64,000 bases of DNA from Micromonospora chaiyaphumensis. Lineage in GTDB: Bacteria > Actinomycetota > Actinomycetes > Mycobacteriales > Micromonosporaceae. How positions within the stretch are numbered: the stretch's first letter is position 1; the number at the start of each line of letters is the position of its first letter. The notes beneath the pieces are model-generated. The model did not search any database. It worked only from the letters and a program-made list of their open reading frames with translations, and was not told the origin of the DNA. The position numbers and the translations under genes are program-made. The DNA lies in NCBI RefSeq assembly GCF_900091435.1, contig NZ_FMCS01000002.1, positions 248,001 to 312,000 on the forward strand, read 5' to 3'. This document shows positions 1 to 64,000 of this stretch, in pieces.

Positions 1-260
1 GGCCCGCGAGCTTCGGCGAGGGCCTCGCCCTCCAGCAGGACGAGCTGGCTGGCCAGCCGGAGCAGCGGCCGCCCCGCCTCGGTGACCCGGCACGGGCGGC
101 TCCGGCGGACCAGGACCTGCCCGACCGCACCCTCCAGTGCCTTGATCCGCTGGCTCACCGCCGACTGGGTGACGTGGAGCAGCCGGGCCGCCCCCTCGAA
201 GCTGCCCTCCCCGATTACCGCGGCGAGCGTACGGAGCTGGGTGGAGTCGACGCCTTCCAT
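1..260 (-). CDS. LysR-family regulator, LysG/ArgP type (partial, 3' end outside window)
   Basis: Only the N-terminal 86 residues are inside the window; the rest runs off the left edge. They form a classic LysR winged helix-turn-helix (AVIGEGSFEGAARLLHVTQ, then SAVSQRIKALE) followed by the start of the linker helix. The gene is divergent from a LysE-family exporter 68 bp away, the standard arrangement of lysG/lysE and argP/argO. By family knowledge such regulators bind basic amino acids and switch on the exporter. The ATG at 260 is chosen because the LysR N-terminus begins right after it. A TAAGCT six bases upstream of the ATG could be a -10 for a leaderless message. The ligand (Lys, Arg or other) cannot be told from this fragment. 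Confidence 0.85.
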   Translation of the reverse strand, partial: MEGVDSTQLRTLAAVIGEGSFEGAARLLHVTQSAVSQRIKALEGAVGQVLVRRSRPCRVTEAGRPLLRLASQLVLLEGEALAEARG

Positions 261-274
261 CAGCTGAGCTTATG

Positions 275-295
275 CAACGTCAGAAACTTCAGTTG
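275..295. promoter_or_regulatory. candidate LysR-type box between lysG-like gene and lysE
   Basis: The 21-bp imperfect dyad CAAC-GTCAG-AAA-CTTCA-GTTG lies between the divergent regulator and exporter. It overlaps the TTGGAC -35 (293-298) of lysE. Position and symmetry suit a LysR regulator; assignment is inference. Confidence 0.4.
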
Positions 296-322
296 GACTG
301 GCCGGGGCGGCGCTCGTAGCGT
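293..322 (+). promoter_or_regulatory. lysE promoter (leaderless type)
   Basis: TTGGAC (293-298), 18-bp spacer, TAGCGT (317-322), then six bases to the GTG start at 329. Transcription would start at or next to the start codon, and no Shine-Dalgarno sequence is present. Confidence 0.5.
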
Positions 323-328
323 CGTCGC

Positions 329-937
329 GTGCCGCAGGTCCTCGCCTCCGCCCTCGCCGGGCTCACCGTCTCCGCCGCCCTGATCGTCGCCATCGGGGCG
401 CAGAACGCCTTCGTGCTCCGGCAGGGCCTGCGCCGCGAGCACGTCGTTCCCGTCGTCGCCATCTGCGCCACGTCGGACGCGGTGCTGATCACCGCCGGGG
501 TGGCCGGGATGGGGTCGCTGGTCGCCGACCGGCCCGGCCTGCTGGCGGCGGTCCGCTGGGCCGGGGCCGCCTTCCTGCTCGGCTACGCGCTGCTGGCGGC
601 CCGCCGGGCGGTACGCCCCGACGCGCTCCGCCCGAGCGACCGCCCGCCGGCCACCCTCGGGGCGACAGTGCTGGCCTGCCTCGCCTTCACCTGGCTCAAC
701 CCGCACGTCTACCTGGACACGGTGCTGCTCCTCGGCGGCGTCGCCCAGCAGCAGGAGCACCGGTGGGCCTTCGGCGTGGGCGCCGCCTCCGCCAGCCTGC
801 TCTGGTTCGCGGCGCTGGGCGTGGGCGCCCGCCGGCTGGCGCCGCTGCTCGCCCGTACCCTCGCCTGGCGGGTGCTCGACGGCGCGATCGCGGCCGTGAT
901 GGCGGCCGTGGCGGTGAGCCTGCTGCTCGGCGGCTGA
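329..937 (+). CDS. lysE: LysE/ArgO-family amino acid exporter
   Basis: A 202-residue polytopic membrane protein with the LysE/ArgO signature IGAQNAFVLRQGL at residues 22-34 and about six hydrophobic segments, the usual size and topology of the family. Members export basic amino acids (lysine, arginine) out of the cytoplasm to relieve overload. Start GTG 329 is supported by the hydrophobic N-terminus starting immediately and by a leaderless-type promoter just upstream. The divergent LysR regulator is the expected activator. Substrate choice between Lys and Arg is not resolved by sequence. Confidence 0.85.
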   Translation: MPQVLASALAGLTVSAALIVAIGAQNAFVLRQGLRREHVVPVVAICATSDAVLITAGVAGMGSLVADRPGLLAAVRWAGAAFLLGYALLAARRAVRPDALRPSDRPPATLGATVLACLAFTWLNPHVYLDTVLLLGGVAQQQEHRWAFGVGAASASLLWFAALGVGARRLAPLLARTLAWRVLDGAIAAVMAAVAVSLLLGG

Positions 938-956
938 GCCGGGGTGTTTTCCGTGA

Positions 957-2438
<1,482 letters not shown>

Positions 2439-2445
2439 CCCGCCG

Positions 2446-2481
2446 GCCGGGGCCCCCGCCGCAGCGGGACGGGGGCCCGGC
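2446..2481. terminator. hairpin between convergent guaB1 and tetR
   Basis: Arms GCCGGGGCCCCCG (2446-2458) and CGGGGGCCCGGC (2470-2481) pair with a single G bulge and an 11-nt loop. It lies between two 3' ends, so it can serve both strands. No U-tract, as is common in actinomycetes. Confidence 0.55.
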
Positions 2482-2483
2482 CG

Positions 2484-3032
2484 TCAGGGGAAGAGCCGGC
2501 TGATCACGGTGCGGGCGGCGGCCTCCGGGTCGGGGCCGACCCGGGGCGGCAGGGCACCGGAGTTCCAGAGCGTGGCGAAGCCGTGCACGATCGACCAGGC
2601 CGCGAGCGCGTCCACGTCCGGCCCCCGGCCGGTGCGCCGGGCCACCCCGGTGCGCAGCAGCTCGCCGGCCCGGGTGCGGGCGGCCGCCACCTCGGGGTCG
2701 TCGGCCCGGTAGAGGTCGGGGCGGAACATCACCTCGAAGTGCGCCCGGTGCCGGACCGCGAACCCCACGTACGCCACTCCCGTGTCGATCAGGTCGTCGC
2801 CGGCGCCGCGCAGCGCCTCGGCCAGCAGCTCGAAGCCCTGGGCGGCCAGCGCCGTGAGCAACCCGGCCTTGTCGCCGAAGTGGTGGGCGGGGGCGGCGTG
2901 CGAGACGCCGGCCCGGCGGGCCAGGTCGCGGAGGCTCAGCGCGGCCGGACCGGACTCCGCCATCACCTCCACCGCCGCGTCGAGCAGGGCGCGGCGCAGG
3001 TCGCCGTGGTGGTAGGCGCGGGACTGGGTCAT
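2484..3032 (-). CDS. TetR-family transcriptional regulator
   Basis: 182 residues with an N-terminal TetR helix-turn-helix (LRDLARRAGVSHAAPAHHF) and a C-terminal part with the WHG-type ligand domain pattern (GFAVRHRAHFEVMF). It is divergent from a DoxX-like gene, with two near-identical 15-bp dyads in the 85-bp gap, so it most likely represses that gene and itself. ATG 3032 is chosen because the family N-terminus (YHHGDLRRALLDAA) follows directly. TAGAGT seven bases upstream of the ATG suggests a leaderless message. Ligand unknown. Confidence 0.85.
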   Translation of the reverse strand: MTQSRAYHHGDLRRALLDAAVEVMAESGPAALSLRDLARRAGVSHAAPAHHFGDKAGLLTALAAQGFELLAEALRGAGDDLIDTGVAYVGFAVRHRAHFEVMFRPDLYRADDPEVAAARTRAGELLRTGVARRTGRGPDVDALAAWSIVHGFATLWNSGALPPRVGPDPEAAARTVISRLFP

Positions 3033-3046
3033 GCGCACCACTCTAA

Positions 3047-3061
3047 CTTGCCATTGACAAG
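3047..3061. promoter_or_regulatory. TetR operator site 1
   Basis: CTTGCCATTGACAAG, a 15-bp dyad sharing CTTGnC...GACAAG with site 2. It overlaps TTGACA (3054-3059), a good -35 for the DoxX gene, and lies a few bases upstream of the TetR -10 (3040-3045). Confidence 0.6.
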
Positions 3062-3081
3062 ATGGCCCCTCGTGACGCAAT

Positions 3082-3096
3082 CTTGTCGGCGACAAG
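3082..3096. promoter_or_regulatory. TetR operator site 2
   Basis: CTTGTCGGCGACAAG, a perfect dyad with a 3-base centre. Its centre is 35 bp from that of site 1 and it overlaps the expected -10/start region of the DoxX promoter. Twin sites fit cooperative dimer binding. Confidence 0.65.
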
Positions 3097-3117
3097 TTCT
3101 CTGCGGGAGGCGTACCC

Positions 3118-3558
3118 ATGGCACCCCTGATCGCCCTGCTCGCCGGCACCACGGCGGCCCGGCTCGCCGGCCTGCTCGGCGTCGCCGCCCTGGACGGCTG
3201 GCACCCCGCCCTGCGGGTCGGCCTGGCACTCATGTTCCTGCTGACCGGCGCGGCCCACTTCCGGTCCCGCCGCGCCGACCTCGTCGCCATGGTGCCGCCG
3301 CGGCTGCCCCGGCCCGGCCTGCTGGTGACCCTGACCGGGGTGCTCGAACTGCTCGGCGCGCTCGGGCTGCTCCTCCCGGCGACCGCGCGGCCGGCCGCCG
3401 TCGGCCTGGCGCTGCTGATGCTGGCCATGTTCCCGGCCAACGTCTCGGCCGCGCGCCGCGGCCTCACCCTGGCCGGCCGGCCCGTGACCCCGCTCGGCAC
3501 CCGGACGGTGCTCCAGGTCGTGTTCGTGGCCGCCGCCCTGGCGGTGGTGTTCGGCTGA
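3118..3558 (+). CDS. DoxX-family membrane protein
   Basis: 146 residues with four hydrophobic helices and the DoxX-like segment FLLTGAAHF...RADLVAMVPP. The family consists of small integral membrane proteins, some linked to thiol or redox stress; the exact function is unknown. A GGGAGG ribosome site at 3105-3110 precedes ATG 3118. Divergent from the TetR regulator, with its operators in the promoter, so it is probably the controlled gene. Confidence 0.75.
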   Translation: MAPLIALLAGTTAARLAGLLGVAALDGWHPALRVGLALMFLLTGAAHFRSRRADLVAMVPPRLPRPGLLVTLTGVLELLGALGLLLPATARPAAVGLALLMLAMFPANVSAARRGLTLAGRPVTPLGTRTVLQVVFVAAALAVVFG

Positions 3559-3571
3559 CGGCGTAAATAGT

Positions 3572-3600
3572 TTGGGGCCTTACGGTTCGGGGGCTAACCT
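3572..3600 (+). promoter_or_regulatory. leaderless promoter of the marR-ABC operon
   Basis: TTGGGG (3572-3577), 17-bp spacer, TAACCT (3595-3600), then seven bases to GTG 3608. No Shine-Dalgarno is visible. Confidence 0.5.
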
Positions 3601-3607
3601 AACGCCC

Positions 3608-4135
3608 GTGAACATGGGACCGCTCGTCCGCTTCCCCGACGCGCTCCAGCACGCGCCGCTCGGCCGGCTCGTCTCGATCGCCGGGCACATCGTCGAGCAG
3701 CACTGGGGCCGCTACCTCGCCGAGCACCACGGGCTCACCTCCGCCGGCATGCGGGTGCTGCTCGTCCTCCTGCGCGCCGGCGACAGCACCCACCGGGAGA
3801 TGGCGGAGCGGTGCTTCGTCCGGCCGGCCACCCTCACCGGCATCGTCGACACCCTGGAACGCGACGGCTTCGTGGCCCGGCGCCGCGACCCCGACGACCG
3901 GCGCAGCGTCCAGCTCAGCCTGACCGACAAGGGCCGGGAACACGCCGTCGCCATCATCGACCTGATCCACAGCAACCGGCCGCTGACCTCGGTCGACGCG
4001 GACCCGGCGAAGCAGGCGGTGATCCGGGAGTTCCTCACGGAAATCATCACGAGCATGTCCGATGGGGACCTTCGCCGGTTGAACCGGAACAGCGAGTCCG
4101 ACACCGAAGACCCATCGGGGAGCCGTCCGTGCTGA
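3608..4135 (+). CDS. MarR-family transcriptional regulator
   Basis: 175 residues with a MarR winged helix (THREMAERCFVRPATLTGIV recognition region, wing DPDDRRSVQLSLTDKG). Start GTG 3608 sits seven bases after a -10-like TAACCT; ATG 3614 is an alternative two codons later. Its stop overlaps the start of the first ABC exporter gene by 7 nt, so the regulator and exporter are co-transcribed and probably coupled. By analogy with other MarR-exporter operons it should repress its own operon and be released by a toxic substrate. Ligand unknown. Confidence 0.85.
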   Translation: MNMGPLVRFPDALQHAPLGRLVSIAGHIVEQHWGRYLAEHHGLTSAGMRVLLVLLRAGDSTHREMAERCFVRPATLTGIVDTLERDGFVARRRDPDDRRSVQLSLTDKGREHAVAIIDLIHSNRPLTSVDADPAKQAVIREFLTEIITSMSDGDLRRLNRNSESDTEDPSGSRPC

Positions 4136-5862
4136 TCCGCCTGCTCCGTACCCACCTGCGCCCGTACCGGCGGTTGCTGGCCGCGGTGGTGGCCTTCCAG
4201 TTCGTCGGCACGATGGCGTCGCTCTACCTGCCGAGCCTGAACGCCGACATCATCGACCGGGGCGTGGCCCTCGGCGACACCGACCAGATCATGCGTACGG
4301 GCGGCATGATGCTGCTCGTCAGCCTGCTCCAGATCGCCTGCTCGATCATCGCGGTCTACCTCGGCGCGAAGACCGCCATGGGCTTCGGCCGGGACGTCCG
4401 GGCCGGCATCTTCGCGCACGTCAACAGCTTCTCCGCCCGCGAGGTGGCCCGGTTCGGGGCGCCCTCGCTGATCACCCGGAACACCAACGACGTGCAGCAG
4501 GTGCAGATGCTCGTGCTGATGAGCTGCACCATGCTGGTCGCCGCGCCGATCATGAGCGTCGGCGGCGTGGTGATGGCGCTCCAGGAGGACGTGGGGCTCT
4601 CCTGGCTGATGCTGGTCTGCGTGCCGGTGCTGGCGGTCGCGCTGGGCCTCATCACCCGGCGGATGGTCCCGGGCTTCCGGCTCATGCAGACCCGGATCGA
4701 CACGGTCAACCGGGTGCTGCGGGAGCAGATCACCGGCATCCGCGTGGTCCGGGCCTTCGTCCGCGAGCCGTACGAGACGGAGCGCTTCCGGGTGGCGAAC
4801 ACCGACCTGACGGCGACCGCCCTGCGGATCGGCCGGCTCCAGGCGCTGATCTTCCCGGTGGTGATGCTGGTGCTCAACGTCTCCAGCGTCGCGGTGCTCT
4901 GGTTCGGCGCCGAACGGGTGGACTCCGGCCAGATCCAGGTCGGCGCGCTCACCGCCTTCCTGCAGTACCTGATGCAGATCCTGATGGCGGTCATGATGGC
5001 CACCTTCATGCTGATGATGGTGCCCCGCGCCGCGGTGTGCTCCGAGCGGATCGTCGAGGTGCTCGACACCGAGTCGTCGGTGGTGCCCCCGGTCGAACCG
5101 ATGATCGCGATGACCCGCCGCGCGGAGCTGGAACTCCGGCGGGTCTCCTTCCAGTACCCCGGGGCGAGCGCGCCGGTGCTGCACGACATCTCGTTCCGGG
5201 CCAGCCCCGGCCGGACCACGGCCATCATCGGCGCCACCGGCGCGGGCAAGACGACCCTGCTCACCCTGATCCCCCGGCTGGTCGACCCGACCGCGGGCGC
5301 CGTGCTGGTCGACGGGGTGGACGTGCGGCTGCTCGAACCCGACGAGGTGTGGCGCCGGATCGGGCTGGTGCCGCAGCGGCCGTACCTGTTCAGCGGCACC
5401 GTGGCCAGCAACCTGCGCTACGGCAACCCGGACGCGACCGACGCCGAACTGTGGGCCGCGCTGGAGATCGCCCAGGCCCGGGACTTCGTCGCGGAGATGC
5501 CGGGCGGGCTGGACGCCCCGATCGCCCAGGGCGGCACGAACGTCTCCGGCGGCCAGCGGCAACGGCTCGCCATCGCCCGCGCGCTGGTGCGCAAACCGGA
5601 GATCTACCTGTTCGACGACTCCTTCTCCGCGCTCGACCTCGGCACGGACGCCCGCCTGCGGGCCGCGCTGAAGCCGGTCACCGCGGACGCGGTGGTGGTG
5701 ATCGTGGCCCAGCGGGTCTCCACGATCGTCGACGCCGACCAGATCATCGTGCTCGAGGACGGGGGCGTCGTCGGAATGGGACGACACGAGGACCTGCTGG
5801 TGACCTGCCCGACGTACGCCGAGATCGTGGCGTCCCAGCAGACGGCGGAGGTGCCGGCATGA
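4129..5862 (+). CDS. ABC exporter half-transporter, degenerate-site subunit
   Basis: 577 residues: an exporter-type membrane domain (six helices, about residues 10-310) then a nucleotide-binding domain with Walker A GATGAGKTT (368-376), a canonical VSGGQ signature (about 473) and Walker B YLFDD. The catalytic Glu after Walker B is Asp497. In heterodimeric exporters of the TM287/288 and BmrCD kind, one partner carries this substitution. The second half-transporter follows, so they should form one heterodimeric pump. Start GTG 4129 overlaps the MarR stop and has GGGGAG upstream. Likely a drug or lipid exporter; substrate not predictable. Confidence 0.85.
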   Translation: MLIRLLRTHLRPYRRLLAAVVAFQFVGTMASLYLPSLNADIIDRGVALGDTDQIMRTGGMMLLVSLLQIACSIIAVYLGAKTAMGFGRDVRAGIFAHVNSFSAREVARFGAPSLITRNTNDVQQVQMLVLMSCTMLVAAPIMSVGGVVMALQEDVGLSWLMLVCVPVLAVALGLITRRMVPGFRLMQTRIDTVNRVLREQITGIRVVRAFVREPYETERFRVANTDLTATALRIGRLQALIFPVVMLVLNVSSVAVLWFGAERVDSGQIQVGALTAFLQYLMQILMAVMMATFMLMMVPRAAVCSERIVEVLDTESSVVPPVEPMIAMTRRAELELRRVSFQYPGASAPVLHDISFRASPGRTTAIIGATGAGKTTLLTLIPRLVDPTAGAVLVDGVDVRLLEPDEVWRRIGLVPQRPYLFSGTVASNLRYGNPDATDAELWAALEIAQARDFVAEMPGGLDAPIAQGGTNVSGGQRQRLAIARALVRKPEIYLFDDSFSALDLGTDARLRAALKPVTADAVVVIVAQRVSTIVDADQIIVLEDGGVVGMGRHEDLLVTCPTYAEIVASQQTAEVPA

Positions 5863-5942
5863 GCGAGCGCAGCGAGCGGACCAGGCAGCTCAGTGGCCGC
5901 GGGGGTCATGGCGGCGCCGAGCGTAGCGAGGTGCCGGCATGA
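5848..5942. repeat. 80-bp insert flanked by 15-bp direct repeats at the ABC gene junction
   Basis: GAGGTGCCGGCATGA occurs at 5848-5862 (end of the first ABC gene) and again exactly at 5928-5942 (start of the second). The interior holds GAGCGCAGCGAGCG near one end and GAGCGTAGCGAG near the other. Removing one 80-bp unit would leave an ATGA stop/start overlap, the usual coupling in such operons. It looks like a small element that inserted and duplicated its target; I recall similar GAGCGnAGCGAG sequences as frequent in Micromonospora genomes, which cannot be verified here. Confidence 0.6.
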
Positions 5943-8056
5943 CCGCCGTGCCGGGGCAGAAGCCGGCGCCGGGGCCGAAGGCCGGCGCCGACGGCGCGCC
6001 GCAGCGGCTGCCCGCGGCGGCCGCACGGCGCGGCGGCGGTGGGCCGCCGTGGATGGGCGCCGCCATGCCGGCGGAGAAGTCGATGAACTTCGGACCGTCG
6101 GCCCGCCGGCTGCTGGGCCGCCTGCGGCCGCACCGGTTCTCGCTGACCGCGATCATCACCCTGGCGGTGGCCAGCGTCGGGGCGAGCGTGATCGGGCCGA
6201 AGATCCTCGGGCACGCCACCGACCTCATCTTCGCCGGGGTGGTGGGCCGCCAGATCCCTGCCGGCACCACCCAGGAGCAGGCGGTGGCCGCGGCCCGGGC
6301 CGCCGGCAACGAGAACTTCGCCGACATGCTGGCCCGGATGGACGTGGTGCCCGGGGCGGGCATCGACTTCACGGCGCTGGGCCGCACGCTCACCCTGGCG
6401 CTCGCCCTCTACCTGGGCGCCAGCCTGCTGATGTGGTGGCAGGGCTGGCTGCTCAACGGGGTGGTGCAGCGCACCGTGCTGCGGTTGCGCGCCGAGGTGG
6501 AGGAGAAGCTCAACCGGCTGCCGCTGCCCTACTTCGACAAGCAGCCCCGGGGCGAGTTGCTGAGCCGGGTCACCAACGACATCGACAACATCTCGCAGAC
6601 CCTGTCGCAGACGCTCAGCCAGCTGCTCAGCGCGCTGCTCACGGTGGTCGGCGTGCTGGCCATGATGGTCTGGATCTCGCCGCTGCTGGCCCTGGTCGCG
6701 CTGGTGGCCGTGCCGCTGTCGGTGCTCGTCACCCAGCAGATCGCCAAGCGGTCGCAGCGCCGGTTCATCGCGCAGTGGCGGCACACCGGTGAGCTGAACG
6801 GCATCATCGAGGAGACCTACACCGGCCACGAGCTGGTCAAGGTCTTCGGGCGGCAGCGCGAGGCGCAGGCGGCCTTCGCGGCCAAGAACGACGAGCTGTT
6901 CCGGGCCAGCTTCGGGGCCCAGTTCATCTCCGGGATCATCATGCCGGCGATGATGTTCGTGGGGAACCTCAGCTACGTCGCGATCGCCGTGGTCGGCGGC
7001 CTGCGGGTGGCCTCGGGGTCGATGAGCCTCGGCGACGTGCAGGCGTTCATCCAGTACTCCCGGCAGTTCACCCAGCCGCTGACCCAGATCGCCTCGATGG
7101 CCAACCTGCTCCAGTCCGGGGTGGCCTCGGCCGAGCGGGTCTTCGAGGTGCTCGACGCCGAGGAGCAGGCCCCCGACCGGCCCGCCCCGCCGCGGGTCAC
7201 CGGCCGGGTCGAGTTCGAGCACGTCTCCTTCCGGTACGAGCCGGACAAGCCGCTGATCGACGACCTCTCGCTGGTGGCGGAGCCCGGGCACACGGTGGCC
7301 ATCGTCGGCCCGACGGGCGCCGGCAAGACCACCCTGGTCAACCTGGTCATGCGGTTCTACGAGTTGGACGCCGGCCGGATCACCCTCGACGGGGTGGACA
7401 TCCGCTCCATGCGCCGGGACGAGCTGCGCAGCAAGATCGGCATGGTGCTCCAGGACACCTGGCTCTTCGGCGGCACCATCCGGGACAACATCGCGTACGG
7501 GCGGCCGACCGCCACCGAGGAGGAGATCTTGGCGGCGGCCCGGGCGACCTTCGTGGACCGGTTCGTGCGCAGCCTGCCCGACGGCTACGACACCGTGATC
7601 GACGAGGAGGGCAGCAACGTCAGCGCCGGCGAGAAGCAGCTCATCACCATCGCCCGGGCGTTCCTGGCCGAGCCGTCGCTGCTCATCCTCGACGAGGCGA
7701 CCAGCTCGGTCGACACCCGCACCGAGGTGCTGCTCCAGCGGGCCATGGCGGCGCTGCGCACCGAGCGGACCAGCTTCGTCATCGCGCACCGGCTCTCCAC
7801 CATCCGGGATGCCGACCTGATCCTCATGATGGATCAGGGCCGGATCGTCGAGCAGGGCACGCACGACGAACTGGTCGCCGCGAACGGCGCGTACGCCGAG
7901 CTCTACCGGTCGCAGTTCACCGGAGCGGCGATCGACGAGGAGGCCGCCGCGCCGCTGCCGCCCGGCGGACCGCCCGGACGGCCGGGTGGCGGGCCACCCG
8001 GACGACCCGGTGGCGGGCCGCCCGGGAAGCCGGCGGCCGCGCCGGCCGGGCGCTGA
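5939..8056 (+). CDS. ABC exporter half-transporter, catalytic partner
   Basis: 705 residues: a cytosolic N-terminal extension rich in Gly/Pro/Ala (1-55), an exporter membrane domain, then an NBD with Walker [10 protein letters not shown] (457-465), non-canonical signature SAGEKQ (562-567) and Walker [10 protein letters not shown] with catalytic Glu586. The normal Glu here, the Asp in the partner and the altered signature on this chain are the hallmarks of a heterodimer with one degenerate ATP site. The C-terminus ends in a Gly/Pro-rich tail with repeated [10 protein letters not shown]. Co-oriented with the partner gene, separated by an 80-bp insert. Substrate unknown. Confidence 0.85.
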
Positions 8057-8079
8057 CGTGAACGCCACGAGCGGCGACC

Positions 8080-8102
8080 CGGCCGGGCCGGCCCGCCGGC
8101 CG
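8080..8102. terminator. weak hairpin between convergent ABC exporter and thrS-like gene
   Basis: CGGCCGG (8080-8086) pairs with CCGGCCG (8096-8102) around a 9-nt loop in the short gap between two 3' ends. GC-rich, with no U-run. Confidence 0.3.
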
Positions 8103-9320
8103 TCAGCCGGGCGGGAGCAGGTCGGCCGAGCGGGTGGTCACGACGGCGCCGATCAGGGCGAGCGCGTCGGCCGCCGGCAGCGGGTCGAGGCCGCGCCCGT
8201 CCCGCAGGCGCAGGGCGACCGCTCCGTGGGCGGCCTCCCGGCGGCCGACCACCCCCACGTACGGCACCTTGCGGCGGGCCGCGTCGCGGATCCGGGCGCC
8301 CAGCGAGCCGGCCAGGTCCACCTCGGCCCGCAGCCCGGCCGCCTCCGCCCGGCGGGCCAGCTCGACGGCCGCGTCGGCCTGCCCGTCGTCGACCGGCAGC
8401 AGCACCAGCTGCACCGGGGCGTACCAGGCCGGGAAGGCGCCCGCGTGCACCTCGATGAGGTACGCGAAGAGCCGCTCCATGCTGCCGACGAGGCTCCGGT
8501 GCACCATGACGGGCCGCTTCCGGCGCCCGTCCGCGTCGGTGTACGACAGGTCGAACCGCTCCGGCTTGTCGAAGTCGAGCTGGACGGTGGAGATGGTCGA
8601 CTCCCGGCCGGCCGCGTCCACGATCTGGATGTCGATCTTCGGGCCGTAGAAGGCGGCCTCGCCCGGGCCCTCGTCGTAGTCCACCCCGTCGAGCGCGGCG
8701 CGCAGCAGTTCCTCGGCCCGCGCCCAGTCGGCGTCGTCGCCGACGTACTTCTCCCCCGGCCCGCGCAGCGACAGCCGGAAGCCGGCCGGCCGTACGCCGA
8801 GCGCGGCGTGCGCCTCGCGGATCAGCCGGAGGATCTCGCGCACCTCGTCGCCGACCTGCTCCAGCGCGCAGAAGTTGTGCGCGTCGTTGAGCGAGATGGC
8901 GCGCACCCGGGACAGCCCGCCCAGCACCCCCGAGCGCTCGGCCCGGTACATCCCGCCGATCTCGGCGACCCGCAGCGGCAGCTCCCGGTAGGAGCGGCCC
9001 CGGGCGCGGAACACCAGCGCGTGGTGCGGGCAGAGCGCGGGGCGCAGCACGAACTCGTCGTCGGCGCTCAGCCGCATGGGCGGGAACATGTCGTCGGCGA
9101 AGTAGCCCAGGTGGCCGGAGAGCTCGAACAGCTCCCGTTTGCCCAGCGGCGGCGAGTAGACGTGCCGGTAGCCGGCCCGGCGCTCCAGCTCCCGCACGTA
9201 CTCCTCGACGGCGTGCCGGGCGGCGGCGCCGGCCGGCAGCCAGATGGGCAGCCCGGCGCCGGCCAGCGGGTCGGAGACGAACAGCTCCAGGTCCCGGCCG
9301 AGCCTGCGGTGGTCGATCAT
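8103..9320 (-). CDS. Short threonyl-tRNA synthetase (catalytic plus anticodon-binding domains only)
   Basis: 405 residues, against about 650-690 for a full bacterial ThrRS. The TGS and editing (N2) domains are absent; the protein begins in the class II catalytic core. The Zn ligands are visible as Cys97 (RPALCPHH), His148 (NDAHNFC) and His274 (VMVHRS), and motif 2 as YRAERSGVLGGLSRVR. A C-terminal anticodon-binding domain follows (about 295-400). It should charge tRNA-Thr but cannot remove mischarged Ser in cis, so it is probably an auxiliary enzyme beside a full-length copy elsewhere. ATG 9320 has a strong AAGGAG. Upstream lie a Thr-rich leader peptide and hairpins, suggesting attenuation. 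Confidence 0.85.
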   Translation of the reverse strand: MIDHRRLGRDLELFVSDPLAGAGLPIWLPAGAAARHAVEEYVRELERRAGYRHVYSPPLGKRELFELSGHLGYFADDMFPPMRLSADDEFVLRPALCPHHALVFRARGRSYRELPLRVAEIGGMYRAERSGVLGGLSRVRAISLNDAHNFCALEQVGDEVREILRLIREAHAALGVRPAGFRLSLRGPGEKYVGDDADWARAEELLRAALDGVDYDEGPGEAAFYGPKIDIQIVDAAGRESTISTVQLDFDKPERFDLSYTDADGRRKRPVMVHRSLVGSMERLFAYLIEVHAGAFPAWYAPVQLVLLPVDDGQADAAVELARRAEAAGLRAEVDLAGSLGARIRDAARRKVPYVGVVGRREAAHGAVALRLRDGRGLDPLPAADALALIGAVVTTRSADLLPPG

Positions 9321-9372
9321 GTCGCTCTCCTTGATCGGGTACGACCCGGAGGCGAGCTGAGCCGGAACGCCG

Positions 9373-9405
9373 CGAGGCCCCGGAGCGGATCGCCCCGGGG
9401 CCTCG
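9373..9405 (-). promoter_or_regulatory. hairpin in the thrS leader (candidate attenuator)
   Basis: Perfect 11-bp stem CGAGGCCCCGG (9373-9383) with CCGGGGCCTCG (9395-9405), 11-nt loop. It lies between the leader peptide stop and the thrS ribosome site on the thrS strand. No U-tract follows, so it may act as an actinobacterial-type terminator or as a pause/blocking hairpin. Confidence 0.6.
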
Positions 9406-9417
9406 TCGACGGAAACG

Positions 9418-9471
9418 TCAGTGCGGCGCGCCGGGAACACCCGGCGTCGTGGTGTTCACCGCGCTGCGCAT
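9418..9471 (-). CDS. Thr-rich leader peptide upstream of thrS
   Basis: A 17-codon frame MRSAVNTTTPGVPGAPH ending in TGA, 97 bases upstream of the synthetase. It has three consecutive Thr codons (ACC ACG ACG, 9453-9445). A small perfect hairpin (GCCGGG 9430-9435 with CCCGGC 9440-9445) starts at the last Thr codon, and the 11-bp hairpin follows the stop. This is the layout of ribosome-mediated attenuation: when charged tRNA-Thr is short, the ribosome stalls on the Thr run and changes downstream folding. TACCGT lies six bases before the ATG, so the message may be leaderless. Translation is inferred, not shown. Confidence 0.6.
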   Translation of the reverse strand: MRSAVNTTTPGVPGAPH

Positions 9472-9834
9472 GCGGCGACGGTACGCGCGGCGGCGCGGCG
9501 GACGCACGTGGATTTCGCGACGCACCCGGCGGTGGTGCGGTGGGGGCGGGTCGCCGGCACGGGACCTGCCGGCGACCCGCGGCGGCCCGGACGTCGGGAA
9601 CGGGGGACCCGACGTCTCCGGAGCCGCGCCCCGACAACGGTACGCCGCGGATCGGCGATCCGCCGCCCGCCCCGGCGGTCGAGGCGGCCGCGACGGGTCG
9701 TCACATTCGGTGGCGCCGCATCGTTGAACACGAGTGGCCTGCTGGTGTCGGCCGTCACCGTCGGGCAGGGCCGTCCGCGGTGACCGGGGACACGCCGTCA
9801 GGCTCGGTGCGGTCGAACGGGGAACTCCGGCGAG
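9472..9834. other. divergent intergenic region between thrS leader and dedA-like gene
   Basis: No convincing gene in 363 bp. It contains two strong inverted repeats in series: a perfect 14-bp stem (9546-9559 with 9567-9580, 7-nt loop) and ACGTCGGG/CCCGACGT (9591-9598 with 9608-9615). Both lie upstream of the leader peptide on its strand and could be operators or leader structures for either gene. Confidence 0.4.
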
Positions 9835-10476
9835 GTGGCGGTCGTGGCCGAACTCATCTCTGACGTCGCGTCGCCCACCTGGGCGTACGCGGTGCTGCTC
9901 ACCCTGCTGGTCGCCGACGCCTTCGTGCCGGTGGTGCCCACGCAGGTCGTCATGATCACCAGCGGGGCGCTGACCGTCTACGGCGGGCTCAGCCTGCCGC
10001 TGACCATCGCCGTGGGGGCGCTCGGCGTCTTCGCCGGCGACCTCGCCTGCTACCTGCTGGGGCGCACCGCACCGACCCGCCGCGAGCCGCGGCACACGAC
10101 GCCGGGCCGGGCCCGCCGGGCCGCCGCCCGCGTCACCCGGGGGCTGCGTGAACCGGGGCCACTGGTGATCCTGCTCTGCCGCTTCGTGCCCGGGGGCCGG
10201 ATGGCGGCCTGCTTCTCGGCCGGGCGCAGCCGCTACCCGTACCGCCTCTTCATCCTCTACGAGGCCGCGGCGGCAACCTGCTGGGCCGCGTACGGCACGC
10301 TGGTCGGCCACCTCGGCGGCACCGCGCTGACCGAGTCGGTGTGGCGGCTGCTGCTGATCGGCGGGGCGGCGGCGGCCGGGTTCGCGGCGGCGGGCTGGGC
10401 GATGACGGTCATCAGTGCCCGCCACGCCCGCACCGAGGCCGAGGCGACCCTCGAGGAACCGACGGCCGCTTCCTGA
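9835..10476 (+). CDS. DedA/SNARE-associated family membrane protein
   Basis: 213 residues with a DedA-like core: hydrophobic N-terminus, segment PVVPTQVVMITSGAL, and later LLCRFVPGGRMAACFSAG, which matches the family F/ERFxPxxR(xx)xxxxAG pattern. DedA proteins are inner-membrane proteins implicated in lipid scrambling and proton-dependent membrane homeostasis. Start is uncertain: GTG 9835 is given; GTG 9844 (MAELISDV...) is equally plausible. A charged C-terminal tail (HARTEAEATLEE) follows the last helix. Its stop lies 9 bp from the 3' end of the convergent CGNR gene. Confidence 0.75.
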   Translation: MAVVAELISDVASPTWAYAVLLTLLVADAFVPVVPTQVVMITSGALTVYGGLSLPLTIAVGALGVFAGDLACYLLGRTAPTRREPRHTTPGRARRAAARVTRGLREPGPLVILLCRFVPGGRMAACFSAGRSRYPYRLFILYEAAAATCWAAYGTLVGHLGGTALTESVWRLLLIGGAAAAGFAAAGWAMTVISARHARTEAEATLEEPTAAS

Positions 10477-10485
10477 TCGGATGAG

Positions 10486-11076
10486 TCAGGGCCGCGGGCT
10501 CTTCGCCTTCTGCCGGGCGTAGTAGGCGCGGGCGCGGTTGCGGTCGCCGCAGTCCTTCGTGTTGCACCAGCGGCGGTTCCGCCGCGGTGACGTGTCGAGA
10601 TAGACCCAGCCGCACTTGACGTCTTCGCACTGGTGGAGACGGTCGAGGTCGGCGCGCTGGCTGAGCGCCACGAGCCCGCGGACGATGCGATCGCGGGGCA
10701 GGCGGAGGTCGGTTTCCCGGTCTCGCCACTGCCAGCGGTCGCCCACCCGGACCAGGTCGGCCGCGGCTATCGCCGCCCGGTACATGTCGGCGAGGCCCGC
10801 GGCGGCCGCGGGGTCATCCTCGAAGAGAGCCGCGTAGGCCCTCTCGCGGGCCTCGACGACCTGTCGCCGCTCCCGCTCGGCCCGCGCGTCGTCCCGGCCG
10901 GCGAGATCGCGCAGGGCCACGGCCTCCTCCTCGCTGACCAGATCGGATTCGACGCACCAGTCGACGACGTCGGAGAAGGTCCTCAGGTGCTCGATGCGTT
11001 CGCGCCCGCCGAGCCGCCAGCCGACCGTGTTCACCAGGTCGAGCATGCGGTCGCCCGCGATGTGGCCGAACCTCAC
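10486..11076 (-). CDS. CGNR zinc-finger (ABATE-domain) regulator
   Basis: 196 residues. The N-terminal stress-response/ABATE-type helical domain (DLVNTVGWRLGG...) is followed by a C-terminal treble-clef finger with Cys150, Cys155, Cys171 and Cys176 and the family block WCNTKDCGDRNRARAYY. The name-giving CGNR reads CGDR here, one substitution. Such proteins are thought to be DNA-binding regulators. It is divergent from an MFS exporter, so it probably controls that gene. GTG 11076 has AGGAG six bases upstream. Confidence 0.8.
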   Translation of the reverse strand: MRFGHIAGDRMLDLVNTVGWRLGGRERIEHLRTFSDVVDWCVESDLVSEEEAVALRDLAGRDDARAERERRQVVEARERAYAALFEDDPAAAAGLADMYRAAIAAADLVRVGDRWQWRDRETDLRLPRDRIVRGLVALSQRADLDRLHQCEDVKCGWVYLDTSPRRNRRWCNTKDCGDRNRARAYYARQKAKSPRP

Positions 11077-11183
11077 CGGCGGCTCCTCTCATGGCTGAAC
11101 CCAGTATTGCATGTGAGACCGCTCCACTGGCATGCTCATTCCCAGTCAGCCAATCACCCATGAGAACCACCGGGAGACCGATC

Positions 11184-12443
11184 ATGCCTGCCGCCGCCCC
11201 ACGCGGACCGTTCGCCGCACTGTGGGCGTCCCAAGCGTTCTCGAACCTCGCCGACGGGCTGCTGCAGGCCGCGGCACCGCTGCTCGTCGCCACGCTGACC
11301 CGGGACCCGCTCGTGGTGGCGGGCATGACGGTGGTGCAGTTCCTGCCCTGGCTGATCGCCACCCTCCCCGCCGGCGCGCTGGCAGACCGGGTGGACCGCC
11401 GTCGGATCCTCACCGCCGGCAACTGGCTGCGCGCGGCCGGCTTCGCGCTGCTCGCCGTGACCCTGGCGAACGGGTGGCACCACGTCGCGCTGCTCTACGC
11501 CGCGGTGTTCCTGGCCGGTTGCGCCGAGACGATGGTCGACAACGCCGCCCTGACCATCCCGCCCCGTCTCCTGCCCCGCGAGCAGCTCGAGCGCGCCAAC
11601 GGCCGGTTGTTCGCGACCCAGTCCGTGATCAACACCTTCATCGGCCCGCCGGCCGGCGCGGCGTTGTTCGCGCTGGCGGCGGCAGCGGCCTTCTACACCG
11701 GCGCGGCCGCGTTCGCCCTGGCCGGCCTGGCGGCTCTGCTGCTGCCCGCGCTGCGCCCCACCGGTGAGGAACAGGAGCGTCGCCGCTCGACCCCGACCAG
11801 CATCACCCAGGACATCCGCACCGGATGGACCCACTTCTGGCGCCACGACCTGCTGCGCCGGGTCGCGTTCATCTCGGCGGCGATCAACTTCTTCGGCTCG
11901 GCCACCGGCGGACTGCTCGTCCTGCTGATCACCGGCCCGTACCAGCTGCCCATGTCGCGCTACGGCCTGTTCGTCGCCGTTCCCGCCGCCGGTGCGATCG
12001 TCGGCTCACTGCTCGCCGAACACGTCGTGCCCCGCATCGGCGGCGGCCCCACCACCTGGCTCGCCGCACTCACCCCGGCCGCCAGCTACGCCATCCTCGG
12101 CCTGGGCCACCACACACCCCTCGCCCTCGCCGGCATGTTCTGCGCCGCCGTGGCCAGCTCGCTGAACCAGATCGTCGTGAGCACCCTGCGCCAGGCAGCG
12201 GTCCCCGACGAACTCCTCGGCCGCGTCACCGCCGCCTATCGCCTGATCGTCCTGGGTGTGGTCCCCGTCGGTGCGCTCGCCGGCGGCCTTCTCGGACGCG
12301 GCCTGGGGATCCGCGCCACCTTCGTCGCGGCGGCCCTCGGCCTCGTGCTCGCCGCGCTCCCGCTCGCCTCCCGGGTCACCACCCGAGCCCTCCGTGACGC
12401 CGAGACGACCCGGCACCGGAAGGAGTTCCAGCCCGCGCCCTGA
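11184..12443 (+). CDS. MFS exporter
   Basis: 419 residues, about 12 hydrophobic helices, with the MFS loop motif ADRVDRRRIL between TM2 and TM3 and GRVTAAYRLI in the second half. It resembles the MFS_3/enterobactin-exporter (EntS) type common in actinomycetes. ATG 11184 is chosen because a GGGAGA lies 7 bases upstream and the cytosolic N-terminus is then short; ATG 11160 is a possible alternative. The divergent CGNR protein is the likely regulator. Substrate unknown, probably a toxic small molecule or siderophore-like compound. Confidence 0.8.
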   Translation: MPAAAPRGPFAALWASQAFSNLADGLLQAAAPLLVATLTRDPLVVAGMTVVQFLPWLIATLPAGALADRVDRRRILTAGNWLRAAGFALLAVTLANGWHHVALLYAAVFLAGCAETMVDNAALTIPPRLLPREQLERANGRLFATQSVINTFIGPPAGAALFALAAAAAFYTGAAAFALAGLAALLLPALRPTGEEQERRRSTPTSITQDIRTGWTHFWRHDLLRRVAFISAAINFFGSATGGLLVLLITGPYQLPMSRYGLFVAVPAAGAIVGSLLAEHVVPRIGGGPTTWLAALTPAASYAILGLGHHTPLALAGMFCAAVASSLNQIVVSTLRQAAVPDELLGRVTAAYRLIVLGVVPVGALAGGLLGRGLGIRATFVAAALGLVLAALPLASRVTTRALRDAETTRHRKEFQPAP

Positions 12444-12547
12444 CTCCACCACCCGCAACGGTCGCGTACATCTAGGGGGCGACCCCGGGATCGAAGTGGG
12501 TGGTGGTCCCCGATCCGTTTCGGGCGGTTCCGGCGACAGGCTGAGGC

Positions 12548-13231
12548 ATGCCTGGAACCCGGAGCAGCGGCCTGCTGGCCCTTGGCGGGATCGCTCTGGC
12601 GGCGGTGCTCGCCGTCCTCGGTCACCTCGAAGTGAACGACAACCTGGATCCCTGGTCGCTGACCGTCAGCGACTTCGCCGTCTCCGACCGGGGCGGCGTC
12701 ATCGACACGGCCATGGCGGCGCTGGCCGCGGCCACCGTCGTACTCCTGCCGGCGCTGCACCGGGCCGGCGCGGGCCGGCGCGCGGGGGCGCTGCTGGTGG
12801 CGTGGTCGGCCGGCCTGACGGCCGCCGCGCTGGTGCCCACCAACGAGCCCGGGCTGCCCATGGACACCGCCGCCTACGTGCACCGGTACGCCTCGGTGGT
12901 GGCCTTCCTGGCCCTGCCCGTCGCCGGCTGGCTGCTCGCCCGGCGGCTCGGCGGGCGGGCCGCCGGGTGGGTGCGCGGGCTGGCCCTGACCAGCCTCGTG
13001 CTGGCCGGGGCCATGATCTGGTCCGCCTACCCGGGCGACCGGGTGCTGATCGGCCTCGTCGAGCGCCTGCTCATCCTCGCCGAGGTCGCCCTGCTCGCGG
13101 TGGTCGCCGGCACCCTGCTCCGCCGCGGGATCAGCGAGGTGGCGGTGCCCCGACTCCGGGAACACCCCCACCGCGCCGAGCTGGCGGTGCCGGTGCGGGA
13201 CCGCGAGCTCACTCCAGCTCGTGGAGCATGA
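12548..13231 (+). CDS. DUF998-family membrane protein
   Basis: 227 residues with about six hydrophobic helices. The pattern LDPWSLTVSDFAVSDRGG at the N-terminus and AALVPTNEPG further on fits the DUF998 family, integral membrane proteins of unknown role. The soluble C-terminal tail (from about 195) is charged. The 3' end overlaps the convergent lpdA gene by 23 bp. No clear ribosome site before the ATG (AGGCTGAGGC is the best). Confidence 0.65.
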   Translation: MPGTRSSGLLALGGIALAAVLAVLGHLEVNDNLDPWSLTVSDFAVSDRGGVIDTAMAALAAATVVLLPALHRAGAGRRAGALLVAWSAGLTAAALVPTNEPGLPMDTAAYVHRYASVVAFLALPVAGWLLARRLGGRAAGWVRGLALTSLVLAGAMIWSAYPGDRVLIGLVERLLILAEVALLAVVAGTLLRRGISEVAVPRLREHPHRAELAVPVRDRELTPARGA

Positions 13232-14612
13232 GCTGGCGGGCGGCCTCGGTGATCGAGCCGGACAGGCTCGGGTAGATGGTGATGGTCTGGGCCAGCTCGT
13301 TGACGGTGAGGTTGTTCTCCACCGCCATGGTGATCGGCAGGATCAGCTCACTGGCCTTCGGCGCGACCACCACGCCGCCGATCACCTGGCCGCTGGCCGG
13401 CCGGCAGAAGAGCTTGACGAAGCCGTCGGCCAGGTCGTCCATCTTCGCCCGCGCGTTGCCGGAGAGCGGCAGCATCACCTGGCGGGCCGGGACCTTGCCG
13501 GCGTCGACCTCGTTCTGCGAGACCCCGACGGTGGCCAGCTCGGGGTCGGTGAAGACGTTCGCCGCGACGGTACGCAGCCGCAGCGGCCGGACCGCCTCGC
13601 CGAGCGCGTGCCACATGGCGATCCGGCCCTGCATGGCGGCGACACTGGCCAGCAGCAGCACTCCGGTGCAGTCGCCGGCCGCGTAGATGCCGGGGACGTT
13701 GGTGCGGGAGACCCGGTCGACCGTGACGTAGCCGCCCCGGGCCAGCTCGACGCCGTACTCGGCGAGGCCCAGGTCGGCGGTGTTGGGGATCGAGCCGACC
13801 GCGATCAGCGCGTGCGAGCCGGCCACCACCCGGCCGTCGGCGAGCGTCACCTCGACGCCGTCGCCGATCCGGCGGACCGCCTCGGCCCGCGAGTTGTTGA
13901 GGATGGTCATGCCCCGGTTCCGGAACACCCGCTCGATCGCGGACGCGGCGTCGGCGTCCTCGTGCGGCATGACCCGGTCCCGGCTGGAGACCAGGGTGAC
14001 CTCGACCCCCATGGCCAGGTAGGCGCTGGCGAACTCGGCGCCGGTGACGCCGGAGCCGACCACGATCAGGTGCTCGGGCAGCTCCGGAAGGTCGTACACC
14101 TGGCGCCAGGTCAGGATGCGCTCGCCGTCGGGCACGGCGGTCGGGAGCTGGCGCGGGGTGGAGCCGGTGGCGATCAGCACGGTCGTGGCCGCGATCGAGT
14201 ATTCCGCGCCGCCGTCGGCCGGGGTGACGATCACGCGGTGGGTGTGACCGAGGGTGTCCTCGCCGAGCCGGGCGGTGCCGGCGACGAACTCGACGCCGGC
14301 CTTGACGAGCTTGGCGTGGATGTCGGCGGACTGGGCCAGGGCGAGCCGCTTGACCCGCTCGTGCACCGCCCGGGCGTCGACCGTGACGGCCTCCAGCCCG
14401 TCGGAGTGCACCCCGAACTCCTCGGTGTCCCGGTAGCCGGTGACCACCTCGGAGCTGGCGATGAAGGTCTTGGACGGCACGCAGTCGGAGAGGACGCAGG
14501 CGCCGCCGGCCCCCTCCGCCTCGACCACGGTGACATCAGCGTCCAGCTGGGCGGCGACCAGCGCCGCCTCGTACCCGGCCGGCCCTCCGCCGATGATCAC
14601 GATCTGGCTCAC
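13209..14612 (-). CDS. lpdA: NAD(P)H-quinone dehydrogenase, LpdA (flavoprotein disulfide reductase family)
   Basis: 467 residues: N-terminal FAD motif VIIGGGPAGYEAALVAAQL, redox motif with Cys39 and Cys44 (ACVLSDCVPSK), NAD(P) motif VVGSGVTGAEFASAYL, FAD motif YAAGDCTG and a C-terminal dimerisation domain. The lipoamide-dehydrogenase His-Glu pair near the C-terminus (HPTxSE pattern) is replaced by YPSLSG, as expected for the M. tuberculosis Rv3303c type, described as an NAD(P)H-dependent quinone reductase and not a true lipoamide dehydrogenase. GTG 14612 has GAGGGG eight bases upstream. Its location near amidohydrolase, upp and deo genes matches the mycobacterial order. Confidence 0.85.
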   Translation of the reverse strand: MSQIVIIGGGPAGYEAALVAAQLDADVTVVEAEGAGGACVLSDCVPSKTFIASSEVVTGYRDTEEFGVHSDGLEAVTVDARAVHERVKRLALAQSADIHAKLVKAGVEFVAGTARLGEDTLGHTHRVIVTPADGGAEYSIAATTVLIATGSTPRQLPTAVPDGERILTWRQVYDLPELPEHLIVVGSGVTGAEFASAYLAMGVEVTLVSSRDRVMPHEDADAASAIERVFRNRGMTILNNSRAEAVRRIGDGVEVTLADGRVVAGSHALIAVGSIPNTADLGLAEYGVELARGGYVTVDRVSRTNVPGIYAAGDCTGVLLLASVAAMQGRIAMWHALGEAVRPLRLRTVAANVFTDPELATVGVSQNEVDAGKVPARQVMLPLSGNARAKMDDLADGFVKLFCRPASGQVIGGVVVAPKASELILPITMAVENNLTVNELAQTITIYPSLSGSITEAARQLMLHELE

Positions 14613-14705
14613 AGCGTTCGCCCCTCGTCTGTGCTCACAGTGACTTTCTTCTCCCCGTCGCGCTCGACACGCACCGTCGTATTCTCCCCCACCCGTCGGC
14701 CGGGC

Positions 14706-14711
14706 TATCGT
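14706..14711 (+). promoter_or_regulatory. -10 of a leaderless promoter for the cyclotransferase gene
   Basis: TATCGT ends seven bases before GTG 14719; no Shine-Dalgarno and no clear -35. Confidence 0.4.
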
Positions 14712-14718
14712 CATCGCC

Positions 14719-15174
14719 GTGCGTCTTTACGCCGCCTACGGCTCAAACCTGGACCCCGCCCGCATGCGTGCCTACTGTCCGCATTCGCCGATGGTGGGCA
14801 CCGGTTGGCTGGAGGGGTGGCGGCTCACCTTCGCGGGCGAGGACGTCATCGGCTGGGAGGGCTCGGTCAGCACGGTCGTCGAGTCGCCGGGTGACCGGGT
14901 CTTCGTGGCGCTCTACGACATCCACCCCTACGACGCGGCCCAGCTCGACGAGATCGAGGGTGTGACCTCCGGGACATACCGGAAGCTGACCGTCCGCGTC
15001 TCGACGCTGGACGGCGACGTGACCGCGTGGGTCTACGTCTTCGACGGTTACGAGGGCGGCCTGCCGACATCGTGGTACCTGTCGGAGATCGCGAACGCGG
15101 CCGAGAAGGCGGGCGCGCCGGACGACTACGTCACCGAGCTGCGGTCCCGCCCCACCGGCACCGCGTCCGCGTAG
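14719..15174 (+). CDS. gamma-glutamylcyclotransferase-like protein
   Basis: 151 residues of the GGCT/AIG2-like fold. The N-terminal substrate-cradle motif YAAYGSNL (4-11) and an acidic residue in LDEIEGV (Glu80) match the family's YGSN loop and catalytic Glu. Such enzymes release 5-oxoproline from gamma-glutamyl amines or peptides; the exact substrate is unclear. Divergent from lpdA with a 106-bp gap, and apparently read from a leaderless promoter. Confidence 0.75.
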   Translation: MRLYAAYGSNLDPARMRAYCPHSPMVGTGWLEGWRLTFAGEDVIGWEGSVSTVVESPGDRVFVALYDIHPYDAAQLDEIEGVTSGTYRKLTVRVSTLDGDVTAWVYVFDGYEGGLPTSWYLSEIANAAEKAGAPDDYVTELRSRPTGTASA

Positions 15175-15246
15175 CGCGTCTCCCACCCGTCCAGTCTGCT
15201 CCGGCCGGCGGCCCGGGCGGGCGGCGGCCCCACGCCGGGTCGCGTA

Positions 15247-16209
15247 TCACACACCCGCGGCGGGGACGCTCCGCTCGTACATGTCGGTCCAGCGCGCCTC
15301 GACCAGCCCGACGGAGCGGTAGAGGGTGACCGGGGTGGTCGGGTTGGCGAGATCGACGCCGAGACCGGCCTCGGCCCGGCCCTTGGCCGCGTAGACGGCG
15401 AAGGCCCGCCGCAGCAGCGCGGCCCCGACCCCGCGCCGCCGGTACGCGGGCAGCACGGACAGCGTCCGCACCCAGCCCATGTCCTGGTCGAGCCCCTGGT
15501 CGGAGGACTGGAGGGCGCCGGCCGGCTCCCCGTCGACCTCGGCCAGGAACCACTCGTCCCACACCTTGCCGTACGACGGGAGCTGCTCGCGCCACGCGTC
15601 GAAGCCGACCGGCTCGTAGTCCGGCGTGTCCCGGAACGCGGTGTCGAAGATCCGCTGGAACAGCCGCAGGTCGGCCTCGTCGTCGGCGCGCAGCGGCCGG
15701 ATCGTCACCCCGGCCGGGAGCGCCGGCTCGGCGGGCAGGTCGGCCAGCGAGCGGGTCATCCGGATGTAGCGCTTGAGCCGGGTGAACCCGGCCTCGACCA
15801 GTTCCTCCGCCCAGCGGGTCTCCGGGGCGTAGACGCCGGTCCGGGCGGTGAGCGCGGGCAGGCCGCGCTCGGCGGCCCGCTCGGCGACCCGGTCGAGAAG
15901 CCGGGCCAGCAGCGGGGCGCGCAGGTCGGCGGCGCGGTCCGGATCCACCAGGACGTCCACCCACTCTCGGCCTACTCCGGTGGGGTTGCTCAGGATCGTC
16001 CAGGCCACCGCGGTGCCGTCCGGGTCGGTGACCAGCCACGAGTCGCGGGCCATGTCGACGAAGGGCGCGGTCAGGGCGTCCCGGACGTCCTCCGCGTCGA
16101 AGTCGGGATAGCCGACGGCGAACGTGTCGGCGGCGTGCACCACCGCCAGGATCGCGGGCACGTCGTCGAGGGTGGGGCGGCGGGCCGTCCAGCCGGCGGG
16201 AATCGTCAC
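15247..16209 (-). CDS. Tandem GNAT acetyltransferase
   Basis: 320 residues with two GNAT folds. The first (1-165) is degenerate. The second (about 170-320) keeps the acetyl-CoA loop VLPAYRRRGVGAALL and the late-strand segment LYRSVGL. This double architecture resembles mycothiol-synthase-like enzymes, but with no biosynthetic context the substrate is open. GTG 16209 is chosen because AGGA lies eight bases upstream; ATG 16251, directly abutting the upstream stop (TAAATG), is an alternative adding 14 residues. Last gene of a four-gene minus-strand run. Confidence 0.7.
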   Translation of the reverse strand: MTIPAGWTARRPTLDDVPAILAVVHAADTFAVGYPDFDAEDVRDALTAPFVDMARDSWLVTDPDGTAVAWTILSNPTGVGREWVDVLVDPDRAADLRAPLLARLLDRVAERAAERGLPALTARTGVYAPETRWAEELVEAGFTRLKRYIRMTRSLADLPAEPALPAGVTIRPLRADDEADLRLFQRIFDTAFRDTPDYEPVGFDAWREQLPSYGKVWDEWFLAEVDGEPAGALQSSDQGLDQDMGWVRTLSVLPAYRRRGVGAALLRRAFAVYAAKGRAEAGLGVDLANPTTPVTLYRSVGLVEARWTDMYERSVPAAGV

Positions 16210-16251
16210 GCGGCAGATCCTGGCAGCCGCCCCGGCGACCGCGCTCCCCAT

Positions 16252-16995
16252 TTATCCGCCGCCGCGGACGTGCAGCCGCGCGGCGGTGAGCAGGTTGAGC
16301 AGTTCCGCGCCCTCGCCGGGGGCGAGCGCCCGGAACGCCGGGGACACCAGCCGGTCGGTCACCGCCTCGGCCCACAACCGCCGCCGCACGAGGGGACCCA
16401 CCGGCGGGTACGGCGGCGGCCAGCCGCACGCGGCCGCCCCGGCGTCCCCCTCCGGCCCGGCCAGCACCGCCTCCAGCGGTGTCATGCCGGCGGCCCGCAC
16501 GGCCAGCAGGTAGGCCCCCGCGAAGTGCTCGCGGAGCAGCAGCAGCGCGACGGCCGCCTCGGCGCCGGGCGTGGGATCGTCGACCGGCATGGCCCGCCAG
16601 GCGGCGAAGAGCGGCATGCCACTGCCCTCGGCCGCGTCGACCACCCGGCGCAGCAGCCCGGCGAGGCGGGACGTCTCCGGGGCGTCGCCCAGGTTGGTCG
16701 CGCCCCACCGGCAGCACTCGGCCAGGTTCGCGCCGGCCACCTCCAGCGGCGGGACGGTGCGCACGGCGGCGTCCCAGCCGTCGGCGACGGCCTCCGGGGC
16801 GATGAAGCCGAGCGCGGCGGCGACGGTCTCGGCGCGGACGTCGCCCAGCGCGCCGGCCCGGCCGGTGATGTAGAAGGCCCAGCCGGAGATGCCGAGCAGG
16901 CGGGCCCGGCGCAGCGTCGACGGGCAGCGGGAGAACGCCTCCCCGAGCTCCAGCACCAGCGGCTTGCTGGCCGCGGCGACCTGCTCGGGGGTCAT
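16252..16995 (-). CDS. SCO6745/SalK-like family protein
   Basis: 247 residues, soluble and mostly helical. The N-terminal pattern (KPLVLELGEAF, then GWAFYITGRAG) and the later EAVTDRLVSPAFRALAPGE resemble actinobacterial SCO6745-family proteins, whose function is not established. ATG 16995 is preceded by a G-rich GGTGGGGGG. It lies 43 bp after the coiled-coil gene and directly before the GNAT gene, so probably in one transcript with both. Confidence 0.55.
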   Translation of the reverse strand: MTPEQVAAASKPLVLELGEAFSRCPSTLRRARLLGISGWAFYITGRAGALGDVRAETVAAALGFIAPEAVADGWDAAVRTVPPLEVAGANLAECCRWGATNLGDAPETSRLAGLLRRVVDAAEGSGMPLFAAWRAMPVDDPTPGAEAAVALLLLREHFAGAYLLAVRAAGMTPLEAVLAGPEGDAGAAACGWPPPYPPVGPLVRRRLWAEAVTDRLVSPAFRALAPGEGAELLNLLTAARLHVRGGG

Positions 16996-17038
16996 CGGCG
17001 GCCCCCCACCGTCCGTCCACCGTGCGCATTCATCACGG

Positions 17039-17980
17039 TCAGTCTGCCTCGTGACCACCCTCGGCGGCATCCTCCTCTTCGGCGTCCAGCGCCTCCAAGG
17101 CGGCCTCCACCTCACCCGTGCGCCGGCGGGCCGCGGTGAGCGACCGCTCCGCGCCGCGGCGGGCCAGCTTGGCCCGGCTCAGCTCCTGCTCGGCCACGGC
17201 CCGCCGGCGTTCCAGCTCGGCCAGTTCGGTCTCGATGCGGTCCAGCGTCGCCACGCCGTCCCGTTCCGCCTCGGTGGCCCCGGTCAGCTCCGCCTCGGCC
17301 CGGTCCTGGTCCTCCCGGGCCTTCGCCAGCTCGCGTTCCACGGCCCGGCGGCGTTTCGCCCGCTCGGCCCGGGCCGCCCGTTCGGCGGCCCGCTGGTCGC
17401 GCGTCCGCCGGTCCTCGGCCCGCTCGGCCGCCCGGTCGGGTACGGCGGGCTCCTCCTCGCCACCACCGGTGACCAGCCGCAGCTGCGGCCGGGGCACCTC
17501 CCCGAAGCCGGCGTAGTGGGTGGCCCGCAGCAGCCGGCCGGCGCGGACCTGCTCGGCCACCTCGGTGTCGGAGAGCGCGGCGTTCAACGTCGCCTCGACC
17601 TCACCGAGCGGCAGCTTCCCGACCGGCGGGGCGGCCGGCTCGGCGGCGGCCAGCCTGCGTACCTCGGCGACCAGCGCGCCCACGACGGCCCGGCGCTGCG
17701 CGGAGAGCTCACGGAGCTTGCCGCCGCGCAGGTCCCGCTGCGCCGAGCGGAGCGACTCGGCGAGCTGGGCCAGGTCGGCGACCAGCTCGGGCCGGCGGAT
17801 CGCGAGCAGGTTGACCAGCCAGGCCGCGACAGTCGGCCGGCGGAGCTTGCCGATCTCCCGGGCGCCCTTCGGGTCACCGGCCTGGCGCGCCTCGGCGACC
17901 GCGGCGTCCCGGGCCGCGACGAACCGGTCCGGCGGCGTCGCGTAGAGCCGCTGGACCAGGTCGGGGGGTGGACCGGCCAT
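17039..17980 (-). CDS. Conserved coiled-coil protein of unknown function
   Basis: 313 residues. The N-terminal 150 residues are helical and conserved-looking (PPDLVQRLYATPPDRFVAAR; KLRRPTVAAWLVNLLA). From about 180 on there is a long charged coiled coil rich in Ala, Arg and Glu (heptad-like ERELAKAREDQDRAEAEL). No signal peptide or membrane segment. It starts 6 bp after the metallo-hydrolase stop, so the two are coupled. I do not recognise a function. Confidence 0.6.
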   Translation of the reverse strand: MAGPPPDLVQRLYATPPDRFVAARDAAVAEARQAGDPKGAREIGKLRRPTVAAWLVNLLAIRRPELVADLAQLAESLRSAQRDLRGGKLRELSAQRRAVVGALVAEVRRLAAAEPAAPPVGKLPLGEVEATLNAALSDTEVAEQVRAGRLLRATHYAGFGEVPRPQLRLVTGGGEEEPAVPDRAAERAEDRRTRDQRAAERAARAERAKRRRAVERELAKAREDQDRAEAELTGATEAERDGVATLDRIETELAELERRRAVAEQELSRAKLARRGAERSLTAARRRTGEVEAALEALDAEEEDAAEGGHEAD

Positions 17981-17986
17981 CCGCGC

Positions 17987-18616
17987 TCAGGCGTCGATCC
18001 GGGTGCCCGGTTCCAGGCGCCGGTACTCGGTCTTCGACAGCGCGGTGTACTGCCGGTCGAGGACACCGAAGCCGTTGTCGTTGAGCAGCGCGTCGTGCAG
18101 AGCGAACGCCCGCCGCGGGGCGACCGCCCGGATGAAGTCGACCACCTCGGAGAACTTCGACCAGGGCGCGTGGATCGGCGCGAAGAGGGTGTCGACCTGG
18201 ACCTCGTCGGGGACGACGAGCGCGTCGCCCGGGTGGTAGACGACGTCGTTGATGAGGTAGCCCAGGTTCGGGACGACGGGGATGTCCGGGTGGATGACCG
18301 CGTGCTGACCGCCGTAGGCGCGGACCGCCACCCCGGCCGCGGTGAACGACTCGCCGGGCGTGACCACGGTCAGCGCCTCGGCGGCGTCACCGAGGACCCC
18401 GGCGAGTGAACCCGGCCCGTACACCCGGGCCGGTCGCCGGGACAGCGCCCGGTTCAGCTTCTCGGCGTCCACATGGTCCGGGTGCTCGTGGGTGATGAGC
18501 ACCGCGTCCGCCCCGTCCAGCGCCGCCGGATCGCTGAAGACTCCGGGGTCCACGACCAGCACTCCCCCGTCGTGCTCCAGCCGTACGCAGGAGTGGGCGT
18601 ACTTGGTGAGCTGCAT
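17987..18616 (-). CDS. MBL-fold metal-dependent hydrolase
   Basis: 209 residues of the UlaG-like beta-lactamase superfamily: motif HEHPDHVD provides metal ligands, followed by the Gly/His segment GGQHAVIHPD and a C-terminal HDALL. Substrate unknown. A GAGGAG lies six bases before ATG 18616. First gene of a minus-strand group continuing into the coiled-coil, SCO6745-like and GNAT genes. Divergent from the DUF4349 lipoprotein. Confidence 0.8.
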   Translation of the reverse strand: MQLTKYAHSCVRLEHDGGVLVVDPGVFSDPAALDGADAVLITHEHPDHVDAEKLNRALSRRPARVYGPGSLAGVLGDAAEALTVVTPGESFTAAGVAVRAYGGQHAVIHPDIPVVPNLGYLINDVVYHPGDALVVPDEVQVDTLFAPIHAPWSKFSEVVDFIRAVAPRRAFALHDALLNDNGFGVLDRQYTALSKTEYRRLEPGTRIDA

Positions 18617-18738
18617 CGTGACTCCTCGATTATCGAATCGTGACGTCCTCAGCGCAGTCTGCCGGAACCGGCGCGGTGTCGCGTCGCGTCCGACGTATCG
18701 GTCCCGCAGCGGGGCCGTCGAAGGATCGGAGCGCGGAC

Positions 18739-19713
18739 ATGAGGATACGGGACAGCCGCCGCCGGGGCCGGGCGCTCGCGGCGGCCGGGCTGCTGGTGGT
18801 GCTGGCCGCCGGGGCGTGCAGCTCGGACGGTGGGGGCACCGACAACACGGGCTCGGCCGCGCAGCCGCCGGCGGTGGCGGGCGGGGACGTGGCGGGTGGG
18901 GCGGCGGACCGGGACCAGGCCGCGCCGGAGAAGGCGCAACCCGGTGCGGGTGGCGCGGACCTGCGGGTCGACCAGCGGGCGATCATCTACACCGGAACGC
19001 TCCAGGTGCGGGTGGACGACGTGGAGCGGGCGGCCCGTGAGGCGAGCACGGCGGTGACGGCGGCCGGTGGCTTCATCGGCGGCGACCAGCGCAACAGCGA
19101 CTCGGCGGACGCCCGGGCCGAGCTGACCCTGCGGGTGCCGGCCGAGCGGTTCACGACCGTGCTGGAGGCGCTGACCCGGCTGGGCGAGCAGGAACGGCGC
19201 GAGGTGCGGACCGAGGACGTCACCGAGGAGACCGTCGACCTGGACGCCCGGATCGCCACCCAGCGGGCGCGGGTGGACAGCGCCCGGCGGCTGCTGGCGC
19301 GGGCCACCTCGATCAACGACCTGGTCACGCTGGAGAACGAGGTGGGCCGCCGGGAGGCGGACCTCGCCTCGCTGGAGGCGAAGAAGCGGCGGCTCGACGA
19401 CCTGACCGCGCTCTCCACCATCACGGTGACCTTCCTCGGCCCGCAGGCCGCGGCCGTCGAGGAGGACGAGGAGCTCGGCTTCCTGGCCGGGTTGCGCGGC
19501 GGCTGGTCGGCGTTCCTGGGCACGTTGCGGGTGGCGCTCACCGTGCTGGGTGCGGTGCTGCCGTTCGTGGTGGCGATCGGCGTGCCGGTGGCGCTCGCGC
19601 TGGCCCTGGCCCGCCGGCGCGGTCGCCGTACGCCCCCGGGTGCGCCGGCGGCGCCGGACGGCCCGGTGCCTAGCGGGCCGCCGCCAGTGCCCGCAGCGCG
19701 GTCTGGACCATGA
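18739..19713 (+). CDS. DUF4349 lipoprotein
   Basis: 324 residues. An arginine-rich N-terminus and hydrophobic segment end in lipobox LAAGAC (Cys27), then a Gly/Pro/Ala linker, a DUF4349 domain (IYTGTLQVRV... LTLRVPAERF...), a coiled-coil segment (TQRARVDSARRLLARA...) and one transmembrane helix near the C-terminus (about 275-300) with an Arg-rich cytosolic tail. Exported and membrane-anchored at both ends; role unknown. ATG 18739 is preceded by AAGGATCGGAG. The last 44 bp overlap the 3' end of the convergent amidohydrolase gene. Confidence 0.8.
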   Translation: MRIRDSRRRGRALAAAGLLVVLAAGACSSDGGGTDNTGSAAQPPAVAGGDVAGGAADRDQAAPEKAQPGAGGADLRVDQRAIIYTGTLQVRVDDVERAAREASTAVTAAGGFIGGDQRNSDSADARAELTLRVPAERFTTVLEALTRLGEQERREVRTEDVTEETVDLDARIATQRARVDSARRLLARATSINDLVTLENEVGRREADLASLEAKKRRLDDLTALSTITVTFLGPQAAAVEEDEELGFLAGLRGGWSAFLGTLRVALTVLGAVLPFVVAIGVPVALALALARRRGRRTPPGAPAAPDGPVPSGPPPVPAARSGP

Positions 19714-20929
19714 GGCGTACGCCCACCGGGATGGCGCGCTCGTCCACGTCGAACGAGGCCCGGTGCAGGTCCACGTTGGGCCCGTTCCGGCCGACGCCGA
19801 GGCGGGCGAGCGCGCCGGGCACGTGCTCCAGATACCAGGAGAAGTCCTCGCCGCCCATGCTCTGCGGGGTCTCCGCGATGCCCTCCGGCCCGAGCGCTGC
19901 GGCGGTGGCGGCGGTGAGCACGCCGATGGCCCGGGCGTCGTTGGTGACCGGCGGCCGGCCGCGCAGGTACTCCAGGTCGACGGTGGCGCCGGTGGGCGCG
20001 AGGACGTCCCGCACCACCTGGGCCACGATCTTCGGGGCTTGGTCCCAGGTGTCCCGGTCCATCACCCGCAGGGTGCCGGCGGCGCAGGCCTCGGAGGGGA
20101 TGACGTTGTAGCGGGTGCCGGCCGAGGCGTGGCCGAACACCAGCAGCAGCCCGCTGTTGGCCGGCACCCGGCGGCTGACCAGGGTCGGCACCTCGGTGAC
20201 CAGCCGGCCGAGCGCGTCGACCAGGTCGACGGTCAGGTGCGGGCGGGCGGTGTGCCCGCCGGGGCCGGTGAGCCGGACGGTGACGTTGTCGGCGGCCGCG
20301 GTGATCGGGCCGACCCGGAGGCCGACCTTGCCGACCGGCAGGTTCGGGTCGCAGTGCACCGCGAAGATCTGCACCACGTCGTCCAGGCCGCCGGCCTCGA
20401 TGACCTCCAGCGAGCCGCAGGGCAGGATCTCCTCGGCGGGCTGGAAGATGAGCCGCACGCGGCCGTCGAGCTGGCCGAGGTCGGCGAGCTGGGCGAGCAG
20501 CATGCCCACGCCGAGCATCACGGTGGTGTGCACGTCGTGCCCGCAGGCGTGGCAGACGCCGTCGACGGTCGACCGGTACGGCACGTCCTTCGGGTCGCTC
20601 AGCGGCAGCGCGTCGATGTCGGCGCGGAGCGCGATCACCGGGCCGTCCGGGCGCCCGTCGATGTCGCAGATGACGCCGTTGCCCTTGGGCAGCAGGCGCG
20701 GCTTCAGCCCGGCAAGGGAAAGCTCGCGGTGCACCAGGGCGGCCGTCTCGAACTCCTCGCCCGACAGCTCCGGGTGGGAGTGGATGTGACGGCGGGTGGC
20801 GATGAGGCCGGGTACGCGCAGCGCGAGCAGATGGTCGAGCTCGAGGGGCAGGGGCTGGGACCCGGTCGGCGCCTCCGGCCAGGACGACGCCAGCTGGCTG
20901 CCGGACGGCAGCGTCAACGCACTCGTCAC
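19670..20929 (-). CDS. M20-family (M20D) amidohydrolase
   Basis: 419 residues with the M20D metal-binding pattern (ALRADIDALPL, CHACGHDVHT, FQPAEE, and a late SMGGEDFSWYL). The family hydrolyses N-acyl or N-carbamoyl amino acids. Synteny with lpdA suggests equivalence to the mycobacterial AmiA1/AmiB1 region. GTG 20929 is chosen: the domain begins soon after it, and codons upstream of it show a clear drop in GC at third positions. However, ATG 21115 in the same open frame has a good GGAGG (21126-21130), so a 62-residue longer form cannot be excluded. Confidence 0.8.
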   Translation of the reverse strand: MTSALTLPSGSQLASSWPEAPTGSQPLPLELDHLLALRVPGLIATRRHIHSHPELSGEEFETAALVHRELSLAGLKPRLLPKGNGVICDIDGRPDGPVIALRADIDALPLSDPKDVPYRSTVDGVCHACGHDVHTTVMLGVGMLLAQLADLGQLDGRVRLIFQPAEEILPCGSLEVIEAGGLDDVVQIFAVHCDPNLPVGKVGLRVGPITAAADNVTVRLTGPGGHTARPHLTVDLVDALGRLVTEVPTLVSRRVPANSGLLLVFGHASAGTRYNVIPSEACAAGTLRVMDRDTWDQAPKIVAQVVRDVLAPTGATVDLEYLRGRPPVTNDARAIGVLTAATAAALGPEGIAETPQSMGGEDFSWYLEHVPGALARLGVGRNGPNVDLHRASFDVDERAIPVGVRLMVQTALRALAAAR

Positions 20930-21511
20930 GTCGAATTCTCGATCACTAGAGATGGATGGATCATCGGGGAGAACAGCAGACAGCCTAGACCTCCGGCGGT
21001 GACGCTGCGCAACATCTTTCGCGTAGCGGTCGGACCGCGCAGCGTCACGAATGCCCTGGTGAGAGGGCCCGAATATCTGCGGGACAGCAGGTAGATCGCG
21101 GTCGAACGCCGTCATCTGCCCCACACCTCCTACAACGCGTAACCGATTCAACGGTCACCAAATACCGGGCCGTCGTTCCGAATTGTCGCATTAGTCGCGA
21201 CAATTAACTGCCGCTCGGGCGATTGCGCGACACGGACGGAGGTCGGACGACTCCTGACGGTGACATGCCGCCCCCGAGTGCGACCGCACACGCTGTCCGT
21301 CCGGTTCCCCGACCCGGTTACCCGCAATCCCGATCCGCACACGCGGGACGGCTCCGGCCACGCTGCCCGACGGTCGGCGGAGCGGCGCCCGGGCGGCGTC
21401 GCCCGGGGAGGATCCGCGCCGAGCCGTCACCGCCCCCACCGCGTGTGGGGAGACCCTCGACTGTACGCCGTCTGTGGGGCGTACGCCCAGGTCAGAGGCC
21501 GTCGGGAACGC
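20930..21511. other. intergenic region upstream of the amidohydrolase
   Basis: About 580 bp with lower GC than its surroundings and no convincing independent gene. It contains the alternative amidohydrolase start (ATG 21115 with GGAGG) and a perfect inverted repeat AATTGTCGC (21181-21189) / GCGACAATT (21197-21205). It probably holds the amidohydrolase promoter. Confidence 0.5.
21181..21205. promoter_or_regulatory. 25-bp inverted repeat, candidate operator
   Basis: AATTGTCGC and GCGACAATT, perfect 9-bp arms around a 7-bp centre, in an AT-richer patch well upstream of the amidohydrolase. The regulator is not known. Confidence 0.45.
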
Positions 21512-21561
21512 GACGGCGGCCCGCGCCGGACACCCTGCGGGGTGCTGGCGGGGCCGCCGTC
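21512..21561 (-). terminator. terminator of the acyl-CoA mutase gene
   Basis: Perfect 11-bp arms GACGGCGGCCC (21512-21522) and GGGCCGCCGTC (21551-21561), with an inner CACCC/GGGTG stem, starting 6 bp after the mutase stop. Confidence 0.7.
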
Positions 21562-21567
21562 AGCAGG

Positions 21568-23151
<1,584 letters not shown>

Positions 23152-23157
23152 TACCGG

Positions 23158-23163
23158 ATGGTA
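23158..23163 (-). promoter_or_regulatory. -10 of the leaderless mutase promoter
   Basis: TACCAT on the minus strand, six bases before the mutase ATG; -35 not clear. Confidence 0.4.
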
Positions 23164-23355
23164 GGACGCGGTCGCCGATCGTTGGGTGAGGGATACCGCA
23201 CACCGCGACGGCGGGCATCGACCGGAGGTGAGTACCTGGCCACATACGGTCGAGTAGGTAAACGTCCGCCGCGTCGGGTTTCGCATCGGGCGTCGGAACC
23301 AGCAAGATAGAGGGGTTGTGTCCCAGCCCCCTCGATATCCCCCGGTGGCTTTTCT

Positions 23356-25401
23356 GTGACTCAGATCCCGACGTGGAGCGGCGGACCCGCAAGTCCCCCC
23401 ACTGGACGCGCAGCACCCGGCACCACCATCGGTGGTCGCTACTCGCTGCGGTCGCCGGTGGGCAACGGCGGCATGGGCACGGTCTGGCGTGCGACAGACA
23501 CCCTGCTGCGTCGCGACGTGGCGGTGAAGGAGGTCGTCCTCCCGCCGGGGCTCGCCCCCAGCGACCGCGACGCGCTGTACGAGCGGACCCTCCGCGAGGC
23601 CCGCGCCGCCGCCGCGATCCAGCACCCCGCCGTGGTCCAGGTCTACGACGTGGTCACCGAGGGTGGCCGCCCGTGGATCGTGATGGAACTGCTGGACGCG
23701 CGCAGCCTGGCCGACATGGTGATCGAGGACGGGCCGGTCGCACCCCGCGCGGTCGCCAAGATCGGCATCGCCCTGCTCGGCGCGCTGGAGGTCGCCCACG
23801 CCATCGGCGTGCTCCACCGCGACGTCAAGCCGGCCAACGTGCTGATCTGCACCGACGGCCGGTGCGTGCTGACCGACTTCGGCGTGGCCCGGATGCCCAC
23901 CGACGTGCAGCTCACCACGCCCGGCATGGTGCTCGGCTCGCCGCACTTCATCTCCCCCGAGCGGGCCATGGGCCAGGATTTCGGCCCGCCCAGCGACCTC
24001 TTCTCGCTCGGCGTGACGCTCTACACCGCCGTGGAGGGGCGCCCCCCGTTCGACAAGGGCGACCCGATCGAGACCATGCACGCGGTGGTCGAGGACCCGC
24101 CGGCCACCCCGCAGCGCAGCGGCCCGCTGACCCGCGTGCTGATGGGCCTGCTGGAGAAGGACCCGGCCCGCCGGCTGGACGTGCACACCTCCCGGGGCAT
24201 GCTGCGCGAGCTGCTCGCCGGCCCGCTGACCAGCACCGCCACGGCGGTCAACTCGGTCACCGACCCGTACGCCGTGGTGCCCGTGCAGCGACCGGCGACG
24301 CCGCCGGCGATCATCACCCCCGAGCCGAAGCCGAGCGGCCAGATCGGCGGCCGGGCCATGATCGCGCCCGGCGAGTCGCTGACCGACCGGCTCGCCGCGC
24401 TGCGCCGCGGGGAGCGGCCGGAGTCCGCGGCGGCCGGTGGCGCCGCGCTCGACGAGACCAGCGCCGACGCGCTGGCCGGCCCGCTGCACACCCCGACCGG
24501 GGCGATGTCCGCTTCCGGCGTGGCCCCGGAGGCCACCCAGCGCATCTCACCCGACGCCACCCAGCGGCTCGGCCACACCGCGGCGCCGGACGCCACCCAG
24601 CGGGTGCCCGGCCACCCCGACGCCACCCAGCCGGTCTACGGCCGGGGCGCCGAGGCCACCCAGCCGGTGTACGGCGGCAACCAGTGGTCGGTGCCGGGCA
24701 CCGGCCAGCCGTGGACGACACCCCCGGGCGCCGCGCCGGCCGGCGGCGGCACGCTCGGCCGGGCCAAGGGTGCCGGTGGCCAGCTCGTCAGCCGGGTGAA
24801 GGGGTGGCCGCGCAAGGTCCAGCTCGCCGCCGCCGGTGGCGTGGCCGTGCTGCTCCTGGTCACCGTGATCGCGCTGACCAGCGGCGGCGACGACGCGCCG
24901 CCGCCGATCGTGGGCGCGCTGCCCTCGTCGTCGGCCGAGGCCCCGCCGGTGGAGATGCAGGCGCAGTCGGTCAAGGGCGTCAACATCCAGGTGCCGAAGG
25001 GCTGGCAGCGGCAGACGGGCGGCCTCTACGTCGACTTCGTCGACCCGGAGGACAGCGGCCGCAAGGTCCGGGTCATCGCCGAGGAGTGGAGCGGCACCTC
25101 GGTCAGCTGGGCGGAGTTCGCCTCGCGGAACCTGAAGAAGAACAGCGCCAAGAGCAAGAACTGCCCCGCGCCGTACACCGAGCTGGCGATCTCGGAACCG
25201 CAGCTGGCCGGCCAGGCGGCGGCACAGCTCGAATACACCTGCGGCGAGGGCGACACCATGCGGCACGGTGTCTGGCGTGGCCTGGTGAAGGACGGGAAGG
25301 TCTACTCGTTCTACCTGTCCTCGACCGACGCCAAGTTCGCCGAGAGCAAGCCCATCTTCGAGGCGATGGCGCGCTCGTTCCAGCTCACCGGAGCCAACTG
25401 A
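23356..25401 (+). CDS. Transmembrane Ser/Thr protein kinase with ATQ-repeat linker
   Basis: 681 residues. The cytosolic kinase domain has Gly-rich loop GNGGMG, Lys58 (VAVKEV), HRDVKPAN (catalytic Asp156) and DFG (174-176); activation loop [20 protein letters not shown] is rich in Thr. A long Pro/Ala linker (about 285-488) carries five copies of (E/D)ATQ(R/P)(I/L/V). One transmembrane helix (about 489-509) and an extracellular domain (510-681) with two Cys follow, unrelated to PASTA repeats. GTG 23356 has GGTGG upstream. Its signal is unknown; the outer domain resembles the substrate-like C-terminal domains of other actinobacterial kinases only in general size. Confidence 0.85.
24529..24675 (+). 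repeat. five in-frame ATQ repeats in the kinase linker
   Basis: Five copies of gaggccacccag/gacgccacccag encode EATQ or DATQ, spaced 24, 36, 30 and 33 nt, each followed by R or P and then I, L or V. The irregular spacing argues for selection on the protein motif, not simple DNA slippage. Confidence 0.7.
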
Positions 25402-25450
25402 GTCGAGGCCGACGGCCGGTGGTGATCCGCCGCCATGCTTTCATGAGGCA

Positions 25451-27115
25451 ATGGCGGCGGACACCACTGACCTTGACGACCTTCGCGCCCGGGCCGAGCG
25501 CTGGCTCGACGACGACCCCGACCCGGCCGACCGGGAGGAGTTGCGTGCCGTCCTCGCCGGGCTGCCGGGCAGCGCGCCCGAGCTGGCCGACCGGTTCGCC
25601 GGTCCGCTGACCTTCGGCACCGCCGGGCTGCGCGGCCCGCTGCGCGCCGGCCCGAACGGCATGAACCTCGCCGTGGTCACCCAGGCCGCCGCCGGGCTGG
25701 TCGGCTGGCTCGCGGCCCAGGGCGGCGAGGGCCCGCTGGTGATCGGGTACGACGCCCGGCGCGGCTCGCGCGCCTTCGCCGAGCGCACCGCCCAGGTGGC
25801 CACCGGCGCGGGTCGCCAGGCCCTGCTGCTGCCCCGCCCGCTGCCCACCCCGGTGCTGGCCTTCGCGGTGCGGCACCTCGGGGCGGTGGCCGGCGTGATG
25901 GTGACGGCCAGCCACAACCCGCCGCAGGACAACGGCTACAAGGTCTACCTGGGCGCACAGCTCGGTGGTGGGCTGGGCGCCGGCGCGCAGATCGTGCCGC
26001 CGGCCGACGCCGGCATCGAGGCGGCCATCCGGGCGGTCGGCCCGCTGGCCGAGGTGCCGCTCGGCCCGCCCGGCCAGGTGCTCGGCGACGACCTGGTCAC
26101 CGGATACGTGGAGCGGGCCGCCGCGGTGGTCGACCCGGCCGGCCCGCGGGACCTGAAGGTGGCGTACACGCCGTTGCACGGGGTGGGCGCCGCGGTGCTG
26201 ACCGCCGCGTTCGCGCGCGCCGGCTTCGCGACGCCCGGCGTGGTGCCCGAGCAGGCCGAGCCGGACCCGGCCTTCCCGACGGTCAACTTCCCCAACCCGG
26301 AGGAGCCCGGCGCGGTCGACAAGCTGGTGGCGCTGGCCGGCACCACCGGCGCGGACATCGCCATCGCCAACGATCCCGACGCGGACCGGTGCGCCGTGGC
26401 CGTGCCGGCGGACGGAAGCTGGCGGATGCTGCGCGGCGACGAGGTGGGCGCGCTGCTCGCCGACCACCTGATGCGGCGCGGGGTGACCGGCCTCTACGCC
26501 ACCACGATCGTCTCCTCGACCCTGCTGCGGGCCATGGCCGCGGCCCGCGGCCTGCCCTACGACGAGACGCTGACCGGGTTCAAGTGGATCGTCCGGGCGG
26601 GTGGCGGCCGGGAGCCGCTGGTCTTCGGCTACGAGGAGGCGCTCGGCTACTGCGTCGCACCGGAGCACGTCCGGGACAAGGACGGCATCACCGCCGCGCT
26701 GACCGTGGCCGAGCTGGCCGCCGGCCTGAAGGCGGAGGGCCGGACGCTGACCGACCGGCTGGACGAGCTGGCCGCCGAGTTCGGCGTGCACCACACCGAC
26801 CAGCTCTCGGTCCGGGTGGACGACCTGCGCCTGATCGCCGAGATGATGACCCGGATCCGGGGGGCCACCCCGGCCGCGCTGCTCGGGCACCCGGTCACCG
26901 AGGTGTCCGACCTGCTCCCCGAATCGGACGTGGTGATCCTGCGCACCGACGCCGCCCGGGTGGTGATCCGCCCCTCCGGCACCGAGCCGAAGCTCAAGGC
27001 GTACCTGGAGGTCGTGGAGCCGGTGCGGGACGGCGACGTCCCGGCGGCCCGCCACCGTGCCCAGGCGGCGGTGACGGAACTCCGCGGCGAGATCGCCGCA
27101 GCCCTCGGCATCTGA
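25451..27115 (+). CDS. Phospho-sugar mutase (alpha-D-phosphohexomutase, PmmB-like)
   Basis: 554 residues. Phosphoserine loop TASHNPPQDNGYKVY, Mg-binding loop NDPDADRCAV, sugar-binding GYEEALGY and C-terminal phosphate loop RPSGTEPKLKAYLE are all present, in the order of the family. Sugar specificity (glucose-, mannose- or deoxyribose-phosphate) is not settled. The mycobacterial counterpart by position is pmmB, next to upp and a purine nucleoside phosphorylase; phosphopentomutase activity would fit the nucleoside genes nearby. ATG 25451 starts 49 bp after the kinase gene. A strong inverted repeat follows the stop. Confidence 0.8.
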   Translation: MAADTTDLDDLRARAERWLDDDPDPADREELRAVLAGLPGSAPELADRFAGPLTFGTAGLRGPLRAGPNGMNLAVVTQAAAGLVGWLAAQGGEGPLVIGYDARRGSRAFAERTAQVATGAGRQALLLPRPLPTPVLAFAVRHLGAVAGVMVTASHNPPQDNGYKVYLGAQLGGGLGAGAQIVPPADAGIEAAIRAVGPLAEVPLGPPGQVLGDDLVTGYVERAAAVVDPAGPRDLKVAYTPLHGVGAAVLTAAFARAGFATPGVVPEQAEPDPAFPTVNFPNPEEPGAVDKLVALAGTTGADIAIANDPDADRCAVAVPADGSWRMLRGDEVGALLADHLMRRGVTGLYATTIVSSTLLRAMAAARGLPYDETLTGFKWIVRAGGGREPLVFGYEEALGYCVAPEHVRDKDGITAALTVAELAAGLKAEGRTLTDRLDELAAEFGVHHTDQLSVRVDDLRLIAEMMTRIRGATPAALLGHPVTEVSDLLPESDVVILRTDAARVVIRPSGTEPKLKAYLEVVEPVRDGDVPAARHRAQAAVTELRGEIAAALGI

Positions 27116-27141
27116 CCCGCGCCCCCGGCCGCGCCCACGGT

Positions 27142-27196
27142 GATCATGAAGTTGGCGGCGGGGAAAGCGATTCCCGACGCCGCCAACTTCATGATC
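27142..27196. terminator. long palindromic repeat between convergent genes
   Basis: GATCATGAAGTTGGCGGCG (27142-27160) is perfectly complementary to 27178-27196, with an inner GGGAA (27161-27165)/TTCCC (27171-27175) stem. It sits between two 3' ends and can terminate both directions. Its AT-rich base is unlike its surroundings, and I recall related sequences as repeats in Micromonospora and Salinispora intergenic regions. Confidence 0.75.
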
Positions 27197-27215
27197 GACC
27201 GATGAGGTCGGGCGG

Positions 27216-27893
27216 TCAGGGGCGCTTGCCCAGGGCGGCGTCCACCGCTTCGGCCAGGGCGGCGATGACCAGGCTCACCGACGGGCGGACGACGCTGTCG
27301 TCGAGGCTCACCGTGCCGGAGAAGCCGGCGCCGGCGGCGATCTCGTCCAGGCGCTTGCCGGCGTCGCCGGCCGCGGCGCCGGTCAGGCCGAGCGCCGGCT
27401 CCATCCGCAACACCGCGACAAGGGTGGCGAGCGCGGCGGTCCGCTCGTCGGGGAGCTGCCCGCCGGTCAGCGCGTCGGCCAGCCGCTGCCGGATGTCGGC
27501 CTCCACCGAGGCGTCCGCCACCGGGTAGCGGTGCACGTGGATGAAGCCCAGCTCGGTCTCGTCGACGTCGCGGACCACGCCCCGGCCGCAGAGGTCGCCG
27601 AGGATCCGGTCACGCAGGCCGTGCCGCAGCCGCTGCACCCACGACGACGGGGTGTGCGGGGTGTCGGCGGCGATCCGGGCGAGGACCTCGTCGGCGATCG
27701 GCTCGCCCGTCGGGGCCGGGTCGAGGACCGCCAGGTTCCCGTCGGCGTACGCGATCCGGCCGGCCAGGGCCAGCTCGACCAGCACCGCGGCGGCCATGCC
27801 CAGGTCCAGGCTGATCCGCGGCATGGTCGCCTTGCCGGTTTCGTCGTCGTAGGCGAGCAGCAGCAGCTCTTCGGCGAGCGCAACACCAGTCAT
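27216..27893 (-). CDS. GPP34 (GOLPH3/Vps74-like) family protein
   Basis: 225 residues, helical, with the GPP34 N-terminal pattern LAEELLLLAYDDETGK and a later LRHGLRDRIL. Eukaryotic members bind phosphoinositides and sort glycosyltransferases; bacterial members are common in actinomycetes and of unknown role. ATG 27893 is chosen because the domain starts immediately; TACCGT lies eight bases upstream. Downstream of and co-oriented with upp after a 96-bp gap. Confidence 0.8.
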   Translation of the reverse strand: MTGVALAEELLLLAYDDETGKATMPRISLDLGMAAAVLVELALAGRIAYADGNLAVLDPAPTGEPIADEVLARIAADTPHTPSSWVQRLRHGLRDRILGDLCGRGVVRDVDETELGFIHVHRYPVADASVEADIRQRLADALTGGQLPDERTAALATLVAVLRMEPALGLTGAAAGDAGKRLDEIAAGAGFSGTVSLDDSVVRPSVSLVIAALAEAVDAALGKRP

Positions 27894-27989
27894 GGCCCGA
27901 GACGGTAGCGGCTGGGCGCACACCGCGCACGGACTCGCCGGGTCCGGTGTCGGGGCGGCCCGCCGGCGCTGCCGGCGGGCCGGTCCGGG

Positions 27990-28622
27990 TCAGAAGCGGG
28001 GCATGCCGCCGAACTGGCGGTCCCCGGCGTCGCCGAGGCCCGGGACGATGAACATGCGGTCGTTGAGGCCCTCGTCGATCGACGCGGTGACCAGGCGCAA
28101 CGGCAGCCCGGACCGCTCCAGCCGCTCGATGCCGACCGGCGCGGCCAGCACGCACAGCACGGTGATGTCGGTGCAGCCGCGGTCGGCGAGCAGCCGGCAG
28201 CAGTGCTCCAGCGAACCACCGGTGGCCAGCATCGGGTCGAGCACCAGCACCGGCAGGCCGGCGAGGTCCCGGGGCAGCGACTCCATGTACGCGCGCGGCT
28301 CGTACGTCTGCTCGTCGCGGGCCAGGCCGACGAAGCCCATCGACGACTCGGGCAGCAGGCCGAGCGCGGCGTCGGCCATGCCGAGACCGGCCCGCAGCAC
28401 GGGCACCAGCAGCGGCGGGTTCGCCAGCCGGGTGCCCTCGGTGGCGGTGACCGGGGTCTGGATCGAGTACTTCTCGACGGGGAACGAGCGCGCGGCCTCG
28501 TACACCAGCATGGTGGTGAGTTCGTGCAGCGCGGCCCGGAACGACGCCGAGTCGGTCCGGGCGTCCCGCATGGCGGTCAGCCGCGCCTGGGCGAGCGGGT
28601 GGTCAATGACGTGTACGTCCAC
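27990..28622 (-). CDS. upp: Uracil phosphoribosyltransferase
   Basis: 210 residues, full length. PRPP-binding motif [10 protein letters not shown] (128-137), N-terminal helix region and C-terminal uracil-binding segment [11 protein letters not shown] are all present. Converts uracil and PRPP to UMP in the cytoplasm. GTG 28622 is the start; TAGGTT lies eight bases upstream. Divergent from deoC, so uracil released by nucleoside breakdown is recovered next to deoxyribose-phosphate catabolism. Confidence 0.92.
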
Positions 28623-28736
28623 GATCGCTCAACCTACCGGTCCCGGGGCGGGCGCAGGGCGGGTGCGGTCCGACCAGCGACCCGGCTCACGTGCCGCCGG
28701 CCCGCCGTGACCAAGATCACTCGACGCGCGGGTGCG

Positions 28737-28742
28737 TAGTAT
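28737..28742 (+). promoter_or_regulatory. -10 of the leaderless deoC promoter
   Basis: TAGTAT, seven bases before the deoC ATG; no Shine-Dalgarno. Confidence 0.45.
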
Positions 28743-28749
28743 TCGAGGC

Positions 28750-29709
28750 ATGACGGCGACAGCGACGTCGGCCCGGTCGGACCTCTCCGAGCTGGGACGA
28801 TCCGAGACCGCTCTGCGGACCTTCCTGCACGGCCTGCCCGGCGTGGACCAGGTCGGCGCGGAGCAGCGGGCGGCACAGCTCGGCACCCGCTCCATCAAGA
28901 CCACCGCGAAGGCCCAGGCCATCGACCTGGCGATCCGGATGGTCGACCTGACCACCCTCGAAGGGGCCGACACCCCCGGCAAGGTGCGGGCGCTCGCCGC
29001 CAAGGCGCTGCGCCCCGACCCGGCCGACCCGTCCTGCCCGCACGTCGGGGCGGTCTGCGTCTACCCCGCGATGGTCCCCCACGTGGCCGAGGTGCTGCGC
29101 GGTTCCGGCGTGCACCTGGCCAGCGTGGCGACCGCCTTCCCGTCCGGCCAGGCGCCGCTGGAGATCAAGCTGGCCGACACCCGGGCGGCCGTCGCGGCCG
29201 GCGCGGACGAGATCGACATGGTGATCAACCGGGGCGCGTTCCTGGCCGGCCGCTACAAGGAGGTCTACGACGAGATCGTGGCCACCAAGGAGGCCTGCGG
29301 TGACGCCCACCTCAAGGTGATCCTGGAGACCGGCGAGCTGGCCACCTACGACAACGTGCGCCGGGCGTCCTGGCTCGCCATGCTGGCCGGCGGCGACTTC
29401 ATCAAGACCTCCACCGGCAAGGTCCCGGTCGCGGCCACCCCGCCGGTGACCCTGGTGATGCTGGAGGCGGTCCGTGACTTCCGCGCCGCCACCGGGCGGC
29501 AGGTCGGCGTGAAGCCGGCCGGCGGCATCAAGACCACCAAGGACGCGATCAAGTACCTGGTCATGGTCAACGAGACCGTCGGCCCCGACTGGCTGGACCC
29601 GGACTGGTTCCGGTTCGGCGCGTCGAGCCTCCTCAACGACCTGCTCATGCAGCGCACCAAGCTGACGACCGGCGTCTACGCCGGCCCCGACTACTTCACC
29701 CTGGACTGA
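28750..29709 (+). CDS. deoC: Deoxyribose-phosphate aldolase
   Basis: 319 residues. Schiff-base Lys219 in GGDFIKTSTGK and proton-relay Lys255 in VGVKPAGGIKT define the enzyme; DEIDMVINRG also matches. Splits 2-deoxyribose-5-phosphate into acetaldehyde and glyceraldehyde-3-phosphate. An N-terminal extension of about 50 residues gives the longer actinobacterial form. First of a three-gene operon: an aldehyde dehydrogenase follows after 5 bp and could oxidise the acetaldehyde. Leaderless-type promoter. Confidence 0.92.
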   Translation: MTATATSARSDLSELGRSETALRTFLHGLPGVDQVGAEQRAAQLGTRSIKTTAKAQAIDLAIRMVDLTTLEGADTPGKVRALAAKALRPDPADPSCPHVGAVCVYPAMVPHVAEVLRGSGVHLASVATAFPSGQAPLEIKLADTRAAVAAGADEIDMVINRGAFLAGRYKEVYDEIVATKEACGDAHLKVILETGELATYDNVRRASWLAMLAGGDFIKTSTGKVPVAATPPVTLVMLEAVRDFRAATGRQVGVKPAGGIKTTKDAIKYLVMVNETVGPDWLDPDWFRFGASSLLNDLLMQRTKLTTGVYAGPDYFTLD

Positions 29710-29714
29710 GCGCG

Positions 29715-31145
29715 ATGTTCGAATACGCACCCGCCCCCGAGTCGCGCTCGGTGGTGGACATCAAGCCCTCGTACGGGCTCTTCGTCGACGGGAAGTTCGT
29801 CGACCCGACCGACGGCGGCAGCTTCAAGTCGATCAACCCGGCCTCCGAGGAGGTGCTGGCCGAGATCGCCGAGGCCGGCAGCCAGGACGTGGACCGCGCG
29901 GTCCGCGCCGCCCGCCAGGCGTACGAGAAGGTCTGGGGTCCGATGCCGGGCCGGGACCGGGCGAAGTACCTGTACCGGATCGCGCGGATCATTCAGGAGC
30001 GCTCCCGCGAGCTGGCCGTGCTGGAGTCGCTGGACAACGGCAAGCCGATCAAGGAGTCCCGCGACGTCGACGTGCCGCTCGTCGCCGCGCACTTCTTCTA
30101 CTACGCGGGCTGGGCGGACAAGCTGGAGCACGCCGGCTTCGGTCCGAACCCCCGGTCGCTCGGCGTGGCCGCGCAGGTCATCCCGTGGAACTTCCCGCTG
30201 CTCATGCTGGCCTGGAAGATCGCCCCGGCGCTCGCGGCCGGCAACACGGTGGTGCTCAAGCCGGCCGAGACGACCCCGCTGACCGCGCTGCTCTTCGCCG
30301 AGATCTGCCAGCAGGCCGACCTGCCGGCCGGCGTCGTCAACATCGTCACCGGCGCCGGCGAGACCGGCCGGGCCCTGGTCGAGCACCCGGGCGTGGACAA
30401 GGTCGCCTTCACCGGCTCGACCGAGGTCGGCAAGGCCATCGCCCGGGCGGTCGCCGGCACCCGCAAGAAGCTGACCCTGGAGCTGGGCGGCAAGGCCGCC
30501 AACATCGTCTTCGACGACGCCCCCGTCGACCAGGCCGTCGAGGGCATCGTCAACGGCATCTTCTTCAACCAGGGGCACGTCTGCTGCGCCGGCTCCCGGC
30601 TGCTTATCCAGGAGTCGGTCGCCGACCGGGTGCTGGAGTCGCTCAAGCGGCGGATGGCGCAGCTCCGGGTCGGCGACCCGCTGGACAAGAACACCGACAT
30701 CGGCGCGATCAACTCGGCCGCGCAGCTCGCCCGGATCCGGGAGCTGTCCGAGGCCGGGTCGGCCGAGGGTGCCGAGCGCTGGTCGCCGCCGTGCGAGCTG
30801 CCGGACCGCGGCTTCTGGTTCGCGCCGACCATCTTCACCGGGGTCACCCAGGCGCACCGGATCGCCCGCGAGGAGATCTTCGGCCCGGTGCTGTCCGTGC
30901 TGACCTTCCGCACCCCGGCCGAGGCCGTGGAGAAGGCCAACAACACGCCGTACGGGCTGTCGGCCGGGATCTGGACCGACAAGGGCTCTCGGATCCTGTG
31001 GATGGCCGACCGGCTGCGCGCCGGTGTGGTGTGGGCCAACACGTTCAACAAGTTCGACCCCACCTCGCCGTTCGGCGGCTACAAGGAGTCGGGCTACGGT
31101 CGCGAGGGCGGCCGGCACGGGCTGGAGGCGTACCTCAATGTCTGA
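29715..31145 (+). CDS. Aldehyde dehydrogenase
   Basis: 476 residues with all ALDH landmarks: NAD-binding PWNFPLLM and FTGSTEVGK, general base Glu256 (LELGGKAAN), nucleophile Cys290 (FFNQGHVCCAGSR) and C-terminal SPFGGYKESGYGREGG. Soluble NAD(P)-dependent enzyme, likely acetaldehyde dehydrogenase given deoC just upstream. Its stop overlaps the next gene's start by 8 nt. Confidence 0.9.
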   Translation: MFEYAPAPESRSVVDIKPSYGLFVDGKFVDPTDGGSFKSINPASEEVLAEIAEAGSQDVDRAVRAARQAYEKVWGPMPGRDRAKYLYRIARIIQERSRELAVLESLDNGKPIKESRDVDVPLVAAHFFYYAGWADKLEHAGFGPNPRSLGVAAQVIPWNFPLLMLAWKIAPALAAGNTVVLKPAETTPLTALLFAEICQQADLPAGVVNIVTGAGETGRALVEHPGVDKVAFTGSTEVGKAIARAVAGTRKKLTLELGGKAANIVFDDAPVDQAVEGIVNGIFFNQGHVCCAGSRLLIQESVADRVLESLKRRMAQLRVGDPLDKNTDIGAINSAAQLARIRELSEAGSAEGAERWSPPCELPDRGFWFAPTIFTGVTQAHRIAREEIFGPVLSVLTFRTPAEAVEKANNTPYGLSAGIWTDKGSRILWMADRLRAGVVWANTFNKFDPTSPFGGYKESGYGREGGRHGLEAYLNV

Positions 31146-31962
31146 GCGGGTCGCGGTACGCAAGACGTACAAGCTCTTCATCGGCGGGAAGTTCCCGCGC
31201 AGTGAGTCGGGACGGTCGTATCTCGTGCAGGACTCCAACGTGTCGCTGGCCTCCCGCAAGGACGCGCGGGACGCCGTCGTCGCCGCCCGGGCCGCCGTGA
31301 AGGGCTGGGCCGGCGCGACCGCGTACAACCGCGGTCAGATCCTCTACCGGGTCGCCGAGATGCTGGAGGGCCGGCGGGACCAGTTCGTCGCGCTGGGCGC
31401 CTCGGCCGCTGAGGTCGACGCGGCCATCGACCGCTGGGTCTGGTACGCGGGCTGGTCCGACAAGCTCCCCCAGGTCTACGGCGGGGCGAACCCGGTGGCC
31501 GGGCCGTACTTCAACCTCTCGGCGCCCGAGCCGACCGGCGTGGTGGCCGTGGTGGCCCCGGAGTCGCCGGCGCTGCTCGGCCTGGTCAGCGTGATCGCCC
31601 CGGCGATCGTGACCGGGAACACCGTGGTGGTGGCGGCCTCCCCGTCGGCGCCGCTGGCGGCCGTGACCCTGGCCGAGGTGCTGGCCACCTCCGACCTGCC
31701 GGGCGGAGTGGTGAACATCCTCACCGGCCGGCTGTCCGAGACCGTGCCCACGCTGGCCGCGCACATGGACGTCAACGCCATCGACCTGACCGGGGTCGCC
31801 GACGCCGAGCTGGCGGCGGAGCTGGAGGTCAAGGCCGCGGAGAACCTCAAGCGGGTGCTCCGGCCGGCCCCGGCCGACAACGACTGGTACGCCGACCCGG
31901 GCGTCACCCGGATGACCACGCTCCTGGAGACCAAGACCGTCTGGCACCCCAAGGGGGTGTGA
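31138..31962 (+). CDS. Truncated aldehyde dehydrogenase-family protein (NAD-binding half only)
   Basis: 274 residues. It restarts the ALDH fold (YKLFIGGKFPRSESG; WYAGWSDKL; VAPESPALLGL; GNTVVVAASPSAPL; GVVNILTG) but has no ELGG base, no nucleophilic Cys and no catalytic C-terminal half. It is a stand-alone partner, not a frameshifted end of the upstream gene, because the N-terminal half is repeated. Translation is coupled to the full-length ALDH (8-nt overlap), so it may form mixed oligomers or act as a regulatory subunit. Role inferred. Confidence 0.75.
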   Translation: MSERVAVRKTYKLFIGGKFPRSESGRSYLVQDSNVSLASRKDARDAVVAARAAVKGWAGATAYNRGQILYRVAEMLEGRRDQFVALGASAAEVDAAIDRWVWYAGWSDKLPQVYGGANPVAGPYFNLSAPEPTGVVAVVAPESPALLGLVSVIAPAIVTGNTVVVAASPSAPLAAVTLAEVLATSDLPGGVVNILTGRLSETVPTLAAHMDVNAIDLTGVADAELAAELEVKAAENLKRVLRPAPADNDWYADPGVTRMTTLLETKTVWHPKGV

Positions 31963-32038
31963 TCGCGGGTCACCGCCGGGGTTCCGGTCGGGGGCCGCGT
32001 GGGTGTTCGGCTCGGGCGCGGCCGCCGTGGGAAGTGTT

Positions 32039-32057
32039 CTACTACGGGGGGTAGGAT
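32039..32057 (+). promoter_or_regulatory. blaI promoter and possible operator
   Basis: CTAC (32042-32045) and GTAG (32051-32054) flank a G run and overlap -10 TAGGAT (32052-32057), which ends six bases before GTG 32064. This suggests a leaderless, self-regulated promoter. Confidence 0.4.
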
Positions 32058-32063
32058 TACGGC

Positions 32064-32492
32064 GTGACTCGGCTCGGTGATCTGGAACGTGCGGTGATGG
32101 ACGTGCTGTGGGACTCGGTCCCCGCCACGTCGGACGGCGTGACCGTGCGCGAGGTCGCCGACGCCCTGGACGGGCGGGAGCTGGCCTACACGACGGTGAT
32201 GACCGTGCTCGACCGGCTCGCCGGCAAGGGCATGGTGCAGCGCGAGCGGGAGGGACGGGCCTGGCGTTACCGGCCCGCCGCCACCCGCGAGGCGCACATC
32301 GCGCAGCTCATGCTCGACGCCCTCGACCTCGGCGGCAGCCGGGACGCCGCGCTGGTGCGCTTCGCCCGCTCGGTGACCGGCACCGAGGCGGAGGTGCTGC
32401 GCGCGGCGCTCAGCGCCGAGGCGGGCCTGACCGACCGGGTCGAGGACCCGCGGGCGGGCGGCCCGGCGCTCGACGAGGCGACGGACCGGTAG
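32064..32492 (+). CDS. BlaI/MecI/CopY-family repressor
   Basis: 142 residues with the BlaI winged helix (LGDLERAVMDVLW; VREVADAL; LAYTTVMTVLDRLAGKGMVQRE) and a C-terminal dimerisation helix. Such repressors are inactivated when a partner membrane protease cleaves them. The partner, an M56 protease, starts 10 bp downstream, and cydABDC follows, so the bd oxidase is the most likely target. No beta-lactamase gene is nearby. Confidence 0.88.
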   Translation: MTRLGDLERAVMDVLWDSVPATSDGVTVREVADALDGRELAYTTVMTVLDRLAGKGMVQREREGRAWRYRPAATREAHIAQLMLDALDLGGSRDAALVRFARSVTGTEAEVLRAALSAEAGLTDRVEDPRAGGPALDEATDR

Positions 32493-32502
32493 GGCGGCCG
32501 CC

Positions 32503-33408
32503 GTGGCGTACGCCCTGCACTTCGCCGCGACCATCCTGGCCTGCTGGCTGACCGCGCAGGTCCTGGCCGCCGCGCGGTGGACCTGGCAGGCCCCGCGGGT
32601 GGCGATCGTCTGCTGGCAGGCGGTCGGGCTGGCGCTCGGCCTGTCCGCCATGGGGCTGCCCATGGCGCTCGGGCTGAGCGCGTACGAGCTGCCGACCGGG
32701 AGCGCCCTGCTGACCCTCGTCGACGACCTGGCCCACGGCACCCTGCCGGCCGGGCTCGGCGCGCTGCACCTGGGCCTGGTGGGTGTCGGCTTCGGCATCG
32801 GCGCGGTGCTGCTCACCACGACCGTGCGCAGCATCCACGGCACCGTCCGCGCCCAGCGCCGGCACCGGGAGCTGCTCAGCCTGGTCGCCCGGCGTGACCC
32901 GACCGTGCCCGGCGCGCTGGTGCTCGACCACCCGAGCGCGGCGGCGTACTGCCTGCCAGGGGTGAAGCCGCGGGTGGTGGTCAGCGCCGGCACGCTGAGC
33001 CTGCTCGACCGGGCCGAGCTGGCGGCGGTGCTCACCCACGAGCGGGCGCACGCCCAGGAACGGCACGATCTGGTGCTGCTCCCGTTCACCGCGCTCTGCC
33101 GGGCGCTGCCCTGGTTCCGCTGGGTGCGGGACGCGCACGAGCGGGTGGCGCTGCTGGTCGAGATGCGCGCCGACGACAAGGCCCGCGAGCTGCACGCCGG
33201 GGCGCCCCTGGCGGGGGCGCTGCGCCGGTTCGCCGCCGCCGGCCACCGGGTCACCCCGGCCGGCACGCTGGGCCTGGGCGACCGCGACCTGGACGTCCGG
33301 GTGCAGCGGCTCATGGTGGCGGACCAGCCGCCGCGGGTGCTCGGCGCCACCGCGCTGTCCGTCGCGACCCTGCTGGTCGCCCTGCCGATCTCCCTCTTCC
33401 TGAGCTGA
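32503..33408 (+). CDS. M56-family membrane zinc protease (BlaR1-like, no penicillin-sensor domain)
   Basis: 301 residues: several N-terminal helices, a gluzincin motif HERAH (179-183) with further ligand candidate in VEMRADDKA, and a final C-terminal helix. Unlike staphylococcal BlaR1 there is no extracellular penicillin-binding domain, so the signal sensed is different, perhaps membrane or respiratory state. It follows the repressor in the BlaI-BlaR order. GTG 32503 start. Confidence 0.85.
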   Translation: MAYALHFAATILACWLTAQVLAAARWTWQAPRVAIVCWQAVGLALGLSAMGLPMALGLSAYELPTGSALLTLVDDLAHGTLPAGLGALHLGLVGVGFGIGAVLLTTTVRSIHGTVRAQRRHRELLSLVARRDPTVPGALVLDHPSAAAYCLPGVKPRVVVSAGTLSLLDRAELAAVLTHERAHAQERHDLVLLPFTALCRALPWFRWVRDAHERVALLVEMRADDKARELHAGAPLAGALRRFAAAGHRVTPAGTLGLGDRDLDVRVQRLMVADQPPRVLGATALSVATLLVALPISLFLS

Positions 33409-33454
33409 CCGACCGGAACCCGACCCGGTGCCGCCACCGGGCCGCATAGGTAGT

Positions 33455-33472
33455 GAGTCTACGTGTAGGCTC
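33455..33472. promoter_or_regulatory. near-perfect palindrome in the cydA promoter
   Basis: GAGTCTACGTGTAGGCTC, 18 bp with a single mismatched pair; imperfect symmetry extends to 33451-33476. It covers TAGGCT, a plausible -10 for cydA. Candidate BlaI-type operator; no Rex-like TTGTG-n-CACAA site is seen here. Confidence 0.55.
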
Positions 33473-33508
33473 GCTATCAGAAGCGAGTCAACCCGTGGGA
33501 GGACGGCC

Positions 33509-34756
33509 ATGGATCCCCTGCTCCTCGCCCGCCTGCAGTTCGCCACGACCACCTCGATCCATTTCCTCTTCGTGGTGGTCACGCTCGGCCTGGTCACCCT
33601 GCTGGTCGGCCTCCAGACCGCCGGTTTCGTCACGGGCAAGCCGGTCTACGAGCGGCTGACCCGCTTCTGGGGCCAGCTCTACGTGATCAACTACGTGCTC
33701 GGGATCGCCACGGGAATCGTCATGGAGTTCCAGTTCGGGCTGAACTGGAGCGGCCTCTCGCGCTACGTGGGCAACGTGTTCGGGGCGCCGCTGGCCATCG
33801 AGACGCTCGTCGCGTTCTTCCTGGAGTCCACGTTCCTGGGCATGTGGATCTTCGGCTGGCACCGGCTGCGGCGCGGCGTCCACCTGGCGCTGCTCTGGGG
33901 CGTCGCGCTCACCGCGTACGCCTCGGCATTCTGGATCATGGTGGCCAACGCGTGGCTCCAGCACCCGGTCGGCTACGAGGTGCGCGACGGGGTCGCCCAC
34001 CTCACCGACTTCGGCGCGCTGCTCACCAACCCCACTCTCGGCTTCGCCTTCGGCCACGTGGTCTCGGCCGCCCTGGTCACCGGCGGGATGCTGATGGCCG
34101 CGGTCAGCGCCTGGCACCTGATCCGGCGTACCCCGGACTTCGCGCTCTTCCGGAAGTCGCTGCGGCTCGGGCTGATCACCGCGGCGCTCGCGGTGACCAC
34201 GCTCCAGGGCTTCGGCTTCGCGCAGTTCGCGCCGGTCGGGGAACTCCAGCCGACCAAGTTCGGCGGCGGGGCCGACCGCGACGCGCTGGTCGCCGACTGG
34301 ACGGCGCGGTTCGGCCCGGGCGACTACACGCCGCCGGTGCTGTCCAACGTCGGCCTGGGCTTCATGATCATGATCGGCTTCACCCTGGGCTGTGTCTGGT
34401 TCCTGCTGCCGCTGCTCTGGCGGGACTGGCTCATCCGGCTGAAGTTCCCGCTCTGGCTGGTGCTGCTCGCCGTGCCGCTGCCCTTCGTCGCGGTGATCCT
34501 CGGCTGGATCGCCCGCGAGGTGGGGCGCCAGCCCTGGGTCGCCTACGGGCTGCTGCCCACCGGGCAGGCCGTCTCGCCGGTCAGCCCCGGGCTGATGCTC
34601 ACCTCGTTGATCGGGTTCAGCCTGCTGCTCGGCACCCTCGCCGTCACCAACTGGGTGCTGCTGGCCCGGCACGCCGCCCGGGGCGCGCACGACCCCGCGC
34701 TCGGCCGGCCGCCCGCGCCGGACACCGACCACCACCCCCATCCCGTGTTCGCCTGA
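33509..34756 (+). CDS. cydA: Cytochrome bd ubiquinol/menaquinol oxidase subunit I
   Basis: 415 residues with about nine helices. Haem b595-type ligand His18 (QFATTTSIHFLF) and the conserved GRQPW motif near the quinone site are visible. It is much shorter than the E. coli protein, consistent with the short Q-loop form. Part of the O2-reducing bd oxidase in the plasma membrane, used at low oxygen or when the cytochrome bcc-aa3 branch is blocked. GGGAGGA (33497-33503) precedes ATG 33509. First gene of cydABDC. Confidence 0.93.
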   Translation: MDPLLLARLQFATTTSIHFLFVVVTLGLVTLLVGLQTAGFVTGKPVYERLTRFWGQLYVINYVLGIATGIVMEFQFGLNWSGLSRYVGNVFGAPLAIETLVAFFLESTFLGMWIFGWHRLRRGVHLALLWGVALTAYASAFWIMVANAWLQHPVGYEVRDGVAHLTDFGALLTNPTLGFAFGHVVSAALVTGGMLMAAVSAWHLIRRTPDFALFRKSLRLGLITAALAVTTLQGFGFAQFAPVGELQPTKFGGGADRDALVADWTARFGPGDYTPPVLSNVGLGFMIMIGFTLGCVWFLLPLLWRDWLIRLKFPLWLVLLAVPLPFVAVILGWIAREVGRQPWVAYGLLPTGQAVSPVSPGLMLTSLIGFSLLLGTLAVTNWVLLARHAARGAHDPALGRPPAPDTDHHPHPVFA

Positions 34757-34767
34757 GGGAGCCCGTC

Positions 34768-35775
34768 GTGGAACTCGCCTGGTACGCCCTGCTCGGCCTC
34801 TTCTTCGCCACCTACCTGGTGCTCGGCGGCTACGACTACGGCGTCGGGCTGCTGCTGGCCCGGGGCGCGACACCGCAGGCCCGCCGGGCCGCGCTGAACG
34901 CGGTCGGTCCGTTCTTCCTCGGCAACGAGGTCTGGCTGGTGGCCGCGGTCGGCATCCTGTTCGGCGCCTTCCCCGCCCTGGAGGGCGAGCTGCTCTCCGG
35001 CAGCTACCCGGCCGTGCTCGGCGCGCTCTTCGGGGTGGTGCTGGTGACGGCCGGGGTGCAACTGCGCGGCCGGCCGCGGTCCGCCGCCGCTCGCGCCGGC
35101 TGGGACCGGGTGGTGGTGGCCGGCAGCGTGCTCGCCGCACTGGGCTGGGGCGCGTTGCTCGGCGCGCTGCTCCAGGGCGTGCCGCCCTCCGGCGACGGGC
35201 ACGGGGCCGGGGCCGGCCACCTGTTCACGCCGTTCGTGGCCGCGGCCGCGCTGGCACTGCTGGCGCTGGTCGCCGTGCACGGTGCGACCTTCCTCACGCT
35301 GCGGCTGCCGGCCGCCGACGTCCCGTCGGTCGCCCGGCTGGCCCGGGGCCTCGTGCCCGCGGCGCTCACCGCGGTCGCCACCGTCGCCGTCCTGGGCCTG
35401 CTCTCCGATCGGGTACGCGCCGCCGTGGCCCGCCCGGCGGTGGCCGTGCTCCTGCCGTTGGCGCTGGTGGCGGCCCTGCTGGTGGCCCGCGCGGCGCTGC
35501 GCCGGGGCCGGGCCGGGGTGGCCTTCGCGGCGACCAGCGTGGCGCTGGCCCTGCCGGTGCCGCTGGTCGGCGCGGCTCTCTGGCCCCGGGTGCTGGTCGC
35601 CACGGCCGACCCGGGGGCCTCGCTCACGGTGGCGGACGCGGCCGCGAGCGGGCCCACCCTGGCGCTGCTGGGCTGGCTGGCGCTGCCGCTCGTGCCGGCC
35701 CTACTAGGCTTTCAGGCGATGTGCTGGTGGGTGTTCCGGGGACGGACCGACGGCAGGGCACCGGTGTACTGGTGA
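34768..35775 (+). CDS. cydB: Cytochrome bd oxidase subunit II
   Basis: 335 residues, about eight or nine helices. The N-terminal LVLGGYDYGVGLL and NEVWLVAAVGILFGAFP are the family signatures, and QAMCWWVF lies near the end. Pairs with CydA. GTG 34768 has GAGGGA upstream; its stop overlaps the cydD start (GTGA). Confidence 0.92.
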   Translation: MELAWYALLGLFFATYLVLGGYDYGVGLLLARGATPQARRAALNAVGPFFLGNEVWLVAAVGILFGAFPALEGELLSGSYPAVLGALFGVVLVTAGVQLRGRPRSAAARAGWDRVVVAGSVLAALGWGALLGALLQGVPPSGDGHGAGAGHLFTPFVAAAALALLALVAVHGATFLTLRLPAADVPSVARLARGLVPAALTAVATVAVLGLLSDRVRAAVARPAVAVLLPLALVAALLVARAALRRGRAGVAFAATSVALALPVPLVGAALWPRVLVATADPGASLTVADAAASGPTLALLGWLALPLVPALLGFQAMCWWVFRGRTDGRAPVYW

Positions 35776-37448
35776 ACCGCCGCCCGTTCGACCCGCGGCT
35801 GCTGCGCCGGGTCCCCGCGGCCCGGCGCGACCTCGCCGTGCTCGCGGTGCTGGGCGGGCTGACCGCGCTGCTCGTGGTCGCCCAGGCCACCGCCTTGGCG
35901 ACCCTGCTGGCCACCGCGATCGACGGGCGGCTGCACCGGCCCGCGCTGGCCGGTTTCGTGGCGGCGGTCGCGGTCCGGGCGCTGGTGAGCTGGGCGCAGG
36001 GCACCGTGGCGGCCCGGGCGGCGGCGACGGTCAAGGCGGCGCTCCGGGCCGACCTGCTGCGTGCGGTCGGCCGGCACGGCCCCACCTGGGTGGCCGGCCG
36101 GCGCGCCGGGCAGCTCGCCACCCTGGCCGGGCGCGGCCTGGACGCGCTCGACCCGTACTTCACCGGCTACCTGCCACAGCTCGTGCTGAGCGTGACCGTG
36201 CCGCTGGCCGTGCTGGCCCGGATCGTGCTCGCCGACTGGAGCTCGGCGCTGATCATCGCGCTGACCATCCCGCTCATCCCGGTCTTCGGGGCGCTGCTCG
36301 GCTGGCAGGCGCAGGCCGCCACCGAGCGGCAGTGGCGGCGGCTGTCGCTGCTCGGCGGGCACTTCCTCGACATGGTGGCCGGGCTGCCCACGCTGCGCGC
36401 GTTCGGCCGGGCCCGGGCCCAGGTCGACGTGGTGCGCCGGATGGCCGACGGGCACCGGCAGGCCACCATGCGGACGCTGCGCATCGCCTTCCTGTCGGCG
36501 CTGGTCCTCGAACTGGTCGCGACCCTCTCGGTGGCGCTGGTCGCCGTGCCGGTCGGCATCCGGCTGCTCGGCGGCGGGATCACCCTCTCCACGGCGCTGC
36601 TGGTGCTGCTGCTCACCCCGGAGGCGTACCTGCCACTGCGGGCGGCGGGCAGCCGGTTCCACGCCAGCATGGAGGGTCTGACCGCGCTGGACGAGGCGCT
36701 CACCCTCTCGGCGACACCCGAGGCGGCCGCCCCGGGGACCGCACGGCCGGCGCCGTCCGGCCGCGGCGAGATCCGCTTCGAGGGCGTGACCGTCGCGTAC
36801 GAGCGGACCACTGCGCTGCGGGACGTCACGCTCACCATCCGCCCCGGCGAGCGGATCGCGGTCATCGGGCCGAGCGGGGCGGGCAAGAGCACGCTGCTCG
36901 GCCTGCTGCTCGGCTTCGTCACCCCGACCGCCGGCCGGGTCACCGTCGACGGGGTGGACCTCGCCGGCGTCGACCTGGACGCCTGGCGGCGGGAGCTGGC
37001 CTGGGTGCCGCAGCGGGCCCACCTCTTCGCCGGCTCGCTGGCCGACAACATCCGCCTCGGCGCCCCCGACACCCCGGACGCCGCGCTGGCCGGCGCGGTC
37101 ACCGACGCCGCGCTGGACGAGGTGGTCGCCGCGCTGCCCGACGGGCTCGGCACCACGCTGGGCGAGCGCGGGCACGGCCTGTCCAGCGGGCAGCGGCAGC
37201 GGGTCGCGCTGGCCCGGGCGTTCCTGCGGGACGCCCCGCTGGTGCTCCTCGACGAACCGACCGCCCGGCTGGACAGCGCCAGCGAGGCGGTCGTGCTCGC
37301 GGCCACCCGGCGGCTCGTCGCCGGTCGGACCGCGCTGCTGGTCGCGCACCGGCCCGCGCTGCTGGAGGACGCCGACCGGATCCTCCGCGTCGAGGACGGC
37401 CGGATCACCGAGCTGAGCCGGGTGCCGGCCGGGAAGGCCGCGCCATGA
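35772..37448 (+). CDS. cydD: CydD subunit of the CydDC thiol exporter
   Basis: 558 residues: exporter-type membrane domain with the early CydD segment (LAVLGGLTALLVVAQATALA), Walker A GPSGAGKST, signature LSSGQRQRVALARAF and Walker B VLLDEPTARLD. With CydC it forms an ABC exporter needed for haem insertion into cytochrome bd, handling reduced thiols or haem-related cargo. Overlaps cydB by 4 nt and cydC by 4 nt (ATGA). Confidence 0.9.
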   Translation: MNRRPFDPRLLRRVPAARRDLAVLAVLGGLTALLVVAQATALATLLATAIDGRLHRPALAGFVAAVAVRALVSWAQGTVAARAAATVKAALRADLLRAVGRHGPTWVAGRRAGQLATLAGRGLDALDPYFTGYLPQLVLSVTVPLAVLARIVLADWSSALIIALTIPLIPVFGALLGWQAQAATERQWRRLSLLGGHFLDMVAGLPTLRAFGRARAQVDVVRRMADGHRQATMRTLRIAFLSALVLELVATLSVALVAVPVGIRLLGGGITLSTALLVLLLTPEAYLPLRAAGSRFHASMEGLTALDEALTLSATPEAAAPGTARPAPSGRGEIRFEGVTVAYERTTALRDVTLTIRPGERIAVIGPSGAGKSTLLGLLLGFVTPTAGRVTVDGVDLAGVDLDAWRRELAWVPQRAHLFAGSLADNIRLGAPDTPDAALAGAVTDAALDEVVAALPDGLGTTLGERGHGLSSGQRQRVALARAFLRDAPLVLLDEPTARLDSASEAVVLAATRRLVAGRTALLVAHRPALLEDADRILRVEDGRITELSRVPAGKAAP

Positions 37449-39187
37449 CCCACGGACCCGAGCGGGCGGTGCTGCGGCTCGCCCGGCCCTACCTGGGCCG
37501 ACTGCTGGGCGCCGGGCTGCTCGCCGCGGCCACCGAGTTCGCCGGCCTGGCCCTGATGGCCACCGCCACCTGGCTGCTCATGAGCGCCGCCGGCCGGCCT
37601 CCGCTGGACCGGCTCACCGTGGCGATCGTCGCGGTGCGCGCGCTCGCGGTCAGCCGGGGCGTCCTCCGGTACACCGAACGGCTGGCCGGGCACGACGCGG
37701 TGCTCCGCATGATCACCGACGTCCGGGCCCGGGTGTTCGCCACCCTGGTCGCCCGACGCGACGCCGCCGCCCAGCGCACGGGAGACGCGCTGAGCCGCCT
37801 GGTCTCCGACGTGGAGGCCGTGCAGGACCTGCTGCTACGGGTGCTCGTGCCGGGGGCGGCGGCCGCCCTGGTGAGCGTGCTGGCCGTGGGGAGCGCCGCG
37901 CTGATCTCGCCGCCGGCCGCGGGTGTGCTCGCTGTCGGGCTGCTGGTGGCCGGGGTGGCGCTGCCCGCGCTGGCCGCCGGGCTGACCCGGCGGGCCGCCG
38001 ACGAGGTGGCCCCGCTGCGCGGCGCGCTCGCGGTGGACGCCGTCGACCTGACCCACGGCGCCGCCGACCTGGCCGCCTTCGGGGCCACCGGCACGGCGCT
38101 GGCCGCCGCCGAGAGCCGGGCCGGCCGCCTGGCCCGGCTGGAACGCCGGCTCGCCGCGACCGGCTTCGCGGTGGACGCGGCCGGGGTGCTGGCCGGCGGG
38201 CTCACCGCCGCCGCCGTGGTGGTCGTCGCGCTGCGCGCGGGCGTCGGCGGAGTGCTGGTCGGTGTCCTGGCGGTGGGCACGCTGGCCGCCGTCGAGGTGT
38301 CCCTCGCCCTGGTCGGGGCGGCCCGGCAGCGCACCCAGCTCCGCGCCGGCCTGGCCCGGGTGGCCGACCTGCTCACCGAGTCCGGGGAGCCGGCGCCCAC
38401 CGCACCTGCCGGCCCGGCGCCGGGCGGGCACGACGTCCGGTTCACGGGCGTGACCGTCCGCTACCGGGAGGGAGCGGCGCCCGCCCTGGCCGGGGTCGAC
38501 CTGGACCTGCCGGCCGGCCGGCGGGTGGCCGTGGTCGGGCCGAGCGGCGCCGGCAAGAGCACCCTGGCCGCCGTGCTCACCGGGGCGGTCCGCCCCGACA
38601 CCGGCCGGGTCACCGTGGGCGGCGTGGACGTGTCCGGCCTGCCGGCCGACGAGCTGCCCCGGACGGTCGGCGGGCTGCTCGCCGAGGCGTACGTCTTCCA
38701 CGCCACGGTCCGGGAGAACCTGCTGCTCGGGCGGCCCCGCGCCGACGAGGCGGAGCTGACCGCCGCCACCCGGGCCGCCGGCCTGCTGGACTGGGTCCGC
38801 GCCCAGCCCGACGGCTGGGAGACCGTGGTCGGCGAGCAGGGTGGACAGCTCTCGGGTGGGCAGCGGCAGCGGCTCGCGCTGGCCCGGGCGCTGCTGGCCG
38901 CCCCGCCGGTGCTGGTGCTGGACGAGCCGACCGAGGGGCTCGATCCCGCGGCCGCGGACGCGGTGCTCGCGTCGGCGCTGGCCGCCACCCCGGCCGGGCA
39001 CTCGGTGCTGCTGATCAGCCACCGGCTCAGCGGCCTCGCCGGGCTGGACGAGATCGTGGTCCTCGACGCGGGCCGGGTGGTGCAGCGCGGCCGGCACGAG
39101 GACCTGGTGGCCCGGCCGGGCTGGTACCGGGAGCAGTGGCTGCTCCAGGAGGCGGCCGAGCGCGGCTACCTGGCCCTCGCCCCCTGA
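37445..39187 (+). CDS. cydC: CydC subunit of the CydDC thiol exporter
   Basis: 580 residues: exporter membrane domain, Walker A GPSGAGKST, signature LSGGQRQRLALARALL, Walker B LVLDEPTEGLD. The N-terminal LARPYLGRLLGAGLLAAATEF and the RYTERLAGHDAVLR loop are typical of CydC. ATG 37445 overlaps the cydD stop. Last gene of the cyd operon. Confidence 0.9.
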   Translation: MTHGPERAVLRLARPYLGRLLGAGLLAAATEFAGLALMATATWLLMSAAGRPPLDRLTVAIVAVRALAVSRGVLRYTERLAGHDAVLRMITDVRARVFATLVARRDAAAQRTGDALSRLVSDVEAVQDLLLRVLVPGAAAALVSVLAVGSAALISPPAAGVLAVGLLVAGVALPALAAGLTRRAADEVAPLRGALAVDAVDLTHGAADLAAFGATGTALAAAESRAGRLARLERRLAATGFAVDAAGVLAGGLTAAAVVVVALRAGVGGVLVGVLAVGTLAAVEVSLALVGAARQRTQLRAGLARVADLLTESGEPAPTAPAGPAPGGHDVRFTGVTVRYREGAAPALAGVDLDLPAGRRVAVVGPSGAGKSTLAAVLTGAVRPDTGRVTVGGVDVSGLPADELPRTVGGLLAEAYVFHATVRENLLLGRPRADEAELTAATRAAGLLDWVRAQPDGWETVVGEQGGQLSGGQRQRLALARALLAAPPVLVLDEPTEGLDPAAADAVLASALAATPAGHSVLLISHRLSGLAGLDEIVVLDAGRVVQRGRHEDLVARPGWYREQWLLQEAAERGYLALAP

Positions 39188-39243
39188 GCGTTTCCGGGGT
39201 TTTCCCCGACGCGGCCGGCCCCGAGCGGTGGCAGGGTGGTCCC

Positions 39244-39933
39244 ATGCGGGGGTACGAGGAGATCCGCGTCGACGAGCGGCTGCGCGAGCTGGCCGGGCAG
39301 CTGCACGGGCCGGCCCGGCTCAAGGCGGACCTGCTGACCGAGGCGCGGCACGCGCTGGAGGACGCCGTCGAGGCGTACCGCGAGGGTGGCCTGCCGGTCG
39401 CGGAGGCGGAGCGGCGGGCGGTGGCCGAGTTCGGCACCCCGGCCCAGCTCGCGCCCGGCTACCAGGCCGAGCTGGCCGCCGGGGCGCTGCGGCGGCTGGC
39501 GCTGCGGGCGCTGGCGGTGGCGACGGCGCTGATGGTCGGCGGCGACCTGACCTGGCGCGGGGCGAGCTGGAGCGAGGGCCCGCGGCCGCCGGAGGGCTAT
39601 CTACTCCTCTCCGCCACGGTCGACGGCATCTGGGCCGTGACCGCCGGGCTGGCGCTGGCCGGGCTACTGCTCGGCCTGCTCGCCGCTCGCTACGGCTCGC
39701 CCCGGCTGCCTCGGCTGGCCCGCGCGGTGGGCTTCGGGCTGACCGGCGGGCTGGTCGTCGGCGCGGCGGCCGGCGTGGCGCTGTTCGGCTGGTCGGTGCA
39801 GCTCTGGGACGCGGCGCTGACCTGGCCTCCGATGATCATCGGCGCGGTGGTCGTCGGCGCCGCCTGGTTCGCGCTGGCCCGGGCCGCCCGCTACTGGCTG
39901 CTGAGCGCCCGCGGCCCCCGCGTCGCGGGCTGA
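39244..39933 (+). CDS. Permease-prefix (HAAS-like) domain membrane protein
   Basis: 229 residues. The soluble N-terminus (about 1-75; LRELAGQLHGPARLKADLL... AERRAVAEFGTPAQLAPGY) is the permease prefix/HAAS-like helical domain, which usually partners PadR regulators. Four hydrophobic helices follow. Function unknown. ATG 39244 has GGGTGG upstream. A PadR gene lies convergently 7 bp past its stop, an orientation less common than the co-directional pair. Confidence 0.7.
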   Translation: MRGYEEIRVDERLRELAGQLHGPARLKADLLTEARHALEDAVEAYREGGLPVAEAERRAVAEFGTPAQLAPGYQAELAAGALRRLALRALAVATALMVGGDLTWRGASWSEGPRPPEGYLLLSATVDGIWAVTAGLALAGLLLGLLAARYGSPRLPRLARAVGFGLTGGLVVGAAAGVALFGWSVQLWDAALTWPPMIIGAVVVGAAWFALARAARYWLLSARGPRVAG

Positions 39934-39940
39934 CCGCGGC

Positions 39941-40282
39941 TCAGGCCGGGCCGGCGGGCGGCGCGTCGGTGCCGAGGAAGCGGCCCACGGTGGCGCTGAA
40001 CTCGCGCCATCCGGCGCGTTCCCCGGCGAGCGCCCGGCCGCCGGCGTCGGTGAGCTGGTAGGTGCGCCGCTCCCGGCCGTTGACGGTGCTCCAGTCGCTG
40101 GCCACGTAGCCGGCCCGTTCGAGGCGGCGCAGCGCCGGATAGATCGTGCCGGTGGGCAGGTCCAGGGTGCCGCCGCTGCGGGCCCGCAGCGCCTCGATGA
40201 TCGCGTAGCCGTGCAGGGCGCCCTGCTCCAGCACCGCGAGCAGCAGCGCATCCAGGTGTCCGTGCAGCGCATGGGCCTTCAT
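39941..40282 (-). CDS. PadR-family transcriptional regulator
   Basis: 113 residues, a PadR winged helix (LLLAVLEQGALHGYAIIEAL; GTIYPALRRLERAGYV; RRTYQLTDAGGRAL) with a short C-terminal helix. ATG 40282 is chosen over TTG 40291 because TAGGCT lies eight bases upstream of it. It probably regulates itself and the adjacent permease-prefix protein. Ligand unknown. Confidence 0.85.
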   Translation of the reverse strand: MKAHALHGHLDALLLAVLEQGALHGYAIIEALRARSGGTLDLPTGTIYPALRRLERAGYVASDWSTVNGRERRTYQLTDAGGRALAGERAGWREFSATVGRFLGTDAPPAGPA

Positions 40283-40429
40283 ACGTAGCAAGCCTACTTG
40301 TCCGCAGGTCGGGACGCCACCGGGGTGCGGCTCCCGGCGACGGTGGGACGCCCACTAGGGTATGTGCGCAGAGTCACTCGGCGGCCGAGCGCCACCGGGT
40401 GGGCAACCCGAAAGCACACGGAGGTCAGC

Positions 40430-41380
40430 GTGGCCCGCCAGTCGCCCCAACGGCCCGACGCCGACGAGCCCGAGCTCGACGACACCACCGCGTCGGCCGA
40501 AGCAGACGAGGTCGAGGTCGACCGCCCGGCGGCGGACCGCGCGCTCTGGGACGAGCTGCGGATCGACCCGGTGGAGATCGCCCTGCCCGCCGGCACCGGC
40601 TTCACGCTGCGGGCCTACCGGCCGGCGCGTGAGCTGACCCCGACCGACGTCGCCGAGCGCGACCTGGACGACCCCTTCCTGGCCCGCCGCCAGGTCGTCG
40701 AGACCGAGGACGACGAGGAGGTGGTGATCCTCGACGAGGAGTTCGCCGCCCTCGCGGCCGAGGAGGAGGACGACGAGGAGCCGGCCCGGCGCCGCCGGCG
40801 TGGCAGGGCCGAGGCGGCCGCGGACGAGGACGCCGCCGAGGAAACCGAGGCCGCCGACGAGGAGGACGAGGACGAGGCGGACGCCGCGGGCGACGAGGAG
40901 GTGCCCGTCTTCCTCACCCACCGGGGCAAGCTGCTGCTGTTCAAGACCCCGGAGTCGCTGGTCAGTTTCATCCGTTCCGGTGCGCCCAACGACCTGTCTC
41001 AACTGGACAGCTGGAATGAACTGTCCGAACGGGTTGAACCGGCCGACATCGCCCCGCTGGACGAGGACACCTACGAGCTCGACCTGGTAGTGGAGAACCT
41101 CCGCGGCGGCCACGACGCGTGGGACCCGACGCTGTTGATCGAAGCCGGTGAGATCGCCCGTGACCTGTCGTACGCGCTCCGGCTACCGGCTGTGCTCGAC
41201 ATGCTCTCCGCCGGTTCCAGCCTGGACGACCTGGACGAGGCGCTGCGCGCTTCTGTCAATGGCGGAATCGGTGGATTCCTGGGCCGGCGCCGACTGAAGA
41301 AAATCGGGGCACAAACCGCAAGTTTGGGTTGGCGCACCATTGTCGGCAAGATCTCTGCTGTTGTGGACTGGCGCGACTGA
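40430..41380 (+). CDS. Acidic protein of unknown function
   Basis: 316 residues in three parts. An acidic N-terminus (EPELDDTTASAEADEVEVDR) is followed by a conserved-looking stretch (IEIA... LRAYRPARELTP, DDPFLARRQVV). Then comes a long Asp/Glu/Ala tract around a basic ARRRRRGRA patch, and a globular C-terminal part with FLTHRGKLLLFKTPESLVSFI and RRLKKIGAQTASLGWRTIVG. No signal or membrane segment. Start GTG 40430 has GGAGG 5 bp upstream, an excellent site. It lies 66 bp upstream of the transposase-like fusion gene. I do not recognise a function. Confidence 0.7.
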   Translation: MARQSPQRPDADEPELDDTTASAEADEVEVDRPAADRALWDELRIDPVEIALPAGTGFTLRAYRPARELTPTDVAERDLDDPFLARRQVVETEDDEEVVILDEEFAALAAEEEDDEEPARRRRRGRAEAAADEDAAEETEAADEEDEDEADAAGDEEVPVFLTHRGKLLLFKTPESLVSFIRSGAPNDLSQLDSWNELSERVEPADIAPLDEDTYELDLVVENLRGGHDAWDPTLLIEAGEIARDLSYALRLPAVLDMLSAGSSLDDLDEALRASVNGGIGGFLGRRRLKKIGAQTASLGWRTIVGKISAVVDWRD

Positions 41381-41446
41381 CCCGGAGCGGGGAGCATCAG
41401 TCTCTGGCAGAACTAGACCTGTGTGTCCCGGGAGGAGGACGACGCC

Positions 41447-43807
41447 GTGGCGCTCGTGCGCGTGTACTGCGGTCTGGCCTCGGCGGATTCGGCCGACCGG
41501 TCGGCTTCGGCCGGATCGACGCTGACGTCCGCTGTGGTCGACGACGCAGGCCGTCTGCTGCATGTCTGCGAGATCGGTGACGACCCGGCTGGCTACGCCC
41601 AGCTGGTCGCGCTGCTCGTGGAGCGGTCGGGCGGGCCGAGCGGTGCGGCGATCGCGGCCGACAGCGACGACCACACGGTCACCTCGCTGCTGAGCGCGGC
41701 GGGTCGGCCGCTGGCGATCGCGGACGACGACTCGGTCGACGACTTCGCCGAGCGGTTCGCCGACGACGACTCGCTGGAGGAGATGCAGTCCCCGCCGGCC
41801 GAGCGCCGGGCGGTCGGGCTGGCCCGGGCCCTCCAGGCCGGCGCGCTCTCCGCGGTGACCCTCCCGGCCCCGCGCGACCTCGCCAACTACAAGCAGGTCC
41901 TCGCCGCGCACGCGGCACTGGCCAGCGGCCGGCACTCCGCCGCGGTGGCGCTGCGCGAGGTGCTCCGCGAGCTCTACCCGGCCGCGCTGCGCGCCTACCC
42001 CGACCCGGCCGAGCCGGTCTCCCTGGCCGTCCTCGACGCGCTGCCCGAGCCGGGCATGCTCGCCGGCACGGTGGCCCGGGGGCGCGAGGTCGCCGTGGCG
42101 GCGGACGCCGTCGCCGCGCACCTGGCCGCCGAGGGCGTTGCCGACCCCGACACCATCGACGACGCGGTGACCGCGCTGCGGGTCGCCATCTCCGAGACGC
42201 CCCGGCGGGCCACCGTCAACCGGGCACTCACCGCGGCCGTCGCCGAGACCGTGCGGCAGGCCGTCGCCTCCGTCCGGGCCTGCGACGCGGGCTGCGACGC
42301 GCTGGTCGGCGCGCTCAGCGCCCGGGTCACCACGCCCGCTCCGGCGCCGGGTCGCCGGGCCGCCGCGCGTCGCGGCGAGCAGGTCGAGGACCTGGCCCCG
42401 TCGACCCCCGCCGGGCTGCGCCCGGTGCGCCCGGCAGAGCCCGAGCCGGTCGCGGAGCAGGCCGGGCGGCGCAGCCGTCCCGAGCCGGTCTCCGGGCTGG
42501 CGGGTCGGCGCAGCCGCCCAGAGCCGGTCTCCGGGCCGGCCCCCACGGCCGCACCCCGACCGCTCGGCCCGCCGCCGGTGGCGCCCGCACCGGTCGCACC
42601 GCCGCCCGTCGCACCGGCCCCGGTCGCCCCGGCCGCGTCCCTCGGCCGGCCGGCCTCCGCGCCGCCCGCCCGCCCCGAGCCGACCGGTGCACCGCTGCCG
42701 TCGCGGGTGGACGGGCCGACCAACCGGCCCATCTCCGCCCCGCCACCGCCGCCGCCCGGGATCACCCCGATCGCCCCGGCGCAGCGCGGCGCGGTGCCGC
42801 CAGCCGAGGCCGGGGAGCCGTTCCGTCCCACGCTGACCACCGCCGCGATCAACAAGGCCCGGGCCGAGCGGCAGCGCACAGTCATCCCGCCGCGGCCCAA
42901 GACCAACCAGGAGCCGCCGACCGGTGGCTTCAGCGCCACCGACCTGACGATCCCGGTGCCGACGCCCCGCCCGGGCCAGGAGACCGCTCCCCCGGGCTCC
43001 CGGGCCAACTGGCCGCTCGTCAACAACGGCGACGAGCAGGACGACCGGGCCAAGGAGGCGCCGGCCTACCCGTACGGGCGGGGCGTGGACGCGCCGAGCG
43101 ACCCGGGCCGGGTCACCCCGCCCTGGCTCGCCGACGACCTGCCGCAGGAGCCGCCGATGCTGCGGCTGGTGGAGCCGCCGCCGCTGGCCGACCGGGCGCT
43201 GCGCAACGAGCTGGACCCGCCGACCGACCCCGGGCTGGACACGCGATCACTCCGGCTGGTCGACCGCCCGGAGGACAACCGGCCGAATCGCCCGGCTCCC
43301 CGTGCCGAGGCGCCCACTCCCCCGCTGGAGCGACGCCCCGCGCCCAAGGAGCACCGGCCACCGCCGGTCTCCGACGAGGGCGACGGCGACCTGCTGATCT
43401 TCGCGCAGGCCAAGTCGGCCTGGTTCGTCGGGCACGGCGACGAGGCCGACCTGGACTGGTCGACCACCGCGGACACCGGCTGGCAGGCGGCCGAGCAGGC
43501 GGCCCGCCCGTCGGTGGGCGACGAGACGAAGGCCGGCCTGCCCAAGCGGGTCCCGCAGGCCAACCTGGTGCCGGGTTCGCCGCTGCGCGAGGAGCGTCCA
43601 CTCCGGATCGTCCGCAATGCGGCCAGCCTCGCCGAGAACACGACCGGCTACTTCCGGGGTTGGCGGCGCGGCCAGGAGATCGGCGGTTTCGCCGTCGGCG
43701 GCCGCCCCGGCCGGGAGGCGGCCGGCGGCTGGGACTTCAGCCGGGACACCGGCGACCGCGACGACGAGCGGGAGTACGAGTACCGGTCCGCGGGCTACCG
43801 GTCCTGA
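41447..43807 (+). CDS. IS110-transposase-like (inactive) domain fused to a conservon-kinase-type tail
   Basis: 786 residues. Residues 1-265 follow the layout of an IS110-family DEDD transposase N-domain: AVVDDAGRLL strand, SLLSAAGRPLAIAD, and especially LRELYPAALRAYPD...PVSLAVLDALPEP, which is close to the IS110 core. The catalytic Asp/Glu positions (GxD, xEx, KxDxxDA) read GLA, AIAAD and SPPAERRA, so it looks catalytically dead. A Pro/Ala-rich linker (about 295-640) follows. The tail (645-760) has LLIFAQAKSAWF, DTGWQAA, GLPKRVPQANLVPG and YFRGWRRG, all matched in the conservon kinase at 46760-50368. GTG 41447 has GGGAGGAGG nearby. Probably a domesticated domain in a signalling system. Confidence 0.65.
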   Translation: MALVRVYCGLASADSADRSASAGSTLTSAVVDDAGRLLHVCEIGDDPAGYAQLVALLVERSGGPSGAAIAADSDDHTVTSLLSAAGRPLAIADDDSVDDFAERFADDDSLEEMQSPPAERRAVGLARALQAGALSAVTLPAPRDLANYKQVLAAHAALASGRHSAAVALREVLRELYPAALRAYPDPAEPVSLAVLDALPEPGMLAGTVARGREVAVAADAVAAHLAAEGVADPDTIDDAVTALRVAISETPRRATVNRALTAAVAETVRQAVASVRACDAGCDALVGALSARVTTPAPAPGRRAAARRGEQVEDLAPSTPAGLRPVRPAEPEPVAEQAGRRSRPEPVSGLAGRRSRPEPVSGPAPTAAPRPLGPPPVAPAPVAPPPVAPAPVAPAASLGRPASAPPARPEPTGAPLPSRVDGPTNRPISAPPPPPPGITPIAPAQRGAVPPAEAGEPFRPTLTTAAINKARAERQRTVIPPRPKTNQEPPTGGFSATDLTIPVPTPRPGQETAPPGSRANWPLVNNGDEQDDRAKEAPAYPYGRGVDAPSDPGRVTPPWLADDLPQEPPMLRLVEPPPLADRALRNELDPPTDPGLDTRSLRLVDRPEDNRPNRPAPRAEAPTPPLERRPAPKEHRPPPVSDEGDGDLLIFAQAKSAWFVGHGDEADLDWSTTADTGWQAAEQAARPSVGDETKAGLPKRVPQANLVPGSPLREERPLRIVRNAASLAENTTGYFRGWRRGQEIGGFAVGGRPGREAAGGWDFSRDTGDRDDEREYEYRSAGYRS

Positions 43808-43942
43808 TCGGAGCCTCCGCCCACCTCACCTGCGTGTTCCTGCCCACACCCGGAGAATTTGACGCCGGGAGCGGCCGGCCGGGAGCATACCCGGCGGACC
43901 GGCCGGCGGCGGGTGTTCGCCGGGGGTGGGAAGGCGGCTCCA

Positions 43943-45166
43943 ATGGCGACACCGGCAATCGACTCCTCTGTGCTCACCCGGCGGGGGGTCCTCGCCGCGG
44001 CGGCCGCCAGCCTGCTGCTCGCCGGCTGCGGGCAGCCGGGCGAGCGACCGGACGACGACTCCTCGGCCAGTAGCGCCCCCGGCAACCAGGACCTCGTCGT
44101 CGGCGCCAGCCTGGAACTGACCGGCCGGGGCGCCGCGCTCGGCGTGCCGCAGCAGCGCGCCCTCGAAATCACCGCGGAGGCGCTGAACGGGGTCGGCATT
44201 CCGGTGGGCAACCTCCGGCGGTCGGTCCGCCTGGAGATCCGGGACAACCGCAGCAACCCCGGGGAGGCGGCCCGTCAGGCCGCCGAGCTGACCCGGGCGG
44301 GCGCGCAGGCCCTGATCGGTGGCACCCTGGCCGAGACGTCGGTGGCCCTCGCGAAGGCGGCCCAGAAGGTCAAGACCCCCTTCCTCTCGCTGGGTCTCGG
44401 GGACGGCGTCGTGCTGCCGCTCGCCGAGCGCACCTTCAGCTTCCAGGTCACCCCGGACGCCATCGACGTGGCCCGCCGGCTGGCGGACCTGATCGGGGCC
44501 CAGCGGGTACGGCAGGTCGCCCTGCTGGCCGCCGACGGGCTGCACGGCGACTCCGGGGTGCGCGCGGTGCGTACGGCGCTGCACGGCACCGACGTGGACC
44601 TGGTCCGCACGGTCCGGCTGCCCGCCACCGGTCGGAGCTTCGCCGGCGCCGCTCGGCGGATCGCCGCCGTCGAGCCGGACGGGGTCATCGTCTGGGGCGC
44701 CGCACCGGACTCCGGTGTGGCGGCCCGGGAACTGCGCCGGGCCGACTACGACGGGCCGATCTTCTTCGACGCCGGCGCGGTCACCGCGGACACCCTCAGC
44801 GCCGCCAACGCCGCCGCGGTCGAGGGGGCGTACGCCGTGCATCCGGCCGGCCTGGGCGCCTCCGCGCTGACGGCCACGAGCACCGCGGATCTGGAGCGGC
44901 GGAACTTCAACGACCGTTACGCCCAGCGGTACGGCCGCTCCGACACCTTCGCCCCGTACGCCTCGGACGCGCTCCAGCTCGTGGCGGAGTCGGTCCGGCT
45001 CGCCACCAGCCTCGACCGTGGACGGTTGCGAGCCTTCCTGCAGACGCAGGTGGCCGAGGGCATCGCCGGCGGGTACGCCTTCACCGAGACCCGGCACGGC
45101 GGCATGGAGCCCGATTCGCTCGCCGCCTACGTGGTCGCACAGGGCAGCTGGCAGCTGTACGGCTGA
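43943..45166 (+). CDS. LivK-like periplasmic-binding lipoprotein (Tat signal), orphan
   Basis: 407 residues. Signal with twin arginine (TRRGVLAAAA, Arg13-Arg14) and lipobox LLAGC (Cys29), then a Peripla_BP_6 fold (VVGASLELTGRGAALG; ALIGGTLAETSVALA; DGLHGDSGVRAVRTAL; WGAAPDSGVAARELRRADYDG split over the hinge). The family binds amino acids or other small ligands outside the cell. No permease or ATPase lies nearby, so it is more likely a sensory input for the neighbouring conservon than part of a transporter. ATG 43943 is preceded by GGGAAGG; GTG 43913 is an alternative. Confidence 0.8.
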   Translation: MATPAIDSSVLTRRGVLAAAAASLLLAGCGQPGERPDDDSSASSAPGNQDLVVGASLELTGRGAALGVPQQRALEITAEALNGVGIPVGNLRRSVRLEIRDNRSNPGEAARQAAELTRAGAQALIGGTLAETSVALAKAAQKVKTPFLSLGLGDGVVLPLAERTFSFQVTPDAIDVARRLADLIGAQRVRQVALLAADGLHGDSGVRAVRTALHGTDVDLVRTVRLPATGRSFAGAARRIAAVEPDGVIVWGAAPDSGVAARELRRADYDGPIFFDAGAVTADTLSAANAAAVEGAYAVHPAGLGASALTATSTADLERRNFNDRYAQRYGRSDTFAPYASDALQLVAESVRLATSLDRGRLRAFLQTQVAEGIAGGYAFTETRHGGMEPDSLAAYVVAQGSWQLYG

Positions 45167-45168
45167 CC

Positions 45169-45215
45169 GCGCCAGGCCGGTGACCGTCCCGATGGGACGG
45201 TCACCGGCCTGGCGC
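45169..45215 (+). terminator. terminator of the binding-protein gene
   Basis: A perfect 22-bp stem (45169-45190 with 45194-45215) around a GAT loop, starting 3 bp after the stop. Confidence 0.85.
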
Positions 45216-45241
45216 GCAGCGTACCGAGCGGGGGACAGCGA

Positions 45242-45276
45242 GAAGCGCCCGGTGGCCGATGGCCGCCGGGCGCTTC
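45242..45276 (-). terminator. terminator of the conservon
   Basis: GAAGCGCCCGG (45242-45252) pairs with CCGGGCGCTTC (45266-45276), plus an inner GGCC/GGCC stem around GAT, 9 bp beyond the cvnD stop. Confidence 0.8.
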
Positions 45277-45285
45277 GTCACCGGG

Positions 45286-45879
45286 TCAGGCGGGGGCGAC
45301 GGCCCGCGAGCGCCGCATGGTGAGCACGTACTCGACCAGCGAGATCAGCACGTGCTTCGTCGACTCCCGGTTACGGGCGTCGCAGGCCACCACCGGCACG
45401 TCCGAGGAGATCGCGAGCGCGTCCCGGACGTCCTGCGGGTCGTGGTACTGCATCCCGTCGAAGCAGTTGATGGCCACCAGGTACGGCAGCCGCCGGTGCT
45501 CGAAGAAGTCGATGGCCGCGAAGCAGTCGGCCAGTCGACGGGTGTCGACAAGCACGACGGCGCCGATCGCGCCCCGGACCAGTTCGTCCCACATGAACCA
45601 GAACCGGGTCTGACCCGGCGTACCGAACAGGTACAGGATCAGATCGCGGTCGATCGAGATACGACCGAAGTCCATCGCCACCGTGGTCGTCGTCTTGCCC
45701 GGCACCTGCCGGGTGTCGTCGACGCCCACGCCGGCGGAGGTCATGATCGCCTCGGTGGTCAGCGGCGTGATCTCCGAGACCGAGCCGACCAGCGTCGTCT
45801 TGCCGACGCCGAATCCACCGGCAATAACGATCTTCGCCGACGTCACGCGCCCGCTCGGGGCCGGCGGCCGGTGCGACAT
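45286..45879 (-). CDS. cvnD: Conservon small GTPase-like protein (CvnD)
   Basis: 197 residues: G1 GGFGVGKTT (21-29), G3-type FGTPGQTRFWFMW and G4 position INCFD in place of NKxD. Conservon GTPases bind the membrane through partners and form a complex with CvnA-C, resembling G-protein signalling. Start ATG 45879 is one base after the cvnC stop, the usual conservon spacing; GTG 45900 would add seven residues. Last gene of the cvn operon. Confidence 0.9.
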   Translation of the reverse strand: MSHRPPAPSGRVTSAKIVIAGGFGVGKTTLVGSVSEITPLTTEAIMTSAGVGVDDTRQVPGKTTTTVAMDFGRISIDRDLILYLFGTPGQTRFWFMWDELVRGAIGAVVLVDTRRLADCFAAIDFFEHRRLPYLVAINCFDGMQYHDPQDVRDALAISSDVPVVACDARNRESTKHVLISLVEYVLTMRRSRAVAPA

Positions 45880-45880
45880 G

Positions 45881-46258
45881 TCAGAGCCTGCGAAGTCCAC
45901 TCAGCACCCTCTCCAGCAGTTCAGTGCCCACCGCGTCGTCGGAGTCGTCCAAAATGGTCGGCTCGTGGACCGCGACCAGGCCGTCCGTCGCCATGTCGGC
46001 GATGAGCACCCGGGCCACGCCGAGCGGAAGCTGCATCCGCGCCGCGATCTCGGCGAGCGACTGCACACGTCCGTCACACAGCGCGGCGATGTACTGGTGC
46101 TCACGGCCCTGGCCACCGTTGCCAGTGGCAACCGACCGGCCGCGCACCGTCGTCTCGACGAGCGCCTCCAGGGCGATCTCGAGCCGGGGGCGGGTACGAC
46201 CGCGGGTCACGGCGTACGGACGGACCAACGCTCCGGTCGGTTCGTCACGATCAACCAT
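45881..46258 (-). CDS. cvnC: Conservon DUF742 protein (CvnC)
   Basis: 125 residues with the DUF742 pattern LVRPYAVTRGRTRP and a winged-helix-like second half (SLAEIAARMQLPLGVARVLIADM; a dimerisation end LLERVLSGLRRL). The domain is a fixed member of conservons and is thought to mediate complex assembly. GGAGG eleven bases before ATG 46258. Confidence 0.9.
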   Translation of the reverse strand: MVDRDEPTGALVRPYAVTRGRTRPRLEIALEALVETTVRGRSVATGNGGQGREHQYIAALCDGRVQSLAEIAARMQLPLGVARVLIADMATDGLVAVHEPTILDDSDDAVGTELLERVLSGLRRL

Positions 46259-46358
46259 GTCGCCGCTCACCTCCTTCGTACCCGGCACCGGCTCGCCCCG
46301 GTGGCATTCGTCCTTGTCGTAGTTGTTGCCGCTCCTGACCCACCGGTCAGCGCGTCGT

Positions 46359-46763
46359 TCAGCCCATCATCCCGACAGCCGTGCGTGGCTGCGGGGTCAG
46401 AGCGTCGCCCACCCGGTCGACGAGCAGGGCCATCTCGTAACCGACCTGCCCGACGTCGCAGCTGCGCGCGGCGAGCACGGCGAAGGACGAGCCGTCCGAG
46501 ATGGACATCAGGAACAGGAAGCCGTTGTCCATCTCGACGACGGTCTGCAGCACCGCCCCGCCCTCGAAGCAGCGGGCCGCGCCCTGGGTCAGGCTGACCA
46601 GGCCGGACGCGATCGCCGCCAACTGGTCCGCGCGGTCCCGAGGGAGATCACGGGACGAAGCGAGGAGCAGGCCGTCGGCGGAGACGGCGACCGCGTGCGC
46701 CACACCGGGCACCCGGTCGGCGAAGTTGGCCAACAGCCATCCGAGATCCTGCGTAGTTGTCAT
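46359..46763 (-). CDS. cvnB: Conservon roadblock/LC7 protein (CvnB)
   Basis: 134 residues, roadblock/LC7 fold ([31 protein letters not shown]), a small dimerising scaffold that acts on Ras-like GTPases such as CvnD. ATG 46763 overlaps the kinase stop (ATGA), so both are coupled. Confidence 0.9.
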
Positions 46764-49700
46764 CCTTGTTGCTCCTTCTGCCCGCTCCCGGCCACTGGGC
46801 CTGAGCCAGACTGCGAGGACTGCTGCTGCCCGCCCGGAGTCCCCTCCGGGCCGGTGGAGTTGCTGTCGGTCGGGTTGCTGCGCCCCCGCTGCACGCCCCG
46901 ATGGTAGGCCGAGAGCAGACCCCGTACGCCCTCCGGCGTGCGGCGCTGCACCGACGTGGACGGCTTCTCGATGCCACCGGGCACGAGCTGCGCCATCGGC
47001 GTCCGCTTCGGCAGGCCCTTCTGGGTGGTCTCCTCGACCGGGACCTCGGTGGCCGCGGAGGCGGCCCGCCAACCGTCGTCGGCCGCGGTCTGCCAACCAG
47101 GCTGCGGCGGCGCGGCGGGCTGCCGGGTCGGCAGCGCACCGGCGTAACCGGAACGGGCACTCCCGTTCGCCGAGCCGTTGTCGCGCGGCGCTCCGCCGGC
47201 CGTCGGAGGGTGTGCCATCGGTGTGTTACCTGTCGTCCCGGGTGGTGTCTGCTGGACGGCCCGACCGGCGGTGTCGACCTTGGCGAACTGCTGGGTCGCG
47301 GCGCCGTTGGCCGCCGTGGGCTCCGCAGCGGCCGCCTCCTCCTTGGGCGCCGGCCGGCTGGTGCGGAACCAGGCCGACTCGAGCTCCCGGAAGATCGGCA
47401 GCTCCATCGTCTCGTCCGCGTACCGCTGGCGGTTGCCCGGCTGCTGCGGGGTGGCCGCCCGTGGCGCGGGGACCGGCGCGGGCGGGTTGACCGCCGGCGT
47501 CTCCGGGCGGGTCACCCGGGGCAGCTCGGTGGTCATGTCCAGGCCGGCGGCGAGCCGCTCGGGCACCGCCGGGGCCGCGGCCTGGTCGGGCGTGGCCACC
47601 GGCGGCCAGGCCGGCGGGGCACCGACCTGCGGCGCGGGAGCCGGCGGGGCGGGACGCGGCGGCACCTGGTTCACCGGAGGCACCGAGACCGGGTAACCCG
47701 CGGCCGGCGACGCCGACACGGGCTGACCGGAGGCGGGCACCCCCGACACGGGGTAACCGGACGCCGGGGCGCCGGAGACCGGGTAGCCCTGGGCCGGAGC
47801 GCCGGAGACCGGGTAGCCCTGGGCCGGCGAGCCGGAGACCGGGTAGCCCGAGACCGGGTGACCGGAGACCGGGACACCCGAGACCGGCGGGACCGGCGGG
47901 GCGGAGACCGGCGGCGGGTTGTACGGCCCGACCTCCGGGCTGCTCGGCAGCTGCCGCGGGATGGCCGGCTGCTGGCCCGTGGAGGCCGGGTCGGCCTCGG
48001 CGGGGTTGCGCCGCTGGGGCAGCGGGTCGATCGGCTGGCCGTTCGAGCTGCGCGGGGTGAAGCCGTCGCCGCCAGCCAGGGCCCCGGCGCCGGTCAGGTC
48101 GGACCAGGCCGGCATGGAGCGGCCCCCGCCCGCGTTGGCCGGGGTGCCGGAGCCGTTGCGCGACGCCGGGTCGAAGGACCGCCCGCCCAGGGTGACCTGG
48201 TTGCCGGAGGCACCGGGGTGCGGAGCCGGCGGCGGGGTGTGCGGGCCGTTGCCGAGGGCGGCCAGGGCACCGAAGGCCGGGGCGGGACCGCCCTGCTGCG
48301 GGCCACCGAAGGTCGGGGCGAGACCGCCCTGCAGCGGGCCACCGGCGGCCGGGAGGGCCGGTGCAGGCTGGCCGCGGCCGGCGAGGGCACGCGGCACCAG
48401 GACCGAGGTGGGCAGCGTGACGTCCGCGACCGTGCCCCGGTCGGCGCCGGGCCGCAGCTCGACCTTGACGCCGTGCCGGGAGGCCAGCCGGGCGACCACG
48501 ACCAGACCCATCATCCGGGAGACCGCCACGTCCACCTGCGGCGGCGTGGCCAGCCGCTCGTTCAGCTCGCGGAGCTGCTCGTGGCTGATACCGATGCCCC
48601 GGTCCTCGACGTAGAGCGAGGCGCGGTCGCCCACCCGCCGGGCCTCCACCATGACGTGCGAGTCCGGCGGGGAGAAGGCGGTGGCGTTGTCGAACAGCTC
48701 GGCGACCAGGTGCACGAGGTCGTTGACCGCGTGCGCGGCGACCTCGATGTCCCGGTCGATCACGCCGAACTCGATCCGCGTGTAGTGCTCGACCTCGGAC
48801 TGCGCGGCGCGGAGCACGTCGATCAGGGCGGCCGGCTCGCGCTGCACGCGGGTGGAGTCCGCGCCGGCGAGAACCAGGAGGTTCTCGTCGTTGCGGCGCA
48901 TCCGGGTGGCCAGGTGGTCGAGCTGGAACAGCTCGGCCAGCCGGTCCGGGTCCTCCTCGCCGCGCTCCAGCCGGTCGAGGTGGCCGATCAGCCGGTCGAC
49001 CAGGATCTGCGACCGGCGGGCCAGGTTGACGAACATGGTCGCGACGGAGGCCCGCAGGGCGGCCTGCTCGGCCGCGGTCCGGACCGCCTCCAGGTGGACG
49101 GCGTTGAACGCCTCGGTCACCTGACCGAACTCGTCCTTGCTGCGGACCGGCAGCGGCTCGGCGATCTGGTTGGCCAGCTGCACCGGGGAGAGCTGCCCGG
49201 TGACCTGCGGGTCGCGCAGCCGGGCGACCGCCTGCGGCAGGCCGTACTGGGCCACCGAGAGGGCGCCCTGGCGCAGGTCGCGCAGCGAGCGGGCCATGGA
49301 TCGGGCGACCAGGTAGGCGAAGAGGATGGCCAGCAGCAGCATGCTCAGCAGCAGGCCGGTCTCCAGGAACACCTGGCGCTGGGTGTCCGACCGCAGCTCG
49401 TCGGCCTGACGCACCACGTTGGCGTCCAGCCGGTCCTCGACCGTCCGGATCAGCTTGGCGTAGTTCACCATGGTGGCGTCCCAGTCGTCCGTCGTGAACG
49501 GCGGTTTCGACAGGTCGCCGGAGGTGTTCGCCTGGACAGCGGTGGTGTAACGCTCGGCCTTGCGCAGGTCCGAGCCGCTGACGGTCTGGTCGAAGAACTC
49601 GGAGTCGGCCTGGTTGGCGACCGCCTTGAAGTTCTGGAACGCCTGCGTCTGGCCCGTGCGGCTGGCGATGAACTGCTCACGCAGGTTCGGGGTGAGCTGC

Positions 49701-50368
49701 GCCGCGTTCAGCGCCTCGTGGACGATCACCCGGCGCTGGGCCAGGAATTCCTTCTGCCGGGCGACCGCGGCCGCGGCGCGCATCCGGTCGCTCAGGTCGT
49801 TGTCGCCGGCGAGCTGGATGGCCGAGTCGCGGATGGCCAGCAGGTCACTGATCAGTGCCTCGTAGGACCGCTGGGCGTCGGCACTGGTCAGCTTGCCGTT
49901 GTAGACCTGGCTCCGGGTGCCCGGCAGGTCGGCCAGCCCCTGGTCGACGACCTTCAGCCGGGCCTCGAACGTGCGCGGCAGGTCGTCGATCGCCAGGCGC
50001 TGCCGGGAGTAGGGCGCCTTCGCCTGGTCGACCCGCTGGTTGGCCCGGTTGTAGGCCTCCTGGTACTGCGCCCGTGTCTGCACTCCCTTCGCACCGAGGA
50101 AGAGCACCGAGTTGACCCGCTCGTCCTGGAGCGTGTCGGCCAGGTCGCCCGAGTAGGAGATCAGGTTCGACAGGTCACCGGCCCGGTTGGCATTGTTGAG
50201 CGTCTCCAGGTGGTCGACCAGACCGCTGGTGCCGACCACGACTGTCGCGATGGTCGGCACGATCATGATCAGGCCGAGCTTGGACCAGATCGGCATGTCG
50301 CGGAGCCGGCTGGCCGGCCGGCTCAGACGCGACAGGAAGGAGCCCGCCGTCGTTGGCCGTTTGCTCAC
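46760..50368 (-). CDS. cvnA: Conservon sensor histidine kinase-like protein (CvnA)
   Basis: 1202 residues. N-terminal helix (about 31-50), nitrate/nitrite-sensing-type extracellular domain (about 60-335), second helix (336-356), HAMP-like region, dimerisation helix with candidate phospho-His in [13 protein letters not shown], and an ATPase domain with N box [14 protein letters not shown] and G1 [10 protein letters not shown] disordered half follows (about 660-1200), with a PVSG repeat array (about 824-895), then [10 protein letters not shown] (about 991), [14 protein letters not shown] (about 1117) and YHRGVQRG (about 1153), shared with the adjacent transposase-like protein. No response regulator nearby, as usual for conservons. 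GTG 50368 has GAGGGC upstream. Confidence 0.88.
47683..47896 (-). repeat. PVSG repeat array in the CvnA linker
   Basis: Tandem 15- to 30-base units encode P-V-S-G-(Y/A/S/V/H) and P-A-(Q/S)-G-Y variants, about fourteen in a row. Low-complexity coding repeat likely to vary in copy number between strains. Confidence 0.75.
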
Positions 50369-50560
50369 GTCACCGCCCTCGCATTACCGCGTCCGGCGTC
50401 ACCTGTGGGCAACGCCGAGCGACCGACCCGGCGGGTCGGACCTCCGAGATTCCATCACGCCGTCCCGCAAAGAGAAAGCCCAGGTTGTCCCTCGCCGGAG
50501 GTGTGATGAGATGTTGATGCAATTTGATAGCAATCCGTCTGGCCGGAGTCACTCAAGGTA

Positions 50561-51166
50561 ATGGAACACCCGCACCGCGTCGTCCTGCTTGCCGGGCCCT
50601 CCGGCTCCGGAAAGTCGTATATAGCCCATCGAACCGGACTTCCTGTCCTCTGCCTCGACGACTTCTACAAGGACGGCGATGACCCTACGTTGCCGCGCCG
50701 GAACGGAGCGGTGGACTGGGAGTCCCCGCTGTCCTGGGACGCGGACACAGCGGTGGAAACCATCGCCCGACTGGCCCGGGACGGCAAGGCCGAAGTGCCG
50801 GTTTATGCGATCGGCGCGGACCGTCGGGTGGCCACCCGGCCATTCGATGTCGACGGATCGCCACTTTTCGTCGCCGAAGGGATCTTCGCCGCCGAGATCG
50901 TCGCGGAGTGCCGGCGCCGGGGCCTGCTCGCCGGGGCGTACGCGCTGCGCCGCCCCCGCGGCGCGACCTTCGTCCGCCGGCTCGCACGCGACCTGGCCGA
51001 GCAGCGCAAGGCGCCCCGGGTGCTGATCCGGCGCGGGGTGGCGCTGCTGCGGGCGGAGCCGGCGGTGCTGCGCCGCCAGACCGGGCTGGGCGCCGAGGCG
51101 GCCCGGGCCGGGCAGGTGCTGCGCCGGGTGGCCGCCCTGCTCGCCGGCCACCCGCACCGGCCGTGA
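50561..51166 (+). CDS. Uridine kinase-like P-loop protein
   Basis: 201 residues with Walker A GPSGSGKS (12-19), the nucleoside-kinase segment LDDFYKDGDDPTLP and a later VAEGIFAAEIV and Arg-rich lid (RPRGATFVRRLARD). This fits the uridine kinase/phosphoribulokinase fold, but is divergent enough that substrate is not certain. Its stop directly abuts the stop of convergent add. A role in nucleoside salvage fits the neighbours. Confidence 0.7.
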   Translation: MEHPHRVVLLAGPSGSGKSYIAHRTGLPVLCLDDFYKDGDDPTLPRRNGAVDWESPLSWDADTAVETIARLARDGKAEVPVYAIGADRRVATRPFDVDGSPLFVAEGIFAAEIVAECRRRGLLAGAYALRRPRGATFVRRLARDLAEQRKAPRVLIRRGVALLRAEPAVLRRQTGLGAEAARAGQVLRRVAALLAGHPHRP

Positions 51167-52240
51167 TCAGCCGATCAGCTTGGCGTACGCCGGCTTGATC
51201 ACTTCGTCGATGATCTTCAGGCGCTCGTCGAACGGGATGAAGGCGCTCTTCATCGCGTTGATGGTGAACCACTGGAGTTCCTTCCAGCCGTAGCCGAAGG
51301 CGTCCACCAGCAGGGCCATCTCCCGCGACATCGAGGTGCCGCTCATGAGCCGGTTGTCGGTGTTGACCGTCACCCGGAAGCGCAGGTCCCGCAGCAGCCC
51401 GATCGGGTGGTCGGCGATCGACGCGGCTGCCCCGGTCTGGACGTTGGACGAGGGGCACAGCTCCAGCGGGATGCGCTTGTCCCGCACGTACGCGGCCAGC
51501 CGGCCCAGCACCGGCGGGTTGCCGGGGGTGATGTCGTCCACGATCCGGACGCCGTGCCCGAGCCGGTCAGCGCCGCACCACTGGATCGCCTGCCAGATCG
51601 ACGGCAGCCCGAACGCCTCGCCGGCGTGGATGGTGAAGTGGAAGTTCTCCCGCTGGAGGTACTCGAAGGCGTCCAGGTGCCGGGTCGGCGGGAAACCGGC
51701 CTCCGCGCCGGCGATGTCGAAGCCGACCACCCCGGTGTCCCGGTGCCGCACGGCCAGTTCGGCGATCTCCTGGGAGCGGGCCGCGTGCCGCATGGCGGTG
51801 AGCAGCGTGCCGACCCGGATCGGGTTTCCCGCCTCGGCGGCCAGGGCGCTGCCCTCCCGGAAGCCGGTGACCACCGCGTCGACCACCTCGTCCAGGGTCA
51901 GGTTCTGCTCCAGGTGCTGCTCGGGGGCGAACCGGACCTCGGCGTAGACCACGCCGTCGGCGGCGAGGTCGAGCGCGCACTCGCGGGCCACCCGGCGCAG
52001 CGCGGGCGCGGTCTGCATGACCGCCACGGTGTGCGCGAAGGTCTCCAGGTAGCGCTCCAGCGAACCGGAGTTCGCCGCCTCGGCGAACCAGCGGCCGAGC
52101 GCCTCCGGGTCGGTGGCGGGCAGCTCGTGGCCGGCCTCGGCGGCCAGCTCGACGATCGTCGCGGGCCGCAGACCGCCGTCGAGGTGGTCGTGCAGCAGCG
52201 CCTTCGGGACCTTGACGATGTCCTCGTACGAGATTGCCAT
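51167..52240 (-). CDS. add: Adenosine deaminase
   Basis: 357 residues. Zn ligands in LHDHLDGG (His17, His19), [10 protein letters not shown] with the catalytic Glu nearby, RLGHGVRI and the Asp pair region VTVNTDNRL; the family Ser-Asn-Val block is [11 protein letters not shown]. Deaminates adenosine and deoxyadenosine to inosine. TAGGGT six bases before ATG 52240 suggests a leaderless transcript. Belongs to the dispersed nucleoside-salvage set of this window. Confidence 0.92.
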
Positions 52241-52246
52241 GCACCG

Positions 52247-52252
52247 ACCCTA
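52247..52252 (-). promoter_or_regulatory. -10 of the leaderless add promoter
   Basis: TAGGGT on the minus strand, six bases before the add ATG. Confidence 0.4.
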
Positions 52253-52291
52253 GTCACCGGTCGCCGGGGTGCGGCACCGGACCGGGCCGGC

Positions 52292-53891
<1,600 letters not shown>

Positions 53892-53912
53892 GTCATCAAC
53901 CGTAGGCCGAGT

Positions 53913-53929
53913 TTGATGACATGTCAACC
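53913..53929. promoter_or_regulatory. MarR operator site 2
   Basis: TTGATGACATGTCAACC, the exact inverse of site 1, core 53917-53926. It overlaps the TTGACA -35 of the YczE promoter (minus strand: TTGACA, 17 bp, TACGGT, 7 bp, ATG) and the marR -35. Centres are 31 bp apart, three helical turns. Confidence 0.75.
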
Positions 53930-53948
53930 AATCGGTTAGGCTCGGCGC

Positions 53949-54425
53949 ATGGACGCACCACGCTGGCTGGACGCGCGCGAGGCCCGGGCCTGGCGCGGCT
54001 ACCGCCGGATGCGCCGCCTGCTCGACCTGGAGCTGGCCCGGGAGCTGATGCAGGACGCCGGCCTCTCCGAGCCGGACTACGACGTGCTCTCCGACCTCTC
54101 CGAGACACCCGACCAGCGGCTGCGGCTCAGCGAGCTGGCCGACCGGATGCTCTGGTCGCGCAGCCGGCTGTCCCACCACCTGGCGCGGATGCAGCAGCGC
54201 GGCCTGGTCACCCGGGAGGAGCACCCCTCGGACGGCCGGGGCTCCATCGTGGTGCTGACCCCGGCCGGCCGGGCGGCCATCGAGGCCGCCGCCCCGGGCC
54301 ACGTCGCCGCGGTCCGCCGGCACCTCATCGACCTGCTGACTCCGGAGGAGATCGACGCGCTTGCCGCCCTGACCCAGCGGGTGGTCGACCGCCTGTCCGG
54401 CCGCCCGACCGCGACGGAGGGCTGA
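53949..54425 (+). CDS. MarR-family transcriptional regulator
   Basis: 158 residues with a MarR winged helix (LRLSELADRMLWSRSRLSHHLARMQQRG, wing HPSDGRGSIVVLT). Divergent from the YczE operon with twin palindromic sites between, so it almost certainly represses both directions. Leaderless: TAGGCT (53937-53942) is six bases before the ATG. Its stop is one base before the rlmA-like start. Confidence 0.88.
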   Translation: MDAPRWLDAREARAWRGYRRMRRLLDLELARELMQDAGLSEPDYDVLSDLSETPDQRLRLSELADRMLWSRSRLSHHLARMQQRGLVTREEHPSDGRGSIVVLTPAGRAAIEAAAPGHVAAVRRHLIDLLTPEEIDALAALTQRVVDRLSGRPTATEG

Positions 54426-54426
54426 C

Positions 54427-55284
54427 GTGGACGACCGCATCCTGGCCCGGCTGCGCTGCCCGGTCTGCGGCGAGGCGCTGGCCGAGACCACCGCCGGCAC
54501 CGCCCGGGCGCTGCGCTGCCCGCGCCGGCACAGCTTCGACGTCGCCCGCCAGGGGTACGTCAACCTGCTCGCCGGCCGCGCCCCGCACACCGGGGACACC
54601 GCCGAGATGGTCGCGGCCCGGGCCGACTTCCTGGCCGCCGGCCACTACGCCACCGTGGCGGCCGCACTGGGCGCGACGGCCCGGGAGATCGCGGACGGCG
54701 CCGACGAGGCGTACCCCCTGGTGGTGGACGCCGGCGCCGGGACCGGCTGGTACCTCGCGGCGGTGCTGGCGGCGCTGCCGGACGCGGTCGGCCTGGCCCT
54801 CGACGTCGCCAAGCCGGCCCTGCGCCGGGCGGCCCGGATCCATCCCCGCGCGGCCGCGGCGCTGGCCGACACCTGGCAGCGGCTGCCCCTGGCCGACCGC
54901 TCCGCCACGGTGCTGCTGAACGTCTTCGCGCCGCGCAACGGCGCCGAGTTCCACCGGGTGCTCGACCCGGCGGGCGCGCTGCTGGTGGTCACCCCGGCCG
55001 CGGACCACCTCGCCGAGCTGGTCGACACGCTCGACCTGCTCCGGGTGGACCCGGCCAAGGCCGACCGGGTCGCCGGCAGCCTGAGCGCGCACTTCACCGA
55101 GGAGTCGACCACCGAGCACCGGGCCCGGCTGGAGCTCAGCCGCACCGAGGTGGCCACCCTGGTCGGGATGGGTCCGAGCGCCTGGCACGCCGACCCGGCC
55201 CGGCTCGCCGAGCGGATCACCGCGCTGCCCGAACCCGTGCCCGTGACGCTCGCCGTCCGGCTCACCGTGCACCGGCCCCGCTGA
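54427..55284 (+). CDS. RlmA-type 23S rRNA (guanine-N1) methyltransferase
   Basis: 285 residues. N-terminal zinc finger Cys11, Cys14, Cys31, His35 (RCPVCGEAL ... RCPRRHSFDVARQGYVNLL) and an SAM-binding Rossmann fold (VVDAGAGTGWYL; LDVAKPALRRAAR). The family methylates helix 35 of 23S rRNA at G745 or G748; actinobacterial G748 forms can confer tylosin-type macrolide resistance, so this may be a housekeeping or a resistance gene. Starts GTG 54427, two codons past the MarR stop, and is likely co-transcribed. Confidence 0.8.
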   Translation: MDDRILARLRCPVCGEALAETTAGTARALRCPRRHSFDVARQGYVNLLAGRAPHTGDTAEMVAARADFLAAGHYATVAAALGATAREIADGADEAYPLVVDAGAGTGWYLAAVLAALPDAVGLALDVAKPALRRAARIHPRAAAALADTWQRLPLADRSATVLLNVFAPRNGAEFHRVLDPAGALLVVTPAADHLAELVDTLDLLRVDPAKADRVAGSLSAHFTEESTTEHRARLELSRTEVATLVGMGPSAWHADPARLAERITALPEPVPVTLAVRLTVHRPR

Positions 55285-55294
55285 CCACCGTCGG

Positions 55295-55975
55295 TCAGGT
55301 GGACAGGTCGACCTCTTCCCAGCCCGGCGGCTCGTCGTGGTACGGCCCGCGCAGCACCACCGCCCACTCCAGCGCCCACCGGCGCTGCCCGATGGCGTTC
55401 GCGTCCACCAGCCCCGGCAGTGCCAGGCCGGCCTCCTCCGCCTCCAGGTACGCCCAGTCCAGGCAGTAGTGCAGGTCGAGCAGGGCGGCCGCGTCGGCCG
55501 GGTGTTGCGGGGCGGCCAGGATCCGGGCCCGCCACTGGCCGAAGGTCTCCCCGGCCACCAGGTTCGGCATCCGCTCGACCAGCCGCTCGTCCACCGGCAC
55601 CGTCGGGTCCAGCTCCTTGGCCAGCCCCAGCACCCAGGCCAGGGAGAAGAGCGCGTCGTGGTGCAGCACGAACGACCGGTGGTCGCCCTTGCCGCCCATC
55701 ACGAACTGCCACTCCGGCGGGGTCACCATCTCGACCAGATGCGACTCCAGCAGCCAGCTCATCGCCGCCTGCGCCGGCATCCCGAAGCAGCGGGCCAGGA
55801 TCAGGTGCAGCACCGCGATGCGGGCCTCGATCTCCGGGGTGGGCCGCAGCTCGATCTCGTCTCCCGGCTCCCACACGAGCGGGAACTGCGGGGGCGGCAG
55901 CGGGAGGCCCAGCCGGGACAGCTCGTCGAGGCTCGCCTCACGAACGGCCCGGGGATCGGGGGCGGATACGCGCAC
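55295..55975 (-). CDS. DUF4272 protein
   Basis: 226 residues, helical, soluble, with the DUF4272 pattern (RIAVLHLILARCFGMPAQAAMSWLL; FVLHHDALFSLAWVLGL; HYCLDWAYLEAE). Function unknown in all known members. Converges on the rlmA-like gene after 10 bp. GTG 55975 is the start; its upstream region is short. Confidence 0.75.
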   Translation of the reverse strand: MRVSAPDPRAVREASLDELSRLGLPLPPPQFPLVWEPGDEIELRPTPEIEARIAVLHLILARCFGMPAQAAMSWLLESHLVEMVTPPEWQFVMGGKGDHRSFVLHHDALFSLAWVLGLAKELDPTVPVDERLVERMPNLVAGETFGQWRARILAAPQHPADAAALLDLHYCLDWAYLEAEEAGLALPGLVDANAIGQRRWALEWAVVLRGPYHDEPPGWEEVDLST

Positions 55976-56076
55976 GGCTCAGGTCCCTGTCTGCTCACAA
56001 CGGCTCATCGCCGGTCGGTCCCCCCTGGCCTGCGAGAATAGCGGCTCGGCCGGCAGCGCACCATGACCGGAAAAGA

Positions 56077-57357
56077 TCAGCCGACCCGCTCGATCACCAG
56101 CGGCGTCGCGGCGGGGGCCTCCGGCGCGATCCGGACCGCGCGCTCCGCCTCGGCCAGCGCGGCGGGGATCCGCTCGGCGTGCTCGGCGCGCAGCTCGTAC
56201 AGGGGTTCGCCGGCGCGTACCGGGTCGCCGGGGCGCTTGTGCAGCACCACGCCGGCCGGGATGCTCACCGGGTCCTCCTTGCGGGCCCGGCCCGCGCCGA
56301 GCCGCCAGGCGGCCACGCCCATCGCGTACGCGTCGACGCCGGCCACGTAGCCGTCCTCGGTCGCCGTGACCACCTCGACCTCGGGGGCCTCCGCCATCGG
56401 GGCGTCCGGGTCGCCGCCCTGCGCCCGGATCATCGCGCGCCAGGCGTCCATGGCCCGCCCGTCGCGCAGCGCCGCCTCGGGGTCGGCGTCGGGCAGGCCG
56501 GCCGCGGCCAGCATCTCCCGGGCCAGCGCCAGGGTCAGCTCGACCACGTCGGCCGGGCCGCCACCGGCCAGCACCTCGACCGACTCGGTCACCTCGACCG
56601 CGTTGCCGATGGCCAGGCCGAGCGGGGTGGACATGTCGGTGAGCAGGGCGACCGTGTGTACCCCGTGCGCCCCGCCCAGCTCCACCATGGTCCGGGCCAG
56701 CTCGCGGGCGTCGTCGACGTTCTTCATGAAGGCGCCGGAGCCGACCTTCACGTCGAGCACCAGGGCGCCGGTCCCCTCGGCGATCTTCTTGCTCATGATC
56801 GAGCTGGCGATCAGCGGGATGGCCTCGACGGTGCCGGTGACGTCGCGCAGCGCGTACAGCTTGCGGTCGGCCGGGGCCAGCCCCTCGCCGGCCGCGCAGA
56901 TCACCGCGCCCACGTCGCGCAGCTGGGCGATGAACTCGTCGTTGCTCAGCGCGGCCCGCCAGCCGGGGATCGACTCCAGCTTGTCCAGGGTGCCGCCGGT
57001 GTGGCCGAGGCCCCGGCCGCTGAGCTGCGGCACGGCCGCGCCGCACGCCGCGACCAGCGGGGTCAGCGGCAGAGTGATCTTGTCGCCGACGCCGCCGGTG
57101 GAGTGCTTGTCCACGGTCGGCCGGTCCACCGGCGACAGGTCCAGCCGCTCGCCGCTGGCGATCATCGCGGCGGTCCACCGGGCGATCTCCGGCGCGGTCA
57201 TGCCGCGCAGCAGGATCGCCATGGCCAGCGCCGACATCTGCTCGTCGGCCACCAGCCCCTTGGTGTACGCGTCGACCACCCAGTCGATCTGGCCGTCGCT
57301 CAGCACGCCCCCGTCCCGCTTGGCCCGGATGACGTCAACCGCCGTGAATGCACTCAT
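56077..57357 (-). CDS. deoA: Thymidine phosphorylase
   Basis: 426 residues. Phosphate-binding KHSTGGVGDK, SGRGLGHTGGTLDKLESIPG, catalytic Lys/Arg region ALRDVTGTVEAIPLIASSIMSKK and KVGSGAFMK define the enzyme. Cleaves thymidine or deoxyuridine to base and deoxyribose-1-phosphate. AGGAAAG lies eleven bases before ATG 57357. Downstream of cdd, fitting import, deamination and phosphorolysis of nucleosides. Confidence 0.93.
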   Translation of the reverse strand: MSAFTAVDVIRAKRDGGVLSDGQIDWVVDAYTKGLVADEQMSALAMAILLRGMTAPEIARWTAAMIASGERLDLSPVDRPTVDKHSTGGVGDKITLPLTPLVAACGAAVPQLSGRGLGHTGGTLDKLESIPGWRAALSNDEFIAQLRDVGAVICAAGEGLAPADRKLYALRDVTGTVEAIPLIASSIMSKKIAEGTGALVLDVKVGSGAFMKNVDDARELARTMVELGGAHGVHTVALLTDMSTPLGLAIGNAVEVTESVEVLAGGGPADVVELTLALAREMLAAAGLPDADPEAALRDGRAMDAWRAMIRAQGGDPDAPMAEAPEVEVVTATEDGYVAGVDAYAMGVAAWRLGAGRARKEDPVSIPAGVVLHKRPGDPVRAGEPLYELRAEHAERIPAALAEAERAVRIAPEAPAATPLVIERVG

Positions 57358-57408
57358 CAGATGATCTTTCCTCGTTCTCGGGAAACCGGGCCGCGGGCGT
57401 CGCGGGAC

Positions 57409-58116
57409 TCAGGCACCGGACCAGCGGATCGGAATCTCCAGAGGCGGCTCGCCCTCGCCGGCCCAGAAGATGGTGCCCGACGCGTCGACCACGACGACGC
57501 GCGGCGTCCGGGCCAGCCCCCAGGTGATCGCCTCCGCCGGGTCCTCCCAGGTCGGACCCTCCTCCAGCACGCCGGTCTCGGCGCCCTCGCTGTCCCCGGC
57601 CGACCGCTCCCAGTAGGCCGTCCAGACCTGCTGCCCGGCCGAGAGGTCGGGGTGCACGAAGACCGTGCCGCGCCCCCGCCAGGCGGCCAGCCGCTCCGGG
57701 ACCACCGGCACCGGCGTCTCGCCGGTCACCGCCTCCAGGTCCTCCACGCCGAACGCGTGCGGCAGCAGCTCGGCCATCCGCAGGGTGCCACCCTTCGCCT
57801 CGATGAGGCACTCCGGGCCGCCGTTCTCCCACAGCAGCTGCCGGCATCGGCCACACGGCATCAGCGGCTCGCCGGTGGCGTCGACGCAGGACAGCGCCAC
57901 GATCCGGCCGCCGCCGGTGGCGTGCAGCGAGGAGACCACGCCGCACTCGGCGCAGAGCACCACGCCGTACGCGGCGTTCTCCACGTTGCAGCCGACCACC
58001 ACCCGGCCGTCGTCGACCAGCGCGGCCGCCCCGACGGGAAACTTCGAGTAGGGCACGTACGCGTGCCGCATGACCTCGGTGGCGGCGGCCCGCAGCCGCT
58101 CCCAGTCGATCTCCAT
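57409..58116 (-). CDS. cdd: Cytidine deaminase with C-terminal extension
   Basis: 235 residues. The CDA core (1-130) has CNVENA, the Zn ligands and catalytic Glu57 of CAECG, and PCGRCRQ (Cys88, Cys91). Normal tetrameric CDAs are about 130 residues; here about 100 residues follow, including FVHPDLSAGQQVWTAYWER, GPTWEDPAEAITWGLAR and TIFWAGEGEPPL, a small folded domain of unknown role. ATG 58116 is preferred: GGGAG six to ten bases upstream; ATG 58128 is an alternative. It follows the ABC operon across a terminator-like hairpin and precedes deoA. Confidence 0.88.
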   Translation of the reverse strand: MEIDWERLRAAATEVMRHAYVPYSKFPVGAAALVDDGRVVVGCNVENAAYGVVLCAECGVVSSLHATGGGRIVALSCVDATGEPLMPCGRCRQLLWENGGPECLIEAKGGTLRMAELLPHAFGVEDLEAVTGETPVPVVPERLAAWRGRGTVFVHPDLSAGQQVWTAYWERSAGDSEGAETGVLEEGPTWEDPAEAITWGLARTPRVVVVDASGTIFWAGEGEPPLEIPIRWSGA

Positions 58117-58175
58117 CACGACTCCCATTCTGCCCAATTCACGCTGATCGGTCGCGGTGGCGGCCGGAGACGACG

Positions 58176-58204
58176 GTGCCCGGCGGGTCTCCCCCGCCGG
58201 GCAC
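58176..58204 (-). terminator. hairpin after the nucleoside ABC operon
   Basis: Perfect 12-bp arms GTGCCCGGCGGG (58176-58187) and CCCGCCGGGCAC (58193-58204), 5-nt loop, between the second permease and cdd. cdd and deoA may depend on readthrough or a promoter in the 60-bp gap. Confidence 0.7.
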
Positions 58205-58220
58205 GCTGCGTCGCGGGCGG

Positions 58221-59501
58221 TCAGCCCTTGATGTACGGCTTGCCGTCGGCGGCCGGCGCCCGGACCTTGCCGACCAGCCCCGCCACCGCCAGGATCGTCG
58301 CCAGGTAGGGCAGCATGGCCAGGAACTGGCTCGGGATGCTGCTGCCGATCGCGCCCAGGTAGGTGGCGAGCTGGTCGGCGAACCCGAAGAAGAGCGCGGC
58401 GAGCAGGGCGCCCGTCGGGCTCCACCGGCCGAAGATCAGCGCGGCCAGGGCGATGAAGCCCTTGCCGCCGATCATGTTCTTGGTGAACGAGTAGAGCGCC
58501 AGGGTGTACGAGGCGCCACCGACGCCGGCCACCAGCCCAGCCATGATCACGTTGCGGTAGCGCAGCCGCAGCACCTTCACGCCGAGGGTGTCGGCGGCCG
58601 TCGGGTGCTCGCCCACCGACCGGGTCCGCAGGCCCCACCGGGTCCGGAACAGCGCGATGTGGATGACCAGCACCAGCAGCAGGCCGACGTAGAGGAAGAT
58701 GTTGCCCCGGAACAGCGCCGGACCGAGCAGCGGGATGTCCTTGAGCAGCGGGATCTCCCAGTTGCTGAACCGCGGCGCGCTGTTGTACTTCGTCGCGTCG
58801 GTCTGCATGAGCCGCTCGTAGAGGAAGCCGGTGACGCCGACCGCCAGCAGGTTGAGCACGATGCCCATGACGACCTGGTCGACCAGGTAGCGGATGGCGA
58901 AGACGGCCAGCAGCAGCGAGATCAGCGCGCCGCCGATCGCCGCGGCGACCAGGCCCACCCAGACGCTGCCGGAGATGCTGCCGAACAGCGCCCCGGAGAA
59001 GGCGCCCATCAGCAACTGGCCCTCGATCGCCACGTTCACCACGCCGGAGCGCTCGCAGAGCACGCCGGCCAGCGCGCCGAAGATCAGCGGCAGGGCCAGG
59101 ATGAACGTGCCCCGGACCACGTTGACCAGCGGCATGAAGTTGCGGCCCTCGGGGGCCGCGGAGACCTGCCAGCACAGGAAGCTGAGCACGAAGGCGACCA
59201 GCCCGACGCCGAGCACCAGCGTGAACCAGCGCTTCGGCACCCCGGCGAGCAGGGCGGCACCGGCCGCGGCGGCGATGATCCCGAAGAGGATCGCGCCGAC
59301 CGTGCCGTTGATCTCCAGGGCGGCTCCGCCCTCGGTCTCGCTGAGCGTGAAGCGGGCCTGCTGACCGGTGGCGAGCGCCCCGAACAGCACCGTGGCGAGC
59401 ACGCCCAGGCCCAGCAGGACGGCTCCGGTCTTGCGGACGCGCGTCCAGAAGCCCTCGTCGACCGCGGTCACGGCGACCTCGGGGACAGCGGTGGTGGACA
59501 T
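58221..59501 (-). CDS. Nucleoside ABC transporter permease (second subunit)
   Basis: 426 residues, about ten hydrophobic helices, a BPD_transp_2 permease (LCERSGVVNVAIEGQLLMGAF; YTLALYSFTKNMIGGKGFIALAALIFGRW split, late AALFFGFADQL). Works with the other permease, the double ATPase and the BMP lipoprotein to import nucleosides. ATG 59501 is given; GTG 59507 overlapping the upstream stop is equally possible. Confidence 0.85.
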   Translation of the reverse strand: MSTTAVPEVAVTAVDEGFWTRVRKTGAVLLGLGVLATVLFGALATGQQARFTLSETEGGAALEINGTVGAILFGIIAAAAGAALLAGVPKRWFTLVLGVGLVAFVLSFLCWQVSAAPEGRNFMPLVNVVRGTFILALPLIFGALAGVLCERSGVVNVAIEGQLLMGAFSGALFGSISGSVWVGLVAAAIGGALISLLLAVFAIRYLVDQVVMGIVLNLLAVGVTGFLYERLMQTDATKYNSAPRFSNWEIPLLKDIPLLGPALFRGNIFLYVGLLLVLVIHIALFRTRWGLRTRSVGEHPTAADTLGVKVLRLRYRNVIMAGLVAGVGGASYTLALYSFTKNMIGGKGFIALAALIFGRWSPTGALLAALFFGFADQLATYLGAIGSSIPSQFLAMLPYLATILAVAGLVGKVRAPAADGKPYIKG

Positions 59502-59503
59502 GC

Positions 59504-60856
59504 TCACCAGCCCTTCGCGAGGCTCGTCTGGAGCCGGGCCGCGCGGGCCGCCCGGAGCTGGAAGATCGCCTTCACCAGGGCCGGCGCGGCGATGAAGATG
59601 ACGATGAGCGCCTGGAGCACGGTGACCAGCTCGAGCGAGATCCCGGAGTAGGACTGCATCCGGTTGCCGCCGGCCTGCAGCGCGCCGAACAGCAGCGCGG
59701 CCAGCAGCACGCCCCACGGCTTCACCCGGCCGAGCAGGGCGACCAGGATGCCGTCGAAGCCGATCTGCGCGATCACCAGCGGGGTCAGCGCGTTCGCGGT
59801 CGAGCCGAGCACCATGTTCGACCCGCCGAGGCCGGCCAGCAGGCCCGAGATCACCATGACCAGCACGTACGTCTTGGTCACGCTGATGCCGGCGGTCCGG
59901 GCGGCGTCCGGGTTCTCGCCGACCGCCCGCAGCTCGAAGCCGAGCGTCGAGCGGTTCAGCAGCCAGGCGATGAACCAGGTGGCCAGCACCGCGACCAGGA
60001 TGCCGGCGTGCACCCGCAGGTCGGCGCCGAGCAGCCGGGGCAGCTGGGCGGAGGACTCGACCGGCTTGCTGATCGCGTCCGACCGGTTCGGGTTCTGCAC
60101 CCCGCTCTGGATGATGATCCAGGACAGGAAGTAGACCGCCACGTAGTTGAGCATGATCGTGTTGATCACCTCGTGGGCGCCGGTACGAGCCTTGAGGATG
60201 CCCGGGATGAAGCCCCAGAGCGCACCGCCGAGCGCGCCGGCGATCAGCGCGACGAGCAGGTGCACCCCGGGCGGCAGCGGCAGCGCGAAGCCGGCGACGG
60301 CGGCCAGGACGACGCCGATGGTCGCCTGGCCCTGGGCGCCGATGTTGAACAGGCCGCCGCGGAAGGCGAGCGCGACCGCCAGACCGGTGAAGACCAGCGG
60401 CGCGGTGTAGGTGAGCGTCTCCGAGATCGGGCCCATCGCGGCGGTGAAGCCGACCGCGTCCGGGTCGAAGACGGCGCCCTTGAACAGGTTCGCGTACGCC
60501 TCGCTGACCACCGACCAGCTGGCGTTGAGCGCGTCCGCCGGGCGGGCGGTGATGTAGCCGTAGGTGGCCAGCACCTCCGGGTCCGAGACGATGATCAGCA
60601 CCGCGCCGACCAGCATGGCGAGCAGCACCGCGAGCACGGTCACGGTGACGGTGTTGGCCGCCCAGAGGTTGTGCAGGAAGAGCCGGCCCAGCGTGGGGCG
60701 GGGCTCCTCGGGCTGCTTCGGCGCGGTGGCCGGCACCGCGCGCTCGGTGTCGCCGGCGGGCGCGGGCGGTGTCGCCCGAGCCTCGCTCCGCGCCTCCTGC
60801 GCCTCGGTCGCCGGCTCCTTGTCCGGGGAGCCCGACACCGGGTTCGGGTTGGTCAT
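59504..60856 (-). CDS. Nucleoside ABC transporter permease (first subunit)
   Basis: 450 residues. A charged N-terminus (1-65), then about nine helices of a BPD_transp_2 permease ([59 protein letters not shown]). Overlaps the ATPase stop by 4 nt (ATGA). Part of the BmpA/NupOPQ-like nucleoside importer. Confidence 0.87.
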
Positions 60857-62406
60857 GCCTCGTCCTCGTTGCCAGGGCCGTCAGCGGTCGTGGTGGCGGT
60901 GTCCGGCGTGATGCCGGCCATCAGCAGGCCGATCTCCTCGCGCGGGGTGTCCGGGCCGACGATGCCGATGATCCGGCCGCGGTACATCACCGCGACCCGG
61001 TCGGCCAGGCCGATCACCTCGTCCAGTTCGCTGGAGACCACCATGACGGCGGTGCCGATGTCCCGCTCGCGGATCACCCGGCTGTGGATGAACTCGATCG
61101 AGCCGACGTCCACGCCGCGGGTGGGCTGGGCGGCGATGAAGAGCTTCAGCGGCCGGGACAGCTCCCGTGCCACGATCACCTTCTGCTGGTTGCCGCCGGA
61201 GAGGGTGCCGACCGCCGCGTCGGCCGAGGAGGTGCGGACGTCGAACTGCTCGATCCGCTCCTTCGCCGACTTCGCGATGGCGTCCGGCTTCAGCGAGAGG
61301 CCCTTGCCGAAGGGCGGCTGGTCGTAGATGTCCAGCACCAGGTTCTCCGCGACGGAGAACTCCTTGACCAGGCCGTCGACGCTGCGGTCCTCGGGGACGT
61401 ACCCGACGCCGGCGCGGAGCACCTTCTTGGTCGACCAGCCGTGCACGGCCTGGCCGTCCAGGGTGATCGAACCGGCGAGCACCGGGCGCAGGCCCATGAT
61501 CGCCTCGATCAGTTCGGTCTGCCCGTTCCCCTGCACGCCCGCGATGCCCAGCACCTCACCGGCGCGCACGGTCAGGTCCACGCCGTCGACCGCGCGTACC
61601 TGCCGGTCGTCGTCGACGACCAGGCCGGCGACCTCGAGGATCGGCTTGCCCGGCTGGGCCGGCTTCTTGTCCACGGTCAGCCGGACGCTGCGGCCCACCA
61701 TGAGCGCGGCCAGCTCGTCGCGGCTCGCGCTCGGCTCGGCCGTGCCGACCGTCTTCCCGCGCCGGATCACCGTGATCCGGTCGGCGATGGCCTTGACCTC
61801 ACCCAGCTTGTGGGTGATGAAAACGATCGACTTGCCGGCCTCCTTGAGCGACCGCATGACCGTGAGCAGTTCCTCGGTCTCCTGCGGGGTCAGCACGGCG
61901 GTCGGCTCGTCGAGGATGAGCAGGTCGACGTCGCGGGTGAGGGCCTTGACGATCTCCACCCGCTGCTGGATGCCGACCGGCAGGTCCTCGACCACCGCGT
62001 CCGGGTCGACCCGGAGGTTGTACCGCTCGGAGACCTCGGCGACCTCGCGGCGGGCCCGCCGGCGGTCGAGGAAGCCGGTGAAGCTGCCCCTGGTCTGTTC
62101 CGCGCCGAGCATCACGTTCTCGGCCACGGTGAAGACCGGCACCAGCATGAAGTGCTGGTGGACCATGCCGATCCCGGCACCGATCGCGTCCGACGGGCCC
62201 TTCAGCTTCAGCGGCTTGCCGTCGACCAGGATCTCGCCCTCGTCGGGCTGGTAGAGCCCGTAGAGGACGTTCATGAGGGTCGACTTGCCGGCGCCGTTCT
62301 CGCCGAGCAGGGCGTGGATCTCTCCAGGCTCCACCGTCAGGTCGATGTGGTCGTTGGCGACCAGATCACCGAACCGCTTGGTGATGCCGCGCAGTTCGAG
62401 TCTCAG
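60853..62406 (-). CDS. Nucleoside ABC transporter ATPase (double NBD)
   Basis: 517 residues with two NBDs: the first has [23 protein letters not shown] and [11 protein letters not shown]; the second has [10 protein letters not shown] in place of a full Walker [17 protein letters not shown] and [11 protein letters not shown]. This is the sugar/nucleoside-import type used by BMP systems. The start is unusual: GGAGG stands five bases before CTG 62406, and family members begin [13 protein letters not shown]..., which that CTG reproduces. No in-frame ATG, GTG or TTG nearby has a ribosome site. Confidence 0.85.
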
Positions 62407-62567
62407 CGCAACCTCCTGGAGTGCGAGCGATGGTGCAGCGTAGCGGCTGCCGCGCCGCCCACCGCGCAGGGTGGGGGTCAGTGGGGGGGGCAAGGTGATC
62501 GGCCGCCCCGGCGTCGCGCGGGTCTTCCCCACGTACGCCGAGGCGGCCGGATCGTCAAACCTGGTGC

Positions 62568-62611
62568 CCGCCGGCCCCCGCTGCCGATGATCTCATCGCG
62601 GCGGCCGGCGG
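62568..62611 (-). terminator. hairpin between the BMP lipoprotein and ATPase genes
   Basis: CCGCCGGCC (62568-62576) pairs with GGCCGGCGG (62603-62611) and an inner GATG/CATC stem. Sited 6 bp after the lipoprotein stop, it could give more binding protein than transporter. Confidence 0.5.
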
Positions 62612-62616
62612 AGCGG

Positions 62617-63705
62617 TCACTTGGTCGGCTGGGCCTTCGAGGTGACCGTGATGGTGCCGGCGGCGATGTCCGCCTTGATCTTGTCGACCTCGGCCTTCAG
62701 GTCCGCCGGGACCTTGCTGTCGAAGTCGTGGTACGGGGCGATCGAGACGCCGTTGTTGGCCAGGGTGCCGACGAAGCCGGGCTTGGCCTGGAGCTTCTCG
62801 CCGTTGGCGGCCTTCAGCACGGCGTCCTTGACGGCGTCCGGGATGTTCTTGACGACCGTGGTGACCAGCGCCGGGCAGTTCGGGGTGCTCTCGCAGCCGT
62901 CGACGTCCACCCAGACGACCGAGTACTTGCCGTTCGAGGCCTGGGCCGCGGCGGTGGTGCCGAGGCCGGCGCCACCGGCGACCGGCATGATGATGTCCGC
63001 GCCCTGGGCGACCAGCGCGTCGGAGACCTTCTTGCCCTCGTCCTGCTTGACGAAGTCGTTGGTGAAGGAGCCCTTCTGGGTGGCCTTGTCCCAGCCGATG
63101 ACCTGGACGTTCTTGCCCTTGGCCTTGTTGTACTGGGCCACGCCGTCGGCGAAGCCGTCCATGAAGATGGTGACCGGCGGGATCGGCAGACCACCGTAGG
63201 TGCCGACCTTGCCGGACTTGCTCATCCCGGCGGCCAGGTAACCGGCCTGGAAGGCGGCCTGCGCGGTGTCGAACTGCATCGGGTAGATGTTGTCGACGCC
63301 CGGGTTCGCGTCCACGATGCCGAACTGCTGGTTCGGGTTCGCGGTGGCGATCTTCTTGGTGGCGTCCGACATCAGGCCACCGACGGCCAGGATGAAGTCG
63401 CACTTCTGGTTGACGAACCCGGTCAGGTTGACCTCGTAGTCCGCCTCGGCCTTCGACTGGACGTTCTTGATGTCGATGTTGTCGTTCTCCTTCTTCGCCT
63501 CCTGAAGGCCCTTCCAGGCCGAGGTGTTGAAGGACTTGTCATCGATGCCGCCGACGTCGGTCACCATGCAGGCGCTGAACTTCTTGCCGCCGTTGCCGCC
63601 GGCGTTGTTGTCGTCCTCGGGAGCCTCACCACACGCGGCGGCGCCCAGCACGAGGCCACCCGCCACGATGGCGGAGGCGATCCGCATCCCACGCACAGAG
63701 CGCAA
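62617..63705 (-). CDS. BMP-family nucleoside-binding lipoprotein
   Basis: 362 residues. Signal ends in GAAAC (Cys25) and is followed by a Gly/Asn-rich linker. The BMP/PnrA fold comes next (ACMVTDVGGIDDKSFNTSAW; ILAVGGLMSDATKKIA; GLPIPPVTIFMDGFADG; VDVDGCESTP). These extracellular lipoproteins hand nucleosides to the ABC importer. The start is read as TTG 63705, five bases after AAGGAG; GTG 63696 and ATG 63687 in the same frame are possible. It heads the importer operon, which leads on to cdd and deoA. Confidence 0.88.
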   Translation of the reverse strand: MRSVRGMRIASAIVAGGLVLGAAACGEAPEDDNNAGGNGGKKFSACMVTDVGGIDDKSFNTSAWKGLQEAKKENDNIDIKNVQSKAEADYEVNLTGFVNQKCDFILAVGGLMSDATKKIATANPNQQFGIVDANPGVDNIYPMQFDTAQAAFQAGYLAAGMSKSGKVGTYGGLPIPPVTIFMDGFADGVAQYNKAKGKNVQVIGWDKATQKGSFTNDFVKQDEGKKVSDALVAQGADIIMPVAGGAGLGTTAAAQASNGKYSVVWVDVDGCESTPNCPALVTTVVKNIPDAVKDAVLKAANGEKLQAKPGFVGTLANNGVSIAPYHDFDSKVPADLKAEVDKIKADIAAGTITVTSKAQPTK

Positions 63706-63964
63706 GACGTCTCCTTCCCATTGCACACCGCGTCGTGCGCGGTGGCAGCCCTTGCGCCGGCCTGCGGTGTGCCGCCGGCGTCCCACGTTACGGACGGGAG
63801 CGTACGCCCGCGCCCACCCACCGGCCGACAATCGTGCACGACTGTTGAACGGTCGTTACCCCTACGTAACCCGCGCGTGGGGCACATCACCTTTCGTGCC
63901 GACGGCCCTCCGGAGAGGTGTCGCGAACGTCCGTTTCCCGAGGTCTTCCCGTTGCGCCGGAGAG
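63706..63964. other. intergenic region upstream of the BMP lipoprotein
   Basis: No gene seen. A dyad GTTAC (63855-63859) / GTAAC (63866-63870) with a 6-bp centre lies about 150 bp upstream of the start and could be an operator for the nucleoside operon. Confidence 0.35.
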
Positions 63965-64000
63965 CTAACGCCAGAAGACCGCCACCGCCGCGTTGACCAG
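63965..64000 (-). CDS. possible C-terminal end of a gene running in from the right edge
   Basis: Minus-strand frame reads LVNAAVAVFWR then TAG at 63967-63965, with a hydrophobic tail typical of a membrane protein end. Only eleven codons are in view, so identity is unknown and it may be chance. Confidence 0.25.
   Translation of the reverse strand: MVNAAVAVFWR

What the first reader, a model, noticed from the sequence alone, without database searches (positions are those of the whole stretch)
41447..43807. Domesticated, apparently inactive IS110-type transposase domain built into a signalling protein
Residues 1-265 track the IS110 N-domain (AVVDDAGRLL, SLLSAAGRPLAIAD, LRELYPAALRAYPD, PVSLAVLDALPEP). 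The DEDD positions read GLA, AIAAD and SPPAERRA, so the nuclease site seems lost. A long Pro/Ala linker and a conservon-kinase-like tail follow. There are no transposon ends. A transposase fold recruited next to a conservon would be a new kind of partner, perhaps binding nucleic acid or only serving as a scaffold.
Basis: partly seen in the sequence, partly recalled or inferred. Interest (0 to 1): 0.85.

Follow-up and report, generated by a model that had tools for sequence, protein, structure and literature searches.

The report
Dead transposase wired into G-protein signalling
A family of soil bacteria (Micromonosporaceae) keeps a protein whose front half descends from a jumping-gene enzyme of the IS110 type and has lost most of its cutting-site residues, and whose tail is related to that of a neighbouring signalling kinase; it likely serves as a docking adaptor for a G-protein switch instead of cutting DNA.

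Summary
Confirmed, and broader than the finding says. The gene (window 41447-43807, 786 aa, "X" here) encodes an IS110-type RuvC plus helical core, a Pro/Ala-rich arm, and a tail homologous to the C-terminal tail of CvnA, the kinase-like protein of the conservon next door. IS110 origin rests on sequence search, profile comparison (E 3.8e-17; unrelated control 0.67) and a confident model matching IS621/ISCro4 RuvC. The first DEDD residue is lost in 147 of 147 aligned relatives and the third and fourth in nearly all; an Asp remains at the Glu position. The IS110 Tnp domain is not detected. X matches in 148 of 150 Micromonosporaceae genomes sampled and is under purifying selection, the tail most of all. 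All 20 other tail genes examined stand just before a Roadblock (CvnB-type) gene; so does X in 14 of 45 loci, all from deep-branching genera, and one loss explains its absence here. The helical part, which binds RNA in IS110, has turned acidic. Most likely X is a kinase-less, CvnA-like adaptor that docks Roadblock proteins; that binding is inferred, not shown. NCBI names it "transposase"; my paper searches found no description of it.

The parts
41447..43807 (+). gene X, 786 aa: inactive IS110 core + Pro/Ala arm + CvnA-type tail
   Evidence: start codon inferred from the GGAGGAGG before it
41456..41875 (+). RuvC/RNase H-like part (model residues 3-142)
41477..41479 (+). Ala 11, at the position of the first catalytic Asp
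   Evidence: alignment with 12 IS110 proteins: Asp in 0 of 147 relatives, in 12 of 12 IS110
41660..41662 (+). Asp 72, at the position of the catalytic Glu
   Evidence: Asp 141, Glu 2 of 147 relatives; Glu in 12 of 12 IS110
41798..41800 (+). Ala 118, at the position of the third catalytic residue (Asp)
   Evidence: Asp 3, Glu 3 of 147; Asp in 12 of 12 IS110
41807..41809 (+). Arg 121, at the position of the fourth catalytic residue (Asp)
   Evidence: Arg 136, Asp 2 of 147; Asp in 12 of 12 IS110
41882..42337 (+). long-helix region corresponding to the IS110 coiled-coil / Nop-like RNA-binding part
42317..43381 (+). Pro/Ala-rich arm (24% Pro over residues 291-630), probably disordered
   Evidence: composition; highest dN/dS of the three parts; no structure prediction of this part was obtained
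43382..43675 (+). CvnA-type tail: LLIF...SAWF, W..TAD.GW.AA, GLPKRVPQANLVPG, YFRGWRRGQ
40298..41380 (+). upstream gene with weak similarity to the SatS export chaperone model
   Evidence: NF050072 38 bits against a cut-off of 700; beside X in 37 of 39 loci with enough upstream sequence
43859..45166 (+). substrate-binding lipoprotein-like gene between X and the conservon
   Evidence: PF13458; present in 23 of 49 long named loci
45286..45900 (-). cvnD, small GTPase of the conservon
   Evidence: PF03029 and weaker GTPase models; naming as conservon by gene set
45881..46288 (-). cvnC, DUF742
   Evidence: PF05331
46359..46763 (-). cvnB, Roadblock/LC7
   Evidence: PF03259; its ATG overlaps the cvnA stop as ATGA
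46760..50368 (-). cvnA, NIT-HAMP-HATPase sensor protein; tail motifs at 47401-46880
   Evidence: PF08376, PF00672, PF02518; motif places

Best explanation
X is an IS110-type transposase core that has lost at least three of its four catalytic residues and its Tnp domain and carries a CvnA-type tail, and it likely works as a kinase-less stand-in for CvnA that docks Roadblock (CvnB-type) proteins of the conservon G-protein system. Shown: the homology of both halves, the residue changes, the distribution, purifying selection, and that tail genes stand directly before Roadblock genes, as X itself does in deep-branching genera. Inferred: that the long helices still pair two copies of the protein, that the arm is flexible, that the tail is the Roadblock-binding (or CvnC-binding) element, and that by holding such proteins X would change how they act on the GTPase CvnD, in competition or cooperation with CvnA. 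In the lineage of this genome, which lost the private Roadblock gene, the tail would be served by CvnB of a conservon.
For: IS110 origin. Catalytic loss; in IS621 a change of any of D11, E60, D102, D105 or S241 abolished recombination (PMC11208158, passages seen). Tail shared with CvnA; strict tail pattern in 104 of 110 full-length X ORFs. Tail tied to Roadblock: 20 of 20 tail ORFs from this and other genomes have a Roadblock gene behind them on the same strand, 19 within 200 nt and one at about 219 nt, and 19 of 19 scanned carry HATPase_c, so X is the only kinase-less tail protein seen in that set; X has its own Roadblock gene directly behind it in 14 of 45 loci (PF03259 in both scanned); the cvnA-cvnB overlap in the window is ATGA too. 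Published: CvnA9 interacts with CvnB9 and CvnC9 in two-hybrid tests (Komatsu 2006 as reported in PMC8510531) and CvnB-type MfpD is a GTPase activator (as reported in PMC13343842). Protein rather than nucleic-acid role: net charge of the helical part -1.8 per 100 residues in 147 X rows (range -7.0 to 0.7) against +2.8 in 12 IS110 rows (1.4 to 4.3). Selection: median dN/dS over 22 pairs 0.14 (core), 0.28 (arm), 0.08 (tail).
Against: No binding data of any kind. No complex could be modelled here. Tail-Roadblock association is gene order, which would also arise if the tail merely shares ancestry with cvnA. The private Roadblock gene is absent from most genera, this one included, yet X and its tail persist. 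Linkage to the conservon may be inherited gene order: the ABC-transporter and SatS-like genes are as faithfully linked (49 of 49), and in four deep-branching genomes the conservon lies elsewhere while X stays with its Roadblock gene. The Roadblock behind X is its own clade (100/100), not a recent copy of the neighbouring cvnB.
Confidence: 0.55

Rival explanations
1. X is a nucleic-acid-binding regulator: the inactive RuvC and Nop-like helices still bind a structured RNA or DNA, and the tail would report this to the G-protein system, much as TldR proteins are RNA-guided regulators derived from transposon nucleases.
Confidence: 0.15
2. X modulates CvnA itself: the core binds CvnA or its HAMP/kinase part, as the GAF protein CvnF8 does with CvnA8, and the tail is secondary.
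For: Accessory proteins of conservons exist and CvnF8 stimulates CvnA8 ATPase and autophosphorylation (PMC13343842, abstract and sections 3 and 6).
Against: CvnE and CvnF go with CvnA proteins that lack a sensory domain; the CvnA next to X has a full NIT domain (E 4.1e-43). X resembles CvnA in its tail and shows no GAF or P450 match.
Confidence: 0.15
3. The core is an inert solubility or dimerisation platform with no specific role and the protein is a decaying relic; only the tail matters, or neither does.
For: Several substitutions at the former active site and divergence to about 25-32% identity in deep-branching genera.
Against: Core dN/dS median 0.14 over 22 pairs, 148 of 150 genomes with a match, 18 invariant core columns in 42 diverse rows.
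Confidence: 0.1
4. X is an active or recently active IS110 element or a misread low-complexity ORF.
For: Public records name it transposase.
Against: One match per genome in most genomes with fixed neighbours, no Tnp domain detected, first catalytic Asp gone in 147 of 147, imperfect repeats only. The whole genome of the window has one match to the X core and its one PF01548 match over the cut-off is a different protein.
Confidence: 0.01

Closest known systems
IS110-family recombinases (IS621, ISCro4; PF01548 + PF02371)
   Same: RuvC fold, long-helix region, colinear over about 200 profile columns
   Different: first, third and fourth DEDD residues replaced, PF02371 not detected, acidic helical part, no element ends, replaced C-terminus, one conserved locus
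CvnA sensor kinase-like proteins of conservons (actinobacterial G protein systems)
   Same: C-terminal tail with four shared motifs; Roadblock gene directly behind in deep-branching genera
   Different: no NIT, HAMP, HATPase or hydrophobic segment typical of a membrane helix (max 19-residue hydropathy 1.2 against 2.4 in CvnA)
Conservon accessory proteins CvnE (P450) and CvnF (GAF)
   Same: extra protein encoded near a conservon
   Different: no P450 or GAF match, encoded convergently rather than behind cvnD, carries the CvnA tail, and its neighbour CvnA has a sensory domain
Box C/D Nop5/Nop56/58 proteins
   Same: inactive RuvC-like part plus Nop-type helices (fold only, passages)
   Different: no detectable sequence match among solved structures at E<=1, acidic helical part, different partners
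TldR, transposon-nuclease-derived RNA-guided regulators (known here from one abstract listing, and recall)
   Same: a transposon enzyme turned into a regulator after losing its nuclease
   Different: different enzyme family (IS110 instead of TnpB, the latter from recall), no guide RNA seen, coupled to a G-protein system

Membership tests
IS110 transposase | RuvC-like N-domain homologous to PF01548 | tested here: met
   the window protein alone is below the curated cut-off
IS110 transposase | intact DEDD active site | tested here: not met
   first Asp 0 of 147, third Asp 3 of 147, fourth Asp 2 of 147; Glu position Asp in 141, Glu in 2
IS110 transposase | PF02371 Tnp domain with catalytic Ser | tested here: not met
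   no match in X (E<=1) nor in L148 and L150 relatives (E<=0.01); present in L110 control
IS110 transposase | mobile element: several sites, ends, bridge RNA region | tested here: not met
   one match per genome in most genomes, same neighbours, 42/51 nt flanks; bridge RNA tested only by Rfam
CvnA | C-terminal tail shared by CvnA proteins | tested here: met
CvnA | HATPase_c kinase-like domain | tested here: not met
   no match in X; 19 of 19 other tail proteins scanned have it
CvnA | gene directly before a Roadblock gene | tested here: inconclusive
   met in 14 of 45 loci, not in the window
CvnA | binds CvnB/CvnC | not testable with these tools
   needs binding assays
Conservon accessory CvnE/CvnF | P450 or GAF domain behind cvnD | tested here: not met
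   no such match; X is convergent to the conservon
Nop-domain RNA-binding proteins | Nop-type helical fold | tested here: inconclusive
Nop-domain RNA-binding proteins | binds guide RNA | not testable with these tools
   acidic surface argues against

The most novel reading that the evidence does not exclude
A bacterial G-protein pathway has a nucleic-acid-reading input made from a dead transposase: X still holds a structured RNA or DNA through its RuvC-Nop core, as box C/D Nop proteins do with their inactive RuvC part, and passes that state through its CvnA-type tail to Roadblock and GTPase partners.
Probability: 0.12. Interest if true: 0.95.

Novelty: new variant of a known kind. Interest (0 to 1): 0.72.

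Why it matters
It would be a family-wide, old capture of an IS110 recombinase core as a signalling part, where domesticated IS110 proteins that no longer act on DNA have not turned up in my searches. It also points to the C-terminal CvnA tail as the element that connects inputs to the Roadblock/GTPase switch: a kinase-less protein sharing only that tail isolates it by natural experiment, and makes the open question of how CvnA proteins pass their signal (stated as largely unexplored in PMC13343842) directly testable. And it warns that 'transposase' in hundreds of Micromonosporaceae records is a misleading label.

Full report
What is there. The gene at window 41447-43807 (+) encodes 786 residues, called X here. 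Residues 1 to about 290 form a folded core, about 291-645 a Pro/Ala-rich arm (24% Pro over 291-630), and 646-743 a conserved tail. The start at 41447 is inferred from a GGAGGAGG just before it; the ORF itself could begin at 41423.

The active site. On an alignment of 147 X rows with 12 IS110 rows the first catalytic Asp is Ala or Thr in 142 and Asp in none; the Glu position is Asp in 141 and Glu in 2; the third residue is Ala in 121 and Asp in 3; the fourth is Arg in 136 and Asp in 2. The 12 IS110 rows have D, E, D, D throughout. Many of the 147 rows are close relatives, so these are not independent events. In IS621 a change of any one of these residues, or of S241 in the Tnp domain, abolished recombination (PMC11208158, passages). 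X has no detectable Tnp domain. Inactivity is thus a strong inference, not an assay.

The tail. Residues 679-751 (numbering of the 794-residue reading) align with the C-terminus of the window's CvnA at 41% identity, E 2e-9; score 128 against a maximum of 64 in 500 shuffles. Four motifs are shared: a PIF/LIF...SAWF stretch (in the window's CvnA about 90 residues further upstream), W.TAAD.GW.AA, GLP[KR]R.P.A.LVPG and a YxRG..RGR-like end. A profile of X and CvnA tails finds tails in 35 of 98 genomes of the class. I fetched 20 of those ORFs (4 from this genome, 16 from others): 19 were scanned and 19 have HATPase_c (the twentieth, L237, was left out for the size limit). Behind all 20 lies a Roadblock gene on the same strand, 19 within 200 nt and one at about 219 nt.

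Distribution and neighbours. The core matches in 148 of 150 Micromonosporaceae genomes and 43 of 44 genera (E<=0.01; some matches partial). In 249 genomes of the order, the 42 family genomes listed with a match score 2.6e-62 or better, and everything outside the family 7.9e-24 or worse; those frames are mostly of IS110 length. All four conservon genes occur in 49 of 49 named loci longer than 20 kb. Among 40 loci from other genomes, 35 have at least 6.5 kb downstream and 30 of these show cvnD, cvnC and cvnB convergent to X; the other five are L143, L146, L148, L150 and the paralogue L152. In the four genomes of L143, L146, L148 and L150 a cvnD 79-82% identical to the window's exists elsewhere, from 13 kb to megabases away. 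Gene order as such is weak evidence, since the ABC-transporter and SatS-like genes are linked as faithfully.

A private Roadblock partner. In 14 of 45 loci a second, different Roadblock gene stands directly behind X, on its strand: candidate starts overlap the X stop by 4 bases in seven, lie within 15 nt in six more, and one (L142) is 118 nt away. Two were scanned and have PF03259. Those 14 Roadblock proteins form one clade apart from the 37 other CvnB-type proteins sampled (100/100). On the tree of X cores rooted by IS110, X is one clade (100/100) and the 30 rows without this partner sit together inside the rows that have it, so one loss suffices (fork 93/83). The window's own cvnA and cvnB overlap in the same ATGA fashion. 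X thus occupied the place of a cvnA before a cvnB, with an IS110 core in place of the sensor and kinase.

Selection and charge. Over 22 pairs with the window gene the median dN/dS is 0.14 for the core, 0.28 for the arm and 0.08 for the tail. The helical half carries -1.8 charges per 100 residues in 147 X rows (range -7.0 to 0.7) and +2.8 in 12 IS110 rows (1.4 to 4.3); the ranges do not overlap. This argues for a protein-binding rather than an RNA-binding role, without excluding the latter.

Mechanism. What is published about conservons: CvnA9 bound CvnB9 and CvnC9 in two-hybrid tests (reported in PMC8510531, passages), the CvnB homologue MfpD is a GTPase activator and CvnC homologue MfpC likely an exchange factor, and how CvnA passes its signal is largely unexplored (PMC13343842, section 3). 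Since X and CvnA share only the tail, and tail genes precede Roadblock genes, the simplest reading is that the tail is a docking element for Roadblock (or CvnC) proteins and that X is a soluble, kinase-less adaptor which would hold them on a dimeric, inert transposase core. Every binding step is inferred.

Novelty. NCBI calls most of the 120 listed relatives 'transposase'. Searches for conservon, IS110, domestication, Roadblock and Micromonospora terms showed no paper on such a protein in their listings. I rate it a new variant of a known kind: a domesticated, inactive transposase and an extra conservon component, in a combination I have not found described.

Noticed in passing
window 40298-41380: The gene before X has an acidic, low-complexity N-part and weak similarity to the SatS export-chaperone model (38 bits against a cut-off of 700); it stays beside X even where the conservon has moved away.
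   Followed up: partly
L152:6094-7524: A second, diverged copy of X (about 40% identical in the core) with the full tail but without conservon, SatS-like or Roadblock neighbours, in a genome that also has the usual copy.
   Followed up: partly
L140-L151, L161, L167: A Roadblock clade of its own (100/100) found directly behind X in deep-branching Micromonosporaceae; function unknown.
   Followed up: partly
L223:4141-8733: A CvnA-type protein elsewhere in this genome whose NIT domain begins only at residue 599, leaving a long N-part without a Pfam match at E<=0.001.
   Followed up: no
L147, L151 core: Two of the 147 aligned X relatives keep Asp at the fourth DEDD position, possibly a remnant of the old active site.
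   Followed up: partly
L241: A locus with two Roadblock genes about 2 kb apart near a tail-bearing CvnA-type gene.
   Followed up: no
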